Shown here in pieces: positions 1 to 64,000 of a stretch of DNA of 64,000 bases. This stretch comes from Mucilaginibacter sp. KACC 22773 (GTDB taxonomy: Bacteria > Bacteroidota > Bacteroidia > Sphingobacteriales > Sphingobacteriaceae). The stretch lies in assembly GCF_028736215.1 (NCBI RefSeq), contig NZ_CP117883.1:5518001-5582000 (forward strand), given 5' to 3'. Each line of letters begins with the position of its first letter. Position 1 is the stretch's first letter. Position numbers and translations under genes: made by a program. The notes beneath the pieces were generated by a model, which had not been told where the DNA came from, ran no database searches, and saw only the letters and a list, made by a program, of their open reading frames with translations.

Positions 1-226
1 AACCCGAGCTGGTTGGATAGGTATATGCAGTTGCGCTTTGCCTAATCGAGTTTTGATATAAATTTAAAGGCTGCACATCCGGACTTAAATTAATGACCTG
101 CAACTGCGTATTTGTACCTGTTATGTTTGTTGATTTACCGCACGATGCTATAAAGCAAAGCAGCAGCACCAATGGTGCGCCGGTAAATAGTGATAGTATT
201 AAGCCGTTTTTATGTTTATTATTCAT
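1..226 (-). CDS. DUF4397-type lipoprotein, partial (C-terminus outside window)
   Basis: This is the N-terminal 75 or so codons of a minus-strand gene that runs off the left edge. The ATG is at 224-226. The start encodes a basic N-terminus, a hydrophobic stretch and a lipobox-like end (FIASCGKS), so the product should be a lipoprotein. After the Cys comes a segment (LQVINLSPDVQPLNLYQN) that resembles the opening strand of DUF4397 domains. It starts four bases after the stop of the next gene, which is a DUF4397-like lipoprotein in the same direction, so the two probably form one operon of paralogues. No enzymatic function is known for DUF4397. The family call rests on a short fragment. Confidence 0.6.
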   Translation of the reverse strand, partial: MNNKHKNGLILSLFTGAPLVLLLCFIASCGKSTNITGTNTQLQVINLSPDVQPLNLYQNSIRQSATAYTYPTSSG

Positions 227-230
227 CTTA

Positions 231-953
231 TTATTCACTGCCACTATTAAATAAACCTACAAGAATACCAGCGTTTCCGGCCGGCAAAGCCGTTCCATAC
301 CCATAAAAGGTATAAATTTTACCTGCGGTCAAAGTTACTGTATCAACTTTAGGTAAAGTGGGGTAAGCCGCCCGATATATACCAATGTAATGAACACCCT
401 GTTTAATACGGGTAAACTCAGTCGACGTTTTAAAAGCGATATTTGTCTTCCAGGGGGTATCTATCGGCACCGTTCCGGTAGTTCCTCTTAATATAAAACT
501 CATATTGCCTGCGCTGGCCGAGGCATTCACAAATCTTACCCTGGCGTATGTGGCTTTCTTTGCGCTGTCAGTATCAAGTACCAGGGTATCAAGGGTACTA
601 AATACATCATCGCTGTTTTGGCCGGCTATGTATATGGTGTGGTCTGATGCCGAATCGGCCTGGAAAGGTTTGTTATAAAACGGCGTTGAAGCGCCATCAA
701 CCTTAAATGAGTAATTTTTAGTACCGGCAGGCACAGTAAGATAACCGAGCGAACCGCCCGGATAAAAAGTTGTTGTATTGTTAAAACGCGTACCGTTTAT
801 ATAAAAATTAACATTGGCGCTTGATACATTTACCACGTCAACAAAAGCCGTAACCGTTGACGTACTGGCAGGAGCATCGTTGCTCTTTTTACAGGATGCC
901 CAGCAGGCGCCTGCTGCCGCAATAAAAAACAAAACCTTTATCCTGGTATTCAT
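231..953 (-). CDS. DUF4397 domain-containing lipoprotein
   Basis: A 240-residue protein with a lipoprotein signal (hydrophobic residues 7-20, Cys21 in WASCKKS), so probably anchored in the periplasm or at the cell surface. The body is rich in beta-strand, Thr and Ser. The pattern FVDVVNVSSANVNFYING, followed later by VRFVNASASAGNMSFIL, matches the repeated strand motifs of the DUF4397 fold, which is common in Bacteroidota envelope proteins and has no assigned reaction. The following gene starts four bases downstream and encodes a similar lipoprotein, so they are probably co-transcribed. The repeat-rich gap upstream (954-1466) would have to hold the promoter. The role is unknown; structural or adhesive is a guess. 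Confidence 0.75.
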   Translation of the reverse strand: MNTRIKVLFFIAAAGACWASCKKSNDAPASTSTVTAFVDVVNVSSANVNFYINGTRFNNTTTFYPGGSLGYLTVPAGTKNYSFKVDGASTPFYNKPFQADSASDHTIYIAGQNSDDVFSTLDTLVLDTDSAKKATYARVRFVNASASAGNMSFILRGTTGTVPIDTPWKTNIAFKTSTEFTRIKQGVHYIGIYRAAYPTLPKVDTVTLTAGKIYTFYGYGTALPAGNAGILVGLFNSGSE

Positions 954-960
954 AGTTACG

Positions 961-989
961 TCAAAAGTCTTAAGTAGTAAGTCTTAAGT
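961..989. repeat. Tandem word repeat AAGTCTTAAGT
   Basis: The 11-mer AAGTCTTAAGT occurs at 965-975 and again at 979-989, just upstream of the DUF4397 gene start at 953. A related stretch with GTCAAAAGT and AAGTCTCAAGTC lies at 41174-41206. I found no reverse-complement arm nearby. It belongs with the other word-like intergenic arrays in this window. Confidence 0.55.
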
Positions 990-1069
990 TTTATCAATAT
1001 TCTTTTCATGTGCCTGCGGCCTTTTTTTAACCGGAAGAGCCGGGGTAACATGATATATCCAATTTTCCC

Positions 1070-1109
1070 GTCATCCTGAGGTACGAAGGATCTATCAGTC
1101 ATGTATGAC
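1070..1109. repeat. GTCATCCTGAGGTACGAAGG interspersed element (short copy)
   Basis: The stretch beginning GTCATCCTGAGGTACGAAGG (1070-1089) is followed at 1098-1109 by the palindrome GTCATGTATGAC. Elements that begin GTCAT and end ATGAC recur at 46744-46823, 46839-46932 and 59537-59694. The GAGGTACGA core is shared with the 59537 element. The class assignment is by eye. Confidence 0.5.
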
Positions 1110-1185
1110 AAAAGTTCACAGATACCTCGTATCGAGTCATGACGTGTTGTAGTTTACACACATATTCGTTTGAACGCCGGCTACA

Positions 1186-1329
1186 ACTCACCCCGGCTAC
1201 GCTACGCTGGCCGACCCTCTCTCCGGCTAAAGCCGCAAAGAGAGTAAACCCCAATTTTCTTTTTTTTCGCCCCTCTATGCGACGAAGTCGGAGAGAGGGG
1301 CAGACGGGCGGAGCCTCGTCGGGGTGAGT
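1186..1329. repeat. 144-nt palindromic interspersed element
   Basis: The termini are an exact inverted repeat, ACTCACCCCG at 1186-1195 and CGGGGTGAGT at 1320-1329. Inside are two GA/CT-rich arms (CCTCTCTCCGGCTAAAGCCG near 1215 and CGGAGAGAGGGG near 1290) that can fold into further hairpins. Open frames cross it on both strands, but they show no protein-like composition and I treat them as spurious. It resembles non-autonomous palindromic repeats that are dispersed in Bacteroidota intergenic regions. Confidence 0.55.
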
Positions 1330-1406
1330 CTTCGCCTCTATACTCCCCCCTTTTACATTCCCATCACTAATAACTCCCGCCCGAAACATTTGTTATCCGT
1401 GCCGAA

Positions 1407-1435
1407 CAAAAAAGTCCGGTTTTTAAAGCCGGACT
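1407..1435 (-). terminator. Rho-independent terminator of dnaN
   Basis: Read on the minus strand, AGTCCGG, a 9-nt loop and CCGGACT (1413-1435) are followed directly by a run of six T. It lies 32 nt downstream of the dnaN stop codon. Confidence 0.75.
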
Positions 1436-1466
1436 CTGTTTTTGGATTTATAATTTAAGTTTACAC

Positions 1467-2591
1467 TTAAGCATAGCTATTGAGCATCACCGGCATAACC
1501 AGCATCAGCACATCTTCATTTTCATCACCACCCTGTGGCAGCAGTAAGCCGGCGCGGTTTGGAGTCGACATCTCCAAAGATACTTCTTCGCAACTTAAAT
1601 TCTTCAACATTTCTATTAAAAATCTTGCGTTAAAGCCAATTTCCATGTCATCACCTTCATACTGGCAGGTTAAACGCTCGTGAGCCTCGTTTGCAAAGTC
1701 AATATCTTCTGATGATATGTTTAACTCGCTGCCATTTATTTTAAGCCTTACCTGGTGGGTTGTTTTGTTGGCATAAATAGCCACACGGTTTAACGAGCCC
1801 AGAAAGGTAAGCCTGTCGATAGTTAATTTATTAGGATTATTCTGAGGAATAACAGCCTCGTAATCAGGATAACGCTCATCTATTAACCTACAAACAAGGT
1901 TAATATGGTTAAATTTAAAAAACGCGCTGGTTGAGTTATACTCCACAGATACGTTTACATCATCGTTTGGCAATGCCGATTTTAGTAGCGTTAGCGCTTT
2001 TTTAGGCAATATAAACGCGGTAGTGCTTGCAGCTTTGGCGTCCTTACGGCGGTAACGTACCAGCTTGTGGGCATCGGTAGCTACAAAAGTAAGGTGCTGT
2101 GTGCTTAACTGGCAGTAAACGCCCGTCATGGCGGGGCGCAGTTCATCGTTACTTACCGCGAAGATGGTTTTATTAATAGCCTCGGCCAAAACAGATGCCG
2201 GCAGGTTTACTGACGATGCGTTTTCGACAACAGGGATCTTCGGAAAATCTTCACCATTCTCGCCGCTTAGTTTGTATTTACCATCACCGGCGTTTATTTC
2301 GATAGCAAAAGTTTGGTCATCAACCGAAAAAGCCACCGGCTGCTCCGGTAACGATTTTAAGGTCTCTAACAAAATACGCGATGGTATGGCAATACGGCCA
2401 TTCTCCTTAGCTTCAACAGTTAAGGAAGTGGTCATGCTGGTTTGCAGGTCTGTTGCCGAAATGGTTAAGTTTCCTTCCTTTATCTCGAACAAAAAGTTTT
2501 CCAGTATAGGCAAAACAGTGCTGTTGCTTAAAGCACCGCTTACTGCCTGCAGTTGTTTGAGTAAAGTTGTGGTAGAAACAATAAATCTCAT
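1467..2591 (-). CDS. dnaN: DNA polymerase III subunit beta (sliding clamp)
   Basis: The 374-residue product is the ring-shaped processivity clamp that tethers DNA polymerase III to DNA. Length and composition fit three consecutive clamp domains of about 120 residues each. The N-terminus (MRFIVSTTTLLKQLQAVSGAL) and the C-terminal MLVMPVMLN region, which contributes to the protein-binding cleft, are characteristic. It stands apart from dnaA, as is usual in Bacteroidota. A strong terminator follows at 1407-1435. The ATG start gives the canonical N-terminal strand. The fused gldFG gene ends 33 nt upstream of it, on the same strand. Confidence 0.95.
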   Translation of the reverse strand: MRFIVSTTTLLKQLQAVSGALSNSTVLPILENFLFEIKEGNLTISATDLQTSMTTSLTVEAKENGRIAIPSRILLETLKSLPEQPVAFSVDDQTFAIEINAGDGKYKLSGENGEDFPKIPVVENASSVNLPASVLAEAINKTIFAVSNDELRPAMTGVYCQLSTQHLTFVATDAHKLVRYRRKDAKAASTTAFILPKKALTLLKSALPNDDVNVSVEYNSTSAFFKFNHINLVCRLIDERYPDYEAVIPQNNPNKLTIDRLTFLGSLNRVAIYANKTTHQVRLKINGSELNISSEDIDFANEAHERLTCQYEGDDMEIGFNARFLIEMLKNLSCEEVSLEMSTPNRAGLLLPQGGDENEDVLMLVMPVMLNSYA

Positions 2592-2624
2592 ATGGGTCTA
2601 ATTAATCTATCAAAAATATAAAAT

Positions 2625-5030
2625 TTAATGGGCATACTTCCGCTTGCGGATATAATGTTGAAAAATAGCACATATTAACACTAAAGCAAGTGGGCCAACC
2701 GTATTTACCAGTTGCCAGTATAATTTTTCGTTGCGGATGCGGGCACGGTTAAGCAGGCGGATCTTAATCTCTTTGGTACGCAGGGCAATAAGGCCCGAAT
2801 CGTCGGTCATGTAATCGGCAATGTTAAGCAGCAGGGTTTTGTTGCCGTAACTTTGCTGGGTGTAATGGTCGTAACCTAACGGATACGGCGAACCATCGCT
2901 GCCTATCTGATTTTTCAAAATGTCTCCATCGCTTATCACTACCATTTTGGTGGGCACACTTTCGGGCATAATGGCTACGGCCTCGCCCAAACTATCGGGC
3001 AACGGACGGTTGCGCCAATCGGATGCAAACTTCCCTTCCAGCAATACGGCAACCGTTTTGGGCGTGCCCTGGAAGTCTTTAGGGTTTGGCTCCTGCTCCA
3101 GCGCCTGTAACGACAGGATATGTGGCGCGCTTATCTTTTTATTGTAGGGCGATGATGCCAGCAGGATAGTTTTTTTAACGTTTTTGGTATCCAGCAAATC
3201 AATAGTGCTGGCAAATTCGCTGTGTATCGCATCCAGGTTTTTTACTATGGGGTGTTTAGAATAGGGCATAAACAGCGGGTAATATAACCAGGGCAGCATC
3301 TGGATTTGCGCCTGGCCGCCAACCTCGCCGGTACTTACCGGGATGGGCGAACAGCTCATATCGGCAATCAAATCATAATTGATGCGCACTCCGTAGCGAA
3401 ACAGCTGATCATCCAGGTTAAGCTGCTTGGGGAACGACATTTGCTCGCCGCCGTGGCCGCGCAGGCTATCCAGCTCGGCGCTTACCTGGTCAATCGTCCA
3501 CAGCACTTTGCCGCCGCGCATAATGTACTGGTCGAGCTTAAACTTCTCCAGTTCGGTAAATTTACGGTCGGGTTTTGGGATAACCAATAGTTTAATGTTT
3601 TGTAACGCCTTAAACGGAATGGTAGCCAGGTTTAACCTACCCACTTCGAAACCATCCGACAGCGATTTCATGGCATCATTCAGCTGCACATCGGTAAGCT
3701 CATGATGGCCTTCGGTAAAACCAATCTGCGGTTTGCCGCCGCTTACCGCTTTTTTTATGGCCGATGTAAAGGCATACTCCAGGTTTTGAACCGAGATATT
3801 GATCTGCTCCTCATCTGACGATCCGATACGGGTTTGTACCAGGTTAACCACCACTTCTTTGTCGCCCGATTTTACAACAGCCTCGGGGAATATTAACTTT
3901 TGCGATACGCCATCATCAGTTTTAAAGCTGATGTTTTGGCCTACCACCCCTTTAGATTCATAATCCTCATAAGCTTCTTTTTGCTTATCATCGGGCAGTT
4001 TTTTGATAGTTGATAACAGATCGACAAATTCAAATTGGATATTGCCATGGCTATAAGCCTTTAAATCGGTTATCATATCGCGGGCGGCACCTTGCAGGCG
4101 TTTCATCCCGGCAGGCAAACCACTGCCCTGCAGGTAAACCGTAATTTTTACCGGTTTTGATAAATCGTTTATAATTTTCCTGCTGATGGGCGATATGGTA
4201 AAGCGTTTCTCGGTAGTAAAATCAAACCGGGTAAAGGCAAACTGCGCTATAATACCAATTAATATAAAAGCCGATATTAAACCAACCATAACCGTGGTAT
4301 TTAGCTGCTTTTGCCGCTGCTTTATCAGTATAAACAAGGTAAGCCATATAAAAGCGCTGGCCACCAATAAAAAGTAAACCAAATCGCGCGTATCCAGCAC
4401 ACCACGGCTTACCGATTGGTAGTGCTGGGTTATACCCAGGCTTTGCAGGCCCAGATCTTGCAATGATAGCATCTGGCTCAGGGAATCAAACCCGCTGTAA
4501 AAAAAGAAACACAGGAAAACTGCAATGGTAAAAGCAATAATTTGATTTTTGGTGATAGACGATGCAAACAAACCTATAGCGGCGAACGCTGCCCCCAACA
4601 AGAACAACCCGATGTACGAGCCTATAACTGCGCCGGTATCAATATTGCCTTGTGGCGTACCCAGTATACTTACCGAGTAGTAATAAATGAGCGTAGGCAG
4701 TAGTGCAAACAGTACAATGAGCAGGCAGGCAAAGTATTTACCCAACACAATTTCCCAATCTTTTAACGGGCGGGTAAAAAGCAGTTCAAATGTTCCTTCT
4801 TTACGTTCCTCGGCCAGCGAGCGCATGGTGATGGCCGGTATCAGGAACATGAACAGGTAGGGCGCGGTACTAAACAGGCTGTCGAGGCCGGCATAACCGT
4901 AATCCAGGATGCTGGAATCAGGAAATACCCAAAGGAACAAACCCAAAACCAGTAAAAAAACGCCAATGGTAACGTAAGCCACCAACGAACTGAGGTATGA
5001 TGTTATTTCTTTTTTGAGGATGCTAAGCAC
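2625..5030 (-). CDS. Fused GldF-GldG ABC transporter permease/auxiliary protein
   Basis: One 801-residue frame joins two proteins that are separate in Flavobacterium. Residues 1 to about 240 form a six-helix ABC-2 permease like GldF, with the SLAEERKEGTFELL motif after the second helix. From about residue 245 a new transmembrane helix leads into a GldG-like periplasmic region with the TISPISRKIINDLSKPVKITVYLQ signature. A final helix and a basic tail (HYIRKRKYAH) close the protein. The start is GTG at 5030 and puts the methionine where GldF proteins begin. In gliding species GldF and GldG work with the ATPase GldA, which is not in this window. Related transporters occur in non-gliding species, so motility should not be assumed. 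Confidence 0.85.
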   Translation of the reverse strand: MLSILKKEITSYLSSLVAYVTIGVFLLVLGLFLWVFPDSSILDYGYAGLDSLFSTAPYLFMFLIPAITMRSLAEERKEGTFELLFTRPLKDWEIVLGKYFACLLIVLFALLPTLIYYYSVSILGTPQGNIDTGAVIGSYIGLFLLGAAFAAIGLFASSITKNQIIAFTIAVFLCFFFYSGFDSLSQMLSLQDLGLQSLGITQHYQSVSRGVLDTRDLVYFLLVASAFIWLTLFILIKQRQKQLNTTVMVGLISAFILIGIIAQFAFTRFDFTTEKRFTISPISRKIINDLSKPVKITVYLQGSGLPAGMKRLQGAARDMITDLKAYSHGNIQFEFVDLLSTIKKLPDDKQKEAYEDYESKGVVGQNISFKTDDGVSQKLIFPEAVVKSGDKEVVVNLVQTRIGSSDEEQINISVQNLEYAFTSAIKKAVSGGKPQIGFTEGHHELTDVQLNDAMKSLSDGFEVGRLNLATIPFKALQNIKLLVIPKPDRKFTELEKFKLDQYIMRGGKVLWTIDQVSAELDSLRGHGGEQMSFPKQLNLDDQLFRYGVRINYDLIADMSCSPIPVSTGEVGGQAQIQMLPWLYYPLFMPYSKHPIVKNLDAIHSEFASTIDLLDTKNVKKTILLASSPYNKKISAPHILSLQALEQEPNPKDFQGTPKTVAVLLEGKFASDWRNRPLPDSLGEAVAIMPESVPTKMVVISDGDILKNQIGSDGSPYPLGYDHYTQQSYGNKTLLLNIADYMTDDSGLIALRTKEIKIRLLNRARIRNEKLYWQLVNTVGPLALVLICAIFQHYIRKRKYAH

Positions 5031-5089
5031 TGCCGTATATAATATGCTGAAACGCCGAAATTACAACAATAATATTTAAAGTGGAAAGG

Positions 5090-5230
5090 TTCATTGGTTC
5101 ATTGGTTCATTGGAACGCGGGCATAGCGGGCAAAAAGCAGTCGACTGTAACAGACTTACGAAGTTTTGAAAACTTCGTAAGTCTTTCGGCAAGTGTGTCA
5201 ACGAATAACCACCAGACAAGACCAATGAAC
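5090..5230. repeat. TTCATTGG word array with inverted arm
   Basis: Three perfect tandem copies of TTCATTGG lie at 5090-5113. The reverse complement CCAATGAAC is at 5222-5230, followed by the related AAGTGAACG. Between them is the 33-nt palindrome at 5152-5184. The element lies between the divergent gldFG and response regulator genes. Confidence 0.6.
5152..5184. repeat. 33-nt perfect palindrome, copy 1
   Basis: Two perfect 16-nt arms (AGACTTACGAAGTTTT and its complement) flank a single G. A diverged copy of the same length is at 56639-56671. The RNA would form a very stable hairpin. Here it lies between two gene starts, so it is not an ordinary terminator of either neighbour. Confidence 0.7.
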
Positions 5231-5288
5231 AAGTGAACGATTTATAATTGGCACCTAAATTGCATACCAACTGCTAAATGAAAAGATT

Positions 5289-5687
5289 ATGTGCCGGCTT
5301 TTGATAATTGATGATAACCCGATTGAACACCTGATTTTACAGCGGATGATTGACTCCGGCAATCTCTTTCAACATGTTTCACATAGCTCGGATGCCCGGG
5401 TGCAAATTGAATCGCTTAGAGAAAACAGCAGTTTTAACGATAAGCTTCCCGATTTGATATTTTTAGATCTTCATATGCCCGATTTTAACGGATGGGAATT
5501 TCTGAAACACTTTAAGGAGTTAATTCCACTGTTTAACAAAACGGTTGATGTGTACATCGTATCATCGTCAATTGATCCCAGGGACTTTTCAAGATCAAAA
5601 AATTATCCGTTCGTCAAATCCTTTGTTTCAAAACCTCTTAGTAAACAAACTTTAAACGATACCTATTTAAGGTACTCCGCAGCGTAA
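5289..5687 (+). CDS. Single-domain response regulator (CheY-like)
   Basis: The 132 residues are one receiver domain with no output domain. The acidic pair is Asp8-Asp9 (LLIIDDNP), the phosphorylation site is Asp60 (LIFLDLHMPD), Ser residues stand at the switch position (VSSS, 92-94), and Lys115 is in SKPLSK. Such proteins pass phosphate between kinases and other partners or act by binding a target. The only kinase nearby is the hybrid kinase at 6067-10221, on the opposite strand and convergent, so partnership is not shown. An ATG 11 nt upstream is out of frame and closes after eight codons, so 5289 is the start. Confidence 0.88.
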   Translation: MCRLLIIDDNPIEHLILQRMIDSGNLFQHVSHSSDARVQIESLRENSSFNDKLPDLIFLDLHMPDFNGWEFLKHFKELIPLFNKTVDVYIVSSSIDPRDFSRSKNYPFVKSFVSKPLSKQTLNDTYLRYSAA

Positions 5688-6066
5688 CAGGGCAAACGTG
5701 ACTAATTGGGTTAACATAACTTAACACATTTCAAAAATATTTTTTTTATAAATATTTAATAGTCAATATTTTATATTTTAACATGGTTAACACTAAACTA
5801 ATCACGAAATTTAGGCGCATCCAATATTTGTGCCTGTTGTTGGCTCAATAAAAGTCCCTTTGGTACCTGGATCATTTAACCAGTATCAGGCAATAAAAAC
5901 AAGGTATCGTTTGGTGCTTATATCTTCCCCGCGCAATAAGCTTATTCCCTTAGCTATTATTAATTAACAGCTTTTCGCCGTCAACTATTTAGACACGTTT
6001 GACCAGAGCGGCGTAAGCACTTTCATCATCAGGACACGTTATTAATTCACTTCGCTCAACTTAACC
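5688..6066. other. Intergenic region without recognised gene
   Basis: This 379-nt AT-rich gap lies between the 3' ends of the response regulator (+) and the hybrid kinase (-). It holds a small near-palindrome, GTTAACATAACTTAAC, near 5710. I see no gene and no convincing terminator. Confidence 0.5.
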
Positions 6067-9000
6067 CTAATAATCCTGTGTTTTTTTCCACCATTTTTCT
6101 ATCGCCGATAGTATCTCATCCACTTTTATAGGTTTACTCAGGTAATCATCCATGCCGGCGGCAAGGCATGCCCCACGGTCTTCGGGCATGGCATTGGCCG
6201 TCATTGCCACTATAACAGGTTGATGAACATTTCTCAGCCTGATTCGCCTGGTGGCCTCCAGCCCATCCATCTCGGGCATCTGAACGTCCATAAAAATCAG
6301 CCCATATTTTTTGCGGGTAAGCGAATCCAAAGCTGCCAGCCCATTTGGTGCCACATCAGGCGCATAACCCATTTTTGTGAGGACCCGCATGGCCAATTTC
6401 TGATTAATCAGGTTATCTTCTGCTATCAGGATATCTATAGGATATTGTCTGGCAAATTCTTCAGTGAACAGGTTTCCGCGCACATGGGGTTCGTGGGCCA
6501 CATCAACCTTTTTTAACTGGCTAATAATAGCGCTATAGAGCACATGATATTTAACAGGTTTGGCTATTACGGCGTTAAAAAGACCAGGTTCTTTTTTATT
6601 TTGCTCGTGACTTGCAGGCCCAAGCAAAATCACGCGCACAGCGGGGTAGCTGGCCCGTATATGCCTTGCCATCTGAAAGCCATCCATTTCGGGCATATTA
6701 AAATCGGCCAACACCAGGTCAATCTTATCATTCACAGCCAATATTTCCAGGGCTTCGCTCCCCGACGCTATCGCCGTTGCAGCAAATTCCCATTGTGCAA
6801 GTTGCGCCTGCAATACCCCGCGGCTTGCTTCATTATCATCAACAATCAATATATTTTTTCCTTGCAAGCTGGTGTGGCTTTCCATATGTTCGGCCATACC
6901 GCTTTGATGCCCTTTTGCCGATTTAATATGGAAGCAAAAAGTAGTACCTTTCCCAAATTCGCTTTCAACTTTAATTTCGCCGCCCATCAATTCAATCAGC
7001 CGTTTGCTAATGGTAAGGCCCAGCCCGCTCCCACCGTATTTGCGGGTTGTACCCGAGTCGACCTGCGAAAAAGCCTGAAAAAGCTTGTCTAATTTTTCGG
7101 CTGGTATTCCAATCCCGGTATCGCGCACGCTAAACGATAAAGCAAAATCCTGGTTGTGCCCGGGCAGCATACTTACATTAATAACAATCTCGCCCTGTAC
7201 GGTAAACTTAACGGCATTGCTCACCAGGTTTAGCAGTACTTGCCGCAGGCGCAGTTCGTCGCCAAAAACAATTGCCGGAACATCGGGTGCAATCTGGTAA
7301 AGCAACTCAAGGTTGGGTTTAAGCGCACCGCCTGCAAATACATCCAGGGTACCCTCAATACAGTTCCTCAGGTCGAAATCGTTTTCATCCAGCTCCATTT
7401 TCCCGGATTCTATTTTCGAAAAATCCAGAATATCGTTAATTACGGATAACAGCGCATCGCCACAATTTTTAATGGTTTCGGTATACTCTTCCTGCTCGGG
7501 GGTAAGTTGCGTACCAGATAAAAGCATGGCCATGCCTACTACACCGTTCATGGGAGTGCGTATTTCGTGACTCATGGTAGCCATAAAAAGGCTTTTAGCA
7601 GCGTTAGCCTGCTCGGCCTCCATGCGTGCTTTATGCTCATCAATCGTCATTTTGGCCAACAGCTCGGTACGTTCCTGTACCTGCCGCTCCAACACCAGTT
7701 GCCGTAGTTTGATAGATCTTAACCGGTACCTGAAAAGCCCGTAAATGGCGGAAGCCAAAAACATAACGGCAAGCAATTTAAACCACCATGTTAACCAAAA
7801 TGGCGGTACAATAGTAATTTTAAGTGCGGTTGCCACCGGCGACCATTGCCCGGCGCTATTCTGGTACTTTATTTTAAAATAGTATTCGCCGGCGGGCAGG
7901 TTGGTGTAGGAGGCAGTATTCCTGCTCCCGACTTCACTCCACTGGGTATCATAATTCTGCAGGATAAAGGCGTATTTTTTCCTGTCGGCAGAAGCAAAGT
8001 CGAGGGCAGCATATTCCATCGAGATATCAGATTGCCGGTAGGATAGGGTAATACTCCTGGTATCAGCTATATCCTGCTTCAGCGCGTTTAGATTATCAGC
8101 GCCTATTACGGTGTTTATTGGTTTATTAAAAATAAGCAATGACGTTACTACCACCGGCGAAAATGGTGCAGGCCGGGCTATCCGTGCCGGGTAAAAAGCA
8201 TTAAAGCCGTTGATACCCCCGAAAAAAATCTCGCCACTGTTTGTCTTTAAAGCCGAATGCGGTTTAAAGTCATCGCCCTGCAAGCCATCTTCGGTAGTAT
8301 AATTTTTAAACAACCGGGCAACCGGGTTGTACATCGATATGCCGTTATTGGTACTTACCCAAAAATTACCGGCGCCGTCCTCTTTTATTGCATAAATAAT
8401 ATCGCTGGCCAGGCCATCTTTTTTGGTAAAAACCGTAAAATGCTTAGTAACCGGGTCAAACAAATTAAGGCCGCTAATAGTGCAAAGCCATAATTTACCC
8501 TTGCTATCTAAAAAAACATCCGTGACCGTGTTACCGCTCAGGCTGTTTTGGCCATCATGGTGCCTGAAATGGGTAAAAACGCCTGTTTTATTATCTAACA
8601 TATCAAGGCCGTTATCATATGTGCCAATCCATAAGTTGCCGTTACGGTCTTCGCACAAATCATAAATGCGGTTGCTGCTGATGCTTTGCGGGTTATGCGC
8701 ATCGTACCTGAAATGTTTAAACTTACCGGTTTTACGGTCATAAAAATCAAGCCCGTCATTAAATGTCCCCAGCCATGTGTTTTGATCTTTGGTATGTAGT
8801 ATGGCGTAAATGTTATTTCCGCCTGGCCCATCCGGTTTAGCGGGGGTTACTTTAAAATTTTTGAATATGCCCGTTTTGGGATTAAATATACTGAATCCAT
8901 CGCCCCAGGTGCCAATCCATAGGTTTCCATCGGGGTGTTGGGTTGTAGTTAGCACATAATTGCCGGTAATACCGTTTTTACCGGCCGGAGGCTGTTTATA

Positions 9001-10221
9001 ATGCCTGAAAGATCCGGTTGACCGGTTAAACAGGTCAAGACCGCCGCCATCGGTACCTACCCATATATTTTTATCACGATCTTCGAACAAGTCAAGCACA
9101 AAATTGCTCGAGAGGCTTAATGGTGAAGAATTGTGATGGTAAAGTGCAAAGCTCGAAGTTGCCTTTTTATAAAGATTTATTCCGCCACCAAAAGCGCCCA
9201 GCCACATATTGCCGTTTTTATCTTTACAGATGGCATTAATGGAGATACCGTTTATACTGTTATTGTCAATATCGTCATGCTGGTAATTATAAAGATTACC
9301 GGAAGCATCCAGCAAACTAAGCCCACCATGCTCGGCCCCTATCCAAATATTGCCGTTATCATCCTGGCCCAGGCTATTGACCGTGTTAATCGAAGTGCTA
9401 TTGCCCAGGCTATCTTTATTTTTTATATGCCTAAGGGTATGTTTTGCGGGGTTAAATACAAAAACCCCTTCGGATATAGTACCAAGGTACAAGTTGCCGG
9501 TTCTATCTTCATAGATGCAGAAGATATGATCGCCTGACGTGCCTGCATCAGTATTTGAATATTTAAATCTTGAAAAGTTATTACTTGCCGGCCGGTAAAG
9601 GTTTAACCCGCCAGCCGTTCCTACCCAAAGGTTGTGGTGCGAGTCGGTAAAAACTGTATATACATTGTTATTGCTCAGGCTATTACTATCCACGTCGGAA
9701 TGTGTGTAATGCCTGAACTTATTTGAATGTACGTCGAGGTAATCAAGACCACCGTTTTGGGTTGCTACCCACAAATTGCCGGCGCTATCAAAGCTTAGCC
9801 GGTTAACCACATCAGTAGCCAAACTCGCCGGGGCATGGTCATTATGCAGGTACCTGATAAAGCGTCCGGATGCCCTGTCAAACTTATTCAATCCACCTTT
9901 AGTGGCTATCCATATATTTCCGGATTTATCTTCGGCCAGGTCACTGATAACATTATTGCTTAGCGAACTGTTGTTAGCCAGGTCGAAACGGTAATTGATG
10001 AATTTATAACCATCGTACCGGTTAAGACCATTCCCGGTTCCAATCCACATAAACCCGCGGCTATCCTGGATAATGCTGCTCACGTCAACCTGCGATAACC
10101 CTTCGGCGGTGCCGATGTGGTCAAACTTCAGGCTTTGGTTTTGCGCAAAACAAGCCAGCGGCACACCTGTAATTAAAAAGGCGCAAATCCATAAATGAAT
10201 AATCTGTTTGGCTGTAACCAC
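6067..10221 (-). CDS. Hybrid sensor histidine kinase with reg_prop propeller and two receiver domains
   Basis: The 1384 residues hold a signal peptide (to about residue 27, CFAQNQS), about 14 two-component-regulator propeller repeats (IWIGTxxGLxxxD pattern, to about 680), a Y_Y_Y domain (about 710-775), one transmembrane helix, a HisKA domain with His885 ([11 protein letters not shown]), a HATPase domain, and two receivers with Asp1173 and Asp1312. It should sense a ligand in the periplasm and relay phosphate in the cytoplasm. Classic hybrid two-component regulators of this sensor type end in an AraC helix-turn-helix; this one ends after the second receiver, so it needs a separate partner. 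The first receiver reads Gly where Thr or Ser is usual (LLGPAS). The start is GTG at 10221. No polysaccharide locus is adjacent. Confidence 0.9.
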
Positions 10222-10509
10222 GAATAGTGTAATTAGGTTCGTACACTTTGATTTTGTGCAGTGCCGAAACTACTTTTACGTATTTTTTTTGCCACAAGTT
10301 TCATGCTATAAACCGGGCACATTTACCCGACAAGCCAGTAAAAATCAATGATCGGCATAACAGCAAGCCCAAAGCAAGGAGTATTTTTTGACCTGATAAA
10401 CCGGCTTAATCACATGCCGGTTATACCGTCGATGTTGGCTACTGCTAAAAAAAATAATTTTTGCAGACTTTGTTTTCGGGTGCATTCGCATTCTGTATTT
10501 CGCATTTGC
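10222..10509. other. Intergenic region upstream of hybrid kinase
   Basis: This 288-nt gap holds a small inverted repeat (AACCGGC at 10399-10405 with GCCGGTT at 10416-10422) without a T-run. It should contain the promoter of the kinase gene. Nothing else was recognised. Confidence 0.4.
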
Positions 10510-13044
10510 TCATGATGCGTTATGAGGAGGATTTATTACTTGAATTGGTTTTTTGCACCGCTTTTTCCACTTAATAATTTCATACCAGATAACCGATAAA
10601 AATCCGGCTCCAAAGCTAATTGCCAGTTGATATAAGTTCAAAGACGCAAACCCAAAGAAAAGGGATAAAGGTTTTATGTAAAGCAATAAGCCTGTGATAA
10701 TTATGGTTATGCCTATTATCTGCAACACCAAATTATTTTTATACTTTATAGTTGTAAAAAGCGAATAATAAAAAGAACGGTTTACCAGCGTGAGTAATAT
10801 ATTGGCAGCTATAAGGCAGGTAAAAACCATGGTTCGGGTTTGCGGCTCATTTAACCCGGCTTTTACAGCCCATTGATAGGTAGCTAAAGTTCCGGCGGTT
10901 ATCATTAGCCCCTGCACAACGCTGGTGGCCAACTCCTTCCAATTAAAGAAAGTAGTAGTAAACGGCCGGGGTTTCTGCAGCATGGTGTTTTTTTCCATGG
11001 GTTCATTTTCGTAGATGATTGAACAGGTAGGCCCCATAATCAGTTCTAAAAAAATAATATGGACAGGCGAAAATATGTTAGGATATATCCAGCCGAGCGC
11101 CAGGGGGATAAACACTGTTAGTATAATGGGTATGTGGATAGAGATGATATACTGTATTGCTTTTTTAAGGTTAGTATAAATCCTGCGGCCCATGGCTACC
11201 GCATCCGTCATTTTTGATAAATCATCTTCCAGCAATATGAGCGACGCGGCCTGCCTGGCAATTTCAGTTCCCTTTTTGCCCATGGCTATGCCAATGTGCG
11301 CGGCTTTAAGTGCAGGGCCATCGTTTACGCCATCTCCTGTCATCGCTACTATCTCGCGCTGCGATTTTAATGCGTTAATAATCCTGAGTTTTGCCTCCGG
11401 ATACATCCGGGTAAAAATGTTTAGCTTTTGAACAGTATGCCCAAGCTGCTCGCTATCCAGGTCCATCAGTTCGTCGCCGCTGATGCATTTATCTGCACCT
11501 TTAAAATCTATTTGCCGGGCAATGGCTGCAGTGGTGGCGGCATTATCTCCGGTTACAATCTTCACCGTTATACCTGCTTTATAAAAGGTTTCAAGTATCG
11601 CTTTTATATTTTTTTTAGGCGGATCATAAAAAGCCACCAAACCTTTAAACCCAAATTCAAACTCCTGTTGCGTAGCAGGAAAATCGTTTCCGGCAAAATG
11701 GGCCTCTGCCACAGCCAGGATACGATACCCTTCGGATGCAAGCGCGTTAATAGTAGTTTGTAACAGCTGTATTTGGGTTTCAGCCAGGCCGGCTATCTTC
11801 ATTATCGCCTCGGGCGCGCCTTTGGCTGCTATAATCCGTTCCTTATTGTCGTTTTCAAACAAATGCGTCATCATGGGCGGCTTGCCACCCAGCGGATATT
11901 CATGAACCATTTTATATTGGGGCCTTTCATCGGCTGCGGTGTTTTTTGCATACGCCTCATGCAAGGCAATTTCCATCGGATCAAAGGGTACAGGCTCGCT
12001 GGCCCACATCGCCAGCCTGATGAGCGCCCGTTCGGCTTCATCGTATGCGCCCCCTGCATCAGTAACCTTGCCCGATTTGAGTGCGAAAACTTTAGCCAGG
12101 CTCATTTTATTTTCGGTAATAGTACCGGTTTTATCGGTGCATATAACAGATGCGCTGCCCAACGTTTCAACAGTTTTCATTTGTTTAACTACTATGCCCA
12201 TTTTCATCAGCCGCCAGGCACCTAAGGCCATAAACGAGGTAAAGGCGACAGGTATCTCTTCGGGCAGGATGCTCATGGCCAGGGTAAGCGCCTTGATCAG
12301 GCTATCAGTAAGGTTACGTGAATGCGTGTAGTTAATGGCCCATACTATAACGAAAACAATGGCGCCTGCAATCACCATTTTTTTTACAAAATTATTAATC
12401 TGAATTTCGAGCGGGGTCTTCTCTTCATTAATTGCTTCCAGGCTTTTGCCAATAGCGCCAAGGCGGGTTTTATTACCAATAGCAGTTACCCTGGCTATGG
12501 CAAGCCCACCAGCCACCGTAGTACCTCGCAAAATTGTATTATCTGTCGACGATTTATCTTTATAAACCGGCAGCGATTCGCCGGTAAGGATGCTTTCATT
12601 TACCGAAAAATCATTTGATTGTATAATTATGCCATCAGCCGATACAGAGGTGCCCTCTTCGACAATCAAACAATCGCCAATAACCAGCTCTTCGCTTTTT
12701 ATTTCTACTATAACACCGTCTCTTATCACCTTACAGGTTGGCTGCGAAAAATCTTTAAGCTTATCAAGAGCATTCCTGCTCCGCGAATCCTGGTATAACG
12801 AAATGCCCGATACCAATATAACGGCCGATGCCAGGAAAAAGCCGTCGCCATTTTTACCGCTGATAAAATAAATAGCCGCCGTAACCAATAATAAAATAAC
12901 CATTGGCTCCTTTGCAATACTTTTTAGGGCATCAATAAAACCGTTTTCTTTTTTATAGGTAAGGCTATTGACGCCATATTTTTTCCGTGCCTCTATAACC
13001 TCCTTGCCGCTTAGTCCTTTTATATCCAGGTTATTTAATGTCAT
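10510..13044 (-). CDS. P-type (P2-class) cation-transporting ATPase
   Basis: With the ATG at 13044 the product has 844 residues; a longer reading would need a TTG at 13083. It pumps a cation across the inner membrane at the cost of ATP. Visible parts in order are the N-terminal cation ATPase domain (GLSGKEVIEARKKYGVN), the actuator loop TGES, the M4 motif PEEIP, phosphorylation site Asp304 in DKTGTIT, the hinge TGDGVND, and a C-terminal block of helices. This layout fits the calcium or PMR1-like P2 group; PEEIP differs from the PEGLP of SERCA pumps, so the ion is not certain. A universal stress protein gene lies 48 nt upstream in the same direction, probably in one operon. Confidence 0.88.
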   Translation of the reverse strand: MTLNNLDIKGLSGKEVIEARKKYGVNSLTYKKENGFIDALKSIAKEPMVILLLVTAAIYFISGKNGDGFFLASAVILVSGISLYQDSRSRNALDKLKDFSQPTCKVIRDGVIVEIKSEELVIGDCLIVEEGTSVSADGIIIQSNDFSVNESILTGESLPVYKDKSSTDNTILRGTTVAGGLAIARVTAIGNKTRLGAIGKSLEAINEEKTPLEIQINNFVKKMVIAGAIVFVIVWAINYTHSRNLTDSLIKALTLAMSILPEEIPVAFTSFMALGAWRLMKMGIVVKQMKTVETLGSASVICTDKTGTITENKMSLAKVFALKSGKVTDAGGAYDEAERALIRLAMWASEPVPFDPMEIALHEAYAKNTAADERPQYKMVHEYPLGGKPPMMTHLFENDNKERIIAAKGAPEAIMKIAGLAETQIQLLQTTINALASEGYRILAVAEAHFAGNDFPATQQEFEFGFKGLVAFYDPPKKNIKAILETFYKAGITVKIVTGDNAATTAAIARQIDFKGADKCISGDELMDLDSEQLGHTVQKLNIFTRMYPEAKLRIINALKSQREIVAMTGDGVNDGPALKAAHIGIAMGKKGTEIARQAASLILLEDDLSKMTDAVAMGRRIYTNLKKAIQYIISIHIPIILTVFIPLALGWIYPNIFSPVHIIFLELIMGPTCSIIYENEPMEKNTMLQKPRPFTTTFFNWKELATSVVQGLMITAGTLATYQWAVKAGLNEPQTRTMVFTCLIAANILLTLVNRSFYYSLFTTIKYKNNLVLQIIGITIIITGLLLYIKPLSLFFGFASLNLYQLAISFGAGFLSVIWYEIIKWKKRCKKPIQVINPPHNAS

Positions 13045-13092
13045 TTGGGGCTTTTGAATCGGCTTTGGTAAAACAATCGTCAAACAAACTAC

Positions 13093-13950
13093 TTATTGAA
13101 TGTCTGCAGGAATAACCATCAGTGGGATATGATGGTGGCCAAGCGCTTTTTCGGTTGTAGATTTCTTGAAAATACCAGAAAGAAAACCATGCTCATAATG
13201 AACCAGCGCCAGCATATCTGACCCATTCTCTTTACAAAGATGATTCAGCCTTTCAATCACATCTTTCCCGCGTATCTGTTTATAAACTATACCCGAATCT
13301 TGGAGTTTTTTGATATGCCTTAACAACGCTTTTTCCTTGTCAGGATCCTCATATTTTTCAAACACCGATATATGTACAATTTCCAGCTCAAAACCCAGCT
13401 TCTTGCTCAGATTGGACAGGTAGGTGATAGCAAAATTATCAAACGGTTCAAATGCGGTTGCCAAAGTGATCTTCTTTAGCTTTTCCAATGTGTTTTTTGG
13501 GGGAATAATTACAACGGGGCATGATGCATGGTCAACTACATCCATAGTATCGCTTCCAAAAAAAAGATGATTAACCGGGCTGTTTAAACTCCCCCCCATA
13601 ACTATGAACGATACTTTTTTTTCATTGATAATTGCCGCCAGATTGTTTCCTAACGGGCCTTCGCCACATTGCGTGTGAATCTGGGGCTTAAATTCTTCTT
13701 TAGCCTGCCCGTTGTGCAAATGGCCCAATTGCCTGGCAAGCTGATGAAGCCCGGAGGTACTGTCTTTCTTCCGAAAAACAAGCTCATCAACAGCTAAGGG
13801 ACCACCGGCATAAGCTGGTATTACCGGATGGTTGTAGTAGGAATTAAAAATGATTATGTCGCTGTGCAATTTCGCGGCAAGCGGCGGGGCTGCTTTGGCT
13901 GCGTGGTTTGCATTTTCAGAAAAATCGGTAAGCACGAGGATGTTATTCAT
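13093..13950 (-). CDS. Universal stress protein, tandem UspA domains
   Basis: I place the start at the ATG at 13950, which opens with NILVLTDFSENANHA, the standard first strand of a Usp domain. The longer open frame would add 28 residues with no family resemblance. The 285-residue protein has two Usp folds, about 1-150 and 155-285. The first carries the nucleotide-loop pattern MGGSLNSPVNHLFFGSDT and the second ends in LGHHHIPLMVIP. Such proteins are cytoplasmic and bind ATP or related ligands under stress or low energy. It sits just upstream of the P-type ATPase and is probably expressed with it. Confidence 0.85.
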   Translation of the reverse strand: MNNILVLTDFSENANHAAKAAPPLAAKLHSDIIIFNSYYNHPVIPAYAGGPLAVDELVFRKKDSTSGLHQLARQLGHLHNGQAKEEFKPQIHTQCGEGPLGNNLAAIINEKKVSFIVMGGSLNSPVNHLFFGSDTMDVVDHASCPVVIIPPKNTLEKLKKITLATAFEPFDNFAITYLSNLSKKLGFELEIVHISVFEKYEDPDKEKALLRHIKKLQDSGIVYKQIRGKDVIERLNHLCKENGSDMLALVHYEHGFLSGIFKKSTTEKALGHHHIPLMVIPADIQ

Positions 13951-14162
13951 ATCGCCTGAATTATTAAGTAAAAATAAGCTTAAATAAAAGCGCAACTTGT
14001 AATGCAAATCATTAACAAATCTGATCTCTATCACTTTATGAATACTGTGAAAGGCCTTGGGATGAGATTTATATTGAGGTTACTGCTATAGAATGAATTC
14101 TGGAAATTGTCTGAAAACTTATTCAAATCAAGTAACTTAGCACTGCATATAACCGAAAACCA

Positions 14163-14717
14163 ATGTCAACAGCCTGGCGAATTTTAGTTTTTACCCTATT
14201 TCCGCTAATACCATCATTAGTATCCGCACAACACAAACCCAAAATTGAAATTTACCTGGTCGATGAAAAGCCTGCTGCTATGCAAACCGGCGGCGGTTAT
14301 TTTGATTGCAAAACAGCTAAACTGATAACCCATTCATTTATAACGGATAACGAAATTACCGGGTACGAGATCATAAACGACACTGCCACGCGTTATAACA
14401 GGGGTAAGATATACCGCATACATCTTGACACAAATGCACAAAGCAAAGTGGAAAAGCTGAACAGAAACATCCCCTTATGTTGCGGACAACGGTTTGTTGT
14501 AACCGTAGATGAAACGCCGATTTACGGAGGTTATTTCTGGAATGTATTTTCTTCCTTTGGCTGCACGTGGCTAACCATAATTGCTTCCCATTCTAAAATA
14601 CTGAAAATTGAAAGAGGGCTACCTTATGATTATTTTGACAAAAATCTAAGTGACCCCAGTGGTGATATAAAATTATTGATGGCATTTAAAGCTACCGGGC
14701 GATTGATAGAAAGGTAA
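14163..14717 (+). CDS. Hypothetical secreted protein
   Basis: A 184-residue protein with a clear signal peptide (cleavage near LVSAQ-HK, residue 22). The mature part begins with a strand-like IEIYLVDEKPA and contains two Cys pairs or singles (FDCKTAK, LCCGQRF, FGCTW). I do not recognise a family. It stands alone, divergent from the universal stress protein gene and 107 nt ahead of the M28 peptidase gene on the same strand. The amino-acid composition is that of a real protein and the codon use matches the neighbours. Function unknown. Confidence 0.7.
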   Translation: MSTAWRILVFTLFPLIPSLVSAQHKPKIEIYLVDEKPAAMQTGGGYFDCKTAKLITHSFITDNEITGYEIINDTATRYNRGKIYRIHLDTNAQSKVEKLNRNIPLCCGQRFVVTVDETPIYGGYFWNVFSSFGCTWLTIIASHSKILKIERGLPYDYFDKNLSDPSGDIKLLMAFKATGRLIER

Positions 14718-14824
14718 GCTGAAAGGCTTTGTTCCGGGCAATTATCCCTGTCCGTTTAAATAACTTGCCCTGCCGCAACCTCCAACTATTTTGCTTTATA
14801 CCCTTCAATCGCTAACTTGCCCTT

Positions 14825-16546
14825 ATGATTAAACCGTTATTAATAACGCTGCTTGCACTATCTGCCAGCGTGGCAAACGCGCAAAGTTCACATACTATTG
14901 ATGGTTATTACCCCCTTTTACGAAGCACATTTATTGAGGCCAATACTTACAAAACAGTAGCATTTGTTGAAAAACGCTGGAGGCTCCCGGGCAATACGGG
15001 TTTTAACGAGAGCATATATGAAGTGGAGAAAACGTTACAGCAGGCCGGCTATAAAAAAGAAGCAACAGGTGAGGCTGATGGCCCCTTAACCTATCGTATT
15101 GAAACCCGCGAAATGCAACGCCCCGCATGGGAGCCTGTAAACGCCATGGTAACTATCGAGGGAGAGCAAAAGCCGTTGCTTACTTTTACTAACAACCGCA
15201 ACATGCTGGCTATTTATTCGGCAAGTACCCCGCCTGGTGGTATTACTGCTGAAGTTATTTTTGTGGACAGGGCCGATCTGAAAAATATTGACAGTAAAAA
15301 AATAAAAGGTAAAATTGTTTTTGCCGAGGCTAATGTGGGCATGTTTTACTCATCTGCGGTAAAAAACGGTGCAATCGGCGCAATCGGTTATAGTATGCCG
15401 GCCTATACGCAGCCCGAAAAAAATGTAAATTCTATCCAGTTTGGCGGCATCAGGTACCAGGATTCATTGAGTCAGAAATTTGGGATCCTGCTGTCATATG
15501 CAGCTAAAGAAAGGCTTAAAGCGGCATTACAAAAAGGCCCGGTTAAAGTACATGTTGATGTGGAAGCCCAAATATATCCCTCAAAAGAGCTCACCATTAT
15601 AGCTAATGCCCGCGGCTCGGTTAAACCCGATGAGCGTTTTGTGTTTAGCGCCCACGTACAGGAGCCGGGCGCCAATGATAATGCCACAGGCGTAGGCACC
15701 CTGGCCGAAATGGCAAGGGTAACCGCAACACTAATCACCCAGAAAAAGTTCAGCCCTAAGCGTACCATCACGTTTTTATGGGGCGATGAAATTGTGTCGA
15801 CAGGCAGGTATATAACTGCAGATACCCTGCGGGCAAAAGGCATCAAATGGGGATTGAGCCTGGATATGGTGGGCGAGGATGTAAGCAAAACCGGCGGCAG
15901 TTTCCTGATTGAAAAAATGCCCGACCCATCGGCTATCTGGACCCGCGGTAAAGATAAACATACTGAGTGGGGCGGCCGGGCCCTGCAGGAATCAGATTTA
16001 TTTCCGCATTATTTTAATGATTTAACGCTTAACCGCTGCATGCAGCAAGGCCGGGATAATGGCTGGGTAGTAAAAAGCAATCCTTTTGAAGGCGGCAGCG
16101 ATCATACCCCATTTTTGCAGGCCAAAATTCCCGGTTTATTAATGTGGCATTTTACCGATGTATTTTACCATACTGATGCCGACCGGTTAAATATGGTTTC
16201 GGCACAGGAAATGAAAAATGTGGGTATAAGCGCGTTAGCGACAGCATACACACTAACCGCGGCAGATGAACCAACTACGTTAATGCTAATTGGCGAGCTG
16301 CAAAAAAACGCGACCGACAGGATAAATGACGAATATGCTTTAAGCGCGCAGGCTATTAAAGAAGGATTATCTGCCGATGCCGAAACACATAAAATTGATG
16401 TATGGGCAAAATGGTATACCGATGCCTTGAGCAAAATGACCGACATTAACGTTGATGGCAGCACCGCGCCAATAAATAACAGGATAGCTAACGCAAAACA
16501 GGCAGTGGTGGATTTAAAATTAAAAATTGACGCCGATCTTAAATAA
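14825..16546 (+). CDS. Secreted M28-family metallopeptidase
   Basis: A 573-residue protein with a signal peptide (SASVANAQS, about residue 20). It should be a zinc-dependent aminopeptidase acting outside the inner membrane. Metal-ligand motifs of family M28 are visible: FSAHVQEPGANDNATG (His and bridging Asp), FLWGDE (Glu), SLDMVGED (Asp) and, near the C-terminus, GGSDHTPF. A PA-like insert probably fills residues 130-240 (KGKIVFAEANVG...). In many family members the first motif is SHLD; here it is SAHVQ, so the ligand set should be confirmed. It is followed by 63 nt and then the Fe-S operon, with no clear functional link. Confidence 0.85.
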   Translation: MIKPLLITLLALSASVANAQSSHTIDGYYPLLRSTFIEANTYKTVAFVEKRWRLPGNTGFNESIYEVEKTLQQAGYKKEATGEADGPLTYRIETREMQRPAWEPVNAMVTIEGEQKPLLTFTNNRNMLAIYSASTPPGGITAEVIFVDRADLKNIDSKKIKGKIVFAEANVGMFYSSAVKNGAIGAIGYSMPAYTQPEKNVNSIQFGGIRYQDSLSQKFGILLSYAAKERLKAALQKGPVKVHVDVEAQIYPSKELTIIANARGSVKPDERFVFSAHVQEPGANDNATGVGTLAEMARVTATLITQKKFSPKRTITFLWGDEIVSTGRYITADTLRAKGIKWGLSLDMVGEDVSKTGGSFLIEKMPDPSAIWTRGKDKHTEWGGRALQESDLFPHYFNDLTLNRCMQQGRDNGWVVKSNPFEGGSDHTPFLQAKIPGLLMWHFTDVFYHTDADRLNMVSAQEMKNVGISALATAYTLTAADEPTTLMLIGELQKNATDRINDEYALSAQAIKEGLSADAETHKIDVWAKWYTDALSKMTDINVDGSTAPINNRIANAKQAVVDLKLKIDADLK

Positions 16547-16609
16547 CAAGTAACATTTTGCCGTTTCAACAATTCAGCTAACTTTGAATAAAAATACTAT
16601 GCACGCATA

Positions 16610-17911
16610 ATGATTGCACAGGCTATATTTATCATCATTTTAGGGGCCGCCATTTACCTGTTTGCCAAAAACGCAGGCAAAATAAGGCGCAATATATTGT
16701 TGGGCAAGGATGTTGACCGCAGCGACGAGTCGGCAACCCGCTGGAAAATAATGGCCAAAGTAGCGCTTGGGCAAACAAAAATGGTTAAGCGCCCGGTAGC
16801 AGCCATAATGCATTTTTTTATCTATGTGGGCTTCGTCATCATTAACCTGGAAGTGCTGGAGATTATGATAGACGGAATCTTCGGTTCGCACCGTATTTTT
16901 TCGACCCCGTTGGGCGGCTTGTATAGCTTGCTGATAGGCGGTTTTGAGGTGCTGGCGGTATTGGTACTTGTTGCCTGTATTGTTTTCCTGAGCCGGCGTA
17001 ACATTGTACACCTAAAGCGCTTTTCGGGCACCGAGATGACCCAATGGCCAAAATCGGACGCCAACTACATCCTTTGTATTGAAATATTGCTCATGACCGC
17101 GTTTTTAACCATGAACGCGGCCGACTATAAATTGCAGCTATTACATTTTGAACATTATGTAAAAGCAGGCAGTTTCCCGGTAAGCTCCTTTATAGCACCG
17201 ATATTGCCCGATAGCACAGCGTCATTGGTGATGCTGGAAAGAGGCTGCTGGTGGTTTCATATCATAGGTATCCTTGCGTTTTTAAATTACCTGCCCTACT
17301 CCAAGCATTTTCACATCCTGCTGGCTTTTCCCAATGTGTATTATTCAAACCTGAACACCAAAGGAAAGTTTACAAACATGGCATCAGTTACCAACGAGGT
17401 TAAGGCCATGCTCGATCCTGCTTTCGTTCCGGAAAATACCGGCGAGCCTGCAAGGTTTGGCGCGAAGGATGTAACTGATCTTACCTGGAAAAACCTGATG
17501 GAGGCCTATACCTGTACCGAGTGCGGCAGGTGTACATCAGTATGTCCGGCAAATATTACCGGCAAACTGCTATCGCCGCGTAAAATTATGATGGATACCC
17601 GCGACAGGCTTACCGAAGTGGGCAACAACCTGGATAAACACGGCAAGGATCATGACGATGGCAAAACCTTACTGGATAATTACATTACCCGCGAAGAGCT
17701 TTGGGCTTGCACCACCTGTAATGCCTGTGCCGAGGCCTGCCCGGTAAATATCAATCCACTGGAGATAATTGTCGAAATGCGCCGCTATGTGGTAATGGAA
17801 GAATCACAGGCACCGGCAAGCCTGAACAATATGTTTAGCAATGTAGAAAATAACGGGGCCCCCTGGAAGTACAGCCAGGCCGATAGGTTGAACTGGGCAA
17901 ATAATGATTAA
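16610..17911 (+). CDS. Membrane-bound (Fe-S)-binding protein, heterodisulfide-reductase-like
   Basis: 433 residues. The N-terminal half has about five hydrophobic helices, like the cytochrome-b-type membrane anchors of heterodisulfide reductase and nitrate reductase. Between residues 300 and 385 come two 4Fe-4S motifs, CTECGRCTSVCP and CTTCNACAEACP. The protein should carry electrons between a membrane quinone or partner and a soluble reductase. The CCG-domain protein at 18392 is the expected partner, as HdrB is to HdrC/E. The physiological electron donor and acceptor are not known for this widespread Bacteroidota pair. A DUF2750 gene separates the two. Confidence 0.85.
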   Translation: MIAQAIFIIILGAAIYLFAKNAGKIRRNILLGKDVDRSDESATRWKIMAKVALGQTKMVKRPVAAIMHFFIYVGFVIINLEVLEIMIDGIFGSHRIFSTPLGGLYSLLIGGFEVLAVLVLVACIVFLSRRNIVHLKRFSGTEMTQWPKSDANYILCIEILLMTAFLTMNAADYKLQLLHFEHYVKAGSFPVSSFIAPILPDSTASLVMLERGCWWFHIIGILAFLNYLPYSKHFHILLAFPNVYYSNLNTKGKFTNMASVTNEVKAMLDPAFVPENTGEPARFGAKDVTDLTWKNLMEAYTCTECGRCTSVCPANITGKLLSPRKIMMDTRDRLTEVGNNLDKHGKDHDDGKTLLDNYITREELWACTTCNACAEACPVNINPLEIIVEMRRYVVMEESQAPASLNNMFSNVENNGAPWKYSQADRLNWANND

Positions 17912-17935
17912 TTACAGGCTTTATTAAATACACAC

Positions 17936-18382
17936 ATGCTGCAGGATATCGCAATCATCGAACTGAAATATAATACATTTATTGAAAGGGCAGCCGCAGC
18001 CAAATCGGTATGGGGATTGAAAAGTAAAACAGGATGGGCCAATTCACATTCAAGCGACGATGAAGGTATTAGCGTGATTCCATTTTGGTCGGATAGGGCT
18101 TTGGCCAAAGCCTGCGCACGTGATGACTGGAAAGGCTACTTACCGGTTGAAATTCTGATAGCCGAATTTTTAGAGAGCTGGTGTGTGGAAATGGATGAAA
18201 ACGACGTACTGGCCGGTATTAACTGGGACGCCAAAATGTTTGGAAAAGAAAGCCCCGCTTTAAATGTGGCGCTCGATATTCTTAACCAGCTAAATGCCAA
18301 CAACACGGCAATTGTATTTAAAAACTACAGCGGCGTAAATGATTTTATAGCCAATATAAACGAGTTGCCCGACGACTTATAA
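17936..18382 (+). CDS. DUF2750 domain-containing protein
   Basis: A soluble 148-residue protein. The central pattern WANSHSSDDEGISVIPFWSD, followed by the acidic EMDENDVLAGINWD, matches the DUF2750 family, small cytoplasmic proteins of unknown role. No signal peptide or membrane helix is seen. It lies 24 nt after the membrane Fe-S gene and 9 nt before the CCG Fe-S gene, all on one strand, so it is likely co-transcribed with both. Whether it serves the Fe-S complex or is a passenger cannot be told from sequence. Confidence 0.8.
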   Translation: MLQDIAIIELKYNTFIERAAAAKSVWGLKSKTGWANSHSSDDEGISVIPFWSDRALAKACARDDWKGYLPVEILIAEFLESWCVEMDENDVLAGINWDAKMFGKESPALNVALDILNQLNANNTAIVFKNYSGVNDFIANINELPDDL

Positions 18383-18391
18383 TCAGGATTT

Positions 18392-19183
18392 ATGACAAAT
18401 TTCAAAATACCCACTATGGCCCAAATGGCCGCCGACGGCATTGAACCCGAAATATTGTTCTGGGTTGGCTGTGCAGGTAGTTTTGACGAGCGGGCGCAAA
18501 AAATAACCCGCGATATATGTAAAATATTGCATCATGTAGGCATCAGCTATGCCGTTTTGGGTACCGAAGAAAGCTGCACCGGCGACCCTGCCAAACGGGC
18601 CGGTAACGAGTTTTTGTTCCAGATGCAAGCCATGACCAATATTGAAGTGCTTAATGCCTATAATATTAAAAAAATAGTAACCGGCTGTCCGCACTGTTTT
18701 AATACCATCAGGAACGAATATCCGGGTTTGGGTGGTAATTATGATGTAATACACCATAGCCAGCTGATACAACAATTAATTGATGAAGGTAAGCTGAAAG
18801 CCGAGGGAGGCGAAAGCTTTAAAGGTAAAAAGATCACTTTTCATGACCCTTGTTACTTAGGCCGGGCAAATAATGTTTATGAGGCCCCGCGTGCCGCATT
18901 GGAAATACTGGATGCCGAACTGGTTGAAATGAAACGCTGCAAAAGTAATGGTTTATGCTGCGGCGCGGGCGGCGCGCAGATGTTTAAAGAACCCGAACCA
19001 GGTAAAAAAGACATCAACCTTGAACGCATGCAGGATGTAATTGAAGCCAAAGCCAATATTGTAGCTGCCGGCTGCCCCTTTTGTATGACCATGCTTACCG
19101 ATGGTGTTAAGCTACAGGATAAACAAGACGAGATCCAGGTGTTGGATGTTGCCGAAATAACGGTAAGGGCAAATGGTTTATAG
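18392..19183 (+). CDS. (Fe-S)-binding CCG-domain protein (HdrB/LutA/GlpC-like)
   Basis: 263 residues with two CCG cysteine-rich domains. The first contains WVGCAGSFDERA and later VTGCPHCFNT; the second has FHDPCYLGR, then GLCCGAGGAQMF and AAGCPFC. These arrangements bind the non-cubane or 4Fe-4S clusters of the heterodisulfide reductase HdrB, lactate-oxidation LutA and GlpC families. The protein is soluble and probably docks on the membrane Fe-S protein encoded at 16610. The length matches the Bacteroidota two-gene version. The substrate is unknown. Its stop codon directly abuts the heptanucleotide array at 19184. Confidence 0.87.
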   Translation: MTNFKIPTMAQMAADGIEPEILFWVGCAGSFDERAQKITRDICKILHHVGISYAVLGTEESCTGDPAKRAGNEFLFQMQAMTNIEVLNAYNIKKIVTGCPHCFNTIRNEYPGLGGNYDVIHHSQLIQQLIDEGKLKAEGGESFKGKKITFHDPCYLGRANNVYEAPRAALEILDAELVEMKRCKSNGLCCGAGGAQMFKEPEPGKKDINLERMQDVIEAKANIVAAGCPFCMTMLTDGVKLQDKQDEIQVLDVAEITVRANGL

Positions 19184-19286
19184 TCATTGGTCATTGGTCA
19201 TTGGTCATTGGTCATTGGTCATTGGTCATTGGTCATTGGTCATTGGTCATTGGTCATTGGTCATTGGTCATTGGTCATTGGTCATT
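19184..19286. repeat. TCATTGG heptanucleotide tandem array (about 14.7 copies)
   Basis: Fourteen perfect head-to-tail copies of TCATTGG run from 19184 to 19281, followed by a partial TCATT. The array begins at the base after the stop codon of the CCG Fe-S gene and lies between two convergent genes. A perfect array of this kind is prone to slippage, but here it cannot change a reading frame. A reverse-complement region follows at 19338-19408. Confidence 0.9.
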
Positions 19287-19337
19287 TATGGCCAAGTTTG
19301 ATTGGCAACGATTGTTTTAATTTTTTTAATAAATCTA

Positions 19338-19408
19338 CCAATGACTAATGACAGCGCAGCGAAATGACCAATGACAAGCGAAGCGAAATGACCAGTGACA
19401 GGCGAAGC
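19338..19408. repeat. Inverted arm and 24-nt repeats facing the TCATTGG array
   Basis: CCAATGACTAATGAC (19338-19352) is complementary to the array word. Two 24-nt units follow directly, 19361-19384 and 19385-19408. They share GAAATGACCA(A/G)TGACA and GCGAAGC and differ at two positions. The arm ends nine bases before the stop codon of the EamA gene. Confidence 0.75.
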
Positions 19409-19417
19409 GACCATCCT

Positions 19418-20413
19418 TCAACAAGCCTTCACCAGCAATTCAGCTGTTTTTAAACCCGGCATAGGCACTACTTTCTTTTCGGAAGTAACTTTACGGTACT
19501 TAACCAGGTTAATAAGCAGTACGCTGATGAGGATAATAACCAAACCAACAACCTGCAAAACAGATACCTGCTCGCCGGCAAACAATACACCCAAAAGCAC
19601 CGCGATAACCGGGTTTACATAGGAGTGTGTGCTTACCTGCGTAGCCGGCCTTACCTGCAACAGCCAAACGTAAGCGCTAAATGCCCCAATAGATCCAAAT
19701 ATAACGAGGTAGGCAATGGCCATCCATGATGAAGCAGGTACCTGCGTCAAACTAAAACCATCAAATTCATGATCCAGCATGCCTGCGGGGATAAAAGCCA
19801 AACCGGCAATAATCATTTGCCAGGCTGTATTTAACCTTGCCGGGCCGCTGTTTGCGTTGTGTCTGGAATACAATGAACCGGCCGACCATACTATCGGCCC
19901 CAAAATCAAAAGGGCTACGCCCAAAAAAGTGGTTGTATGATGTTTATCGGCAAGGGCTTTGGCTACCTGTTCGCCAAATAGCAGCACAACACCGGCAAAG
20001 CCCACAATTAGCCCGATAATGGTCGATTTGCTTTTGAAGTTAACACGCCAGTTCGGCCTGTCCAGCACCACAAACCAAATGGGGCTGGCCGATACCGTGA
20101 TGGCCACCATTGCGCTGGGCAAAGTTTGCTCAACCCAAATTACCATGCCGGTGGCTGCAAACAACATCAGCATACCGCTAACAGCCGAATTGATGATATC
20201 CCGTTTCACCAATATTTTATCGCCCCTGTAAGCGCACCAGCCCAGCATAAGCAGTCCGGCGGTAGTATACCTGAGCGCCCCCATCAGCATAGCCGGGAAA
20301 CCGTGTACCGCCATCCCGATAAAAAAGTATGTAGAGCCCCAAACGATATAAACCGTAGCGAATGCTATGATTACCAATAGCGCAGGTGCTTTTTGTTGTT
20401 TAACTGTTGTCAT
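19418..20413 (-). CDS. EamA/DMT-family transporter
   Basis: 331 residues with ten hydrophobic helices in two EamA halves (about 15-155 and 170-310). The opening FATVYIVWGSTYFFIGMAV is typical of the YedA-like branch of drug/metabolite exporters. It sits in the inner membrane and probably exports a small metabolite or amino acid; the substrate is unknown. The gene starts 7 nt after the DoxX gene and is probably in its operon, divergent from the MocR-type regulator at 20950. EamA genes beside MocR regulators are a recurrent pairing, which makes control by that regulator likely (inference). Confidence 0.87.
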   Translation of the reverse strand: MTTVKQQKAPALLVIIAFATVYIVWGSTYFFIGMAVHGFPAMLMGALRYTTAGLLMLGWCAYRGDKILVKRDIINSAVSGMLMLFAATGMVIWVEQTLPSAMVAITVSASPIWFVVLDRPNWRVNFKSKSTIIGLIVGFAGVVLLFGEQVAKALADKHHTTTFLGVALLILGPIVWSAGSLYSRHNANSGPARLNTAWQMIIAGLAFIPAGMLDHEFDGFSLTQVPASSWMAIAYLVIFGSIGAFSAYVWLLQVRPATQVSTHSYVNPVIAVLLGVLFAGEQVSVLQVVGLVIILISVLLINLVKYRKVTSEKKVVPMPGLKTAELLVKAC

Positions 20414-20420
20414 GATAGTT

Positions 20421-20867
20421 TTAGTTTTTGTTGATGATTGAATCGATGCTCCATTTATAATCGGGCAGTGTAGCCAGCAGCAGGCTTGCCGCGCTTACGG
20501 TAAAAACCGAATAACCTACCGGCGACTCGATACCGCCGGATATAGCCATGGCCAAAGCAAACGCCAGGCTAAGCAGGCAGCTAAGTGATGCTGCGGTACG
20601 GGTAAACAAACCCGCGAGTAATAACAAGCCCACGCCGGCCTCGCCAATGGTTGCTGTCACAGCCAGTGTTGGGATAATTCCCGAAGGCAAAAAGTTCATT
20701 ACCTGACGGGCATAATCCATAAAGTGCTGCCAATCGCCCCAGCCTACATGGGGCCGTCCGTGGGCGCCAAAAAAACCAAGACGATCTGCCACCTCCCACA
20801 GGTAGCTGGTAGCCAAAGCACCACGCAAAGCGACAGACGGAAGAGCATAATTTTTAATAAGTTGCAT
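20421..20867 (-). CDS. DoxX family membrane protein
   Basis: I choose the ATG at 20867, giving 148 residues beginning MQLIKNYALPSVALRGALA. The open frame extends 37 codons upstream, but that would run through the region shared with the divergent regulator gene and adds nothing DoxX-like. Four transmembrane helices and the EVADRLGFFGAHG segment fit the DoxX family, integral membrane proteins of poorly defined redox-related function. It is the first gene of a pair with the EamA transporter (7-nt spacing). The 82-nt gap to the MocR gene carries a direct repeat at 20917-20948. Confidence 0.8.
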   Translation of the reverse strand: MQLIKNYALPSVALRGALATSYLWEVADRLGFFGAHGRPHVGWGDWQHFMDYARQVMNFLPSGIIPTLAVTATIGEAGVGLLLLAGLFTRTAASLSCLLSLAFALAMAISGGIESPVGYSVFTVSAASLLLATLPDYKWSIDSIINKN

Positions 20868-20916
20868 ATCTTTTCTATTAACTGGTATAAAATTATGCAA
20901 CAGTTGGCCTATCTTT

Positions 20917-20948
20917 ATAGTCCAGAAAATACAAATAAGATAGTCCAG
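20917..20948. promoter_or_regulatory. Direct repeat ATAGTCCAG, candidate MocR operator
   Basis: ATAGTCCAG occurs at 20917-20925 and again at 20940-20948, 23 nt apart start to start (about two helical turns). The second copy ends one base before the regulator start codon. A looser inverted half-site, CTGGTATA, is at 20882-20889. MocR-family regulators such as GabR and PdxR are known to use direct repeats. Confidence 0.5.
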
Positions 20949-20949
20949 T

Positions 20950-22449
20950 ATGAAATTCAGCATAGGATTAATCAGCATTGATAAGAATGCACAGGTAGCG
21001 GTTTATCTGCAGATAACCAATAGCATTATCGGGCACATCAGGCAAGGTACATTAAAACCGGCATCACCCCTGCCCAGCAGCAGGCTGCTTGCCGCCGCTT
21101 TAAAAGTTCACCGAAAAACAGTTGTGGCTGCCTATGACGAGTTGTATGCCCAAAGCTGGGTAGATGTTTACGCGCGTAAAGGATTTTTTGTAGCCAAAAA
21201 CCTGCCCGATGTATCGCCCCGGCCAATCAACAACACAGTAAAACAAAATGCTTATCCCTTAAAAACCCATTTTGATGTTGCCGAGAAAGTACCCTACCCC
21301 GGCTTATTTAACGATGATAAGCCCCGGTTGCTAACATTTGACGATGGCTTCCCCGATACCCGCGTAGCCCCGGTTGAATTACTGGTACGGGAGTACCGCA
21401 GGTTTGCCAACTACCATTTCACTCAAAAGTATTTAACCTACGGCCCCGAGCAAGGTTCGGCAAACCTGCGTACCGAGCTGGCCCGTTTCCTGGGCGAAAC
21501 CCGTGGCCTGCAGGTTAGCGCCGATGATATCCTGATTACCAAGGGCGCTCAAATGGCCATTTACCTGGCAGCCCAGATCCTGCTAAGCAAAAATGATGTT
21601 GTAATTGCCGCGGACCCCGGATATCCGGGCGCCAACGAAGTATTTGAACAAACCGGGGCCAAATTAAAACTGGTACCGGTTGACGAGCATGGTATTGATT
21701 TAAACGCAGTAGAAGAGATATGCGAACAGAAGAAAGTAAAACTGGTATACGTTATCCCCCATCACCACCGCCCTACTACGGTTACCCTAAGTGCCGACAG
21801 GAGAATGCGCCTGCTGGAACTGGCCCGCAAATACCGCTTTGCCATTATTGAGGACGATTATGATTACGACTTTCATTATGCCAGCAGCCCCATATTGCCC
21901 CTGGCCAGTGCCGATTACTATGGCAGCGTGATATACGTAGGATCATTTTGTAAAACTATAGCGCCCGGCATTCGCATCGGGTTTATGGTTGCACCGGCCA
22001 ACCTGGTTGTGCAGGCCACCAGGCTACGTAAAATGATTGACCGCCAGGGCGAGCACCTGCTGGAAGAAGCCATAGCCAATCTCCTTAAAAATGGCGATAT
22101 AGGCCGTCACCTTAAAAAGGCCAATAAATTGTATCATGAAAGGCGCGATATACTTTGCGCCCTGCTGAAAGAGCACCTTGGCAGCTGGTTAAGCTTTAAA
22201 ATTCCCGATGGCGGCTTTGCGGTTTGGGTTAAGTATGCCGATGGCATTAGCCCTGCCGACGTAGCCGAAAGAGCATCGGCTATGGGCCTCACCATTAATA
22301 ACGGCCGCGATTATTTTTACCATAACACCGTCAATCATCCCTATGTCAGGATAGGTTTTGCATCCCTCAACCCTAAGGAACTGAAAACGGCCGTAAAAAT
22401 ACTGGCCGGCGTATTTAAAAAGCTCAGCCCCAAAAGCCCTGAAGTTTAA
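20950..22449 (+). CDS. MocR-type (GntR/aminotransferase) transcriptional regulator
   Basis: 499 residues. An N-terminal winged helix of the GntR type (about 1-80, with ASPLPSSRLLAAALKVHRKTVVAAYDEL) is fused to a fold-type-I aminotransferase domain (about 120-490). The PLP-binding lysine is in VGSFCKTIAPG and the preceding aspartate in IIEDDYDYDF. Such proteins bind PLP or its aldimines and control genes of vitamin B6, amino acid or transport functions. The target here is probably the divergent DoxX-EamA pair and itself. The gene overlaps the convergent flavoprotein gene by 26 nt at its 3' end. The effector is unknown. Confidence 0.9.
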   Translation: MKFSIGLISIDKNAQVAVYLQITNSIIGHIRQGTLKPASPLPSSRLLAAALKVHRKTVVAAYDELYAQSWVDVYARKGFFVAKNLPDVSPRPINNTVKQNAYPLKTHFDVAEKVPYPGLFNDDKPRLLTFDDGFPDTRVAPVELLVREYRRFANYHFTQKYLTYGPEQGSANLRTELARFLGETRGLQVSADDILITKGAQMAIYLAAQILLSKNDVVIAADPGYPGANEVFEQTGAKLKLVPVDEHGIDLNAVEEICEQKKVKLVYVIPHHHRPTTVTLSADRRMRLLELARKYRFAIIEDDYDYDFHYASSPILPLASADYYGSVIYVGSFCKTIAPGIRIGFMVAPANLVVQATRLRKMIDRQGEHLLEEAIANLLKNGDIGRHLKKANKLYHERRDILCALLKEHLGSWLSFKIPDGGFAVWVKYADGISPADVAERASAMGLTINNGRDYFYHNTVNHPYVRIGFASLNPKELKTAVKILAGVFKKLSPKSPEV

Positions 22450-23134
22450 TTTGTGCCGATGGATACCCCTGCCCTTTGAGCAGTTTACGCAACTGGGCTA
22501 CCATGGTATTATTGCCGGCTAAATAAAATACGGTGTTCTCTAAACTATAACGCTGATCAAGCACCCATTCAATAAGGCTGTGATGGCCATAAACATCGCG
22601 GCGGGCTATTGGCTCCAGCGGCGTCCAAAAGTATTCCTGGAATAATTTACGGTGATGCTCGTTGCCAATTACAATACCGCCCGAAAACCGGGTATGGGGC
22701 AGCACCATTTTTTGCAGGGCGAGTAAATGCCCCATGCTGCTTTCGTCGCCAAGGGCAACTATTGCCGATGTAGCCACGGGGCTTTGATTAGTAGTACCCG
22801 TTTTAAGATAATTTACCTTATCGCCCTTTTTTAACAATCGCGCCCAATTACTGCCGGGACCGTTATGAGCGGCATCAACATAAATGGTGCAGGTTTGGGT
22901 TTCGGCATCCCAGCCCGATGGGGTGTAATCTCTGAAAGTAAGGTTATCTACCTTAAATTTAATATAAGGAATTTCGGTCCAGCCGGTCATATCTATTTGT
23001 GGCAGGTGCAGGTCAACCTCAATTAAAGTGCAGGGCTCCCAATACCTTACTTCCAAAACATAACCTGCTTGCAGGCGGCCTTCAAATAGCTTGCCGGTTT
23101 TTTGTTTTAATTTCTGTAGAGTGGATGTTTCCAT
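22424..23134 (-). CDS. Siderophore-interacting flavoprotein (SIP family)
   Basis: I prefer the ATG at 23134 (METSTLQKLK), giving 236 residues; the longer frame adds seven hydrophobic residues. The N-terminal half is a FAD-binding beta-barrel with the FRDYTPSGWD motif (the R-x-Y-T-type flavin site), and the C-terminal half is the nucleotide-binding SIP domain (VALGDESSMGHLLAL). Members such as ViuB and YqjH reduce ferric siderophores in the cytoplasm to release iron. It lies downstream of an AraC regulator in the same direction (76 nt apart), which may control it. No siderophore receptor or synthesis gene is in the window. Confidence 0.85.
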   Translation of the reverse strand: METSTLQKLKQKTGKLFEGRLQAGYVLEVRYWEPCTLIEVDLHLPQIDMTGWTEIPYIKFKVDNLTFRDYTPSGWDAETQTCTIYVDAAHNGPGSNWARLLKKGDKVNYLKTGTTNQSPVATSAIVALGDESSMGHLLALQKMVLPHTRFSGGIVIGNEHHRKLFQEYFWTPLEPIARRDVYGHHSLIEWVLDQRYSLENTVFYLAGNNTMVAQLRKLLKGQGYPSAQIKLQGFWG

Positions 23135-23210
23135 GTGATGTAGAATTATTATCACAAAGAAAAGGCTTATCTATGCCCAATGAAATGGCATACCTGCGGT
23201 AATGATTGGA

Positions 23211-24062
23211 CTATTTGCGGTAATCGGCTTTGAAGGCGAGTGGCGTTACACCTTCTGCTTTTTTAAACAGGCGCGAGAAATAGGCATGGTCTTCATACCC
23301 CAGCGCGTGCGCAATTTCTTTAACATTCAACTGGCTATAATACAGCAAACGTTTGGCCTCCAAAATAACTTCCTGTTGAATCCAGTAACTTACCGACAGT
23401 CCCGTAGCTTTTTTTAAAGCCTCATTCAGGTACGTTTCAGATACATTTAGCTTAGCCGCATAGGCCGACGGGCTTTTGAGCGTACGCACATGCTCAACCA
23501 GCAGTTTCTTAAAATCCTGAGCCAACTGCACCGGGCGCGACATCAGCATACCCGGTTTACCCGTTTGACTAAAACACCCGGCAGCAATCCCCAAAAACGA
23601 TTGCAGCAGTGAATGCACAACTGATAAATTAAAAACAGCCTGCTCGTCCTCGCGGTACCGCTCAAATAACAGGTTAAGCAAGCTTTCGCACTGCCGTTTT
23701 TGCACGTCGTTTAAGGTATAAGGCTGCTGCAACAGTAATTGATTTTCAAACACATTACGATAATCGGGCGGTATCAGCATGGTATCCACCGCTATGAACC
23801 ATCCATAAGCGCCTTCGTTTTGGATGCGATGGTGCACCTGCCCGGGTAAAACATAGTAAAGACAGGATTCCTGTATCACGATCTCGTTAAAGTCTACCAT
23901 CAGCGATCCCCATCCCCCCTCGATTACAAAAAATATATAATGATCATCGCGGTGAGCACCCAGGGGTTCATCGGCTTTGGGTTTATCGCCCTTAAAAAAG
24001 CGATTAATCTCCAGGCCCGATGAGGCACGTTCCTTTAAAAGATGTACTGGAATGTCTTTCAT
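23211..24062 (-). CDS. AraC family transcriptional regulator
   Basis: 283 residues. The N-terminal half is a cupin-like ligand domain (PLGAHRDDHYIFFVIEGGWG, YVLPGQVHH). The last 100 residues are a double helix-turn-helix of the AraC type, including SPSAYAAKLNVSETYLNEALKKATG and the terminal KEIAHALGYEDHAYFSRLFKKAEGVTP signature. It is a cytoplasmic DNA-binding regulator. The siderophore-interacting flavoprotein gene lies directly downstream on the same strand and is the best candidate target, although self-regulation and targets elsewhere are possible. Confidence 0.9.
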   Translation of the reverse strand: MKDIPVHLLKERASSGLEINRFFKGDKPKADEPLGAHRDDHYIFFVIEGGWGSLMVDFNEIVIQESCLYYVLPGQVHHRIQNEGAYGWFIAVDTMLIPPDYRNVFENQLLLQQPYTLNDVQKRQCESLLNLLFERYREDEQAVFNLSVVHSLLQSFLGIAAGCFSQTGKPGMLMSRPVQLAQDFKKLLVEHVRTLKSPSAYAAKLNVSETYLNEALKKATGLSVSYWIQQEVILEAKRLLYYSQLNVKEIAHALGYEDHAYFSRLFKKAEGVTPLAFKADYRK

Positions 24063-24224
24063 GTTCAGGATGGCAAGTTAGGGCTTATTGCGATTGGATG
24101 TATGGACGGAGTGGAAAAATTGTGGGCGTAGCCGAAATACACCGCTTACCAAAAACCATACGCCATATTTTAATATGTTTGCCTATCTTTAGTGGTGAAC
24201 ATCCAATTACTTCCTTTACTTTAA

Positions 24225-25853
24225 ATGAGGCCAGGCTTATATCTTTTATTTTTCTTATTTGTTTCGATAAGCCGGCCGGCCTATGCACAGTCAGTTGCTA
24301 CCGATTCGTTACTCACCAAGCTTAACGCGGTACTGGCCGATAAGGATGTATACGTAAAGCAAAAAACAAACCGCATTGATGAACTGGGCAAACAGCTAAG
24401 CCAGGCCAATGATCTGGATAAAAAATATAATATTTACCAGCAGTTATATAACGAGTATAAAAACTTCAGCTACGATTCGGCCTATAACTACGCCAAAAAG
24501 CTACAGGAAACCGCCGCCAAACTAAACGACCCTAACCGTATGGCTTTTGCTAAAATGGAACTGGGCTTTACGCTCATTTCATCGGGCATGTTTAAAGAAA
24601 CGCTGGAAACCCTGAACGGTATCAGCCTGCAATACCTATCAACCGACGATAAGGTGGAGTATTACTTCCTGAAAGCACGCAGCTATTTCGACTTGTCCGA
24701 TTTTGACCGTAATGTCGATTACTCGGCTATGTATAATCCCAAAGGCATCCAGTTTATCGATTCGGCCCTTTCATTAGCCTCGCCCGGAACCTACAACTAT
24801 TATGCATTAAGGGGGCTGCAAGCCTTACGCAAGGCCGATAATACCGGTGCCGTAAAAGATTATACCGCCCTGCTTAAGTTAAAAAACTTAACGCCCAACC
24901 AGTTTGCCATAAGTGCCTGCTCTTTAAGCTACATTTATGAAGTGCTCGGTGAGCAGGACAAATCGACCCAATTATTGATCCAGGCCGCCATTGCCGACTT
25001 GCAGTCGGCCACTAAAGAAACAGTCGCCATTTATAAACTGGCCGATTTCCTGTATAAAAAAGGCGACCTGAACAGCGCCTTCGTCTATATCAAACAAGCT
25101 ATGGACGATGCCACCTTTTATGGGGCACGCCACCGGCAGGTTGCCATCAGCAGTATATTGCCCATTATCGAGGCGCAGCGCATCAGTACGGTTGAGCAGC
25201 AACGCAAGTCGCTGATTATTTACGCTTCTATCATTACGGTGTTGGTGCTTTTTGTGGTAATGTTTGCCTTCATCATCTTCCGCCAGCTTAAAAAACTACG
25301 CATTGCCGATAACCTCATCAAGGAGGCCAATGTATCGTTACAGGAAAGCAACGTTGCATTGGAAGCATTAAATCGAAATTTAAGTACGGCCAATAAAATC
25401 AAAAACGAATACATTGGCTATTACTTCAATATCAATTCCATCTACATTGATAAGCTGGAAAGCTTCCAGAAATCGCTGGATAAAAAATTGAGCAGCAAAC
25501 GCTACGAAGATGCCCAGGCAGCCATTAAAAGCCTGAACCTGGAGAACGAGCGGCACCAGTTGTTCCATACTTTCGATAAGGTTTTCCTTTCCCTTTTCCC
25601 TGATTTTATCGAAAAGTTTGAAGCCCTGTTTAACAAAGACGATAAAATTGCCATTGCCGATGGGCAGCTGTTGAGCACCGAGCACCGCATTTTTGCCCTT
25701 ATCCGCATGGGCATCCACGATAACGACCGGATTGCCAAACTCCTGGGCTACTCGGTAAATACCATTTACTCCTACAAAAATCGTATCAAAAACAAATCAT
25801 TTATCGCTAATGATGAGTTTGAAGATCATATCATGGCGATAGAGGCGGTGTAG
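24225..25853 (+). CDS. DUF6377 membrane regulator with TPRs (SusR-like architecture)
   Basis: 542 residues. A signal peptide (cleavage near RPAYAQS) leads to TPR-like helical repeats (about 40-320), a transmembrane helix (about 329-351, SLIIYASIITVLVLFVVMFAF), a coiled coil, and a C-terminal cytoplasmic region ending in a LuxR-like helix-turn-helix (ALIRMGIHDNDRIAKLLGYSVNTIYSYKNRI). The C-terminal half matches DUF6377. The layout, periplasmic sensor plus cytoplasmic DNA-binding end, is that described for SusR, the maltose-responsive activator of the Bacteroides starch locus. The susC-like operon starts 2.6 kb downstream, so it is the likely target. That link is an inference; two genes on the opposite strand intervene. 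Confidence 0.8.
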   Translation: MRPGLYLLFFLFVSISRPAYAQSVATDSLLTKLNAVLADKDVYVKQKTNRIDELGKQLSQANDLDKKYNIYQQLYNEYKNFSYDSAYNYAKKLQETAAKLNDPNRMAFAKMELGFTLISSGMFKETLETLNGISLQYLSTDDKVEYYFLKARSYFDLSDFDRNVDYSAMYNPKGIQFIDSALSLASPGTYNYYALRGLQALRKADNTGAVKDYTALLKLKNLTPNQFAISACSLSYIYEVLGEQDKSTQLLIQAAIADLQSATKETVAIYKLADFLYKKGDLNSAFVYIKQAMDDATFYGARHRQVAISSILPIIEAQRISTVEQQRKSLIIYASIITVLVLFVVMFAFIIFRQLKKLRIADNLIKEANVSLQESNVALEALNRNLSTANKIKNEYIGYYFNINSIYIDKLESFQKSLDKKLSSKRYEDAQAAIKSLNLENERHQLFHTFDKVFLSLFPDFIEKFEALFNKDDKIAIADGQLLSTEHRIFALIRMGIHDNDRIAKLLGYSVNTIYSYKNRIKNKSFIANDEFEDHIMAIEAV

Positions 25854-25869
25854 TTTTAAGCTGTTAAAT

Positions 25870-26367
25870 TCAAACTTTATTTCTCTTCTTATTATAAGTA
25901 TAAGGCGGCCACGTTTGCCTGTCGGCACTGCTTAGCCAGATAGTATAGCGTTTTTGAAATAACAATACCCCATCACGTTTTATAGCCCATAAATAATATT
26001 CTATAAGGTTGGGATTGCCTTTACAATATTCAATTATGCAATTCTGGATACCTGTTACTGTATAATAAGGCATCGGCTCTATATGGTCGGCCATAATAAT
26101 CGCTACCTCTCCCTTATTTAAAAATCTGTCCTGGCAATCGGAACGAATACCGGTGGTGGAGGTGTCGCCAAAATAGGTTGTTATGGTGGGCAGCAATTTG
26201 CTTCCATAAGCTTTTAACTTTTTTGCCGAAGCATTGGTAATTATATTTTTTGAGTTGCCTGTTTTATAAATATCAGCCAATAATTTGTCGACCTCTTGTT
26301 TTGATTGTGCAAAACAGCCCTCAGAGGTTAACAAGAAGAAAAAGGTCAAATTGATAAGCATTTTCAT
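25870..26367 (-). CDS. Hypothetical secreted protein
   Basis: 165 residues with a signal peptide ending near EGCFAQS (residue 21). The Cys before the cleavage site could also be read as a weak lipobox. The mature part begins with KQEVDKLLADIYKTGNSKNI and later contains PYYTVTGIQNCIIEYCKGNPNLIEYYLWAIKRDG, a helical, Cys-containing stretch. I do not recognise the family. It is 10 nt downstream of the TPR protein gene and probably co-transcribed with it. Its 3' end faces the DUF6377 gene with 16 nt between. Confidence 0.65.
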   Translation of the reverse strand: MKMLINLTFFFLLTSEGCFAQSKQEVDKLLADIYKTGNSKNIITNASAKKLKAYGSKLLPTITTYFGDTSTTGIRSDCQDRFLNKGEVAIIMADHIEPMPYYTVTGIQNCIIEYCKGNPNLIEYYLWAIKRDGVLLFQKRYTIWLSSADRQTWPPYTYNKKRNKV

Positions 26368-26377
26368 TATAGAAGCA

Positions 26378-28117
26378 TTAAAAAACAGGTCTGTCTATCT
26401 CCACATCCTTTATTTTCCAGGCGGTTTTTAAACGTTGTTTTACTTTGTTTAAAGCGAGTGCATTCCCCTCATTTTGATAGGCCCATTGCAAGCCTGTAAG
26501 CGCCCAGCCATTGTTGGGGTTTATTTGCAGGTCTTTATTTAACACAGCCACGGCCTCGTTGTAACGACCTGCTTTTAGCAATACATTGCCCAGGTAATGC
26601 CGGGCGGGTAAGGGCCAGTCGCGGGGTTCGTTATAAATGAGCTTATCTTCGGCTATAACTGCTTGTTGTAAAGTGGAGATTGCAGCACCATAGTTTTTTT
26701 GCGTGGCAGCAATATTGCCTTGCAATATCAGGTGGCCGACGCCGGCGGCCTCAAATGCCGAACTGAAATTATCTATTGGTGCTTTTAACGATGCATCAGT
26801 TAAACCGGCTTCCATCAGTTTTAGTTCTGAGGCAGCTTTTTGTGAATCGCCCTTACCGCACCAGGCCATGCCCTTTGCAAAATGAAGCAATACCGATGCA
26901 TAGGCAAGAGTATCGCCTACATGGGTGTTTAAAATATCGTCCCATTTGCCAAAGCGCACATCGGTTAGCGCAGGCTGCATATAAACGTATTGGAAAAAAT
27001 TACCATCAGCCCCTTTGGCGACCAGGTAATCAGGTACAATGGTAGCCTTTGCTTCATTGGCACCGCTAATGGCGGCCTTATAGTTACCGCCCATTTGCGC
27101 GCAATTTACTTTAAGGTGAATGTTATGCGTTTGGTACAACACGGCCCCGTTAACCACCGGGTTGTAAAGGCCCACGTAATAATTAAACCCGGCAACCGCT
27201 GCGTTATTATTGGCAATACCTTGCTGGTAATTACCCGTACGGATGTAAATATGCGATGGCATGTGTGTAATATGCGATACCAGCGGCATTAAAGTATCCA
27301 GCAAATGCGCGCTTTTTAAAGCCAGTTGCGGCGTGGCCGATGCCTCCATGGTATGGATATAAAAATGATTGGCTCCCGGATGTTTGGGGCTTATTGCAAT
27401 AGCCTGCTCCAATAATGCGCGGATCTCCGGCGTCCATGGTTTGGGGTTAAAATCGTGGGTGTATAAATCCCAGGGATGTAACAATAGCAGGGCATCGGCA
27501 TATAATGTTATCACCTCGGCATTTTTAGGGTAGCTGGCGTAAACCTTTTGCATGGCCCTGGCATAATTGCTGCGTAACTGCAACACGGTGACGGTGGTAT
27601 CTTTACTATACCGCTGTTGCATTGCCGCAATAAGTGCTTGCTCCAACGGCGTGCATTTATTGGCAAAGTTGCGGCTTTTTACTGATGCTTCGTAAGCATC
27701 GGTGGGCGGGGCGTAGCCATTAGGGTAATTGATGGTTGGCCCCATAGCCAGCGACCTGCCGTACCAGGCCATCGCGCATTCCGGATCAAACCGGGTTGCC
27801 TTGGTAAATGACGCTATAGCTTCAATAGAATGAAAAGCGTAATACATGCTCAGGCCCTGGTTAAAATAAAACTGGGCGCTGTCAGACGGGGTAGTGATTT
27901 TCCATTTATAATTTCCCCAGCCATTTAAAGCAGGAATTTCTTTTAAATCATCTGCCAGGTTGTACCCGCCGCTGCAAAGTACCACGGGACGTGTAATAGC
28001 CTTATACAAAAACGCGGTTTTTGTGACTTTTTTTTGATACCGGTGATAAAAAGACTGACCGGTTAAAAAAATAACGACCAATGCGGGGCATATGACCAGG
28101 GCTCTTTTTATTTTCAT
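26378..28117 (-). CDS. TPR-repeat protein, membrane-anchored
   Basis: The ATG at 28117 gives 579 residues starting MKIKRALVICPALVVIFLTGQS, a signal anchor. The longer frame would add 31 residues without such a start. Tetratricopeptide-type repeats are visible near the N-terminus (NQGLSMYYAFHSIEAIASFTKATRFDPECAMAWY) and the C-terminus (GRYNEAVAVLNKDLQINPNNGWALTGLQ). Conserved His residues in HPGANHFYIHTMEAS and HMPSHIYIRTGNY recall a family of large TPR proteins of unknown function. It lies between the DUF6377 regulator and susC but on the opposite strand, divergent from susC. A role in glucan use is not supported. Confidence 0.72.
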   Translation of the reverse strand: MKIKRALVICPALVVIFLTGQSFYHRYQKKVTKTAFLYKAITRPVVLCSGGYNLADDLKEIPALNGWGNYKWKITTPSDSAQFYFNQGLSMYYAFHSIEAIASFTKATRFDPECAMAWYGRSLAMGPTINYPNGYAPPTDAYEASVKSRNFANKCTPLEQALIAAMQQRYSKDTTVTVLQLRSNYARAMQKVYASYPKNAEVITLYADALLLLHPWDLYTHDFNPKPWTPEIRALLEQAIAISPKHPGANHFYIHTMEASATPQLALKSAHLLDTLMPLVSHITHMPSHIYIRTGNYQQGIANNNAAVAGFNYYVGLYNPVVNGAVLYQTHNIHLKVNCAQMGGNYKAAISGANEAKATIVPDYLVAKGADGNFFQYVYMQPALTDVRFGKWDDILNTHVGDTLAYASVLLHFAKGMAWCGKGDSQKAASELKLMEAGLTDASLKAPIDNFSSAFEAAGVGHLILQGNIAATQKNYGAAISTLQQAVIAEDKLIYNEPRDWPLPARHYLGNVLLKAGRYNEAVAVLNKDLQINPNNGWALTGLQWAYQNEGNALALNKVKQRLKTAWKIKDVEIDRPVF

Positions 28118-28433
28118 CTGTTGTGGATTGCTGAAGATACTGCAATTTAAGTTTTTATGTGATGAATAATTGGCAGCTTTGCAACTATTTCCCCCAACAG
28201 CCCCAATCATCTCCTCAAAACCCGTCTATATCGCCCCATATTAAATCTATATTACAACTCCTAAAACAACAATAAAAGTACCTAACAATCAATCAATTAA
28301 CAATATTATTCCGCCTATATTTTCTATATTGAGCTTTTAGGCTATTGATTAGCCAAAATTCCCTCCTTTTATTTGATTCGGATTTGCCAGCTATGGTACA
28401 TCTGCAAAAACCAATTTTTAAAACCAATTTTAC
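28118..28433. other. Divergent intergenic region upstream of susC-like gene
   Basis: This AT-rich 316-nt gap separates the TPR gene from the susC-like gene. It holds a short perfect inverted repeat, GGCTA-ttgat-TAGCC, at 28340-28354 and the candidate promoter at 28372-28404. The DUF6377 regulator may bind here (inference). Confidence 0.45.
28372..28404 (+). promoter_or_regulatory. Candidate Bacteroidota promoter of the sus-like operon
   Basis: TTTG at 28372-28375 is followed after 21 nt by TACATCTG (28397-28404), one mismatch from TAnnTTTG. Spacing and distance to the susC ATG at 28434 (about 30 nt) fit the Bacteroidota housekeeping promoter. Confidence 0.4.
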
Positions 28434-31391
28434 ATGAAAAAAGTTTACTTATTTAAGTACGGCCTGACTGTGCTCCTTTTAATCTCGGCGATAGCTTCGT
28501 TTGCTCAAAAAGGTGCTTTCAGGGGCAAGGTGGTTGATGATCTTAACCAGCCATTACCCGGCGCCACAGTGCACGTTAAGGGTGCATCTCAAACAACAGT
28601 AACAGATGCTAATGGTATGTTTTCGCTTACGGGCGATACGCAACAGGCATTAACCGTGCAGGTTACTTTTGTTGGCTACGATGTGCTGGAGCGGGTAATC
28701 AAAGCCAACGAAAATCCCACTATTCAGCTGGTACCTTCATCAAAGGCTTTAACCGAAGTGGTGGTTATGGGCTACGGAACGGTTAAAAAATCTGATTTAA
28801 CGGGTGCCGTTGCAACCATCGGTGCTAAAGACCTTAATCCGGGGTCGGTTACCAACCCATTACAACAACTTGCCGGCAAAGCAGCAGGCGTAAACATTAC
28901 CCAGGTAGGCAGCGAACCCGGTGTGGCACCAACGGTGCGCATACGTGGCCTAACATCGTTACAGGGCGGCAATGATCCTTTGGTTGTTGTTGACGGCATT
29001 CAAGGCAACATGGACCTGCTAAATCAGGTGCCGCCAAGTGAAATTGCATCAATAGACATCCTTAAAGATGCATCGGCCACCGCTATTTACGGTTCGCGCG
29101 GCGCCCCGGGTGTTATCCTGATCACTACCAGGAAAACCGCCGCCGGCAAAAGCAGTGTTGAGTATACCGAAAATAGCTCGCTGGACGTAATTGCCCACAA
29201 ATTGCAGGAACTAAACGCCGTGCAATGGACTGCACAAGCCGAAAAACAAGGTGTGGATGTATCTGCAAACCATGGCTCCAATACCGACTGGTTTAACCTG
29301 CTTACCCAAAACGGCGTTACGCAAAACCATAACCTTGCTTTTGGTGGTGGTACCAATGGCTTTAACTACCGTGCATCCGTAAGTGCCATTACCCAAACCG
29401 GTATCGTTATCAATTCCAACTATAAAAAATATATAGGCCGCATTACCGCTACGCAAAAAGCGCTTGATGATAAGTTAACCCTCACCATGAATGTAAATAG
29501 CGGCATCAACAATGATGTTTACAGCCCTATCGGCATCGGCCGGGCAGCTTTTACTTCAAACCTGATCAGCAATACATACATCTCGAGACCTACCGATCCT
29601 GTATTTAACACCGATGGATCATACTACTCAGACCCTAACGTATTCCAGTACATCAACCCTTACGCTGTTGCAAAAACGGTTAAAAACGATGTGAACACCA
29701 ACAACCTGTTCACCAGTTTAAGGGGCGACCTGGATATTTACAAAGGCATATCTGCCGGATGGTTTGGCAGCTGGAGAAAATCTGATACGAATACAGGTTA
29801 TTACGCGCCGGTAGCATCAACCATAGCTACCGCTATTGATAACACAGGCATCGCCAACATCAGCAATAACCATGTTGACGAAAAACTGATGGACATCAGC
29901 CTGAGCTACAAACATGAATTTGGGTTAAGCCATTTTGATGCATCGGCTATTTATGAGTGGCAGGCACAAACATATAACGGCAGCTTTGCACAGGGCCGTG
30001 GTTTTGTGAACGATTTTGCTACTTATAACGCTTTGCAGCTGGGCGATATCTCCAAAGTTTTACAGGGCGATATTTCTTCTTACAAAAACGACAGGAGGCT
30101 TATTTCATACATTGGTCAGATCCATTACTCGTACAACAACAAGTACCTGTTAACCGCCAGTATCAGGCGCGATGGTTCAACCGTATTTGGGGTTAATAAC
30201 AAATGGGGTAACTTCCCGTCGGCAGCGCTTGCATGGCGGGTTGACCAGGAAGACTTTATGAAAAACCAAACCCTGTTCAGCAGCTTTAAGTTACGTGTGG
30301 GTTATGGCGTTACCGGTAACCAACAAGGCATTACCCCGCAAAACTCCATTGCTTTGGTAGGTCAGGCAGGTTCGGTGTTCTTCGGAGGATCAACCATTCC
30401 CAACTATTTTTATACACAAAATGCCAATCCTAACTTAAAGTGGGAAACCCGCAAACAGGCCAATGCCGGTTTCGATTTCTCGATGTTTAATGATAGGCTG
30501 AACGGTACTTTTGATGTATACAGGGCCACTACCGATAATTTGTTGTACCACTACACTGTACCCGTTGTAGGCCAGTTTTTTGTAAACAACATTCTGGCAA
30601 ACGTAGGTAGCCTGCGTTCGCAAGGTGTCGAGCTTTCGTTAAGCTATACGGTGATAAAAAGCCAGGATATGACACTTACCCTTGCTGCAAACGGGTCATT
30701 GCTGCAAAGTAAGGTACTTAAATTAGGCGGCAACATACAAGGCTTTGATGTACCTACCAACTATGTTGGCTGGGGACCAAACGCTTACCTTGTTGTAGGC
30801 AAGCCAGTGGGCACTTTCCTTATTTTAAAACACCTTGGCAAAGATGCCAACAGCGCCGAAACCGTTGTTGACCGTGATAAAAACGGCACCATCGACCAGG
30901 GATCGCAAAGTAAAGACAGGTACGAAGAAGGCCAATCGCTGCCTAAATATACCTATGCTTTTACACCATCTTTTACTTACAAAAACTTTGATGCATCAAT
31001 GGTTTGGCGCGGATCGGGCGGTAATAAAATCTATAACGGCCTTCGCCAGGATTTAAGCCTTCTGGAAAACCTGGGAAAATCAAACGTGCTTACCAGCGCG
31101 ATACCTTTAGGCATTCAGTCGTCGCCTTATGGGTCTGACCTTTGGTTGGAGAGCGGCTCGTATTTAAGGTGGGAAAATCTTTCGTTAGGATACAGGTTTA
31201 ACCTGGCCAAAGTAAAATACATCAGCGCTTTACGCTTATCTGTAACCGGCCAAAACCTTGCCATTATAACCAAATACAAAGGCCTTGATCCTGAAGTGAA
31301 CGTTAGTGGCGACAGCTCATCGGGCGGCGACTACGGTACCTATCCGCGCACCAGGACCTTTTCTTTAGGTTTAAATGTTATTCTAAAATAA
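28434..31391 (+). CDS. SusC-type TonB-dependent outer-membrane transporter
   Basis: 985 residues. A signal peptide (to about residue 24, ASFAQ) is followed by a carboxypeptidase-regulatory-like domain (about 28-105), a TonB-box region and plug (TEVVVMGYGTVKKSDLTGAV, then VRIRGLTSLQGGNDPLVVVDGI), and a 22-strand barrel ending in the aromatic-rich strand TFSLGLNVILK. It imports oligosaccharides across the outer membrane with energy from TonB. Its length matches starch-type SusC proteins. It is the first gene of the operon, with susD 7 nt behind. The presence of GH31 and GH13 genes downstream points to alpha-glucan as substrate. Confidence 0.95.
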   Translation: MKKVYLFKYGLTVLLLISAIASFAQKGAFRGKVVDDLNQPLPGATVHVKGASQTTVTDANGMFSLTGDTQQALTVQVTFVGYDVLERVIKANENPTIQLVPSSKALTEVVVMGYGTVKKSDLTGAVATIGAKDLNPGSVTNPLQQLAGKAAGVNITQVGSEPGVAPTVRIRGLTSLQGGNDPLVVVDGIQGNMDLLNQVPPSEIASIDILKDASATAIYGSRGAPGVILITTRKTAAGKSSVEYTENSSLDVIAHKLQELNAVQWTAQAEKQGVDVSANHGSNTDWFNLLTQNGVTQNHNLAFGGGTNGFNYRASVSAITQTGIVINSNYKKYIGRITATQKALDDKLTLTMNVNSGINNDVYSPIGIGRAAFTSNLISNTYISRPTDPVFNTDGSYYSDPNVFQYINPYAVAKTVKNDVNTNNLFTSLRGDLDIYKGISAGWFGSWRKSDTNTGYYAPVASTIATAIDNTGIANISNNHVDEKLMDISLSYKHEFGLSHFDASAIYEWQAQTYNGSFAQGRGFVNDFATYNALQLGDISKVLQGDISSYKNDRRLISYIGQIHYSYNNKYLLTASIRRDGSTVFGVNNKWGNFPSAALAWRVDQEDFMKNQTLFSSFKLRVGYGVTGNQQGITPQNSIALVGQAGSVFFGGSTIPNYFYTQNANPNLKWETRKQANAGFDFSMFNDRLNGTFDVYRATTDNLLYHYTVPVVGQFFVNNILANVGSLRSQGVELSLSYTVIKSQDMTLTLAANGSLLQSKVLKLGGNIQGFDVPTNYVGWGPNAYLVVGKPVGTFLILKHLGKDANSAETVVDRDKNGTIDQGSQSKDRYEEGQSLPKYTYAFTPSFTYKNFDASMVWRGSGGNKIYNGLRQDLSLLENLGKSNVLTSAIPLGIQSSPYGSDLWLESGSYLRWENLSLGYRFNLAKVKYISALRLSVTGQNLAIITKYKGLDPEVNVSGDSSSGGDYGTYPRTRTFSLGLNVILK

Positions 31392-31398
31392 TTTGATC

Positions 31399-32877
31399 AT
31401 GAAAAAAATATTAATCAGTATTTGTATTATTAGCCTTGCTGCAAGCTGTACCAAGGTTAATGAGCATGTGTATGACAAATATACGGCTGACCAGTTTTAT
31501 TCAACCGCGGCGGGTGCCGATGATGCTTTGGCCAATGTGTACTCAAAAATTACCGGCAGCTGGGGCTCAAACTATGCAGGCCGCGATAATTGCTGGTACG
31601 ATTTAAATAGCTTCTCATCAGATGAGCAGGTAATACCTCACCGTAACACCGGCGATTGGCAGCTTGACTTTGCCCAACTGTATACCCGTACCGAATTGCC
31701 AAACCTGGGCATCATCAATAATACCTGGAACTGGGCTTACTCTACAATTTACAGCGCCAACCTGGCCATTGCCCAGCTTACATCGGCCAAAGCCGATCCG
31801 GCAAAAATTGCCGAGGCCAAAGTGATGCGTGCCTGGATCTATTACCTGTTGATAGATGATTTTGGTGATGTGCCGTTTTATACCGACAACAATACCAACG
31901 TTTCAAAAATACCGCAGGCAAAACGTGCCGATGTTTACAATTTTGTGGTAAACGAGCTTAAAGCCAATGTTGATTTACTTTCTGAAACACGTGGCGGCGC
32001 CTATTACGGCCGTTTTAACAAGTGGGCAGGTTACATGGTATTGGCCAAGGTTTACTTAAATGCCCAGGTTTATACCGGCACCCCACATTGGGCCGAAGCT
32101 TTGGCAGCAGCCAACAAAGTAGCATCGGGTGGTTTTACATTACATGCCGCCGGTGCAAGCACAACGGCACCACTTGGTAATACCTATTACGACCTTTTTG
32201 GCGATGTATGCCCCAACGACGAAACCATTTTTGCCTTATACATTACGCAAAATGTTATCAGTGGTAACATTTACACCATCCGGAGCTTAAACAGCCCCAA
32301 TGGCGTGGCCCTTATAGGCTTTGCCGGCTGGAATGGTACCATTATCCCATCAGAGTATTATGATAAGTTTGATAATGCCGACGTACGTAAAAAACAATTC
32401 CTGGTTGGCGCACAGGCCGGCGGTATTACTTATACCAAAGAGGTATCGTCGCTAATTGATCCGGGTGCGGGCCCTAATGAAGGTATCCGTGACGATAAAT
32501 TCTTCCCCGTAAAACCATCTGACGGCAGCGGCGAATCAAACGATTTCCCGGTTTACCGTTATGCCGATGTACTGCTGATGCAGGCCGAGTGTAATGTACG
32601 CTTAGGCAATGTTACAGCCGCAGCCCCATTCCTGAACCAGGTAAGGGAGCGTGCCGGCCTTAGCGATATTGCAGCACCTACGTTAGATAACATTTACGAT
32701 GAGCGTGGATTTGAATTGAACATGGAAGGCCACCGCAGGCAGGACATGATCAGGTTTGGCAAGTTTTTGCTACCGCACGGTTTTGTTCAAACTACACCTG
32801 CTTACAGGATGCTGTTCCCGATACCGACAGAAGCACTTAACGCCAATACCACGTTGAAACAAAATCCAGGTTATTAA
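31399..32877 (+). CDS. SusD-family surface glycan-binding lipoprotein
   Basis: I choose the ATG at 31399; the frame also opens at a TTG six bases earlier. The 492-residue protein has a lipobox (SLAASC, Cys17). The helical SusD-like N-terminal region (QFYSTAAGADDALANVYSKI) and the C-terminal RagB/SusD motif (YRYADVLLMQAECNVRLG...FLNQVRERAG, then DERGFELNMEGHRRQDMIRFGKF) are both clear. It forms the lid over the SusC barrel and holds glycan at the surface. The gene follows susC by 7 nt. Substrate identity is inferred from the operon. Confidence 0.94.
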   Translation: MKKILISICIISLAASCTKVNEHVYDKYTADQFYSTAAGADDALANVYSKITGSWGSNYAGRDNCWYDLNSFSSDEQVIPHRNTGDWQLDFAQLYTRTELPNLGIINNTWNWAYSTIYSANLAIAQLTSAKADPAKIAEAKVMRAWIYYLLIDDFGDVPFYTDNNTNVSKIPQAKRADVYNFVVNELKANVDLLSETRGGAYYGRFNKWAGYMVLAKVYLNAQVYTGTPHWAEALAAANKVASGGFTLHAAGASTTAPLGNTYYDLFGDVCPNDETIFALYITQNVISGNIYTIRSLNSPNGVALIGFAGWNGTIIPSEYYDKFDNADVRKKQFLVGAQAGGITYTKEVSSLIDPGAGPNEGIRDDKFFPVKPSDGSGESNDFPVYRYADVLLMQAECNVRLGNVTAAAPFLNQVRERAGLSDIAAPTLDNIYDERGFELNMEGHRRQDMIRFGKFLLPHGFVQTTPAYRMLFPIPTEALNANTTLKQNPGY

Positions 32878-32891
32878 TTATTCATAAAGTG

Positions 32892-33980
32892 ATGAAAAAA
32901 ATAATCAACTTAACATTTGCAGCAATGGCCTTCATGACCGTTGCCTGCCATAAGCAGGCGGAGTTGACCACGCTGAAACCGGTTGCCTTTACGGGTAACA
33001 TGACGGCCTCAACAACTACAGTCACCCTGTCTGCTACTACCGACGATCAGTCGGTAATTACCTTTACCTGGCCTGCGGTAGTTTACCCTTACAAATCGCA
33101 CGTAACCTACACCCTGCAGGCCGATTTGCCTGCCGATACCGTAGGCGCAACCGCCTGGCAAAACGCTACATCGGTATTAATTGGAACCGATGTGCTAACC
33201 AAAACTTACAAAGGCAGCGATTTAAACACACTGGCCCTCGCATTGGGCGTTACGCCAAATGAAGTGGGTAAAATGGTGTTCAGGATGCAGGCGTACCAGG
33301 ATAGGAATACTTATTCAAAAGCGGTAACATTAACTATCAGCCCGTATAAAATTATCCTGCCGCCAAGCAACAATTACCCGGTATTATACCTTCCGGGCGA
33401 TTACCAGGGATGGTCGCCGGGCACCGCTGGCACAGTAGCGGCATCGGTACCTAACATTTACGAAGGCTACATTTATGAGCCTGCAGGTGGCAGCTATCAC
33501 TTTAAGTTTACCAGCGCTCCCGATTGGAACCACATTAACTACGGCGATGGCGGCCCGGGCTTATTGACCACTGATGGCACCAAAGGCGATTTGGTTTTGC
33601 CTGGCCCGGGTGTTTATGAACTGGTTGCCAACCCGCAAACCCTTACCTGGTCATACACCCTGGTTACCTGGGGTATAATTGGCGATGCCACACCAGGCGG
33701 CTGGAGCACGGATACCCAAATGACGTACGACCCGGCTAAACAAGTGTGGACGGTTACTGCCAATATGGTTGCAAGCGGATCGTTCAAATTCAGGGCCAAT
33801 AACCAGTGGGCTATTGATTTTGGCATCACAGCAGATGGCAAAATTCAATACGCCGATAACCCTGCATTACCGTACAACGGCTCGTTAGGCAACTTAACTG
33901 TACCGTCAAATGGTAATTATACCATTACGCTGGATTTGCATGATCCAAATAATTACAACTTTAAGTTAAAGAAAAATTAA
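32892..33980 (+). CDS. SusE-like outer-membrane glycan-binding lipoprotein
   Basis: The ATG at 32892 gives 362 residues; a GTG one codon earlier is also possible. The lipobox is VACHK (Cys19). Residues 25-155 form a SusE N-terminal domain (TFTWPAVVYPYKSHVTYTLQ). Two starch-binding-module-like domains follow (YLPGDYQGWSP... and GIIGDATPGGWSTDTQM...), each with the Trp-rich fold seen in SusE and SusF. It should sit on the cell surface and bind alpha-glucan. Bacteroides has both SusE and SusF; only one such protein is present here. It is followed by two hairpins before the GH31 gene. Confidence 0.88.
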   Translation: MKKIINLTFAAMAFMTVACHKQAELTTLKPVAFTGNMTASTTTVTLSATTDDQSVITFTWPAVVYPYKSHVTYTLQADLPADTVGATAWQNATSVLIGTDVLTKTYKGSDLNTLALALGVTPNEVGKMVFRMQAYQDRNTYSKAVTLTISPYKIILPPSNNYPVLYLPGDYQGWSPGTAGTVAASVPNIYEGYIYEPAGGSYHFKFTSAPDWNHINYGDGGPGLLTTDGTKGDLVLPGPGVYELVANPQTLTWSYTLVTWGIIGDATPGGWSTDTQMTYDPAKQVWTVTANMVASGSFKFRANNQWAIDFGITADGKIQYADNPALPYNGSLGNLTVPSNGNYTITLDLHDPNNYNFKLKKN

Positions 33981-33983
33981 CCG

Positions 33984-34009
33984 GTAAGGCAGCGCGTTTG
34001 CTGCCTTAC
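33984..34009 (+). terminator. Hairpin downstream of susE-like gene (attenuator or mRNA end)
   Basis: A perfect 10-bp stem, GTAAGGCAGC with GCTGCCTTAC, has a 6-nt loop and starts three bases after the stop codon. The T-run begins only about eight bases after the stem (34018-34024), so termination may be partial. Confidence 0.5.
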
Positions 34010-34076
34010 ATCATACCTTTTTTTAATATACTTTGAGTATGTTAACGGATTTTACAAGTGTGCATTAGTTGATTTT

Positions 34077-34111
34077 CAGGAGTAACCGGGTTTGCCGGGC
34101 TCCTGATTTTT
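34077..34111 (+). terminator. Second hairpin with T-run upstream of GH31 gene
   Basis: CAGGAG (34077-34082) pairs with CTCCTG (34100-34105), with an inner CCGG-gtttg-CCGG. ATTTTT follows at once. It ends 44 nt before the GH31 ATG, so it sits in the leader of the enzyme genes. Confidence 0.55.
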
Positions 34112-34155
34112 ACTGCCAGTTACCTTCCGATAACAATTCATCACCCCTTTTATAC

Positions 34156-36609
34156 ATGAAATTTATTACGATCACACTTTTACTTGCCTGCGTTTTAAAC
34201 TTGCCGTGTGTTATGGCGCAATCGCCGGTAGTAACGCCCGGAAATATCGAAACCGTTACCATTGGGCAACAGGAAGTTTCTTTAAAAACAACCAATGCTT
34301 ACGGCAGCATATCTGTTTACAGCCCATCCATCGTTCGGGTGCGGTTGGATAAAAAGGTATTGGGCGACGATTTTTCGTACGCTGTAGTTGGCAAAGCGCA
34401 TGCTGTAAAAGTGCAGATCAGCCAAACAGATAATGAGATTGATATCAGCACCGATTCGTTAAAAGCGGTAATCCAAAAGAAACCTTTCAGCATAACATTC
34501 TATACAATTGATGGCAGGATAATTAACCAGGACGAACCCGGTTTAACCACGTCATGGGTAAACGATGCGGTAATTACCTATAAAAAAATGCAGGATGATG
34601 AGCATTTTGTAGGCCTTGGCGAAAAAACCGGCAACCTTGACCGCAGGGGCAACGCCTACACCAACTGGAACTCGGATGTATATGGCTACAGTACCATGGC
34701 CGATCCGCTTTACTCCACCATCCCTTTTTATGCCGGCATTCACCATGGCTTAAACTATGGTATTTTTATGGATAACACCTACCAAAGCGATTTTAACTTT
34801 GGCGCCAGTAATAACCGCTTCTCATCATTCGGCGCGCACGGTGGCGAAATGAACTACTACTTTATCTACCATAAAAAAATGGCAGATATTATTGCCTCCT
34901 ACACCTGGCTTACCGGCCGCATGCCTTTGCCCCCAAAATGGGCTTTAGGCTACCAGCAAAACCGTTACAGCTATTACCCCGAAGCCGAGGTAATGCGCAT
35001 AGCCCAAACCCTGCGCGAAAAGCGAATCCCTGCTGATGGTATTACTTTAGATATTCATTACATGGACAGGTACCAACTATTCACCTGGAACAAAAGCCGT
35101 TTCCCTGATCCTGTAAAAATGACCGATGCGCTTAACAAAATGAACCTGAAGCTTACCGTTATTGTAGATCCGGGGATTAAAGTTGAAAAAGGCGCCCCCG
35201 CTTATGAAAGCGGCCTGAAACAGGATGTATATATCAAATACCCCGATGGTACACCATACACCGGCCAGGTTTGGCCGGGCTGGTGCAACTTTACCGATTT
35301 TACCAGCGATAAAGGCCGCGCATGGTGGCGTAACCAGGTCGATTTCTTCGCAAAATCGGGCGTGAGCGGTATCTGGAATGATATGAACGAAATATCTACC
35401 TGGGGCCAAAAAATGCCCGATAATGTTCTGTTTGATTATGACGGCCACCCAACTACCCATTTACAGGCGCATAACGTGTATGGATTAGAAATGGTACGTT
35501 CAAGCTACGAAGGCGCGCTCGAACATTTTAAAGAGCGCCCGTTTATTTTAAGCCGTTCGGGATATGCAGGTTTGCAGCGCTACTCGGCCATTTGGACAGG
35601 CGATAACCGTGCCGAGGAAGACCACATGTTGTTGGGCGTACGTTTAATGAACAGCCTTGGCCTAAGCGGCGTATCGTTTACGGGGATGGATATTGGCGGC
35701 TTTACCGGCAATCCCACCACGTCCTTATATACCCGCTGGATTGAGCTTGGCGCATTTATCCCCTACTATCGTAACCACACGGCCTTGAATAGCCGCGCTG
35801 CCGAGCCCTGGGCTTTTGGCGAGGATGTGCTGGACATTGCACGAAACTACATCAGCTTACGCTACCAGTTAATGCCTTATTTATACTCCAGCTTTTATGA
35901 GTCGACGCAAAACGGTTTACCTGTAATGCGCTCGTTGGCTATCAACTATACTTTTGACCCGAAAGTAATGGACGCCACCTTCCAAAACCAGTACGAGTTT
36001 GGTAACGGCTTTATGGTTGCCCCTTTTGAAAGCACCGCGGCTTTTGGCAAAGTATATTTTCCCGAAGGCAGCTGGTATGATCTTTATACCGGTGCCGCGC
36101 AAAAAGGCGCACAGGAGGTAACTATCCCGCTAACGGTTAGCAAACTGCCGGTTTACATAAAAGGCGGCAGCATTATCCCCATGCAGTCGCTTACCCAATC
36201 AACTGCCGAATTGCCTACCGATACGCTCGCCGTGCATGTATATAAGGGCAGCAAAGCCAATCATTTTGTGTATTACGAAGATAATGGCAAAAGCTTCAGC
36301 TACCAGAAAGGTGATTTTTATAAACGTACCATCAGTTTTGATCCCTATAAAAAAACCATCACATTTGATAAAGCAGAAGGGAGCTTTAAAACCAATTTTA
36401 AATACATCAGGCTGGTGCTGCACGGCTTTGAACAATCAACAGCAGTTAAAGCAGGCAACAGCAATTTAAAGTTACAGGATAGCAGCATCGCGTTTTTAGG
36501 TGCCGCAGCAAATACCGACCCGCAAGGGAGCATAAACAGGCCCGATAGCAGCCCTGTTAAAACGGTAACCATCAGTAATGCCCCAAATAACATCCAGATA
36601 AATTATTAA
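34156..36609 (+). CDS. GH31 family alpha-glucosidase
   Basis: The ATG at 34156 gives 817 residues with a signal peptide (NLPCVMAQS). The longer frame from 34069 starts inside the terminator hairpin and is not credible. An N-terminal beta-sandwich and galactose-mutarotase-like region precedes the TIM barrel. The catalytic nucleophile is Asp409 in WNDMNE and the acid/base is Asp483 in WTGDNR, both standard for GH31. A C-terminal beta domain follows, DUF5110-like. It should release glucose from alpha-glucan oligosaccharides in the periplasm. In the Bacteroides sus locus this step is done by the GH97 enzyme SusB, so GH31 takes that role here (inference). Confidence 0.92.
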   Translation: MKFITITLLLACVLNLPCVMAQSPVVTPGNIETVTIGQQEVSLKTTNAYGSISVYSPSIVRVRLDKKVLGDDFSYAVVGKAHAVKVQISQTDNEIDISTDSLKAVIQKKPFSITFYTIDGRIINQDEPGLTTSWVNDAVITYKKMQDDEHFVGLGEKTGNLDRRGNAYTNWNSDVYGYSTMADPLYSTIPFYAGIHHGLNYGIFMDNTYQSDFNFGASNNRFSSFGAHGGEMNYYFIYHKKMADIIASYTWLTGRMPLPPKWALGYQQNRYSYYPEAEVMRIAQTLREKRIPADGITLDIHYMDRYQLFTWNKSRFPDPVKMTDALNKMNLKLTVIVDPGIKVEKGAPAYESGLKQDVYIKYPDGTPYTGQVWPGWCNFTDFTSDKGRAWWRNQVDFFAKSGVSGIWNDMNEISTWGQKMPDNVLFDYDGHPTTHLQAHNVYGLEMVRSSYEGALEHFKERPFILSRSGYAGLQRYSAIWTGDNRAEEDHMLLGVRLMNSLGLSGVSFTGMDIGGFTGNPTTSLYTRWIELGAFIPYYRNHTALNSRAAEPWAFGEDVLDIARNYISLRYQLMPYLYSSFYESTQNGLPVMRSLAINYTFDPKVMDATFQNQYEFGNGFMVAPFESTAAFGKVYFPEGSWYDLYTGAAQKGAQEVTIPLTVSKLPVYIKGGSIIPMQSLTQSTAELPTDTLAVHVYKGSKANHFVYYEDNGKSFSYQKGDFYKRTISFDPYKKTITFDKAEGSFKTNFKYIRLVLHGFEQSTAVKAGNSNLKLQDSSIAFLGAAANTDPQGSINRPDSSPVKTVTISNAPNNIQINY

Positions 36610-36624
36610 AAAGGAAGTGTGAGT

Positions 36625-38019
36625 ATGATCATGAGTAACAAAAAAAACCAGATGAACAGTTTAATTCTATTTATAATGCTAATAGGCTCGCTACTGGGCT
36701 GCGGCAAAAAATCAGATCCCACACCCGATCCGCCGGTAAATCCGGTCAATACAGATCCGGCGCAATATGGTACCCCTTTTAGCGGCGTACCCGCAACCAA
36801 AGATATTGTGATGTATGAGGTGAATTTAAAAACTTACTCGCCGGTTGGCCTGAGCAGTGCCATGGCTCGTTTAGATTCTATCAAAGCGCTTGGCGTTAAC
36901 GTGGTATGGCTAATGCCAACCTACCCGGTAGGCGTTTTGAAAGCTTCAGGATCACCCTATGCAGTTAAAGATTATACGGCCGTAAACGCCGATTTTGGCA
37001 CACTGGATGACTTGCGGGCTTATGTTGCCAAAGCCCATGCGCTGGGAATAGCCGTTATATTGGATTGGGTAGCTAACCACACCTCTTGGGATAATGCATG
37101 GATCCAGAATAAAGACTGGTACCAGCAGGATGCATCGGGCAATATCATTATTCCGCCAGGCACAAACTACGCTGATGTTGCCGCGCTAAATTACAACAAC
37201 ACCAGCATGCGTGCCGCCATGATTAAGGCCATGAAATACTGGGTGTACACAGCCAACATCGACGGCTACCGCTGCGATTTTGCCGATAATATTCCTAATG
37301 ATTTCTGGGTTCAGGCAATAGATACTTTAAATAAAATTACCACCCATAAACTGATCTATTTAGCCGAGGGCACCAAAGGCCCCGAAATAAGCGCCGGTTT
37401 CCAGATGAATTTCGCTTTCAGCTATTACGGTACGCTTAAAAATCTTTTTGCAGGTACATCCAGCCCATCGGCCCTGTTCTCAACAAACACTGCCGAAAAA
37501 GCTTCGTTACCGACCAATGGTATTAAGTTAAGGTATATTACCAACCATGATAATGCCTCGTCAGATGGCAGCACCATCAGCGAGTATAAAGGCAAGCAGG
37601 GTGCGCTGGCCGCGTTTGTTTTGGCAGCCTATATGGATGGTGTGCCATTGATATACAGCAGCCAGGAAGTTGGCTATCCAAATTCCATCAACTTTTTTAA
37701 CAACGTAACGGTAGATTATACCGCCAACCCGGACATGATTGCCGAATACAAAAAGATTATCGCCTTCCGCCAGGCACACGAGGCTGTTAAAACGGGCACT
37801 TTGACGGATTATAATGATAATGATATTGTGTCGTTCGAGAAAAAGACAGCAGCGGATGATGTGTTGGTGCTGGTAAATTCAAAAAACAGCAGCGTTACCT
37901 ACGCTGTTCCGGCAGCCCTGCAAGGTACCACCTGGACAAACGGCTTCACCAAAGCAAATATCACGTTAGGTGCCCAGCTTATTATTCAGCCATATCAATA
38001 CCTGGCGCTAAAAAAATAG
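36625..38019 (+). CDS. GH13 alpha-amylase family lipoprotein
   Basis: I prefer the ATG at 36625, seven bases after an AAGGAAG ribosome-binding sequence (36611-36617); a GTG at 36619 is too close to it. The product has 464 residues with a lipobox LLGC (Cys26) and a Pro-rich linker, so it is probably displayed at the cell surface like SusG. The GH13 catalytic residues are Asp218 (YRCDFAD), Glu248 (YLAEGTKG) and Asp309 (TNHDN), and VVWLMPTYPVG marks the second strand region. It should cut starch or maltodextrin into pieces for SusC. It is the last gene of the locus, ahead of a strong terminator. Confidence 0.92.
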   Translation: MIMSNKKNQMNSLILFIMLIGSLLGCGKKSDPTPDPPVNPVNTDPAQYGTPFSGVPATKDIVMYEVNLKTYSPVGLSSAMARLDSIKALGVNVVWLMPTYPVGVLKASGSPYAVKDYTAVNADFGTLDDLRAYVAKAHALGIAVILDWVANHTSWDNAWIQNKDWYQQDASGNIIIPPGTNYADVAALNYNNTSMRAAMIKAMKYWVYTANIDGYRCDFADNIPNDFWVQAIDTLNKITTHKLIYLAEGTKGPEISAGFQMNFAFSYYGTLKNLFAGTSSPSALFSTNTAEKASLPTNGIKLRYITNHDNASSDGSTISEYKGKQGALAAFVLAAYMDGVPLIYSSQEVGYPNSINFFNNVTVDYTANPDMIAEYKKIIAFRQAHEAVKTGTLTDYNDNDIVSFEKKTAADDVLVLVNSKNSSVTYAVPAALQGTTWTNGFTKANITLGAQLIIQPYQYLALKK

Positions 38020-38077
38020 CTTCTTGTTTACTTTTTATATAAAAGGGGCAGCTTGGTCTCTGGTCTCTTTTGGGTTT

Positions 38078-38111
38078 GTAAATCACCGCGGGATGCGGTG
38101 ATTTACTTTTT
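38078..38111 (+). terminator. Rho-independent terminator of the sus-like locus
   Basis: A perfect 12-bp stem, GTAAATCACCGC (38078-38089) with GCGGTGATTTAC (38095-38106), has a 5-nt loop and is followed by TTTTT. It lies 58 nt after the GH13 stop codon and before the convergent SDR gene. Confidence 0.9.
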
Positions 38112-38163
38112 AAGCGCAATTTGTTCCGCCTATCTGGCCTGAAACCTAACCGTTGTTCTTGAA

Positions 38164-38916
38164 TTACAACAACCCACCGGCAACTGTGATTCTTTCGCCT
38201 GTTACCCAACCTGCATCGTCAGAAGCCAGGAATACCGCAACTTTTGCAATATCTTCCGGCCGACCCGTGCGACCCAACGGCGTGTTGGCAACCATTTGTT
38301 TCTCCAAATCGCCTCCAATTATACCCGCACTACGTGTACCTTCCGTTTCGGTAACGCCGGGGGCAATAGTATTTACCCGTATTTTTCGTCCACCTAACTC
38401 TTTGGCCAATAGTTTTGTCATGGTATCAACGGCTGCTTTTGCCGCGCAATACACCACCAGGCCGGGCATGGGATTTTGGCTTACTGTCGAGCTGATGTTT
38501 ATAATACTACCACCCTCCTCACCAAACAGGGCTACCGCGCTTTGGGTGCACAACAAATTACCCAGCACATGCGTGTTATATTGTGCATGAAAACTATCTT
38601 CGGTAACGGCCTCTAAGGGCTCAAAAGTAAAAACGCCGGCATTATTTACCACGATATCCAGCCTGTCAAACGCTGTTTTTGTTTCGGCAAACAACCTTTT
38701 CACATCTGCTGACCGTGTTATATCGCTCTGGACAGCGATGGCGACGCCACCATCTTTTGTTATTTCATCAACCACTTTATCAGCATCAGCCTTAGCTGAT
38801 GCATAATTGACCACAACTTTTGCACCCGCTTTTGCAAATGCTTTTGCAATTCCGGCACCAATTCCTTTTGATGCACCTGTAACCACCGCAACTTTATCTT
38901 TTAACTTTAAGTCCAT
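38164..38916 (-). CDS. SDR-family oxidoreductase
   Basis: With the ATG at 38916 (MDLKLKDKVAVVTG) the product has 250 residues; the longer frame adds eight. It is a classical short-chain dehydrogenase with the cofactor loop TGASKGIG, NNAG, the catalytic Ser in INISSTVS and YCAAK for Tyr and Lys. It resembles 3-oxoacyl reductases and glucose dehydrogenases and probably uses NADP(H), since VVNYASAKAD lacks the acidic residue that selects NAD. The substrate is unknown. The gene is divergent from an HxlR regulator, and its candidate promoter overlaps an inverted repeat, so repression by that regulator is likely. Confidence 0.88.
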   Translation of the reverse strand: MDLKLKDKVAVVTGASKGIGAGIAKAFAKAGAKVVVNYASAKADADKVVDEITKDGGVAIAVQSDITRSADVKRLFAETKTAFDRLDIVVNNAGVFTFEPLEAVTEDSFHAQYNTHVLGNLLCTQSAVALFGEEGGSIINISSTVSQNPMPGLVVYCAAKAAVDTMTKLLAKELGGRKIRVNTIAPGVTETEGTRSAGIIGGDLEKQMVANTPLGRTGRPEDIAKVAVFLASDDAGWVTGERITVAGGLL

Positions 38917-38937
38917 TTTATTGCTTTTAATGAGCTG

Positions 38938-38968
38938 CAATACTAATATATTTGTATACTTTTGGCAA
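38938..38968 (-). promoter_or_regulatory. Candidate promoter of the SDR gene
   Basis: On the minus strand TTG (complement of 38966-38968) is followed after 20 nt by TAGTATTG (complement of 38938-38945), one mismatch from TAnnTTTG. It is 22 nt upstream of the SDR start codon. Confidence 0.4.
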
Positions 38969-39009
38969 GTATGTACTTATTTGTATGTTATATACCAAAA
39001 AGTATGTAT
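38956..39009. promoter_or_regulatory. Inverted/direct repeats, candidate HxlR operator
   Basis: ATACTTTTGG (38956-38965) is complementary, with one extra base, to CCAAAAAGTAT (38995-39005). AGTATGTA also occurs directly repeated at 38968-38975 and 39001-39008, 33 nt or about three helical turns apart. The region lies between the divergent SDR and HxlR genes. Confidence 0.45.
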
Positions 39010-39041
39010 AATTGATTATCAATATTTTATATAAAATAAAA

Positions 39042-39395
39042 ATGAAAAATAAACGCGAAATCCCTGAGCAAATCCAGAATTGTGGCGTTGAATATGCGTT
39101 TAAACGCATCGGCGGAAAATATAAGGCGAGGATTTTATGGTATTTACACTCAAAAACTGTACTGCGCTACGGCGAACTAACCCGTACTTTGCCCGATATT
39201 ACCACCAAAATGCTTACCCAGACTTTAAGGGAATTGGAAGACGATAAATTAATAACACGGAAAATGTATCACGAAGTGCCACCCAAAGTAGAATATTCGG
39301 TGAGCGAGACAGGGCGGGAATTAATTCCGTTTATTGAGCATTTACACAATTGGGGTAAAAAACAATTGCAAAATGAATTATTGGCAAACCAATAA
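39042..39395 (+). CDS. HxlR family transcriptional regulator
   Basis: The ATG at 39042 (MKNKREIPEQIQNCGVEYAF) gives 117 residues, normal for the family; the longer frame adds ten. A winged helix is evident with the usual GGKYKARILWYL start, RYGELTRTLPDITTKMLTQTLRELEDDKLITR recognition region, and the PPKVEYSVSETGREL wing. The Cys near the N-terminus (QNCG) is common in HxlR proteins, some of which sense aldehydes or electrophiles. Divergent placement beside the SDR oxidoreductase suggests it controls that gene and itself. Confidence 0.9.
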   Translation: MKNKREIPEQIQNCGVEYAFKRIGGKYKARILWYLHSKTVLRYGELTRTLPDITTKMLTQTLRELEDDKLITRKMYHEVPPKVEYSVSETGRELIPFIEHLHNWGKKQLQNELLANQ

Positions 39396-39438
39396 TAAAC
39401 AATAAAAATATACAATAAAGGCTCTTAAAAAAATGCCC

Positions 39439-39482
39439 CCGGCGTAATGGCTTAATCGTGGTACTTTAAACCATTACGCCGG
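39439..39482. terminator. Inverted repeat between convergent HxlR and OsmC genes
   Basis: A perfect 12-bp inverted repeat (CCGGCGTAATGG and its complement) encloses 20 nt. On the minus strand a T-run follows a few bases later. It could serve as a terminator for the OsmC gene, or both genes. Confidence 0.45.
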
Positions 39483-39556
39483 AAATTAAAACATTCCTCA
39501 ATCTTTTTATTACACGGATATGTGTTTCTCCGTTCAGAAGCTAAACACAATTTACC

Positions 39557-40027
39557 TCAGCTCTCCACCCTATACTCCGGCTGGTTCAAAACCGGGAATT
39601 TAACCGAGTTGGCTATGAAGCACAATTTGTTGGCCTCGTGGTGCAGTTCATCCGCCCTGGCCTGCATGATGGCTTCTTTAAGGGTGATCATCGGCTTTAA
39701 TATTACTTCGGTAAAATAACCGCCGCCGTCGCTGGTTTCAACCATCGTACCTTCTGCCCTATCTTCATACGCGGTTACCACCACACCCGCCACCGAACAC
39801 AAGTGCAGGTACCACAACATGTGGCAGGCAGCTATCGATGCAAGCAACAGGTCTTCGGGACTATAACGGGATTTATCCCCCCTGAAATTTGGATCTGACG
39901 AACCTGAAATATCCTGCTTACCATCAATGCTGATGGTGTGGGCACGTTCATATGATCTATAATCTTTGGTTCCAGCGCCCGTATTACCTGTCCAGGTGAT
40001 GGTGGTTTTATAATGATGATCTTTCAT
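39557..40027 (-). CDS. OsmC family peroxiredoxin
   Basis: 156 residues. The pattern RYSPEDLLLASIAACHMLWYLHLC and a second Cys in ANKLCFIANSVKFPV mark the two redox cysteines of the OsmC/Ohr fold. Proteins of this group reduce organic hydroperoxides in the cytoplasm. The central sequence and the DDG-like acidic stretches fit the OsmC subgroup rather than Ohr. It stands just downstream of an aldo-keto reductase gene on the same strand (40 nt gap), so the two may be co-expressed in detoxification of reactive carbonyls and peroxides. Confidence 0.87.
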   Translation of the reverse strand: MKDHHYKTTITWTGNTGAGTKDYRSYERAHTISIDGKQDISGSSDPNFRGDKSRYSPEDLLLASIAACHMLWYLHLCSVAGVVVTAYEDRAEGTMVETSDGGGYFTEVILKPMITLKEAIMQARADELHHEANKLCFIANSVKFPVLNQPEYRVES

Positions 40028-40067
40028 GATCTAATATCACCATAAAAATAAACACCATTAAATAAAA

Positions 40068-41075
<1,008 letters not shown>

Positions 41076-41173
41076 AGGTATTATGTTTTTGTTGATACAA
41101 ATTTAAACAACCTGCAAAGCGATGCGGTTATAAGTATCAAACTAAATATTACAAAATTCAAACAGCTAACGCT

Positions 41174-41206
41174 AAGTCAAAAGTATTTAGTTGCAAGTCT
41201 CAAGTC
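41174..41206. repeat. GTCAAAAGT/AAGTCTCAAGTC word repeat
   Basis: GTCAAAAGT and AAGTCTCAAGTC stand close together here, upstream of the aldo/keto reductase. The same words in near-identical form lie at 960-989. The copies are short and diverged. Confidence 0.4.
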
Positions 41207-41297
41207 ATTTTCGCTTGTTGCTTACTTCCGACTCAAACCACCAATCAACCACAACAAGGCGTTTAAAAACCTTGCTTTTGCCAAAAATTCTTGACCC

Positions 41298-41338
41298 AAA
41301 AAAAACGCGACCAGGCAAAGCCCGATCGCGTTTTTTTT
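41298..41338 (-). terminator. Terminator of rplY
   Basis: CGCGA (41306-41310) pairs with TCGCG (41326-41330), with an inner GGC/GCC. A-runs and T-runs of about eight bases flank the stem, so it can act in both directions. It lies 16 nt from the rplY stop. Confidence 0.7.
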
Positions 41339-41353
41339 ACCAGGAGGTAAAAA

Positions 41354-41938
41354 TTATTTTTTACCTGAAGCAGCTTCCTGCTCAGCCTGACGTAATGCAC
41401 GTGAAGTAGTTACAGATACGATAGTATCTTCCTGTGCATTGGTAATAGTTAAGTTTGGCAATTTAATTTCGGCCACTTTTACTGATTTACCAACTTCCAA
41501 AGCTGCAATACTTACTTCAATAGCATCTAAATGATCTTTAGGTAATGCTTTGATGCGCAGTTTCCTTAGTTTTTGAACTAATTTACCACCCACTTTAACA
41601 CCTGGCGAAGTTCCGGTTAATTTAACAGGGATCTCGATAGTGATAGGCTTTTTCTCGTCAAGCAATAAAAAGTCTACGTGGATAATTTGTTCAGTTAAAG
41701 GGTGAAACTGCAAATCTTTAATAATAGCCTGTGATTTAACACCAGCAACGTCAAGATCGATGAAATGAACAACCGGAGTGTAAACTACGGCTCTCAAATC
41801 AGCTGCGGACACTGAAAAGTGGGTTTGGGTTGGCCCACCGTAAAGTACTGCAGGCACTAAGCCTTGGTAACGCAGTTCTTTAGCGTCTCTTTTCCCTACG
41901 TTCTCTCTTGGAGAACCGCTAATAGCAATTGATTTCAT
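41354..41938 (-). CDS. rplY: 50S ribosomal protein L25/Ctc
   Basis: 194 residues with the N-terminal L25 domain (about 1-90, REGVGKRDAKELR-like opening, LVPAVLYGG) and the C-terminal CTC/TL5 domain (to about 185). The long two-domain form is usual outside Enterobacteria. It binds 5S rRNA in the large ribosomal subunit. The gene follows prs in the same direction, a pairing conserved in Bacteroidota and other phyla, with a 243-nt gap full of word repeats between. A terminator follows. Confidence 0.95.
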   Translation of the reverse strand: MKSIAISGSPRENVGKRDAKELRYQGLVPAVLYGGPTQTHFSVSAADLRAVVYTPVVHFIDLDVAGVKSQAIIKDLQFHPLTEQIIHVDFLLLDEKKPITIEIPVKLTGTSPGVKVGGKLVQKLRKLRIKALPKDHLDAIEVSIAALEVGKSVKVAEIKLPNLTITNAQEDTIVSVTTSRALRQAEQEAASGKK

Positions 41939-41961
41939 TGTTTTTTATTTTATTATTTATT

Positions 41962-42174
41962 GTTAGTTCATGGTTCATAGATCATTGTTATGGCCTAATC
42001 CGCACAAGGTCTTCTTTTAGTTCATAGATCATTGTTCATGGTCTAATCCGCACAAATTTTATTTTCGTTCATGGTTCATAAGTCATTGTTCATAGCCTAA
42101 TCCTTATAAGTTCTTCGTTCTTTTCAATCCCTATAGTTAATGTTTTACTATGAACCATCAACTATGAACCATCA
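41962..42174. repeat. TTCATGG/TTCATAG word array between prs and rplY
   Basis: Three diverged direct repeats contain GTTCATGGTTCATAGATCATT-like words and end in CTAATCCGCACAA (41995-42007 and 42043-42055) or CTAATCCTTATAA (42097-42109). Two perfect tandem 14-mers, ACTATGAACCATCA, at 42147-42160 and 42161-42174, give the inverted arm. The whole region would be in the mRNA if prs and rplY are co-transcribed. Confidence 0.75.
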
Positions 42175-42181
42175 GCCGCAA

Positions 42182-43126
42182 TCAATCTACCCTAAACAAC
42201 TGGCTTATCGAGCCGTGTTCATTTACATTGCTTATAGCTTTTGCAAACAATTCGGCAGTTGATAGTACTTTTATTTTAGGGCTTTCGTATTTCAATGGTA
42301 TGGTGTCGGTAACTATTAGTTCGGTTAACACCGAGTTTTCGATAGTTTCGTAAGCTTTACCAGATAATACGGGGTGTGTACAAACCGCGCGTACGCTGCG
42401 TGCACCACGTTCCATAATTAAGCCTGCTGCTTTGGCCAGCGTGCCGGCTGTATCGCAAATATCATCAATCAATACAATGTCCTGGTCGGTTACGTCGCCA
42501 ATCAATGTCATCGATTCAATCTCGTTGGCACGTTTACGACGTTTATCGCAAATTACAACCTCGGCATTAAAAAATTTAGCAAAGCTGCGCGCCCTGTATG
42601 AGCCCCCCATATCAGGCGATGCAATGGTTAAATTACCAAGACCAAGGCTTTTAATGTACGGCACAAAAATGATAGAAGCATCCAGGTGATCAACCGGAAC
42701 ATCAAAAAATCCCTGTATCTGCGCTGCGTGCAAATCCATGGTCATGATGCGGTTAATACCGGCTGCCACCAATAAATTGGCTACCAGTTTTGCGCTTATA
42801 GCTACGCGGGGTTTATCTTTCCTGTCCTGGCGTGCCAAACCAAAATACGGGATAACGGCGTTTACATAATGTGACGATGCACGGCGTGCGGCATCAATCA
42901 TCATCAGCAATTCCATCAGGTTATCAGTAGGCTGGTGGGTACTTTGTATCAGGAATACATCGCATCCCCTTACAGTTTCATTAAAATGTGGTTGAAATTC
43001 GCCATCACTAAAACGTGAAAGAACTACATCGCCCAATTCGCGGCCATAGGCTTCAGCAATTTTTTGCGCCAGCGCTTTTGAGCCCGAACCTGCAAATAAT
43101 TTAACCGGATTAAATTGTAATGGCAT
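42182..43126 (-). CDS. prs: Ribose-phosphate pyrophosphokinase
   Basis: 314 residues. It makes PRPP from ribose 5-phosphate and ATP for nucleotide, His and Trp synthesis. Diagnostic segments are FSDGEFQPHFNETVRGCDVFLIQST near the N-terminus, RQDRKDKPRVAISAKLVANLL (ATP-binding region), TMDLHAAQIQGFFDVPVDHL and the PRPP loop VLIDDICDTAGTLAKAA. Length is standard for class I enzymes. A candidate promoter lies at 43192-43222, with a word array between it and the start codon. Confidence 0.96.
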   Translation of the reverse strand: MPLQFNPVKLFAGSGSKALAQKIAEAYGRELGDVVLSRFSDGEFQPHFNETVRGCDVFLIQSTHQPTDNLMELLMMIDAARRASSHYVNAVIPYFGLARQDRKDKPRVAISAKLVANLLVAAGINRIMTMDLHAAQIQGFFDVPVDHLDASIIFVPYIKSLGLGNLTIASPDMGGSYRARSFAKFFNAEVVICDKRRKRANEIESMTLIGDVTDQDIVLIDDICDTAGTLAKAAGLIMERGARSVRAVCTHPVLSGKAYETIENSVLTELIVTDTIPLKYESPKIKVLSTAELFAKAISNVNEHGSISQLFRVD

Positions 43127-43132
43127 TTTTTT

Positions 43133-43299
43133 GAATTTTGAATTTCGGATGTCTGATTTCGGATTTGGTTAATTTTCAATTGCTTATCAAGCTAAAATAA
43201 AATAAACCAGGCCCTTAACAACCCCCTAAAATACAATTCGGACCTCGATTTTCTAAAACGGAATAAATCCGAAATCAAAAATTCGAAATCCGAAATTTC
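43133..43299. repeat. GATTTCGGATTT word array, inverted arms
   Basis: The left arm at 43133-43168 repeats GAATTT-CGGAT and GATTTCGGATTT; the right arm at 43265-43299 repeats AAATCCGAAATC and ATTCGAAATCC. TGATTTCGGATTT (43154-43166) and AAATCCGAAATCA (43265-43277) are perfect 13-nt complements. The array lies between tRNA-Gln and prs. Confidence 0.75.
43192..43222 (-). promoter_or_regulatory. Candidate promoter of prs
   Basis: On the minus strand GTTG (complement of 43219-43222) is followed after 19 nt by TATTTTAG (complement of 43192-43199), one mismatch from TAnnTTTG. It would start the mRNA inside the word array at 43133-43299. Confidence 0.35.
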
Positions 43300-43302
43300 T
43301 TG

Positions 43303-43373
43303 TTGCCCGACCAGGATTCGAACCTAGACAAACGGTACCAAAAACCGTCGTACTACCATTATACTATCAGGCA
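43303..43373 (-). tRNA. tRNA-Gln (anticodon TTG)
   Basis: Read on the minus strand, acceptor arms TGCCTGA and TCGGGCA pair over seven bases, ACGGT and ACCGT form the anticodon stem around TTTTGGT, which places TTG at 34-36, and GGTTCGAATCC is the T-loop region. The discriminator is A. CCA is not encoded. It reads CAA and probably CAG Gln codons. Confidence 0.96.
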
Positions 43374-43585
43374 ATCTCCCTGGATGTTTTACTCTCCGAA
43401 AAGGAATGCAAATATAAGACGATTTTTTAACTCTCAAAACAGAATTTGAAAAAAGTATTTACAAGCCTGTTTTACAGCTAAAAACGATTAAAAAGAGTTA
43501 ACGCAAAGCGTTTGGTTTCGGCATCATAATAGTTTTTTGCTAATTTCGGCTCAATTAAGCCTTTTGATATACGAAAGTACCTGAC

Positions 43586-46500
43586 ATGAACTACACTAAG
43601 ATCAACAATATTTTTGGCTGGATAGCCGGTATTATCGCTACCATTACCTACATTTTAACACTTGAACCATCGGCCAGCTTTTGGGATTGTGGCGAATTTA
43701 TAGCTTGTATCTTCCGCATGCAGGTAGCTCATCAACCGGGAGCGCCTTTGTTTACCATGATAGGTAAAGTATTTACACTGTTATCTATGGGCGATAATAC
43801 CAAGGTTGCCTACTGGGCCAATATGGCCTCGGCATTGGCCAGCGGCGCAACTATCCTGTTTTTATTCTGGACGGTTACCGCGCTTGCTAAAAAAATACTG
43901 GTAAAAAAAGCCGAAGATATTAATATCGCCAGCCTGATTATCATTATAGGTTCTGGTTTGGTTGGTGCTTTGGCCTATGCTTGGTCAGATACGTTTTGGT
44001 TTTCGGCAGTTGAATCTGAAGTTTACGCGCAATCATCTTTATGTACAGCCATCGTTTTTTGGGCTATACTAAAATGGGATGCCCATGCTGATGAACCCAA
44101 CGCCAACCGCTGGATTGTTTTTATTGCCTACATCATGGGCTTATCAATAGGCATCCACCTGTTAAACCTGCTGGTAATACCGGCAATAGCGTTAGTAATC
44201 TATTTCCGCAAGGCAAAAGCCATAACCGCCCAGGGCACGCTACTGGCATTTTTTGCGGGTGTGGTATCGGTAGCTTTTGTGTTATGGGGCGTTATCCAGT
44301 TTACAGTTAAAGGCGCGGCCTTCTCCGATCTGCTTTTTGTAAACACCCTGGGTATGGGCTTCGGCAGCGGTGCTATTGCTTTTTTTGCATTATTGATAGG
44401 CACCATTGCTTTTGGCATTTATTATACTATTAAACAATCGCAGCTTGCCATTATAGCTTCGGCGGTATGTTTTATATTGGCGCTGGGTATTAGTACCGGC
44501 ATTATTGGTGCACTTATTGGCATAGGTATTTTGGCCTTGTTGGAGTACGTGATTAAAATTCGTGAAAAACGTTTTGCTCTCAATAGCTTTTTTGTGTGCC
44601 TGTTGTTCATACTGTTTGGCTACAGTTCATTTGTAATGATAGTAGTACGCGCCAAGGCCGACCCGAACCTGAATAACAGCGATCCGCAGGATGCTTTTGC
44701 ACTCAACAGCTACTTAAACCGCGATCAGTACGGCGATACGCCTTTATTATACGGCCAATTTTTTGACTCTACGCCTACCGAGCAAACCGAAGGCGCTAAA
44801 ATTTACCGCCGCGGCAAAACACAGTACGAGGTTGCCGGCAAAAAACTAACAACTGTTTATGATCGCAACACCATTTTCCCACGGATGTTTAGCGATAAGG
44901 GAGGCCATGCACAATTTTACCGCGCATGGAGCAAGCTGGCCGAAGGCGAAAAACCAACATTTGCTACCAACCTGGGCTTCTTTGGCACCTGGCAGGTTAA
45001 CCAGATGTATACCCGCTATTTCCTGTGGAATTTTGTTGGCCGTACTAATGATCTTGACGGCCAAACCAGCAACAGCGGCGCAGATGGCAACTGGATAAGC
45101 GGCTGGAATTTTAACAAGCCTTTGCCTGCCGAGGTTACCCAAAGCAAAAGCTATAACCGCCTTTACTTTTTACCGTTGATAATTGGCCTGGTGGGCTTAT
45201 TCTTCCACTTTAAAAACGACCAGCGAAACGCCGGTGTGGTTTTGGTACTATTCTTTTTTACCGGCCTTGCCATTGTACTTTACCTAAACCAGGATCCTTT
45301 ACAGCCACGTGAACGTGATTATGCCTACGCAGGATCATTTTACGCTTTTGCAATTTGGATAGGGCTTGGTGTTATGGGCGTAGCCGAGCTTTTAAGGAAG
45401 GTAGTTAATGCCAAAACCAGCGGCATTATTGCTACCGTGGTTTGTTTATTAGCCGCTCCCATACTAATGGCCAGCCAGGAGTGGGACGATCATAACCGGT
45501 CGACCAAGCTCACGCCGCATGATATGGCCTATAACTACCTTAACTCCTGCGCGCCAAATGCTATTTTGTTTACTTATGCCGACAATGACACCTACCCGCT
45601 TTGGTATATACAGGAAGTTGAAAACGTAAGGCCCGATGTACGCATCGTGAATTTAAGCTTACTGGGTACCGATTGGTATATCCGCGGCATGAAACATAAG
45701 ATGAACCAATCGGAGCCTTTGCCTATTACTATGCCCGACGATAAATTTAAAGCGGGTGTGCGCGATGTGGTTTATTTAAGCGATAAAAACCTGCCAGGCT
45801 CAACCGAGTTAAAGGATGTTTTTGATTTTATTACTTCGGATGATAAAGCTACCATGGCTGAGTATGGCAATGGCGATATAGGCAACTACTTGCCAACCAA
45901 AAAATTCAAAATAACGGTTAATGCAGACGATGTGGTTAAAACCGGAACAGTGCCTGCCGCCCAAAAGGACCAGATAGCGCCCGAAATGGATTGGACATTT
46001 AACGGCAAATACGTAACCAAGGATATTTTGGCTATGATGGATATTTTGGCCCACAATAACTGGAAAAGGCCGATTTACTTTGCTACCACCGTACCCGATG
46101 AAAACCTGATAGGCCTTGGCAAATATTTATATAGCGAAGGTTTTGCAAACCGCCTTATGCCATTAAAGGTAGATACTGCAGCAAACGCGGCCGATTTGAT
46201 TAACACCCCGGTAATGTACTATAACATGATGACACAATACAAATGGGGCAACATGAAAACGGCCAGCTATCTTGATCATGAATCAAACACCATGTTTTAT
46301 CCACTGATCTCGAGGTTATACTCCAGCCTGGCCGATAACCTGTTAAAAGAAGGAAAAACCGACCTGGCTAAAAACGCGTTAAAAAAATACGACGAGGTAA
46401 TGCCGGAGACCATCCCAAATACCGAGATAGCCATCCGCAAATATTACCTGATTGAAACCGCCTATCGCCTGGGCGAAACCCAAATGGCCAACAAACTGGC

Positions 46501-46723
46501 CAACCTGGTTGATGCTTACGTAACCAACCTTCTGGCTTATAATTTAACACTGTTGCAAAGCGGCGATACCACGCTGGAGAGCCGCGATATCCAATATTCG
46601 ATGTCGATGCTGAACGGGTTGGTAGAGTTTACCAAAAACTACAAACAACCACAACTGAACGCCAAATTTAACGCGCAGTTTAAAGAATATGAGAAGAAAT
46701 TAGGCATGGGTACGGGGAAATAG
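43586..46723 (+). CDS. DUF2723 (TMEM260-like) polytopic membrane protein
   Basis: 1045 residues. The N-terminal half has about 12 membrane helices, and the start NNIFGWIAGIIATITYILTLEPSASFWDCGEFIACIFRMQVAHQPGAPLFTMIG is the DUF2723 signature, with the conserved Asp-Cys-Gly-Glu motif. The soluble C-terminal half has TPR-like character (about 900-1040). The family is structurally related to protein O-mannosyltransferases (GT-C fold), and the Asp/Glu loop would be the candidate active site. It may glycosylate periplasmic proteins, a known modification in Bacteroidota, but the role of this branch is not established. Confidence 0.87.
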   Translation: MNYTKINNIFGWIAGIIATITYILTLEPSASFWDCGEFIACIFRMQVAHQPGAPLFTMIGKVFTLLSMGDNTKVAYWANMASALASGATILFLFWTVTALAKKILVKKAEDINIASLIIIIGSGLVGALAYAWSDTFWFSAVESEVYAQSSLCTAIVFWAILKWDAHADEPNANRWIVFIAYIMGLSIGIHLLNLLVIPAIALVIYFRKAKAITAQGTLLAFFAGVVSVAFVLWGVIQFTVKGAAFSDLLFVNTLGMGFGSGAIAFFALLIGTIAFGIYYTIKQSQLAIIASAVCFILALGISTGIIGALIGIGILALLEYVIKIREKRFALNSFFVCLLFILFGYSSFVMIVVRAKADPNLNNSDPQDAFALNSYLNRDQYGDTPLLYGQFFDSTPTEQTEGAKIYRRGKTQYEVAGKKLTTVYDRNTIFPRMFSDKGGHAQFYRAWSKLAEGEKPTFATNLGFFGTWQVNQMYTRYFLWNFVGRTNDLDGQTSNSGADGNWISGWNFNKPLPAEVTQSKSYNRLYFLPLIIGLVGLFFHFKNDQRNAGVVLVLFFFTGLAIVLYLNQDPLQPRERDYAYAGSFYAFAIWIGLGVMGVAELLRKVVNAKTSGIIATVVCLLAAPILMASQEWDDHNRSTKLTPHDMAYNYLNSCAPNAILFTYADNDTYPLWYIQEVENVRPDVRIVNLSLLGTDWYIRGMKHKMNQSEPLPITMPDDKFKAGVRDVVYLSDKNLPGSTELKDVFDFITSDDKATMAEYGNGDIGNYLPTKKFKITVNADDVVKTGTVPAAQKDQIAPEMDWTFNGKYVTKDILAMMDILAHNNWKRPIYFATTVPDENLIGLGKYLYSEGFANRLMPLKVDTAANAADLINTPVMYYNMMTQYKWGNMKTASYLDHESNTMFYPLISRLYSSLADNLLKEGKTDLAKNALKKYDEVMPETIPNTEIAIRKYYLIETAYRLGETQMANKLANLVDAYVTNLLAYNLTLLQSGDTTLESRDIQYSMSMLNGLVEFTKNYKQPQLNAKFNAQFKEYEKKLGMGTGK

Positions 46724-46743
46724 AATTAAGAATTTAAACGGGC

Positions 46744-46823
46744 TGTCATGGTGAGCCCGTCGAACCATAGCGGGCAAAGGCCTCTCCGCGCGAGTCCGAG
46801 TCTTCGACAGGCTACCCATGACA
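46744..46823. repeat. GTCATGG...CCATGAC palindromic element
   Basis: TGTCATGG (46744-46751) and CCATGACA (46816-46823) close an 80-nt element. Next to them GTCGAA and TTCGAC continue the complementarity. It lies 20 nt after the DUF2723 stop and is followed by a second element of related layout. Confidence 0.65.
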
Positions 46824-46838
46824 AGTTAAAAAACGGAA

Positions 46839-46932
46839 GTCATCCTTGTAACTTGTTTCAGGATCCCACAGGACAGGTGACCCGCATGAAGTATACTTAG
46901 CACGTGGGGTGCTGAAACAAGTTCAGCGTGAC
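46839..46932. repeat. GTCATCC/TTGTTTCAGGATCCCAC palindromic element
   Basis: The left arm contains CTTGTTTCAGGATCCCAC and the right arm GTGGGGTGCTGAAACAAG, which are close to complementary, and the ends are GTCAT and GTGAC. It is 94 nt long and stands beside the previous element in the gap between DUF2723 and accA. Confidence 0.65.
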
Positions 46933-47050
46933 ATTAGGGCGAAATCATTGTCATTCTTCCTTCAGGATTTCGCGAAATTTTACAACTCAGACTGACAGGT
47001 CTCCCACCGAATACGTTAAGAATAGACGCTCTTGTAACAAAAAGGGTGAT

Positions 47051-47084
47051 ACTAAAAAAAGCGGCAATCGCCGCTTTTTTTTAG
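47051..47084. terminator. Bidirectional terminator between DUF2723 and accA
   Basis: GCGGC-aatc-GCCGC is flanked by seven A and eight T and then ACT/AGT, giving a stem of about 14 bp with U-runs in both directions. The accA stop is 28 nt away. Confidence 0.85.
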
Positions 47085-47111
47085 TATATGGTTATTAAAG
47101 TCCGAAAACTA

Positions 47112-48065
47112 TTATTCGTTTACTACACCCATCGAACAGAATTTTTCGATGCGCTCGTTAACCAGTTCGGTAACGTCTTTTTCTTTGAGGATTTTAAGAT
47201 CTTTTAGCAATTGCTTTTTAAGCGTGGCAGCCATAGCTACGGGATCCTGGTGGGCGCCACCAAGGGGCTCTTTAATAACCCCGTCTATCAGCTTGTTTTT
47301 TAGCATTTCTGTAGATGTCAGTTTCAAAACTTCGGCGGCACGTTCTTTATTTTCCCATGTTTTCCAAAGGATGGTTGAGCAGTTCTCCGGCGATATTACC
47401 GAATACCAGGAGTTATCCAGCATCATTACTTTATCGCCAATACCTATACCTAATGCGCCGCCTGATGCACCTTCGCCTATAATAACACAGATGATAGGTA
47501 CTTTAAGTATCGACATTTCTAACAGGTTACGGGCTATGGCTTCACCTTGTCCGCGTTCTTCGGCTTCCAGGCCGGGGAATGCTCCGGGGGTGTCAATTAA
47601 GGTAACAACCGGCTTGTTGAATTTCTCGGCCATTTTCATCAGCCTCAGAGCCTTCCGGTAGCCTTCGGGGTTAGCCATACCAAAGTTGCGGTACTGGCGC
47701 TCTTTGGTGTTACGGCCTTTTTGCTGGCCAATAAACATCACTGTTTGGCCATTTAATGTTCCAAAACCGCCAATGATGGCTTTATCATCGCCAACTGTAC
47801 GGTCGCCGTGCAATTCAATAAAATCATCGCACATCAGCTCAATATATTGCAGGGTATATGGCCTTTCGGGATGGCGGGAAATCTGTACCTTTTGCCAGCC
47901 GGTAAGATTGCCGTATATTTCTTTTTTGGTGCTTTCCAATTTGGCTTCCAGCTCTGCAACAGTTGCCGACATATCCAGCTTGTTTTTATCTTCAACCTGC
48001 TTCACCTTTTCAATTTGCTGCATCAGCTCGGCAAGGGGTTTTTCAAAATCAAAAGTTATTTTCAT
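47112..48065 (-). CDS. accA: Acetyl-CoA carboxylase carboxyltransferase subunit alpha
   Basis: 317 residues. It forms the carboxyltransferase heterotetramer with AccD and makes malonyl-CoA for fatty acid synthesis. The N-terminal coiled helix ([25 protein letters not shown]) and the crotonase-like core, with [48 protein letters not shown] and [15 protein letters not shown], are standard. accD is not adjacent, as is usual. A bidirectional terminator follows. Confidence 0.96.
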
Positions 48066-48113
48066 ACACTTTATTTGGGGCCGCTAAATTAAACAAATCA
48101 ATCGGCAAATTTA

Positions 48114-48614
48114 TCAATTATGATTTTGCAAAGTTTCCAGCTTTTTTATCTGGGCCGGCGATAGCAGTTTCCAGGTATTGTAGCAGGCAATCAAAATGGC
48201 ATCCCGCAGTTCGCCGTAGTACAAGCCCGACCGGTTACTATAAAAAATGATGCTGCCTTCGTCGGTTCCTTTGTTAAACAAATCATCCAGTCTCTTTTCG
48301 TTGATAACAATAAATCCCCCCATTTCAATTCGTTTGCGTTTCAGCTCTTTAGCAATAGCTTCAATCTTAGTAATTTGTATGGGGCTAAGGCCTGCCTCCT
48401 TTTTAAACTGCATAGCCACATCCGGCATTGGGTAATGGTTCAGCAGTGCCACCGGCGGCATATTATAAATATCATCTCCTTTTAACAATGCGGTATACTG
48501 CGCATCAGTTAAAGTTTTAACAGGCGATTTTTTCAAGGTACTATCGGGCGTCTGCGCCGCAATTCCACTATAAATAAACAGGGAAGCTATAAATACAGGT
48601 ATTGTTTTCAGCAT
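48114..48614 (-). CDS. Small secreted protein with LTxxQ-like helices
   Basis: With the ATG at 48614 the product has 166 residues and a signal peptide (SGIAAQT). The longer frame adds nine residues before a normal start. The mature part is mostly helical, and AGLSPIQITKIEAIAKELK and LLSPAQIKKLETLQ each resemble the LTxxQ motif of the Spy/CpxP group of periplasmic chaperones. The spacing differs and no conserved family was recognised with certainty. It lies 48 nt upstream of accA but probably has no link to it. Confidence 0.6.
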   Translation of the reverse strand: MLKTIPVFIASLFIYSGIAAQTPDSTLKKSPVKTLTDAQYTALLKGDDIYNMPPVALLNHYPMPDVAMQFKKEAGLSPIQITKIEAIAKELKRKRIEMGGFIVINEKRLDDLFNKGTDEGSIIFYSNRSGLYYGELRDAILIACYNTWKLLSPAQIKKLETLQNHN

Positions 48615-48875
48615 AGGTTGCAGTTTACAAAAAAGCCGCAACTATTAGGCCAATAAACTTCCACCTTTCTTAATTTGCGTAATAGTTATGAAATACGATA
48701 CGCCAAATAATCAAAACGAATCCTACTTAATATCCCTGACCTATGCTGCTTTACCTTCATGCCTAAAGATAGAAGCCTGAAACCTAAATTAATAATTGAT
48801 TGTAGAAGTTATGCAAACGAAAGACCCATTCCGGCGGGTGAGTCTTCCGTTTCCACTAATCCTCGAACGAATACT

Positions 48876-49346
48876 TTATTTAACGACAGTTGCTTCCAAC
48901 TCAACTTTTAAAGTTTCGAATAGGCTTTTCACCTCCAAAAGCGTAAGTGCTTGTTTGACGCCATTCCTGACGGCCCAATCTTGAAAAATCTTAAAATTCG
49001 ACAAAAGCTCAGAGGTCGATGTCGTATAAATATTTAAGCGGACGATCCCTTCAGGTTTGTACCCTGCCTTGCTGATCACAGTCTCTAAATTCTGCAATGC
49101 TTTGGTCAGTTGAGTTTTCATATCGTCATTACTTGATATTCCGTCATCGCTTATAGCGGTTTGTCCCGAAATGTAAAGTGTGCTTTCCACATGTCTTGCT
49201 TCAACAGCCTGTACATAACTGCGTTCGTCCTGCCACCCCCAGGGATTGATTATCCTTTTTTCCATCTGTGCATGTTTTGAAGTTTGCGCCCATGCAGGTG
49301 CAGTAATTGTTAATAATAGTGTTGCCAGTTTTGCGATCTTTTTCAT
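48876..49346 (-). CDS. RidA family protein with signal peptide
   Basis: 156 residues. A signal peptide (LLTITAPAWAQTSK) precedes a Rid fold of about 120 residues with YISGQTAISDDG, NLETVISKAGYKPEGIVRLNIYTT and a C-terminal EVKSLFETLKVELEATVV. In cytoplasmic RidA the Arg in this central motif binds the substrate carboxylate and deaminates 2-aminoacrylate; here the protein appears to be exported, so a different role is likely. It lies 95 nt downstream of a Crp/Fnr regulator on the same strand. Confidence 0.82.
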   Translation of the reverse strand: MKKIAKLATLLLTITAPAWAQTSKHAQMEKRIINPWGWQDERSYVQAVEARHVESTLYISGQTAISDDGISSNDDMKTQLTKALQNLETVISKAGYKPEGIVRLNIYTTSTSELLSNFKIFQDWAVRNGVKQALTLLEVKSLFETLKVELEATVVK

Positions 49347-49441
49347 AATTGCAGTATAAATTTACAGTGCAAAAATCCGGATAACATTCGGGATCAAGCC
49401 TTGATATACCTCACCATTATCATGTGAGGTATATCACACTA

Positions 49442-50002
49442 TTAATTAAAACGGCTCAAAGTTTCACGGGATACTCCCAGGAATGCAGCCAGCTGACTTT
49501 TCGGCACCCGCTGAACGAGTGAAGGATATTGCTTAAGAAGTTGTTCGTAACGCTGTTTTGCATTAGAGGTTAACAAAGAGACGATGCGCCTTTGTGCACC
49601 AAGAAAGCCGAAGTTGGCTTTTTCGAGAAAAAATTTTTCCATCTTTTCCATTCTATCACAAAGATTGCGGTAATTTTCCAGCGTTAAGCACAGTACTTCT
49701 GTATCTTCCAGGCATATCAGTGACATGGTCGATAGGGTCTGCGTATAATAGGCCAGAAAATCGCTTTCCCACCAGTCTTCCATAGCAAACGAGACAATAT
49801 GCTCCTTTGCCGTATCGTCAGTATACACCAGCTTTAAAAGCCCGGACAGAATAAAAAAATTGTGTTTTACAGATTCTCCTTCCTGAATAAGAAATTGATG
49901 TTTTTTAAATTTTTTAGCGGTGAAATGACTTAATACAAATTCATACTCATCATCGTTGAGTAACACGATCTTTTCTATATGGTTTCTTAGTCTTTGATCC
50001 AT
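49442..50002 (-). CDS. Crp/Fnr family transcriptional regulator
   Basis: 186 residues. The N-terminal cyclic-nucleotide-binding-like domain (about 15-125, KKHQFLIQEGESVKHNFFILSGLLKL) and a short C-terminal HTH (SQLAAFLGVSRETLSRF) fit the Bacteroidota group of Crp-like regulators, which are shorter than Escherichia Crp. Residues that would bind cAMP are not obvious. The RidA-like gene directly downstream may be its target or a co-transcribed partner. It is read divergently from nothing; the GH43 gene lies upstream on the same strand. Confidence 0.88.
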   Translation of the reverse strand: MDQRLRNHIEKIVLLNDDEYEFVLSHFTAKKFKKHQFLIQEGESVKHNFFILSGLLKLVYTDDTAKEHIVSFAMEDWWESDFLAYYTQTLSTMSLICLEDTEVLCLTLENYRNLCDRMEKMEKFFLEKANFGFLGAQRRIVSLLTSNAKQRYEQLLKQYPSLVQRVPKSQLAAFLGVSRETLSRFN

Positions 50003-50201
50003 GCTCCTTTTTTAATGATTTCTATACTAATAAAGATAATTATCTCCACCTTAAAAAACGCGGGGAGTATAAAAAAGGGTTTCCGATGCATACTAAACCC
50101 GAATGGTTATTGGGGTCGGCACTCGGCTTTCATTATCTTACCACTCTTCGATTTCATAATATAAAATAAACATTTCACTAAACAAGGAACAGAACGCTTT
50201 C

Positions 50202-51962
50202 TTATTCCACCTTTACCACCTTTGTCCTTGCCGAAATCCCGTTTTCATTAAAGGCCTCTATCTGGAAATAGTAAGGTAAATCCCTATCCATCCCGCTAAA
50301 ATAAAACTCGTTTTTGCCGTATACCATCATGTTGTTGTACAGTTTATCGGGCGCTATGCCAAAATAAATGGTATAGCCGGTGGCGTTATCATTGGGTTTC
50401 CATTTAAGCCAGGAGTTACGGCGCTCGCTGTCGCCACGCAGCACAATCAGGTTTTGAACGGTATCAGGCTTTGCGCCTGCACCCTTACCAAATACCCGGA
50501 AGCCCGATAACGCAAACTTTCCTGTTGGCATATGCCGGTTTACCATTTTCAGGTAACGCGCTTTTACAGGTGTTTTTAGTTCGATATAATCATGTGGAAC
50601 ATCTTTTTTGTTTTGGCTTTTGTCAATCAAGACCTTCCATGTTTTGCCATCTACCGATGAATAAACTATATACTGATGATAAACGCCTAATGATTTACCC
50701 ATAAACGTTGCATCCTGGTCGGCATAGTTAATTTGCACCGAGTTGATGGTGCTGGTTTCGCCCAGGTCGGTTTTAAACCATTCGCCTTTGCTGGCAGTTT
50801 TAGCGCTCCAATAGGTTTTAATATCCTCGTCAACCGCGTTATTGGCGTAGTAAGCGCCCAGGGTCGACGATACTTCTACCGGCTTATTATAGTTCAGCAG
50901 CATCCAGCCGGTAAAGTTACTTTGCAGGTGGTCTTCGGCGCCGGTGGCCAAATATTGGGGATAATCACCATAGGCGGTGTTGCAATACAGCGTTCCGTCT
51001 TTATCAAAACCGGCAGGCCAAAAGCCAATGCGGCGTTCAAAGTTATTTTTTACCGAAATACCCATGGTGCTGATATGCCAGTAGTTGCCATACTTATCGG
51101 CCCAGGTTGCTCCGTGCCCCGCTCCTTTTGCAAAGCCGCCGGGCTTGTACGAGAACGGATTATGTTTTTGATAGGTAAACGGACCAAGTGGCTTATCGCC
51201 CACAAAAACGCCATCGCCATAGCCGCTTTGTTCGGTACCGGGCGCACCGAATTGCAGGTAGTATTTGCCGTTATGCTTGTTCATCCACGAGCCTTCAATA
51301 AAGGGCAGCAGGAATACATTATCATTATGTTCGCCGAAGCGCTCCCAGCCATGCTTTTCGGGATCCAGCTTAACCATTTCTTTTTTGAGGCCGATGGGTT
51401 CAAATGTTTTCCTGTCTATCTCCTGCCCATAAAGCGGCAGGGTATTGCTCGATCCATGATAAATGTAAACCCGGCCATCATCATCGGCAAACATGCCAGG
51501 ATCCCAGGCGCCTACTTTAAAATAGTCTTTAGCCGCTTTCCAGTCATCTTTGGTAGGGCTGGTGCTCATCCAAAGGGTAAAATCCTTATTATAGGTCGAT
51601 CCTATCACCAGCAAGGTATCGCCTAAAACTAATGTTGCAGGCGCGCAAAGTTCATCGCCGGCAACCTGGTTGTAGGGGCGTACAAATTTGCGGTATACAA
51701 AATTCCAGTTCAGCATATCATCACTCCACCAGTAGCCAAACTGGTTAGTACTGAACAGGTAGTACTTGCCTTTAAACAAGGTCATGGTTGGGTCGGCAGT
51801 AGCGCGGTGTTTGCCCCAGCTTGCAAAACTATCAAAAGGGGTGTAGCCGTAATCGAGGTTAAGCGGGTTGCAATAAGTTAACCTTTTGGTTTGCGCGCTT
51901 GCATCCTGCAGGAAAAAGCAAAGCAATAGTATCAGTAAAATACGGGCAGCTATCTTCATCAT
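50202..51962 (-). CDS. GH43 family glycoside hydrolase with discoidin and FN3 modules
   Basis: 586 residues with a signal peptide (LQDASAQTK). Residues 25-320 are a five-bladed propeller of the GH43 type. The likely catalytic residues are Asp in RATADPTM (base), Asp in GAWDPGMF (pKa modulator) and Glu in IEGSWMNKHNGKYYL (acid). A discoidin/F5-8C carbohydrate-binding module follows (about 350-480), then an FN3-like domain. It should cut arabinosyl, xylosyl or galactosyl linkages outside the inner membrane; the exact specificity cannot be read. It is divergent from a GH42 enzyme, with a shared 232-nt promoter region. Confidence 0.87.
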   Translation of the reverse strand: MMKIAARILLILLLCFFLQDASAQTKRLTYCNPLNLDYGYTPFDSFASWGKHRATADPTMTLFKGKYYLFSTNQFGYWWSDDMLNWNFVYRKFVRPYNQVAGDELCAPATLVLGDTLLVIGSTYNKDFTLWMSTSPTKDDWKAAKDYFKVGAWDPGMFADDDGRVYIYHGSSNTLPLYGQEIDRKTFEPIGLKKEMVKLDPEKHGWERFGEHNDNVFLLPFIEGSWMNKHNGKYYLQFGAPGTEQSGYGDGVFVGDKPLGPFTYQKHNPFSYKPGGFAKGAGHGATWADKYGNYWHISTMGISVKNNFERRIGFWPAGFDKDGTLYCNTAYGDYPQYLATGAEDHLQSNFTGWMLLNYNKPVEVSSTLGAYYANNAVDEDIKTYWSAKTASKGEWFKTDLGETSTINSVQINYADQDATFMGKSLGVYHQYIVYSSVDGKTWKVLIDKSQNKKDVPHDYIELKTPVKARYLKMVNRHMPTGKFALSGFRVFGKGAGAKPDTVQNLIVLRGDSERRNSWLKWKPNDNATGYTIYFGIAPDKLYNNMMVYGKNEFYFSGMDRDLPYYFQIEAFNENGISARTKVVKVE

Positions 51963-52194
51963 ATATACACTGGTTTATATAGGTAATAACAGGATGCTAA
52001 TATCTGTTTTTAAACAATAATTAAAAGATGACTTACTACTACATTTACTGCACAAAAGCGCCCGGTTTGACTAAAAGCTTGTCTAAACCCGGCAACCAAT
52101 GCTTAAAAGCGTAAACTTTTTATCATTATGTGTTAAAAACACAATTAATTTGTAGATTCATGCCCGAAACCAATTTACACCAAAAACCAGTTTT
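51963..52194. promoter_or_regulatory. Divergent GH43/GH42 promoter region with inverted repeat
   Basis: CCCGGTTTGAC (52061-52071) is complementary, with few mismatches, to GTCTAAACCCGG (52081-52092). It is near the middle of the gap between the two start codons. A second small repeat, GTGTT-aaa-AACAC, is near 52130. Both could be regulator sites. Confidence 0.4.
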
Positions 52195-54279
52195 ATGAAA
52201 AAGAGATTCCTGCTGCTTTTCATTGTGCAATTATTTTTTTGCGCCACTTCATTTGCGCAATACCCCAAAATGGATAAGCTGCTTTACGGCGTAGCTTATT
52301 ATGATGAATATATGCCTTACGAGCGCCTTGACAAAGATGTAAAGATGATAAAGGAGGCAGGCATAAACGTGGTACGTATTGCCGAATCGACCTGGAGCAC
52401 CGTTGAGCCACAAGATGGTGTTTTTGATTTTACCCATATTGACAGGATGCTGGCGGCCATGCAAAAAGGCGGCATTAAAGTGATAGTTGGTACGCCTACC
52501 TATGCCATACCTACCTGGATGGCCAAAAAACATCCCGAAATTTTAGCTATTACACCACAGGGCCAAAACCAATACGGGCCAAGGCAAAATATGGATATTA
52601 CCAATACCGATTTCCGGATGTATGCCGAGCGGGTGATCCGCAAGATAATGGAGCATGTGAAAGATAACCCCGCCGTTATTGGTTACCAGGTTGATAACGA
52701 AACTAAATCATACGGTACATCTGGCCCAAATGTGCAGGCGTTGTTTGTAAAATACATGCAGGCCAAATACAAAACGCTTGATAATATTAACCATATTTTT
52801 GGCCTGGATTACTGGAGCAACCGCATTAACGCATGGGAAGATTTCCCATCGATGAATAACACCATCAATGGCAGTTTATCATCTGAATTTGCCAAATTTC
52901 AGCGCCAGGTGGTTACCCAATATTTAGGCTGGCAGGCCGCCATTGTGCGTGAATACAAACGCCCCGACCAATTCATTACCCAAAACTTCGACCTGGACTG
53001 GCGTGGCTCTTCTTTCGGTATCCAGCCCGATGTTGACCATTTTGCGGCTGCCAAGGTCCTGGATATTGCCGGGATAGATATTTATCACCCCAGCCAGGAT
53101 AAGCTTACCGGCGCCGAGATTTCTTTTGGCGGCGATGTTACCCGATCAATGAAGGGCGGTAAAAACTATTTGACCATAGAGACCGAAGCGCAGGGATTTG
53201 CTCAATGGACGCCTTATCCCGGTCAGCTACGATTACAGGCTTTCAGTCACCTGGCCTCGGGCGCCAATATGGTTGGTTATTGGCCATGGCATTCCATCCA
53301 CAACTCGGCCGAAACCTATTGGAAAGGGTTGTTAAGCCACGATTTTGAGCCCAACCCGGTTTATAACGAAGCTAAAACCATCGGCAAAGATTTTGACCGG
53401 CTAAGCCCGAAACTCATCAACCTGAAAAAGAAAAACGATGTAGCCATACTATTCAGCAACGAGGCGCTTACGGGCTTTAAGGCTTTTGGCTTTGGTTGGG
53501 GTGTACGCACCGGTTATAATGAAGTATTGCGCCAATTGTACGACGGCTTATACCATATGAACGTAGGCTGCGATTTTGTTGACCCTACCAGCCTGAACAT
53601 CGAAAACTACAAGCTACTGATTGTGCCAGTTTTGTATGCCGCACCCGATAGTTTATTGCAACGGCTTAACCGCTATGTTAAAAATGGCGGCCACGTTGTT
53701 TATACTTTTAAAAGCGGCTTTAGCGACGAAAATGTTAAGGTACGCACAACCCACCAGCCCGGCATTATTAACGAGGCTTTAGGAATTTACTACAGCCAGT
53801 TCACGGTGCCCGAAAACGTTGGCCTTAAAGGCGATGATTTTAACCTGAAACCGGAAGATAAAAAGCTTAATACGTGGATGGAACTCATCACCCCTACCAC
53901 TGCCAAAGTACTGGCCTATTATGACCACCCGGTTTGGGGCAAATACGCGGCCATTACCGAAAATACATACGGCAAAGGCCTGGCAACTTACATTGGCTGC
54001 GTTACTACAAGCGCCGTTACCGATAAAATACTGGCCGACGCGGTTAAAAAGGCAGGCCTTTGGGGTACCGATCAGCAGTTGGCTTTCCCTGTAATTACCA
54101 AGTACGGCGTAAACCAGGCGGGTAAAACGGTGCATTATTATTTTAATTACTCGGATAAGGAAGTAAACTTTACCTATCCTTATGGCAACGGGAAGGAACT
54201 GTTCTCAGGAGCAAATGTAAGCAGCAATTCGGCTATGCAATTGGAGCCTTGGGGGATGAAGATTGTGGAAGTGAATTAA
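52195..54279 (+). CDS. GH42 family beta-galactosidase
   Basis: 694 residues with a signal peptide (CATSFAQ). A TIM barrel (about 28-390) carries the acid/base Glu169 in QVDNET, a pair found in clan GH-A, with the nucleophile probably at Glu329 or Glu331 in LTIETEAQG. A trimerisation-type domain (about 400-610, with the IVPVLYAAPDSL and GHVVYTFKSGF motifs) and a C-terminal beta domain complete the GH42 layout. It should remove beta-galactosyl units from oligosaccharides in the periplasm. Together with the divergent GH43 it may act on galactan or arabinogalactan pieces (inference). Confidence 0.9.
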   Translation: MKKRFLLLFIVQLFFCATSFAQYPKMDKLLYGVAYYDEYMPYERLDKDVKMIKEAGINVVRIAESTWSTVEPQDGVFDFTHIDRMLAAMQKGGIKVIVGTPTYAIPTWMAKKHPEILAITPQGQNQYGPRQNMDITNTDFRMYAERVIRKIMEHVKDNPAVIGYQVDNETKSYGTSGPNVQALFVKYMQAKYKTLDNINHIFGLDYWSNRINAWEDFPSMNNTINGSLSSEFAKFQRQVVTQYLGWQAAIVREYKRPDQFITQNFDLDWRGSSFGIQPDVDHFAAAKVLDIAGIDIYHPSQDKLTGAEISFGGDVTRSMKGGKNYLTIETEAQGFAQWTPYPGQLRLQAFSHLASGANMVGYWPWHSIHNSAETYWKGLLSHDFEPNPVYNEAKTIGKDFDRLSPKLINLKKKNDVAILFSNEALTGFKAFGFGWGVRTGYNEVLRQLYDGLYHMNVGCDFVDPTSLNIENYKLLIVPVLYAAPDSLLQRLNRYVKNGGHVVYTFKSGFSDENVKVRTTHQPGIINEALGIYYSQFTVPENVGLKGDDFNLKPEDKKLNTWMELITPTTAKVLAYYDHPVWGKYAAITENTYGKGLATYIGCVTTSAVTDKILADAVKKAGLWGTDQQLAFPVITKYGVNQAGKTVHYYFNYSDKEVNFTYPYGNGKELFSGANVSSNSAMQLEPWGMKIVEVN

Positions 54280-54720
54280 GAGGATTAATTGATATTTGGA
54301 AGGCCTTCCGGGATTACTGGGAAGCTTTCTTGCTGGGGGCATTAAATGAGCTTTCATTTTTCCGGGCGTCATATCATAAGCTGCCTTGCGGTGAATTTGA
54401 TTGAGAACGCTGGTGAGGTCTTTTCGTTGGTAAAAAACTGGCTTAAAATGCAAAGCGATCTACAGCTTGTTCGCTAAAATCTTTCGTTCGGCAATCCCGC
54501 TTTATATCCTGGATATTATCAATCGGTATTTAACAACTCATCATCACCTTGTGCGTAGCAGTCGATGACGTATCACCTATCTCCATCGGCAATTCGTCGG
54601 CTCCTCTGAGGGTGAACCTGCTCGCCTTAAATCCCTGATCCAGAAACTATTTGACTAATAAAGAAACCTGTTTTACAATCCATCGTATACAACTGTTAGG
54701 TATAGCCCCCTCAACTTTCG
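54280..54720. other. Intergenic region, possible gene remnant
   Basis: This 441-nt stretch has no convincing gene. A short minus-strand frame (54205-54453) has some protein-like sequence (KDLTSVLNQIHRKAAYDMTP) but overlaps the end of the GH42 gene and matches no family I know. It could be an eroded remnant. Confidence 0.4.
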
Positions 54721-56616
54721 ATGACTTTAAAGGCCAAACTATTACTTATACTGATGTTTCTGTTTGGCCTCCTGGCTCAAGGACAAAAAAAGGTAGTAGA
54801 CAGCTTGCAAAAAAGACTTGAAAACTACCCGCAGAAAGATACTATCCGGGTAGATATTTTAAACGATTTGGCTTATGCCTGCTATAATAACAACGATGCA
54901 AAAAAAGTAAAGATTTATACTGTTGAAGCTGCTTCCCTGGCGCGGCAACTCAACTACCCCAAAGGCGAGGCTTTTGCTTACAGGAGGTTGAGCACGGTAT
55001 ACATGGACGATAATGCCAACCCTTTGGCGCTTGAGTATCTTAATAAAGCCTATAAAATTTTTAAACACTTAAATGATACCCTTAACTGCGCGCGCACATT
55101 AACCAATTTAGGTGTTTACTACCACACCATTAAAGATTATAAGCTGTCATTAATTTATTTTTCATCTGCGCTTGAACAAGCAAAAAAAATTGAACGCCAT
55201 AAAATGGTGATACTGTTATTGTGCAATACCGGGGATATTTATGAAAAAAACGGGTTAATTAATAAGGCGTATATCAATTATAGCGAGGCGCTGGCCTTAA
55301 CAATAAAAACAAATGATGCCGGTTATTTGAGCCTTTGCTATGCCAATTTAGCATCTATACATTTAAAAAAGAAGAATTATAAAACAGCGCTAAACTATTG
55401 CAATAAGGTTATTACGATGCTAACAAAGGATAGCAGCGGTACCGATTTAAGCGATGCATCTGCTGCTTGTGTTGTAAAAGCAAAGGTGTTTTATATTCAA
55501 AAGCGCTTTGATTTGTCGCGTCAGCTGCTAAACCGGGCCAACGTATTAAGCGAGCTAACCCGCAATTCGACAGACAGGCTGGCAATTTACCATGACTTTT
55601 TTTTACTTGATTCGGCCCAGCACGACTACGAGGCGGCCTTCAAAAGTAATTACCGGTTCCATAAGTTGAATGACAGCCTGGTTAATATTAATAAAAATCA
55701 GATAGCCGCGTTATACAATGTAAGGTTTGATTCGCAACTACGCGATGAAGAAAATAAACGCCTGCGGATATCTGAAGAAAGAAACCGGGCGATCATCAGC
55801 CAGCAACATACCGTTGAGGGTGCGCTGTTTATTGGACTGGCTTTCATTTGCCTGGGTTTTATCTACTTTCAGCGTATAAATGAACAGGTGAAGGCCAAAA
55901 ACAAAATCATTGCCGAACAGAACCTGGTATTGGGAAACAGTAACATGGTTAAGGACAAGCTTTTCTCGGTGATATCTCATGATTTGCGCAGCCCCGTTAC
56001 CCAGCTCATCTCTATTTTTAACATGTGGGAGAACGGCAATTTAAATAAAGAAGAACTATCAACGATTACCCCGGTGATAAAGGCAGATATCATTAACATA
56101 CTGGAGTTGCTTGATAATTTACTCATCTGGTCGAAAAAACAACTGCAGGGTTTCCATTTCAGCCCCGAACTGTTTGACATATATCAACTGGCCAATGAAA
56201 CCATTGCAGACTTAAAAAACAATATTTTACAGAAAAAAATAACGGTAGAAAATAACATAACACCAGGAACTAAAGTATATGCAGACAGCGCTATGATTAA
56301 AATAGTGTTGCGAAATTTAATGACGAACGCCATCAAATTCACCCCCCAACTGGGTGCAATCAGCGTGAGTTGTTATCCTGAAAAAGACAAACTGATCATC
56401 TGTGTAAAAGATACCGGCGTAGGTATAAAAAAGGCCGACCTGCACAAAATATTTTCATTGATAACGCACACTACCGCGGGCACAGATAATGAAAAAGGCA
56501 CAGGCATAGGTTTGAGGATTTGCCAGGAATTTACAGAGATGAATAAAGGTAAAATATGGGTAGAAAGTGAACCCAATGCCGGCTCAACCTTTTGTTTCAG
56601 CCTCCCGCTGGAGTAA
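54721..56616 (+). CDS. TPR-containing sensor histidine kinase
   Basis: 631 residues. A short signal sequence precedes TPR repeats (about 45-320, including CARTLTNLGVYYHTIKDYKLSLIYF), a transmembrane helix (about 366-384), a coiled linker, a HisKA domain with His420 in SVISHDLRSPV, and a HATPase domain with N, G1 and G2 boxes (NLMTNAIKF, VKDTGVGI, GTGIGLRICQEF). It autophosphorylates in response to a signal sensed by the periplasmic TPRs. No response regulator gene is adjacent, so it is an orphan kinase. It is convergent with the kdp-linked kinase gene. Confidence 0.9.
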   Translation: MTLKAKLLLILMFLFGLLAQGQKKVVDSLQKRLENYPQKDTIRVDILNDLAYACYNNNDAKKVKIYTVEAASLARQLNYPKGEAFAYRRLSTVYMDDNANPLALEYLNKAYKIFKHLNDTLNCARTLTNLGVYYHTIKDYKLSLIYFSSALEQAKKIERHKMVILLLCNTGDIYEKNGLINKAYINYSEALALTIKTNDAGYLSLCYANLASIHLKKKNYKTALNYCNKVITMLTKDSSGTDLSDASAACVVKAKVFYIQKRFDLSRQLLNRANVLSELTRNSTDRLAIYHDFFLLDSAQHDYEAAFKSNYRFHKLNDSLVNINKNQIAALYNVRFDSQLRDEENKRLRISEERNRAIISQQHTVEGALFIGLAFICLGFIYFQRINEQVKAKNKIIAEQNLVLGNSNMVKDKLFSVISHDLRSPVTQLISIFNMWENGNLNKEELSTITPVIKADIINILELLDNLLIWSKKQLQGFHFSPELFDIYQLANETIADLKNNILQKKITVENNITPGTKVYADSAMIKIVLRNLMTNAIKFTPQLGAISVSCYPEKDKLIICVKDTGVGIKKADLHKIFSLITHTTAGTDNEKGTGIGLRICQEFTEMNKGKIWVESEPNAGSTFCFSLPLE

Positions 56617-56638
56617 ACCCGCAAGTGATCCCCGGTTC

Positions 56639-56671
56639 AGACTTCCGAAGTTTTTGAACCTTCGAAAGTCT
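56639..56671. repeat. 33-nt palindrome, copy 2
   Basis: The same length and layout as the palindrome at 5152-5184, with five mismatches by eye (AGACTTCCGAAGTTTT at the left end, CTTCGAAAGTCT at the right). Lying between two convergent gene ends and followed by TTGTTCT, it may act as a bidirectional terminator here. Confidence 0.7.
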
Positions 56672-56678
56672 TGTTCTC

Positions 56679-58391
56679 TTACAGCGCCCTCTTCAATGTA
56701 AAGGCAAACCGGCTCCCTGCCCCTATCTCGCTATCAACCATAATATGGCCGCTTTGGGCTTCAATAAAATCTTTGGCAATGGCAAGGCCAAGGCCGGTGC
56801 CGGTTTGGTCGGCGGTGGCGTTGGGCACTTTAAAGTAGCGCTCAAATAACCTCGACAGGTATTGCTCTTCTATGCCTTTACCATGATCTTTTACCGAAAA
56901 TTCAATCTCGTCGTTCTTATGCTTTTTAACGGTTAGCTCCACAACTGATTTTTCGTGGCTGTATTTTATGGCGTTTGATAACAGGTTGATAAGTACCCAG
57001 GTAGTTTTATCAAGGTCGGCATGTACCTCGGGGAGGGTATCATCGCATTTTACTTTGATGTTTACATGCTTTTGATCGGCTGTGAATTTAATGGCCTTTA
57101 CCGCATAATCAACAATGTTACGGGGGTGTGTACTGCCAAAGTTAAGCTGTAGTTTACCGGTTTCAACTTGTGCCATATCCAGCAGTTCGCCGGTTATTTG
57201 CAGCAGGCGGCGGGCATCATCATCAATATTTTCCAGCAGTTGCCTTTGCTCGGTGTTTACATTACCTATGCGGTCGTCCTCAAGCAATTTCAGGCTCATT
57301 TTTATGGACGATATCGGCGTTTTCAATTCATGCGATATGGTGGCAATGAAATTGGTTTTGGCTTCATCCAACTGCTGGTACTCGGTAATATTTTTAAGGA
57401 TAATTACCTTACCTATCACTTTACTTTTGCTGCTCACAGATAATGAATCGCGGCTGTAAAAGCTTTCGCGGTTATCGGCAAAAATCTTTAACCGTGGCTG
57501 TTCATTTATAAGCAGGTTGCGCAGCAGGTCGTTCTCCAGCGCTATGTCTGGCGCGTACCGGCCGGTAAGCTGTTCGGTGGTCATGCCTATCAGGTTACAC
57601 GCTACTTCGTTGGCAAATATGATAAACTGCTTTTCGTCTAAACCAATAATAGCATCGTGCATGGTATTAATAATAGTCTCTATCCGTTTTTTCTCAAACA
57701 GGATGCTGGCCAGGTTACTGTTCTCGTACTCATCCAGTTTCCGGGTCATATTATTAAAAGCCTGCCCTAATTCGCCAAACTCATCATCGGAGTGAAAGTC
57801 TATCTGCTGGTGGTAATTACGATTTGATACCTCTTTTATCCTTGCTGTTAATTCTTTTAAAGGATCGGCTATATAACCCGGAAAATTTACCGCAAAAGTG
57901 AACGCGATAGTAAACAATAAAAAAGCACTGACGGCCACCAGCACATTTGCCCTGCTTGCCGTATCAGTGGCGATGGCATTTTTTCGAGAAATTGCATCCA
58001 TATTCAGGTGCATGATACCATAAATAAGCCGGCGGGCATGGCTCCTTAAAGGCAATTGCGCTGCTATATTGTTATTATGCTGCTTTATCTGCGTGTAAAC
58101 AAGCGTCAACGAATCTGTTAATTCCTGCTCGCCCTTTTCTGTAACATTATGTTGCTGCAGTTTAAGGTTATTGTCGATAACCGCAATTTGTTTTGGCGAA
58201 AGCGCCTTATCATTCGCATCGATAGCATCCTGCATGTTTTGGGTAAACTGCAGGGTTTTATAATTATCCTTAAGTATTGCCCCGGCATCGGCCGACAGGC
58301 GGTTAAGGAAGTAAACAGATAATCCGCAACAGGTGAGCGCCAGTACAAACAAGAAACCGATGCCTGTACGGAGTTTATTTTTAATAGTCAT
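56679..58391 (-). CDS. Sensor histidine kinase of the kdp locus (HAMP-PAS type)
   Basis: 570 residues. Transmembrane helices near 10-29 and 148-168 flank a periplasmic segment, followed by HAMP (about 170-222), PAS (about 232-340), HisKA with His354 in TISHELKTPIS, and a HATPase with LLSNAIKYS, VKDHGKGI and GTGLGLAIAKDF. It starts two bases after the stop of the kinase-less KdpD sensor gene and is certainly translated with it. The likely role is to supply the kinase half that the sensor gene lacks. No KdpE gene follows; any partner must lie outside the visible operon. Confidence 0.9.
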   Translation of the reverse strand: MTIKNKLRTGIGFLFVLALTCCGLSVYFLNRLSADAGAILKDNYKTLQFTQNMQDAIDANDKALSPKQIAVIDNNLKLQQHNVTEKGEQELTDSLTLVYTQIKQHNNNIAAQLPLRSHARRLIYGIMHLNMDAISRKNAIATDTASRANVLVAVSAFLLFTIAFTFAVNFPGYIADPLKELTARIKEVSNRNYHQQIDFHSDDEFGELGQAFNNMTRKLDEYENSNLASILFEKKRIETIINTMHDAIIGLDEKQFIIFANEVACNLIGMTTEQLTGRYAPDIALENDLLRNLLINEQPRLKIFADNRESFYSRDSLSVSSKSKVIGKVIILKNITEYQQLDEAKTNFIATISHELKTPISSIKMSLKLLEDDRIGNVNTEQRQLLENIDDDARRLLQITGELLDMAQVETGKLQLNFGSTHPRNIVDYAVKAIKFTADQKHVNIKVKCDDTLPEVHADLDKTTWVLINLLSNAIKYSHEKSVVELTVKKHKNDEIEFSVKDHGKGIEEQYLSRLFERYFKVPNATADQTGTGLGLAIAKDFIEAQSGHIMVDSEIGAGSRFAFTLKRAL

Positions 58392-58393
58392 GG

Positions 58394-59521
58394 TTATGAT
58401 AGTATTACAAGGTCTATATCAGTTTTTGACATTTTATTTAACAATTGGGTAAAAACCGCCGTTTTCATAATAACCTGGTAAAATTTAAAGCGTGGCTTAC
58501 CCAGGCAGATAGTGGTAATGTCGTACTTTTCGGCCGTTTCCCAAATGGTTTGGGCTATACGGTCGCTTTTTATTTTAATTACTTCGCCGCCCAGTTGTGT
58601 AGCCAATTTCATGTTATTAATGAGGTGGCGCTGCGAAGCCAGGTTTATTTTATCGCTGCTCTCTCTTGAGGTTTGCACATACAAAACAAAAAATTTAGAG
58701 CGGTAATATGATGACAACCTTGCTGTTTTACGAATAATTATTTTAGCCGATTCGTCATTGGTACTAATGCAGGCCAAAAAAAGCTCGGGCCTTAGTTTAA
58801 TGGTTTTGGGTATCTCAATATCTATCTTCCGCTCTACCTGGTGGGCTACTTCGCGCAGGGCCAGTTCGCGCAGCTGTAGAATTCTATCGGCCTGGAAAAA
58901 GTTGTTGAGCGCCATCGGCACTTTTTTCTCGTCGTATATTTTGCCTTCCTTTAAGCGATCTATCAGTTCGTCGGCAGTAAGGTCGATGTTTACTACCTCG
59001 TCTGCCAGTTGCAACACCTTATCGGGGATCCGCTCGTTTATTTTGGCCCCGGTTATCCGTTCCACCTCTTCGTTCAGGCTTTCCATATGCTGGATGTTTA
59101 CCGCGCTGATCACATTGATACCCGCGTTTAATATCTCCAGCACATCCTGCCAGCGTTTTTCGTTGCTGCTGCCTTCAATATTTGTATGTGCCAGTTCATC
59201 AACCAAAACCACCTCGGGACGCAGGCTAATGATGGCTTTCAAATCCATCTCCTCCAGCTCCTTACCTTTGTAAAACAGTTTGCGGCGGGGTATTACCGGC
59301 AAACCTTCTAATTGGGCAACGGTTTCTTTGCGGTTATGCGTTTCTATGTAGCCAATTTTAACGTCGATGCCGTTACGCATCAAAGCCTGGGCTTCCTGCA
59401 GCATGCGGAAGGTTTTGCCCACACCCGCGCTCATGCCTATGTAAACCTTGAATTTCCCGCGCCTTGATTTTTTTATCAGCTCCAGGAAATGCTCAACCGA
59501 TCGTTCTTTTTCGCCGTCCAT
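58394..59521 (-). CDS. kdpD: KdpD N-terminal sensor protein (no kinase domain)
   Basis: 375 residues, compared with about 900 in Escherichia coli KdpD. It contains the KdpD sensor domain (about 23-230) with Walker A GMSAGVGKT (29-37) and Walker B VVLVDELAHTN, and a Usp-like domain (about 245-375). The four helices and the histidine kinase of full KdpD are absent. The protein should be cytoplasmic and sense low potassium or turgor-related signals. A separate histidine kinase begins two bases downstream, so the sensor is split over two polypeptides. Split kdpD is known in some Bacteroidota. Confidence 0.9.
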   Translation of the reverse strand: MDGEKERSVEHFLELIKKSRRGKFKVYIGMSAGVGKTFRMLQEAQALMRNGIDVKIGYIETHNRKETVAQLEGLPVIPRRKLFYKGKELEEMDLKAIISLRPEVVLVDELAHTNIEGSSNEKRWQDVLEILNAGINVISAVNIQHMESLNEEVERITGAKINERIPDKVLQLADEVVNIDLTADELIDRLKEGKIYDEKKVPMALNNFFQADRILQLRELALREVAHQVERKIDIEIPKTIKLRPELFLACISTNDESAKIIIRKTARLSSYYRSKFFVLYVQTSRESSDKINLASQRHLINNMKLATQLGGEVIKIKSDRIAQTIWETAEKYDITTICLGKPRFKFYQVIMKTAVFTQLLNKMSKTDIDLVILS

Positions 59522-59536
59522 ATTTCTATTAAGTTA

Positions 59537-59694
59537 TTGTCATTTCGAACGAGGTACGAGGAGAAATCTTCGACACCTTACAATTCGACTATTCATATCG
59601 ATAACCTGGCGTCGAAGATTTTTCGCTACGTCCAAGAGATAGTTTCTCTTTTGCTCCCCCGCGCTTTACCTCTCCGGCTCTTTCGAAATGACAA
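59537..59694. repeat. TTGTCATTTCGAA-bounded palindromic element in the kdp operon
   Basis: Exact 13-nt terminal inverted repeats, TTGTCATTTCGAA (59537-59549) and TTCGAAATGACAA (59682-59694), close a 158-nt element. A nested inverted repeat (AATCTTCGAC and GTCGAAGATT) lies inside. It occupies the gap between the porin and kdpD genes. Confidence 0.75.
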
Positions 59695-59852
59695 ATTTCA
59701 TTTGATTAAGTATGTAGATAATATACTTCTCTCTTAAACTAATAAAAGGGAGAGCCCTCGCGGCCCCCCTTTTAAGGTATGAATGTTTCTCAAACTAACA
59801 TATAATTAAACCAAAATTAACTATACAACCATTCATACATATCTTTATTAAA
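59695..59852. other. Remainder of the porin-kdpD gap
   Basis: AT-rich sequence with one GC-rich spot near 59747-59777, where AAAAGGG can pair with CCCTTTT. This could end transcripts from the porin gene in part. No gene is seen. Confidence 0.35.
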
Positions 59853-60902
59853 TTAAAAAGCGTACACCGCTGCCAGCACAAATTGCGAGGCAGTTTTAGT
59901 CGGGTCGCCCGAGTTATTTTTAAACGCGTTTGCCGATCCATTGTCGACCCTAAACTCGGGTATCAATGCCAGCGGACCAGCCTTAATATTTGCTGTAAAA
60001 GTTACTGCTGTTACATTTTCGCCGGGGGCAGGCGCGGCTGTAGAGGTATAGCTGCCGGTTTTTGTTTTAAAGTACTCGCCCCTAAGGCCTAATGTTACAT
60101 CTTTTGAAACCGCGTATTGCGGATACAACGCCACCCCGTTAAAACCTCCTGTTATGCCATTGTTAGCTTTATAGTCGGCAGCGTTTAAGCCTAATTTAAA
60201 GGCATCTGTTATTTGGTAGGCTGTGGTCAAATCAAATTCTGTCCCCTGTAAACCACCTGTAATAACATTCAGATAAGCTGTCCACCCCTTTACCGGGATA
60301 ACCGTTAGCTGAGCGCCAAAATTGTTAACCCTTTTGGTAGCTTGGTAGGCATTCCAGTTATCGTTAAATGCCCCAACCATCAGGCTTATTTTATCGGTAA
60401 AAGCATAGGTTGCCTTTACGCCAGCATTCTGGAACGGGCCATTAGTGAACAGATACGATGTGGAATAGTTAAAATTACCAACAGGGCTTATCACCTCATA
60501 GCCAATAAAAGTTGCCATATAACCACCGGTAAGGGTTAATTTATCGGTTACATCATACGCTACATATAGATTTTGGATATGATACGAGTCGCCGTTTGGC
60601 CCGTTAGGTACGGATTGCGCCTGCCCCCTTGGGCCAAAAGACATTTCGCCTAAAAAGGCAGCTTTACCAACTTTCTTCTTAACCCCCAGGTCTATCATCC
60701 CAATCGAAACTGAATTTTGGTCGGTAGCAAAACTGGTAGGGATCTGGCTGCCTTTATCAGCAAAGTCGTATTTATAATAAGTATCAACCGATCCAAAGAT
60801 CACCAATGGCGCATCGGATGTTGTTTTAACAGTGTCCTGGGCTTTGGTTATCAAAGCGCTTAATAGTAAAAATGCAGGTATTAATATGAAGGTCTTTTTC
60901 AT
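59853..60902 (-). CDS. Outer-membrane beta-barrel porin in the kdp operon
   Basis: 349 residues with a signal peptide (LITKAQDT). The rest is alternating beta-strand pattern, Gly- and Tyr-rich, ending in the aromatic strand FVLAAVYAF, as in outer-membrane barrels. It resembles the OmpL-like beta-barrel porin-2 family (BBP2). Its place between kdpC and kdpD, on the same strand, suggests that it lets K+ through the outer membrane to the KdpABC pump. That role is inferred from context only. It might also be a sugar or general porin. Confidence 0.82.
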   Translation of the reverse strand: MKKTFILIPAFLLLSALITKAQDTVKTTSDAPLVIFGSVDTYYKYDFADKGSQIPTSFATDQNSVSIGMIDLGVKKKVGKAAFLGEMSFGPRGQAQSVPNGPNGDSYHIQNLYVAYDVTDKLTLTGGYMATFIGYEVISPVGNFNYSTSYLFTNGPFQNAGVKATYAFTDKISLMVGAFNDNWNAYQATKRVNNFGAQLTVIPVKGWTAYLNVITGGLQGTEFDLTTAYQITDAFKLGLNAADYKANNGITGGFNGVALYPQYAVSKDVTLGLRGEYFKTKTGSYTSTAAPAPGENVTAVTFTANIKAGPLALIPEFRVDNGSANAFKNNSGDPTKTASQFVLAAVYAF

Positions 60903-60931
60903 TTATGTATAAAAATCATTTACTTTTTCAG

Positions 60932-61032
60932 TTCCCCTCTCGAGAGGGGGTGCGTTGGGATTGTGCGGTAGCAGGGGTGTGTTATGCCATTTCGCGGGTT
61001 AAACACACTCCTCCCCCCTCTCAAGAAGGGAA
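60932..61032. repeat. CCCCTCTCGAGAGGGG palindromic element in the kdp operon
   Basis: TTCCCCTCTCGAGAGGGG at the left end is matched by the diverged complement CCCCTCTCAAGAAGGGAA at the right. Inside, GGGGTGTGTT (60974-60983) pairs with AACACACTCC (61002-61011). The 16-nt CCCCTCTCGAGAGGGG (60934-60949) is a perfect palindrome. It fills the gap between kdpC and the porin gene. Confidence 0.7.
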
Positions 61033-61071
61033 TAGCACTTGGCCCCGCTTTTTTTAACTACTTAAAGAGGG

Positions 61072-61638
61072 CTATTTCTTTAGCTCGTCCAATGCTACAT
61101 TCAACTTCAGTACGTTTACTTTTGATGGGCCAAATAAGCCAAATAATGGTTTTTCGGTATGCTCATCAACCAGTTTGGTTACAACATCGGCAGATAGGCC
61201 ACGTACTTTGGCAACACGGGCTACCTGTACCTTTGCGCCTGCAGGCGAAAGATCAGGATCTAACCCACTACCCGATGCGGTAACCAGTTCGGCAGGGATC
61301 TGGGCACGGGTTACACCGGGATTATGCTTTAAAAAATCCTGGATGCGGCCATCAACCTGTTTCAAATAATCGGGGTTTGAAGGGCCTTTGTTTGAACCTC
61401 CCGAACCGGCAGCGTTATAATCAACAGCCGACGGGCGGCTCCAGAAGTATTCGTCCTTAGTAAATTTTTGACCTTCGTTGGCATAACCAACTACGCGGCC
61501 TTTGTATGTTACGGTTTCCCCATCGCCATGGCCGGGAGTCAATTTACCAACACCGGCTATAGCTAATGGATAAATACCGGCTGTAATTACTATCAGGATG
61601 ATAGTTAACTTGATTGATGGCAACAAATATGTTTTCAT
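61072..61638 (-). CDS. kdpC: Potassium-transporting ATPase subunit KdpC
   Basis: 188 residues. One N-terminal membrane helix (about 9-29) precedes a periplasmic domain with the KdpC motifs FWSRPSAVDYNAAGSGGSNKGPSNPDYL and ELVTASGSGLDPDLSPAGAKVQVARVAKVRG. KdpC is a small subunit that stabilises the KdpFABC pump. It follows kdpB after 144 nt on the same strand. The gap contains the GAGATATGAG word array. Confidence 0.95.
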   Translation of the reverse strand: MKTYLLPSIKLTIILIVITAGIYPLAIAGVGKLTPGHGDGETVTYKGRVVGYANEGQKFTKDEYFWSRPSAVDYNAAGSGGSNKGPSNPDYLKQVDGRIQDFLKHNPGVTRAQIPAELVTASGSGLDPDLSPAGAKVQVARVAKVRGLSADVVTKLVDEHTEKPLFGLFGPSKVNVLKLNVALDELKK

Positions 61639-61647
61639 TTTCTTTTT

Positions 61648-61780
61648 AGATTTGAGATATGAGACTTGAGATATGAGATTTCCTTATCTCACATCTTTTA
61701 AATTGGATCTGAGTGCTTTGATATGAGATTTTCGACATTCTTTTTTTGTCTCAAATCTCATATCTCACCTCTCAAATCTC
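61648..61780. repeat. GAGATATGAGATTTGAGA word array, inverted arms
   Basis: Left arm 61648-61681 repeats TTGAGATATGAGA; right arm 61748-61780 repeats CTCAAATCTC. TGAGATATGAGATTT (61667-61681) and AAATCTCATATCTCA (61753-61767) are perfect 15-nt complements. Further single words (ATCTCACATC, ATATGAGATT) lie between. The array sits in the gap between kdpB and kdpC. Confidence 0.8.
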
Positions 61781-61782
61781 TT

Positions 61783-63810
61783 CTATATAAATACGCCTAC
61801 GGCAAGGTCAATTAATTTAATACCGATAAATGGTATCAGTATACCACCAAGGCCGTAAATCAACAGGTTACGGCGTAGCAACGCACTGGCACCTATCGGT
61901 TTATATTCCACACCACGTAAGGCCAACGGTATCAGCAACGGGATAATGATGGCATTAAATATCACTGCCGATAATATGGCCGATTCGGGGCTGTGCAATG
62001 CCATGATATTAAGCGCCCTTAATGATGGTATAGATACCATGAATAAGGCAGGAACAATAGCAAAGTACTTGGCTACGTCATTGGCTATCGAGAAGGTAGT
62101 AAGCGTACCGCGGGTCATCAGTAATTGTTTACCAATCTCTACAATCTCAATCAGCTTGGTTGGGTCGTTATCCAAATCAACCATGTTACCGGCTTCTTTG
62201 GCTGCCTGGGTACCGCTGTTCATGGCTACACCAACATCGGCCTGAGCCAATGCTGGGGCATCGTTTGTACCGTCACCCATCATGGCTACCAGTTTGCCGC
62301 CTTGTTGTTCTTTTTTAATGTAGTTCATTTTATCCTCGGGTTTAGCCTCGGCAATAAAATCATCCACACCTGCTTTTTCAGCAATAAATTTGGCAGTTAA
62401 AGGGTTATCACCGGTAACCATTACCGTTTTAACGCCCATTTTACGCAGGCGGTCAAAACGTTCGGCAATGCCGGGTTTAATAATGTCCTGTAATTCAATT
62501 ACGCCCATTATCTTCTCATTTTGCGATACCACCAGCGGTGTACCACCATTCGACGAGATTTTTTTAACGTTATCCTCAACCTCGGTTGGGAAAGCGTGAC
62601 CAGCCTTTAAGGCAATGTTACGGATAGAATCAAAAGCACCTTTACGGATGCGTAAACCATCGGGCGTATCCAAACCGCTTGAGCGGGTTTCGGCGGTGAA
62701 TTTTATAAATACCGAATTTGCAGGGGCAACCACTTTAGGTAAGGTTTTATCCTCGTTGGCAAGTTCCACTATCGATTTACCTTCGGGGGTTTCATCGGCC
62801 AGAGAACTTAATACACATGCGGCTACAAAGCTGGCGTTGCTAACACCTGTGGCGGGGTAAAAATTGGTTGCCTTACGGTTACCAATAGTAATGGTACCTG
62901 TTTTATCTAATAACAAGGTATCCAAATCGCCTGCAGTTTCAACCGCTTTACCGCTTTTGGTTATCACGTTTGCGCGTAATGCCCTATCCATCCCGGCAAT
63001 ACCGATGGCCGATAACAGGCCACCGATAGTGGTTGGGATAAGACAAACAAATAATGAGATGAATGCGGCAATTGTTATCGGGGTATTTGAATAATCGCCA
63101 AAAGGTTTCAGGGTAACGCACACAATAACAAAGATGAGCGTAAAGCCTGCAAGCAGGATAGTTAAAGCTATCTCGTTTGGTGTTTTCTGGCGCGATGCAC
63201 CTTCAACCAGCGCAATCATCTTATCCAAAAAGCTTTCGCCGGGCTGGGTGGTTACCATAACCTTTATCTTATCGGATAATACTTTGGTACCACCGGTCAC
63301 TGATGATTTATCACCGCCAGATTCGCGGATAACCGGGGCAGATTCACCTGTGATGGCCGATTCGTCGATGGTAGCAATACCTTCAATAATCTCGCCATCG
63401 GTAGGGATATTGTCGCCTGTTTCGCATATAAACACATCGCCTTTTTTTAACTGGCTCGACATTACCATGGTTTCCTTACCGTTAACCAGTAAGCGGGCGG
63501 GAGTTTCCTCGCGGGTTTTGCGCAGGCTTTCGGCCTGGGCTTTACCACGTGCTTCGGCGATAGCTTCGGCAAAGTTGGCAAACAGCACGGTAAGCAACAG
63601 TACCAAAAACACGGTGAAGTTATAGGCAAAGCTGCCCTGTCCTTTATTTGCAAAGGAAAATATAGTTACAATAAGCATTACTGCCGTTCCTATTTCAACG
63701 GTAAACATAACCGGGTTACGGAACAGTATGCGTGGGTTTAGTTTGATGAACGACTGTTTAAAAGCCTCTTTCATCTGATCGCCCTGAAATAATGTATTTG
63801 AGGTTTTCAT
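61783..63810 (-). CDS. kdpB: Potassium-transporting ATPase subunit KdpB
   Basis: 675 residues. It is the P-type ATPase subunit of the high-affinity K+ pump. Landmarks are the actuator motif TGES (154-157), phosphorylation site Asp302 in [36 protein letters not shown] and [21 protein letters not shown]. Length and spacing match Escherichia coli KdpB. It begins two bases after the kdpA stop codon. Low potassium should induce the operon; the control region is outside this window. Confidence 0.97.
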
Positions 63811-63812
63811 GA

Positions 63813-64000
63813 TTATCTAAGTGAAAAATGTTCAGCAATTGGACCTAAAGCCAGTGCAGGAAAAAACGACAGGGCGGCTATAATTACAATCACCGCGAAT
63901 ATCATTAGCCCAAAAGTTGAGGTATCGCTTTTAAGTGTTCCGGCAGATTCAGGAATGTATTTTTTATTGGCCAATAAACCAGCTATAGCCAGCGGACCAA
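63813..64000 (-). CDS. kdpA: Potassium-transporting ATPase subunit KdpA, partial
   Basis: Only the last 62 or so codons are in the window; the rest lies beyond the right edge. The encoded end ([25 protein letters not shown]) is the last helix and conserved terminus of KdpA, the K+-channel-like subunit. The stop codon is at 63813-63815, two bases before the kdpB start codon. Confidence 0.9.

Follow-up and report, generated by a model that had tools for sequence, protein, structure and literature searches.

The kdp system is a standard model of K+ sensing, and a kdp operon of a Mucilaginibacter strain lies on the minus strand of the stretch of DNA analyzed here (the window), which covers 64 kb of a single-contig genome of 7.54 Mb. 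Gene and domain calls bore out the gene order of the initial annotation as well as its lengths for the three wide gaps that separate kdpB, kdpC, a porin gene, and kdpD (144, 169, and 331 nt), and the kdpA/kdpB and kdpD/kinase junctions were likewise found to be 2 nt each. The three wide gaps are indeed occupied, at the positions originally assigned, by three different inverted-repeat families, which are designated here by letters (the labels A to D are introduced in the present analysis). The 331-nt gap also holds a fourth element, conserved and RNA-like (59737-59839), which was absent from that annotation. In the direction of transcription, the features of the locus are as follows.

61783-63810, minus strand: kdpB, with P-type ATPase domains
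61648-61780, no strand assigned: repeat family C in the kdpB-kdpC gap, 7-nt words (GAGATAT and variants) arrayed on two inverted arms
61072-61638, minus strand: kdpC (PF02669)
60932-61032, no strand assigned: repeat family B in the kdpC-porin gap, an inner inverted repeat flanked by paired CCCCTCTCGAGAGGGG-like palindromes
59853-60902, minus strand: BBP2 porin (PF07642)
59737-59839, minus strand: conserved structured RNA (kdpD intercistronic RNA), between the porin gene and kdpD
59838-59830 with 59785-59777, minus strand: P1 of the RNA, window fold
59827-59817 with 59809-59799, minus strand: P2 of the RNA, window fold
59774-59743, minus strand: P3, a GC hairpin followed by a T-rich tail, window fold
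59537-59694, no strand assigned: repeat family A, in the segment that separates the RNA element from kdpD, with TTGTCATTTCGAA ends and nested inverted repeats
58394-59521, minus strand: kdpD (PF02702), sensor domain only, 375 aa, with the RNA element directly upstream
56679-58391, minus strand: separate sensor kinase with HAMP, PAS, HisKA, and HATPase domains, lying 2 nt downstream of kdpD

The sensor is split within 56679-59521, where the KdpD domain stands alone in kdpD and the HAMP/PAS/HisKA kinase is a gene of its own.

The array of repeat C lies 2 nt from the kdpB stop codon, and its arms (61648-61678 and 61749-61779) are 84% complementary; the 7-nt words run in tandem on both arms (lag 7, z 7.8), the two arms being inverted relative to each other. 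The arms of the CCCCTCTC element B (60932-60950 and 61014-61032) are 89% complementary, and those of the TTGTCATTTCGAA element A (59537-59553 and 59678-59694) 94%. For each of the three gaps, an equally good inverted repeat was obtained in 0 of 40 dinucleotide shuffles, and the RNA folds of B and C are far stabler than those of shuffled sequences (z -6.5 and -6.6, 0/200 each). In a pattern scan of the 64-kb window, paired copies of the A, B, and C words were confined to the kdp gaps, with single partial matches elsewhere. As in MITEs, terminal inverted repeats are present in A, B, and C; with regard to the target-site duplication of MITEs, the swapped gaps of two relatives, OK283 and G312, show no clean empty site. 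A TA target duplication was also considered for the C array, the ends of which resemble TAGAT...ATCTA, and could not be established. Three more inverted arrays of 7-nt words occur in other gaps of the window, at 19274, 41964, and 43134, with words of the GGTCATT, TGGTTCA, and GATTTCG types.

The frequency of such repeats in this genome was estimated from the window and 40 sampled 8-kb stretches, which were chosen around repeat hits and annotated with a crude gene caller; gaps of 100-700 nt with an inverted-repeat score of at least 12 were counted, the window and the targeted gaps being left out. At this score, the sampled stretches yielded inverted repeats in 32 of 77 gaps between same-strand genes, 14 of 19 between convergent genes, and 2 of 22 between divergent genes. 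Given 32/77, the chance that all three kdp gaps carry one is approximately 0.07, and by this base-rate measure the presence of inverted repeats in all three gaps is not special. In the window itself, 6 of 11 same-strand gaps reach a score of at least 12, the three kdp gaps among them. BLAST searches of the genome gave 15 matches for A, 18 for B, and 42 for C (the query and its own arms counted in); 8 of the 18 matches of B extend over at least 100 of the 116 nt of the query, and those of C, besides the query, fall at the arms. The 26 gap copies of A and B counted in the sampled stretches together with the window are distributed over 16 same-strand and 10 convergent gaps and avoid divergent ones (0/26 versus 34 divergent among 181 wide gaps, p 0.01), and most copies would therefore be transcribed; one further B piece sits within a called small ORF. 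The copies of C do not shun divergent gaps (10 same-strand, 2 convergent, and 4 divergent, n = 16), and 2 lie within called genes. A word period (z of at least 4) was detected in 29 of 87 inverted repeats from the sampled gaps, with a period of 7, 8, or 14 nt in 24 of the 29; among controls made of shuffled arms and their reverse complements, 11 of 87 passed, 3 of them at 7, 8, or 14 nt (p 0.002 for each comparison), so that the threshold itself is leaky. Several word sets with periods of 7 and 8 occur side by side in the sampled gaps of this genome.

The repeats resemble described families to different extents. REP elements are located mainly between unidirectional and convergent genes, according to two reports (PMC3733652, PMC6006769). 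Like the REP elements and REPINs of those reports, A and B are short, often paired palindromes with copies in same-strand and convergent gaps; unlike the REPINs associated with RAYT that are described there, A and B have 15 and 18 BLAST matches only. An origin of A and B from a RAYT was considered and not supported, as no match to A, B, or D with two or fewer mismatches was found at three Y1_Tnp loci (3162-3303 nt, approximately 1.5 kb on each side, one Y1 match having an internal stop), where C is represented just by single words with mismatches. Heptamer arrays have been described in Xanthomonas and Nostoc, those of Xanthomonas including inverted pairs (PMC4692102), and TAACTGA heptamer repeats are also reported (PMC4679880). 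Repeat C shares with the heptamer arrays covered there the degenerate tandem 7-nt words between genes and the variation between close relatives (PMC4692102, PMC4679880), and its two inverted arms bring it close to the inverted heptamer pairs of Xanthomonas (PMC4692102); its words are of the GAGATAT type, unlike the G-rich quadruplex type in those accounts (PMC4692102, PMC4679880).

Gap-by-gap comparison of very near strains provides a natural experiment on repeat turnover in Bacteroidota. The nearest named relative, Mucilaginibacter sp. OK283, is of the same species (kdpB DNA identity 97.7%), and its first two gaps differ from those of the window by one base each, with B and C kept; not all of the repeats are therefore short-lived. 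In its third gap, A is absent and CCCCTCTAAATC-type repeats, which are frequent elsewhere in the genome of the window (60 matches), flank an unchanged RNA core on both sides, the RNA element being identical to that of the window over about 104 nt. In the near relative G312 (KdpB protein identity 99.6%), the C array is present, the porin gene, B, and A are absent, and CCCCTCTAAATC-type repeats again lie around the same RNA core. The porin gene (59853-60902) has no match in the kdp operon of G312 (L222), and some other species (L038, L050, L061, and L068-L073) have 2.2-3.0 kb between kdpC and kdpD with another gene in place of a porin match. The kdpB-kdpC gap measures 12 to 192 nt at the 49 kdp loci compared within the Mucilaginibacter set, and 23 of the 49 gaps have no array; the C array of the window is kept in OK283 and G312, with losses or changes in more distant relatives. 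The state of this gap, mapped onto a kdpB tree of the 49 rows (28 of its 46 inner branches starred and 10 open), requires at the fewest 17 changes and the presence of any array 11. The word array often abuts the kdpB stop codon in this set. Among the 26 rows with a word array, this codon (61783-61785 in the window) is TAG in 13, whereas none of the 23 array-free rows uses TAG (Fisher p 4e-5); correction for relatedness weakens the link (median sign-test p 0.06 over 10 independent pairs).

Two explanations were originally offered for the filled gaps, namely that they are preferred landing sites of several families or that the repeats process or pace the mRNA so that the subunits are made in unequal amounts. 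The comparison of kdp gaps in relatives supports one part of the former, as different families enter and leave the same gaps in different species and repeats are lost, halved, or swapped. The word "preferred" does not hold up against the base rate outside kdp (32/77 wide same-strand gaps in the sampled stretches) or against the kdpB-kdpC gaps without an array (23/49), and a special attraction of the kdp gaps is therefore unlikely. Pacing of the mRNA by A, B, and C themselves could be argued from the stable folds of B and C (the two repeats folded), from the avoidance of divergent gaps by A and B, and from the near identity of B and C in OK283. Against it, A is absent in OK283 and G312 and B in G312, almost half of the kdpB-kdpC gaps (23/49) contain no array, the same families lie beside other genes, and C also occupies divergent gaps (4/16 gap copies). 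Selection on the C hairpin was also tested, by exchanging arms between species: over all 25 kdpB-kdpC gaps of at least 60 nt, a gap's own arms pair better with each other (0/5000 permutations), but not within one word type, where 14 GAGATAT-type arrays gave an own-arm pairing of 16.6 versus 17.5 between species (4615/5000 permutations as high). The result for the 25 gaps therefore reflects word type, and the C arms are without covariation within one word type. The absence of A and B in near relatives and the behavior of the C arms thus make pacing or processing by the repeats very improbable, and the candidate for an RNA element that sets unequal amounts is the segment 59737-59839, not the three repeats.

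In an alignment of 21 kdp loci, this segment comprises P1 with 9 pairs, P2 with 10 pairs, rich in A/T, and the P3 GC hairpin, and a conserved unpaired strand runs between P2 and P1 on the 3' side of P2. RNAalifold predicted 25 pairs, of which 11 have changes on both sides with pairing kept. Among 26 aligned matches (81 sources), 96.0% of the cells pair, and 80 double changes were counted versus 28.6 +/- 6.3 after shuffling (0/500); when the partner was slid by 1-3 columns, pairing fell to 46-54%. Changes on both sides were found in 8 of the 9 pairs of P1 in these matches. In 20 distinct held-out rows, which are distinct from the training rows although some are perhaps near kin, and the alignments of which were fitted to the model and thus favor the structure, pairs form in 412 of 444 cells, and double changes number 59 versus a shuffled mean of 24.0 and a maximum of 35 in 1000. 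The genomic placement of the matches is free of this model-fit bias. Three sequences of the RNA element were also folded and are stabler than their shuffles (z -4.4 to -5.3). Stop codons alone do not dismiss a protein-coding function of the element, as 8 of 42 distinct rows contain a frame without any stop; both the paired changes and the varying lengths argue against such a function.

The RNA element has a restricted distribution and a constant place. The model gave one match in the genome of the window (the next at E 0.62). Among 301 genomes of the family, 17 matches were obtained in 17 genomes, all in one genus of 25, and 16 of the 17 lie directly upstream of kdpD; among 149 genomes of the genus, 49 matches occur in 48, and 47 of the 49 share the strand of kdpD and directly precede it, by 6-215 nt. 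Of the two exceptions, one is in G374, where no kdpD is listed on the contig concerned, and the other is in G273 (E 0.0088). Conserved, covarying structure and a constant place, two of the properties of a cis-acting structured RNA, are thus both found at 59737-59839. Among 69 kdpD genes with identities of 80% or more, the element was found before 40 and not before the other 29, and it was not found in 101 of the 149 genus genomes; together with the lack of matches outside the genus in the family scan, this indicates that kdp can do without it, although both genome scans were strictly filtered and may have missed divergent copies. At 26 loci, the distance from the end of the element to kdpD is 16 to 215 nt, and its start lies 20 nt or less from the upstream stop codon in 8, with P1 beginning 2 nt inside that stop codon in 3. 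The listed repeat patterns occur in the 5' flank in 6 of the 26 loci, in the 3' flank in 9, and inside the RNA element in 0, the last count being biased because the model could miss a copy broken by an insertion; in the flank of the window itself, the "word" flag is a chance match and A is the real repeat.

With Rfam 15 at the gathering thresholds, only a tRNA was found, elsewhere in the window, and no family was assigned to 59737-59839, the best sub-threshold match over the RNA motif being BTnc231 (17.5 bits versus 80.4). All Rfam matches in the kdp stretch (E up to 10) are sub-threshold; the best scores there came from miRNA models over the word array and were attributed to chance. Among the literature matches listed, mostly open-access papers, no description of the kdpD intercistronic RNA or of repeats A-C was found. 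The RNA may thus be undescribed, as judged from Rfam 15 and from the matches listed in the literature searched. In Bacillus thuringiensis, a c-di-AMP riboswitch in the 5' UTR controls the kdpFABC operon, and it is studied with a view to bacteria that lack kdpDE (PMC6488665). The present RNA is similar to that riboswitch in being a structured RNA with a terminator at a kdp operon, the terminator being a candidate here, and differs from it in lying after the pump genes and before kdpD and in belonging to no Rfam 15 family (PMC6488665).

Bacteroidota promoters consist of TTTG, a spacer of 17-23 nt, and TANNTTTG as the -7 half. From 200 nt upstream of the RNA element to kdpD, no full TTTG-N17-23-TANNTTTG was found at any of the 26 loci, and this result, together with the loci at which P1 begins inside the stop codon (3/26), indicates that the RNA element most likely lies within the operon mRNA. 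A lone TANNTTTG box is present within the element in 14 of 26 rows, and for this reason the element may contain an internal kdpD promoter. In the window, P3 and its tail score as terminator-like on the minus strand (59769-59749); across the 26 rows, however, the tail contains only 3-6 T out of 8 and is thus short in many species, and P3 might terminate weakly or not at all. Inspection by eye revealed no antiterminator pairing.

Based on the structure, its covariation, and its position, a possible working of the locus was proposed, in which the segment probably acts as an intercistronic attenuator or mRNA-end element between the pump and sensor genes and the repeats are mostly passengers. The repeats would belong to dispersed inverted-repeat families that gain and lose positions, and would occupy places where additional DNA is tolerated in the operon, downstream of stop codons and upstream of start codons. 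The single structured RNA would separate the pump genes (kdpABC and the porin gene) from the sensor genes (kdpD and the kinase). In a shared mRNA, the P1/P2 domain with its conserved unpaired strand could fold, and the P3 hairpin could then end or slow transcription or mark the end of a stable pump mRNA; with read-through limited in this way, possibly under the control of a ligand or protein, the sensor would be made in a smaller or regulated amount. More tentatively, and with rather less confidence than we place in an attenuator or mRNA-end function as such, the element could represent a new class of regulatory RNA that senses a K+-related signal or the state of the sensor system, sets the amount of sensor per pump mRNA, and stays intact amid repeat turnover. 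A covarying RNA that separates transporter genes from sensor genes inside an operon would offer a simple means of setting the sensor-to-pump ratio, and the use of relatives as a test here allowed likely passengers to be told apart from a conserved element within one operon.

The main rival to an attenuator is a protecting 3' hairpin. Without any attenuation, P3 would protect the 3' end of a processed kdpABC-porin mRNA, P1/P2 would be a cleavage or protein-binding site, and the sensor mRNA would be less stable. The short T-tail in many species, the folding of the element sequences (z -4.4 to -5.3), and the place between pump and sensor genes are all consistent with such protection, while the terminator-like score of P3 in the window speaks against it; this explanation is a credible one, though we do not consider it the probable one. 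Alternatively, the conserved element may work as DNA, as a kdpD promoter, operator, or attachment site, to which the fairly constant AT-rich palindrome of P2 and the lone TANNTTTG box (14/26 rows) could be assigned. However, the letters of P1 change on both sides in 8 of 9 pairs with pairing kept, which a promoter or operator would not need, and a matching TTTG is absent 17-23 nt upstream in 26 of 26 rows; a function as DNA instead of RNA is thus hardly to be expected. An attenuator or mRNA-end element remains the preferred reading of 59737-59839.

In other Bacteroidota, namely Niastella, Solitalea, and Larkinella (L083, L086, L088, L094, L107, and L112), the kdp gaps contain inverted word arrays of their own, built of other words. 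Near-perfect hairpins with arms of approximately 50 nt occupy the gap upstream of kdpD in Fibrella rubiginis and a Cytophagales genome (L109 and L079, respectively). Three strains appear to possess two kdp loci each (L038/L049, L040/L053, and L052/L055), and in L049, L053, and L055 a plain hairpin with a T run lies just before kdpD in place of the conserved RNA element.
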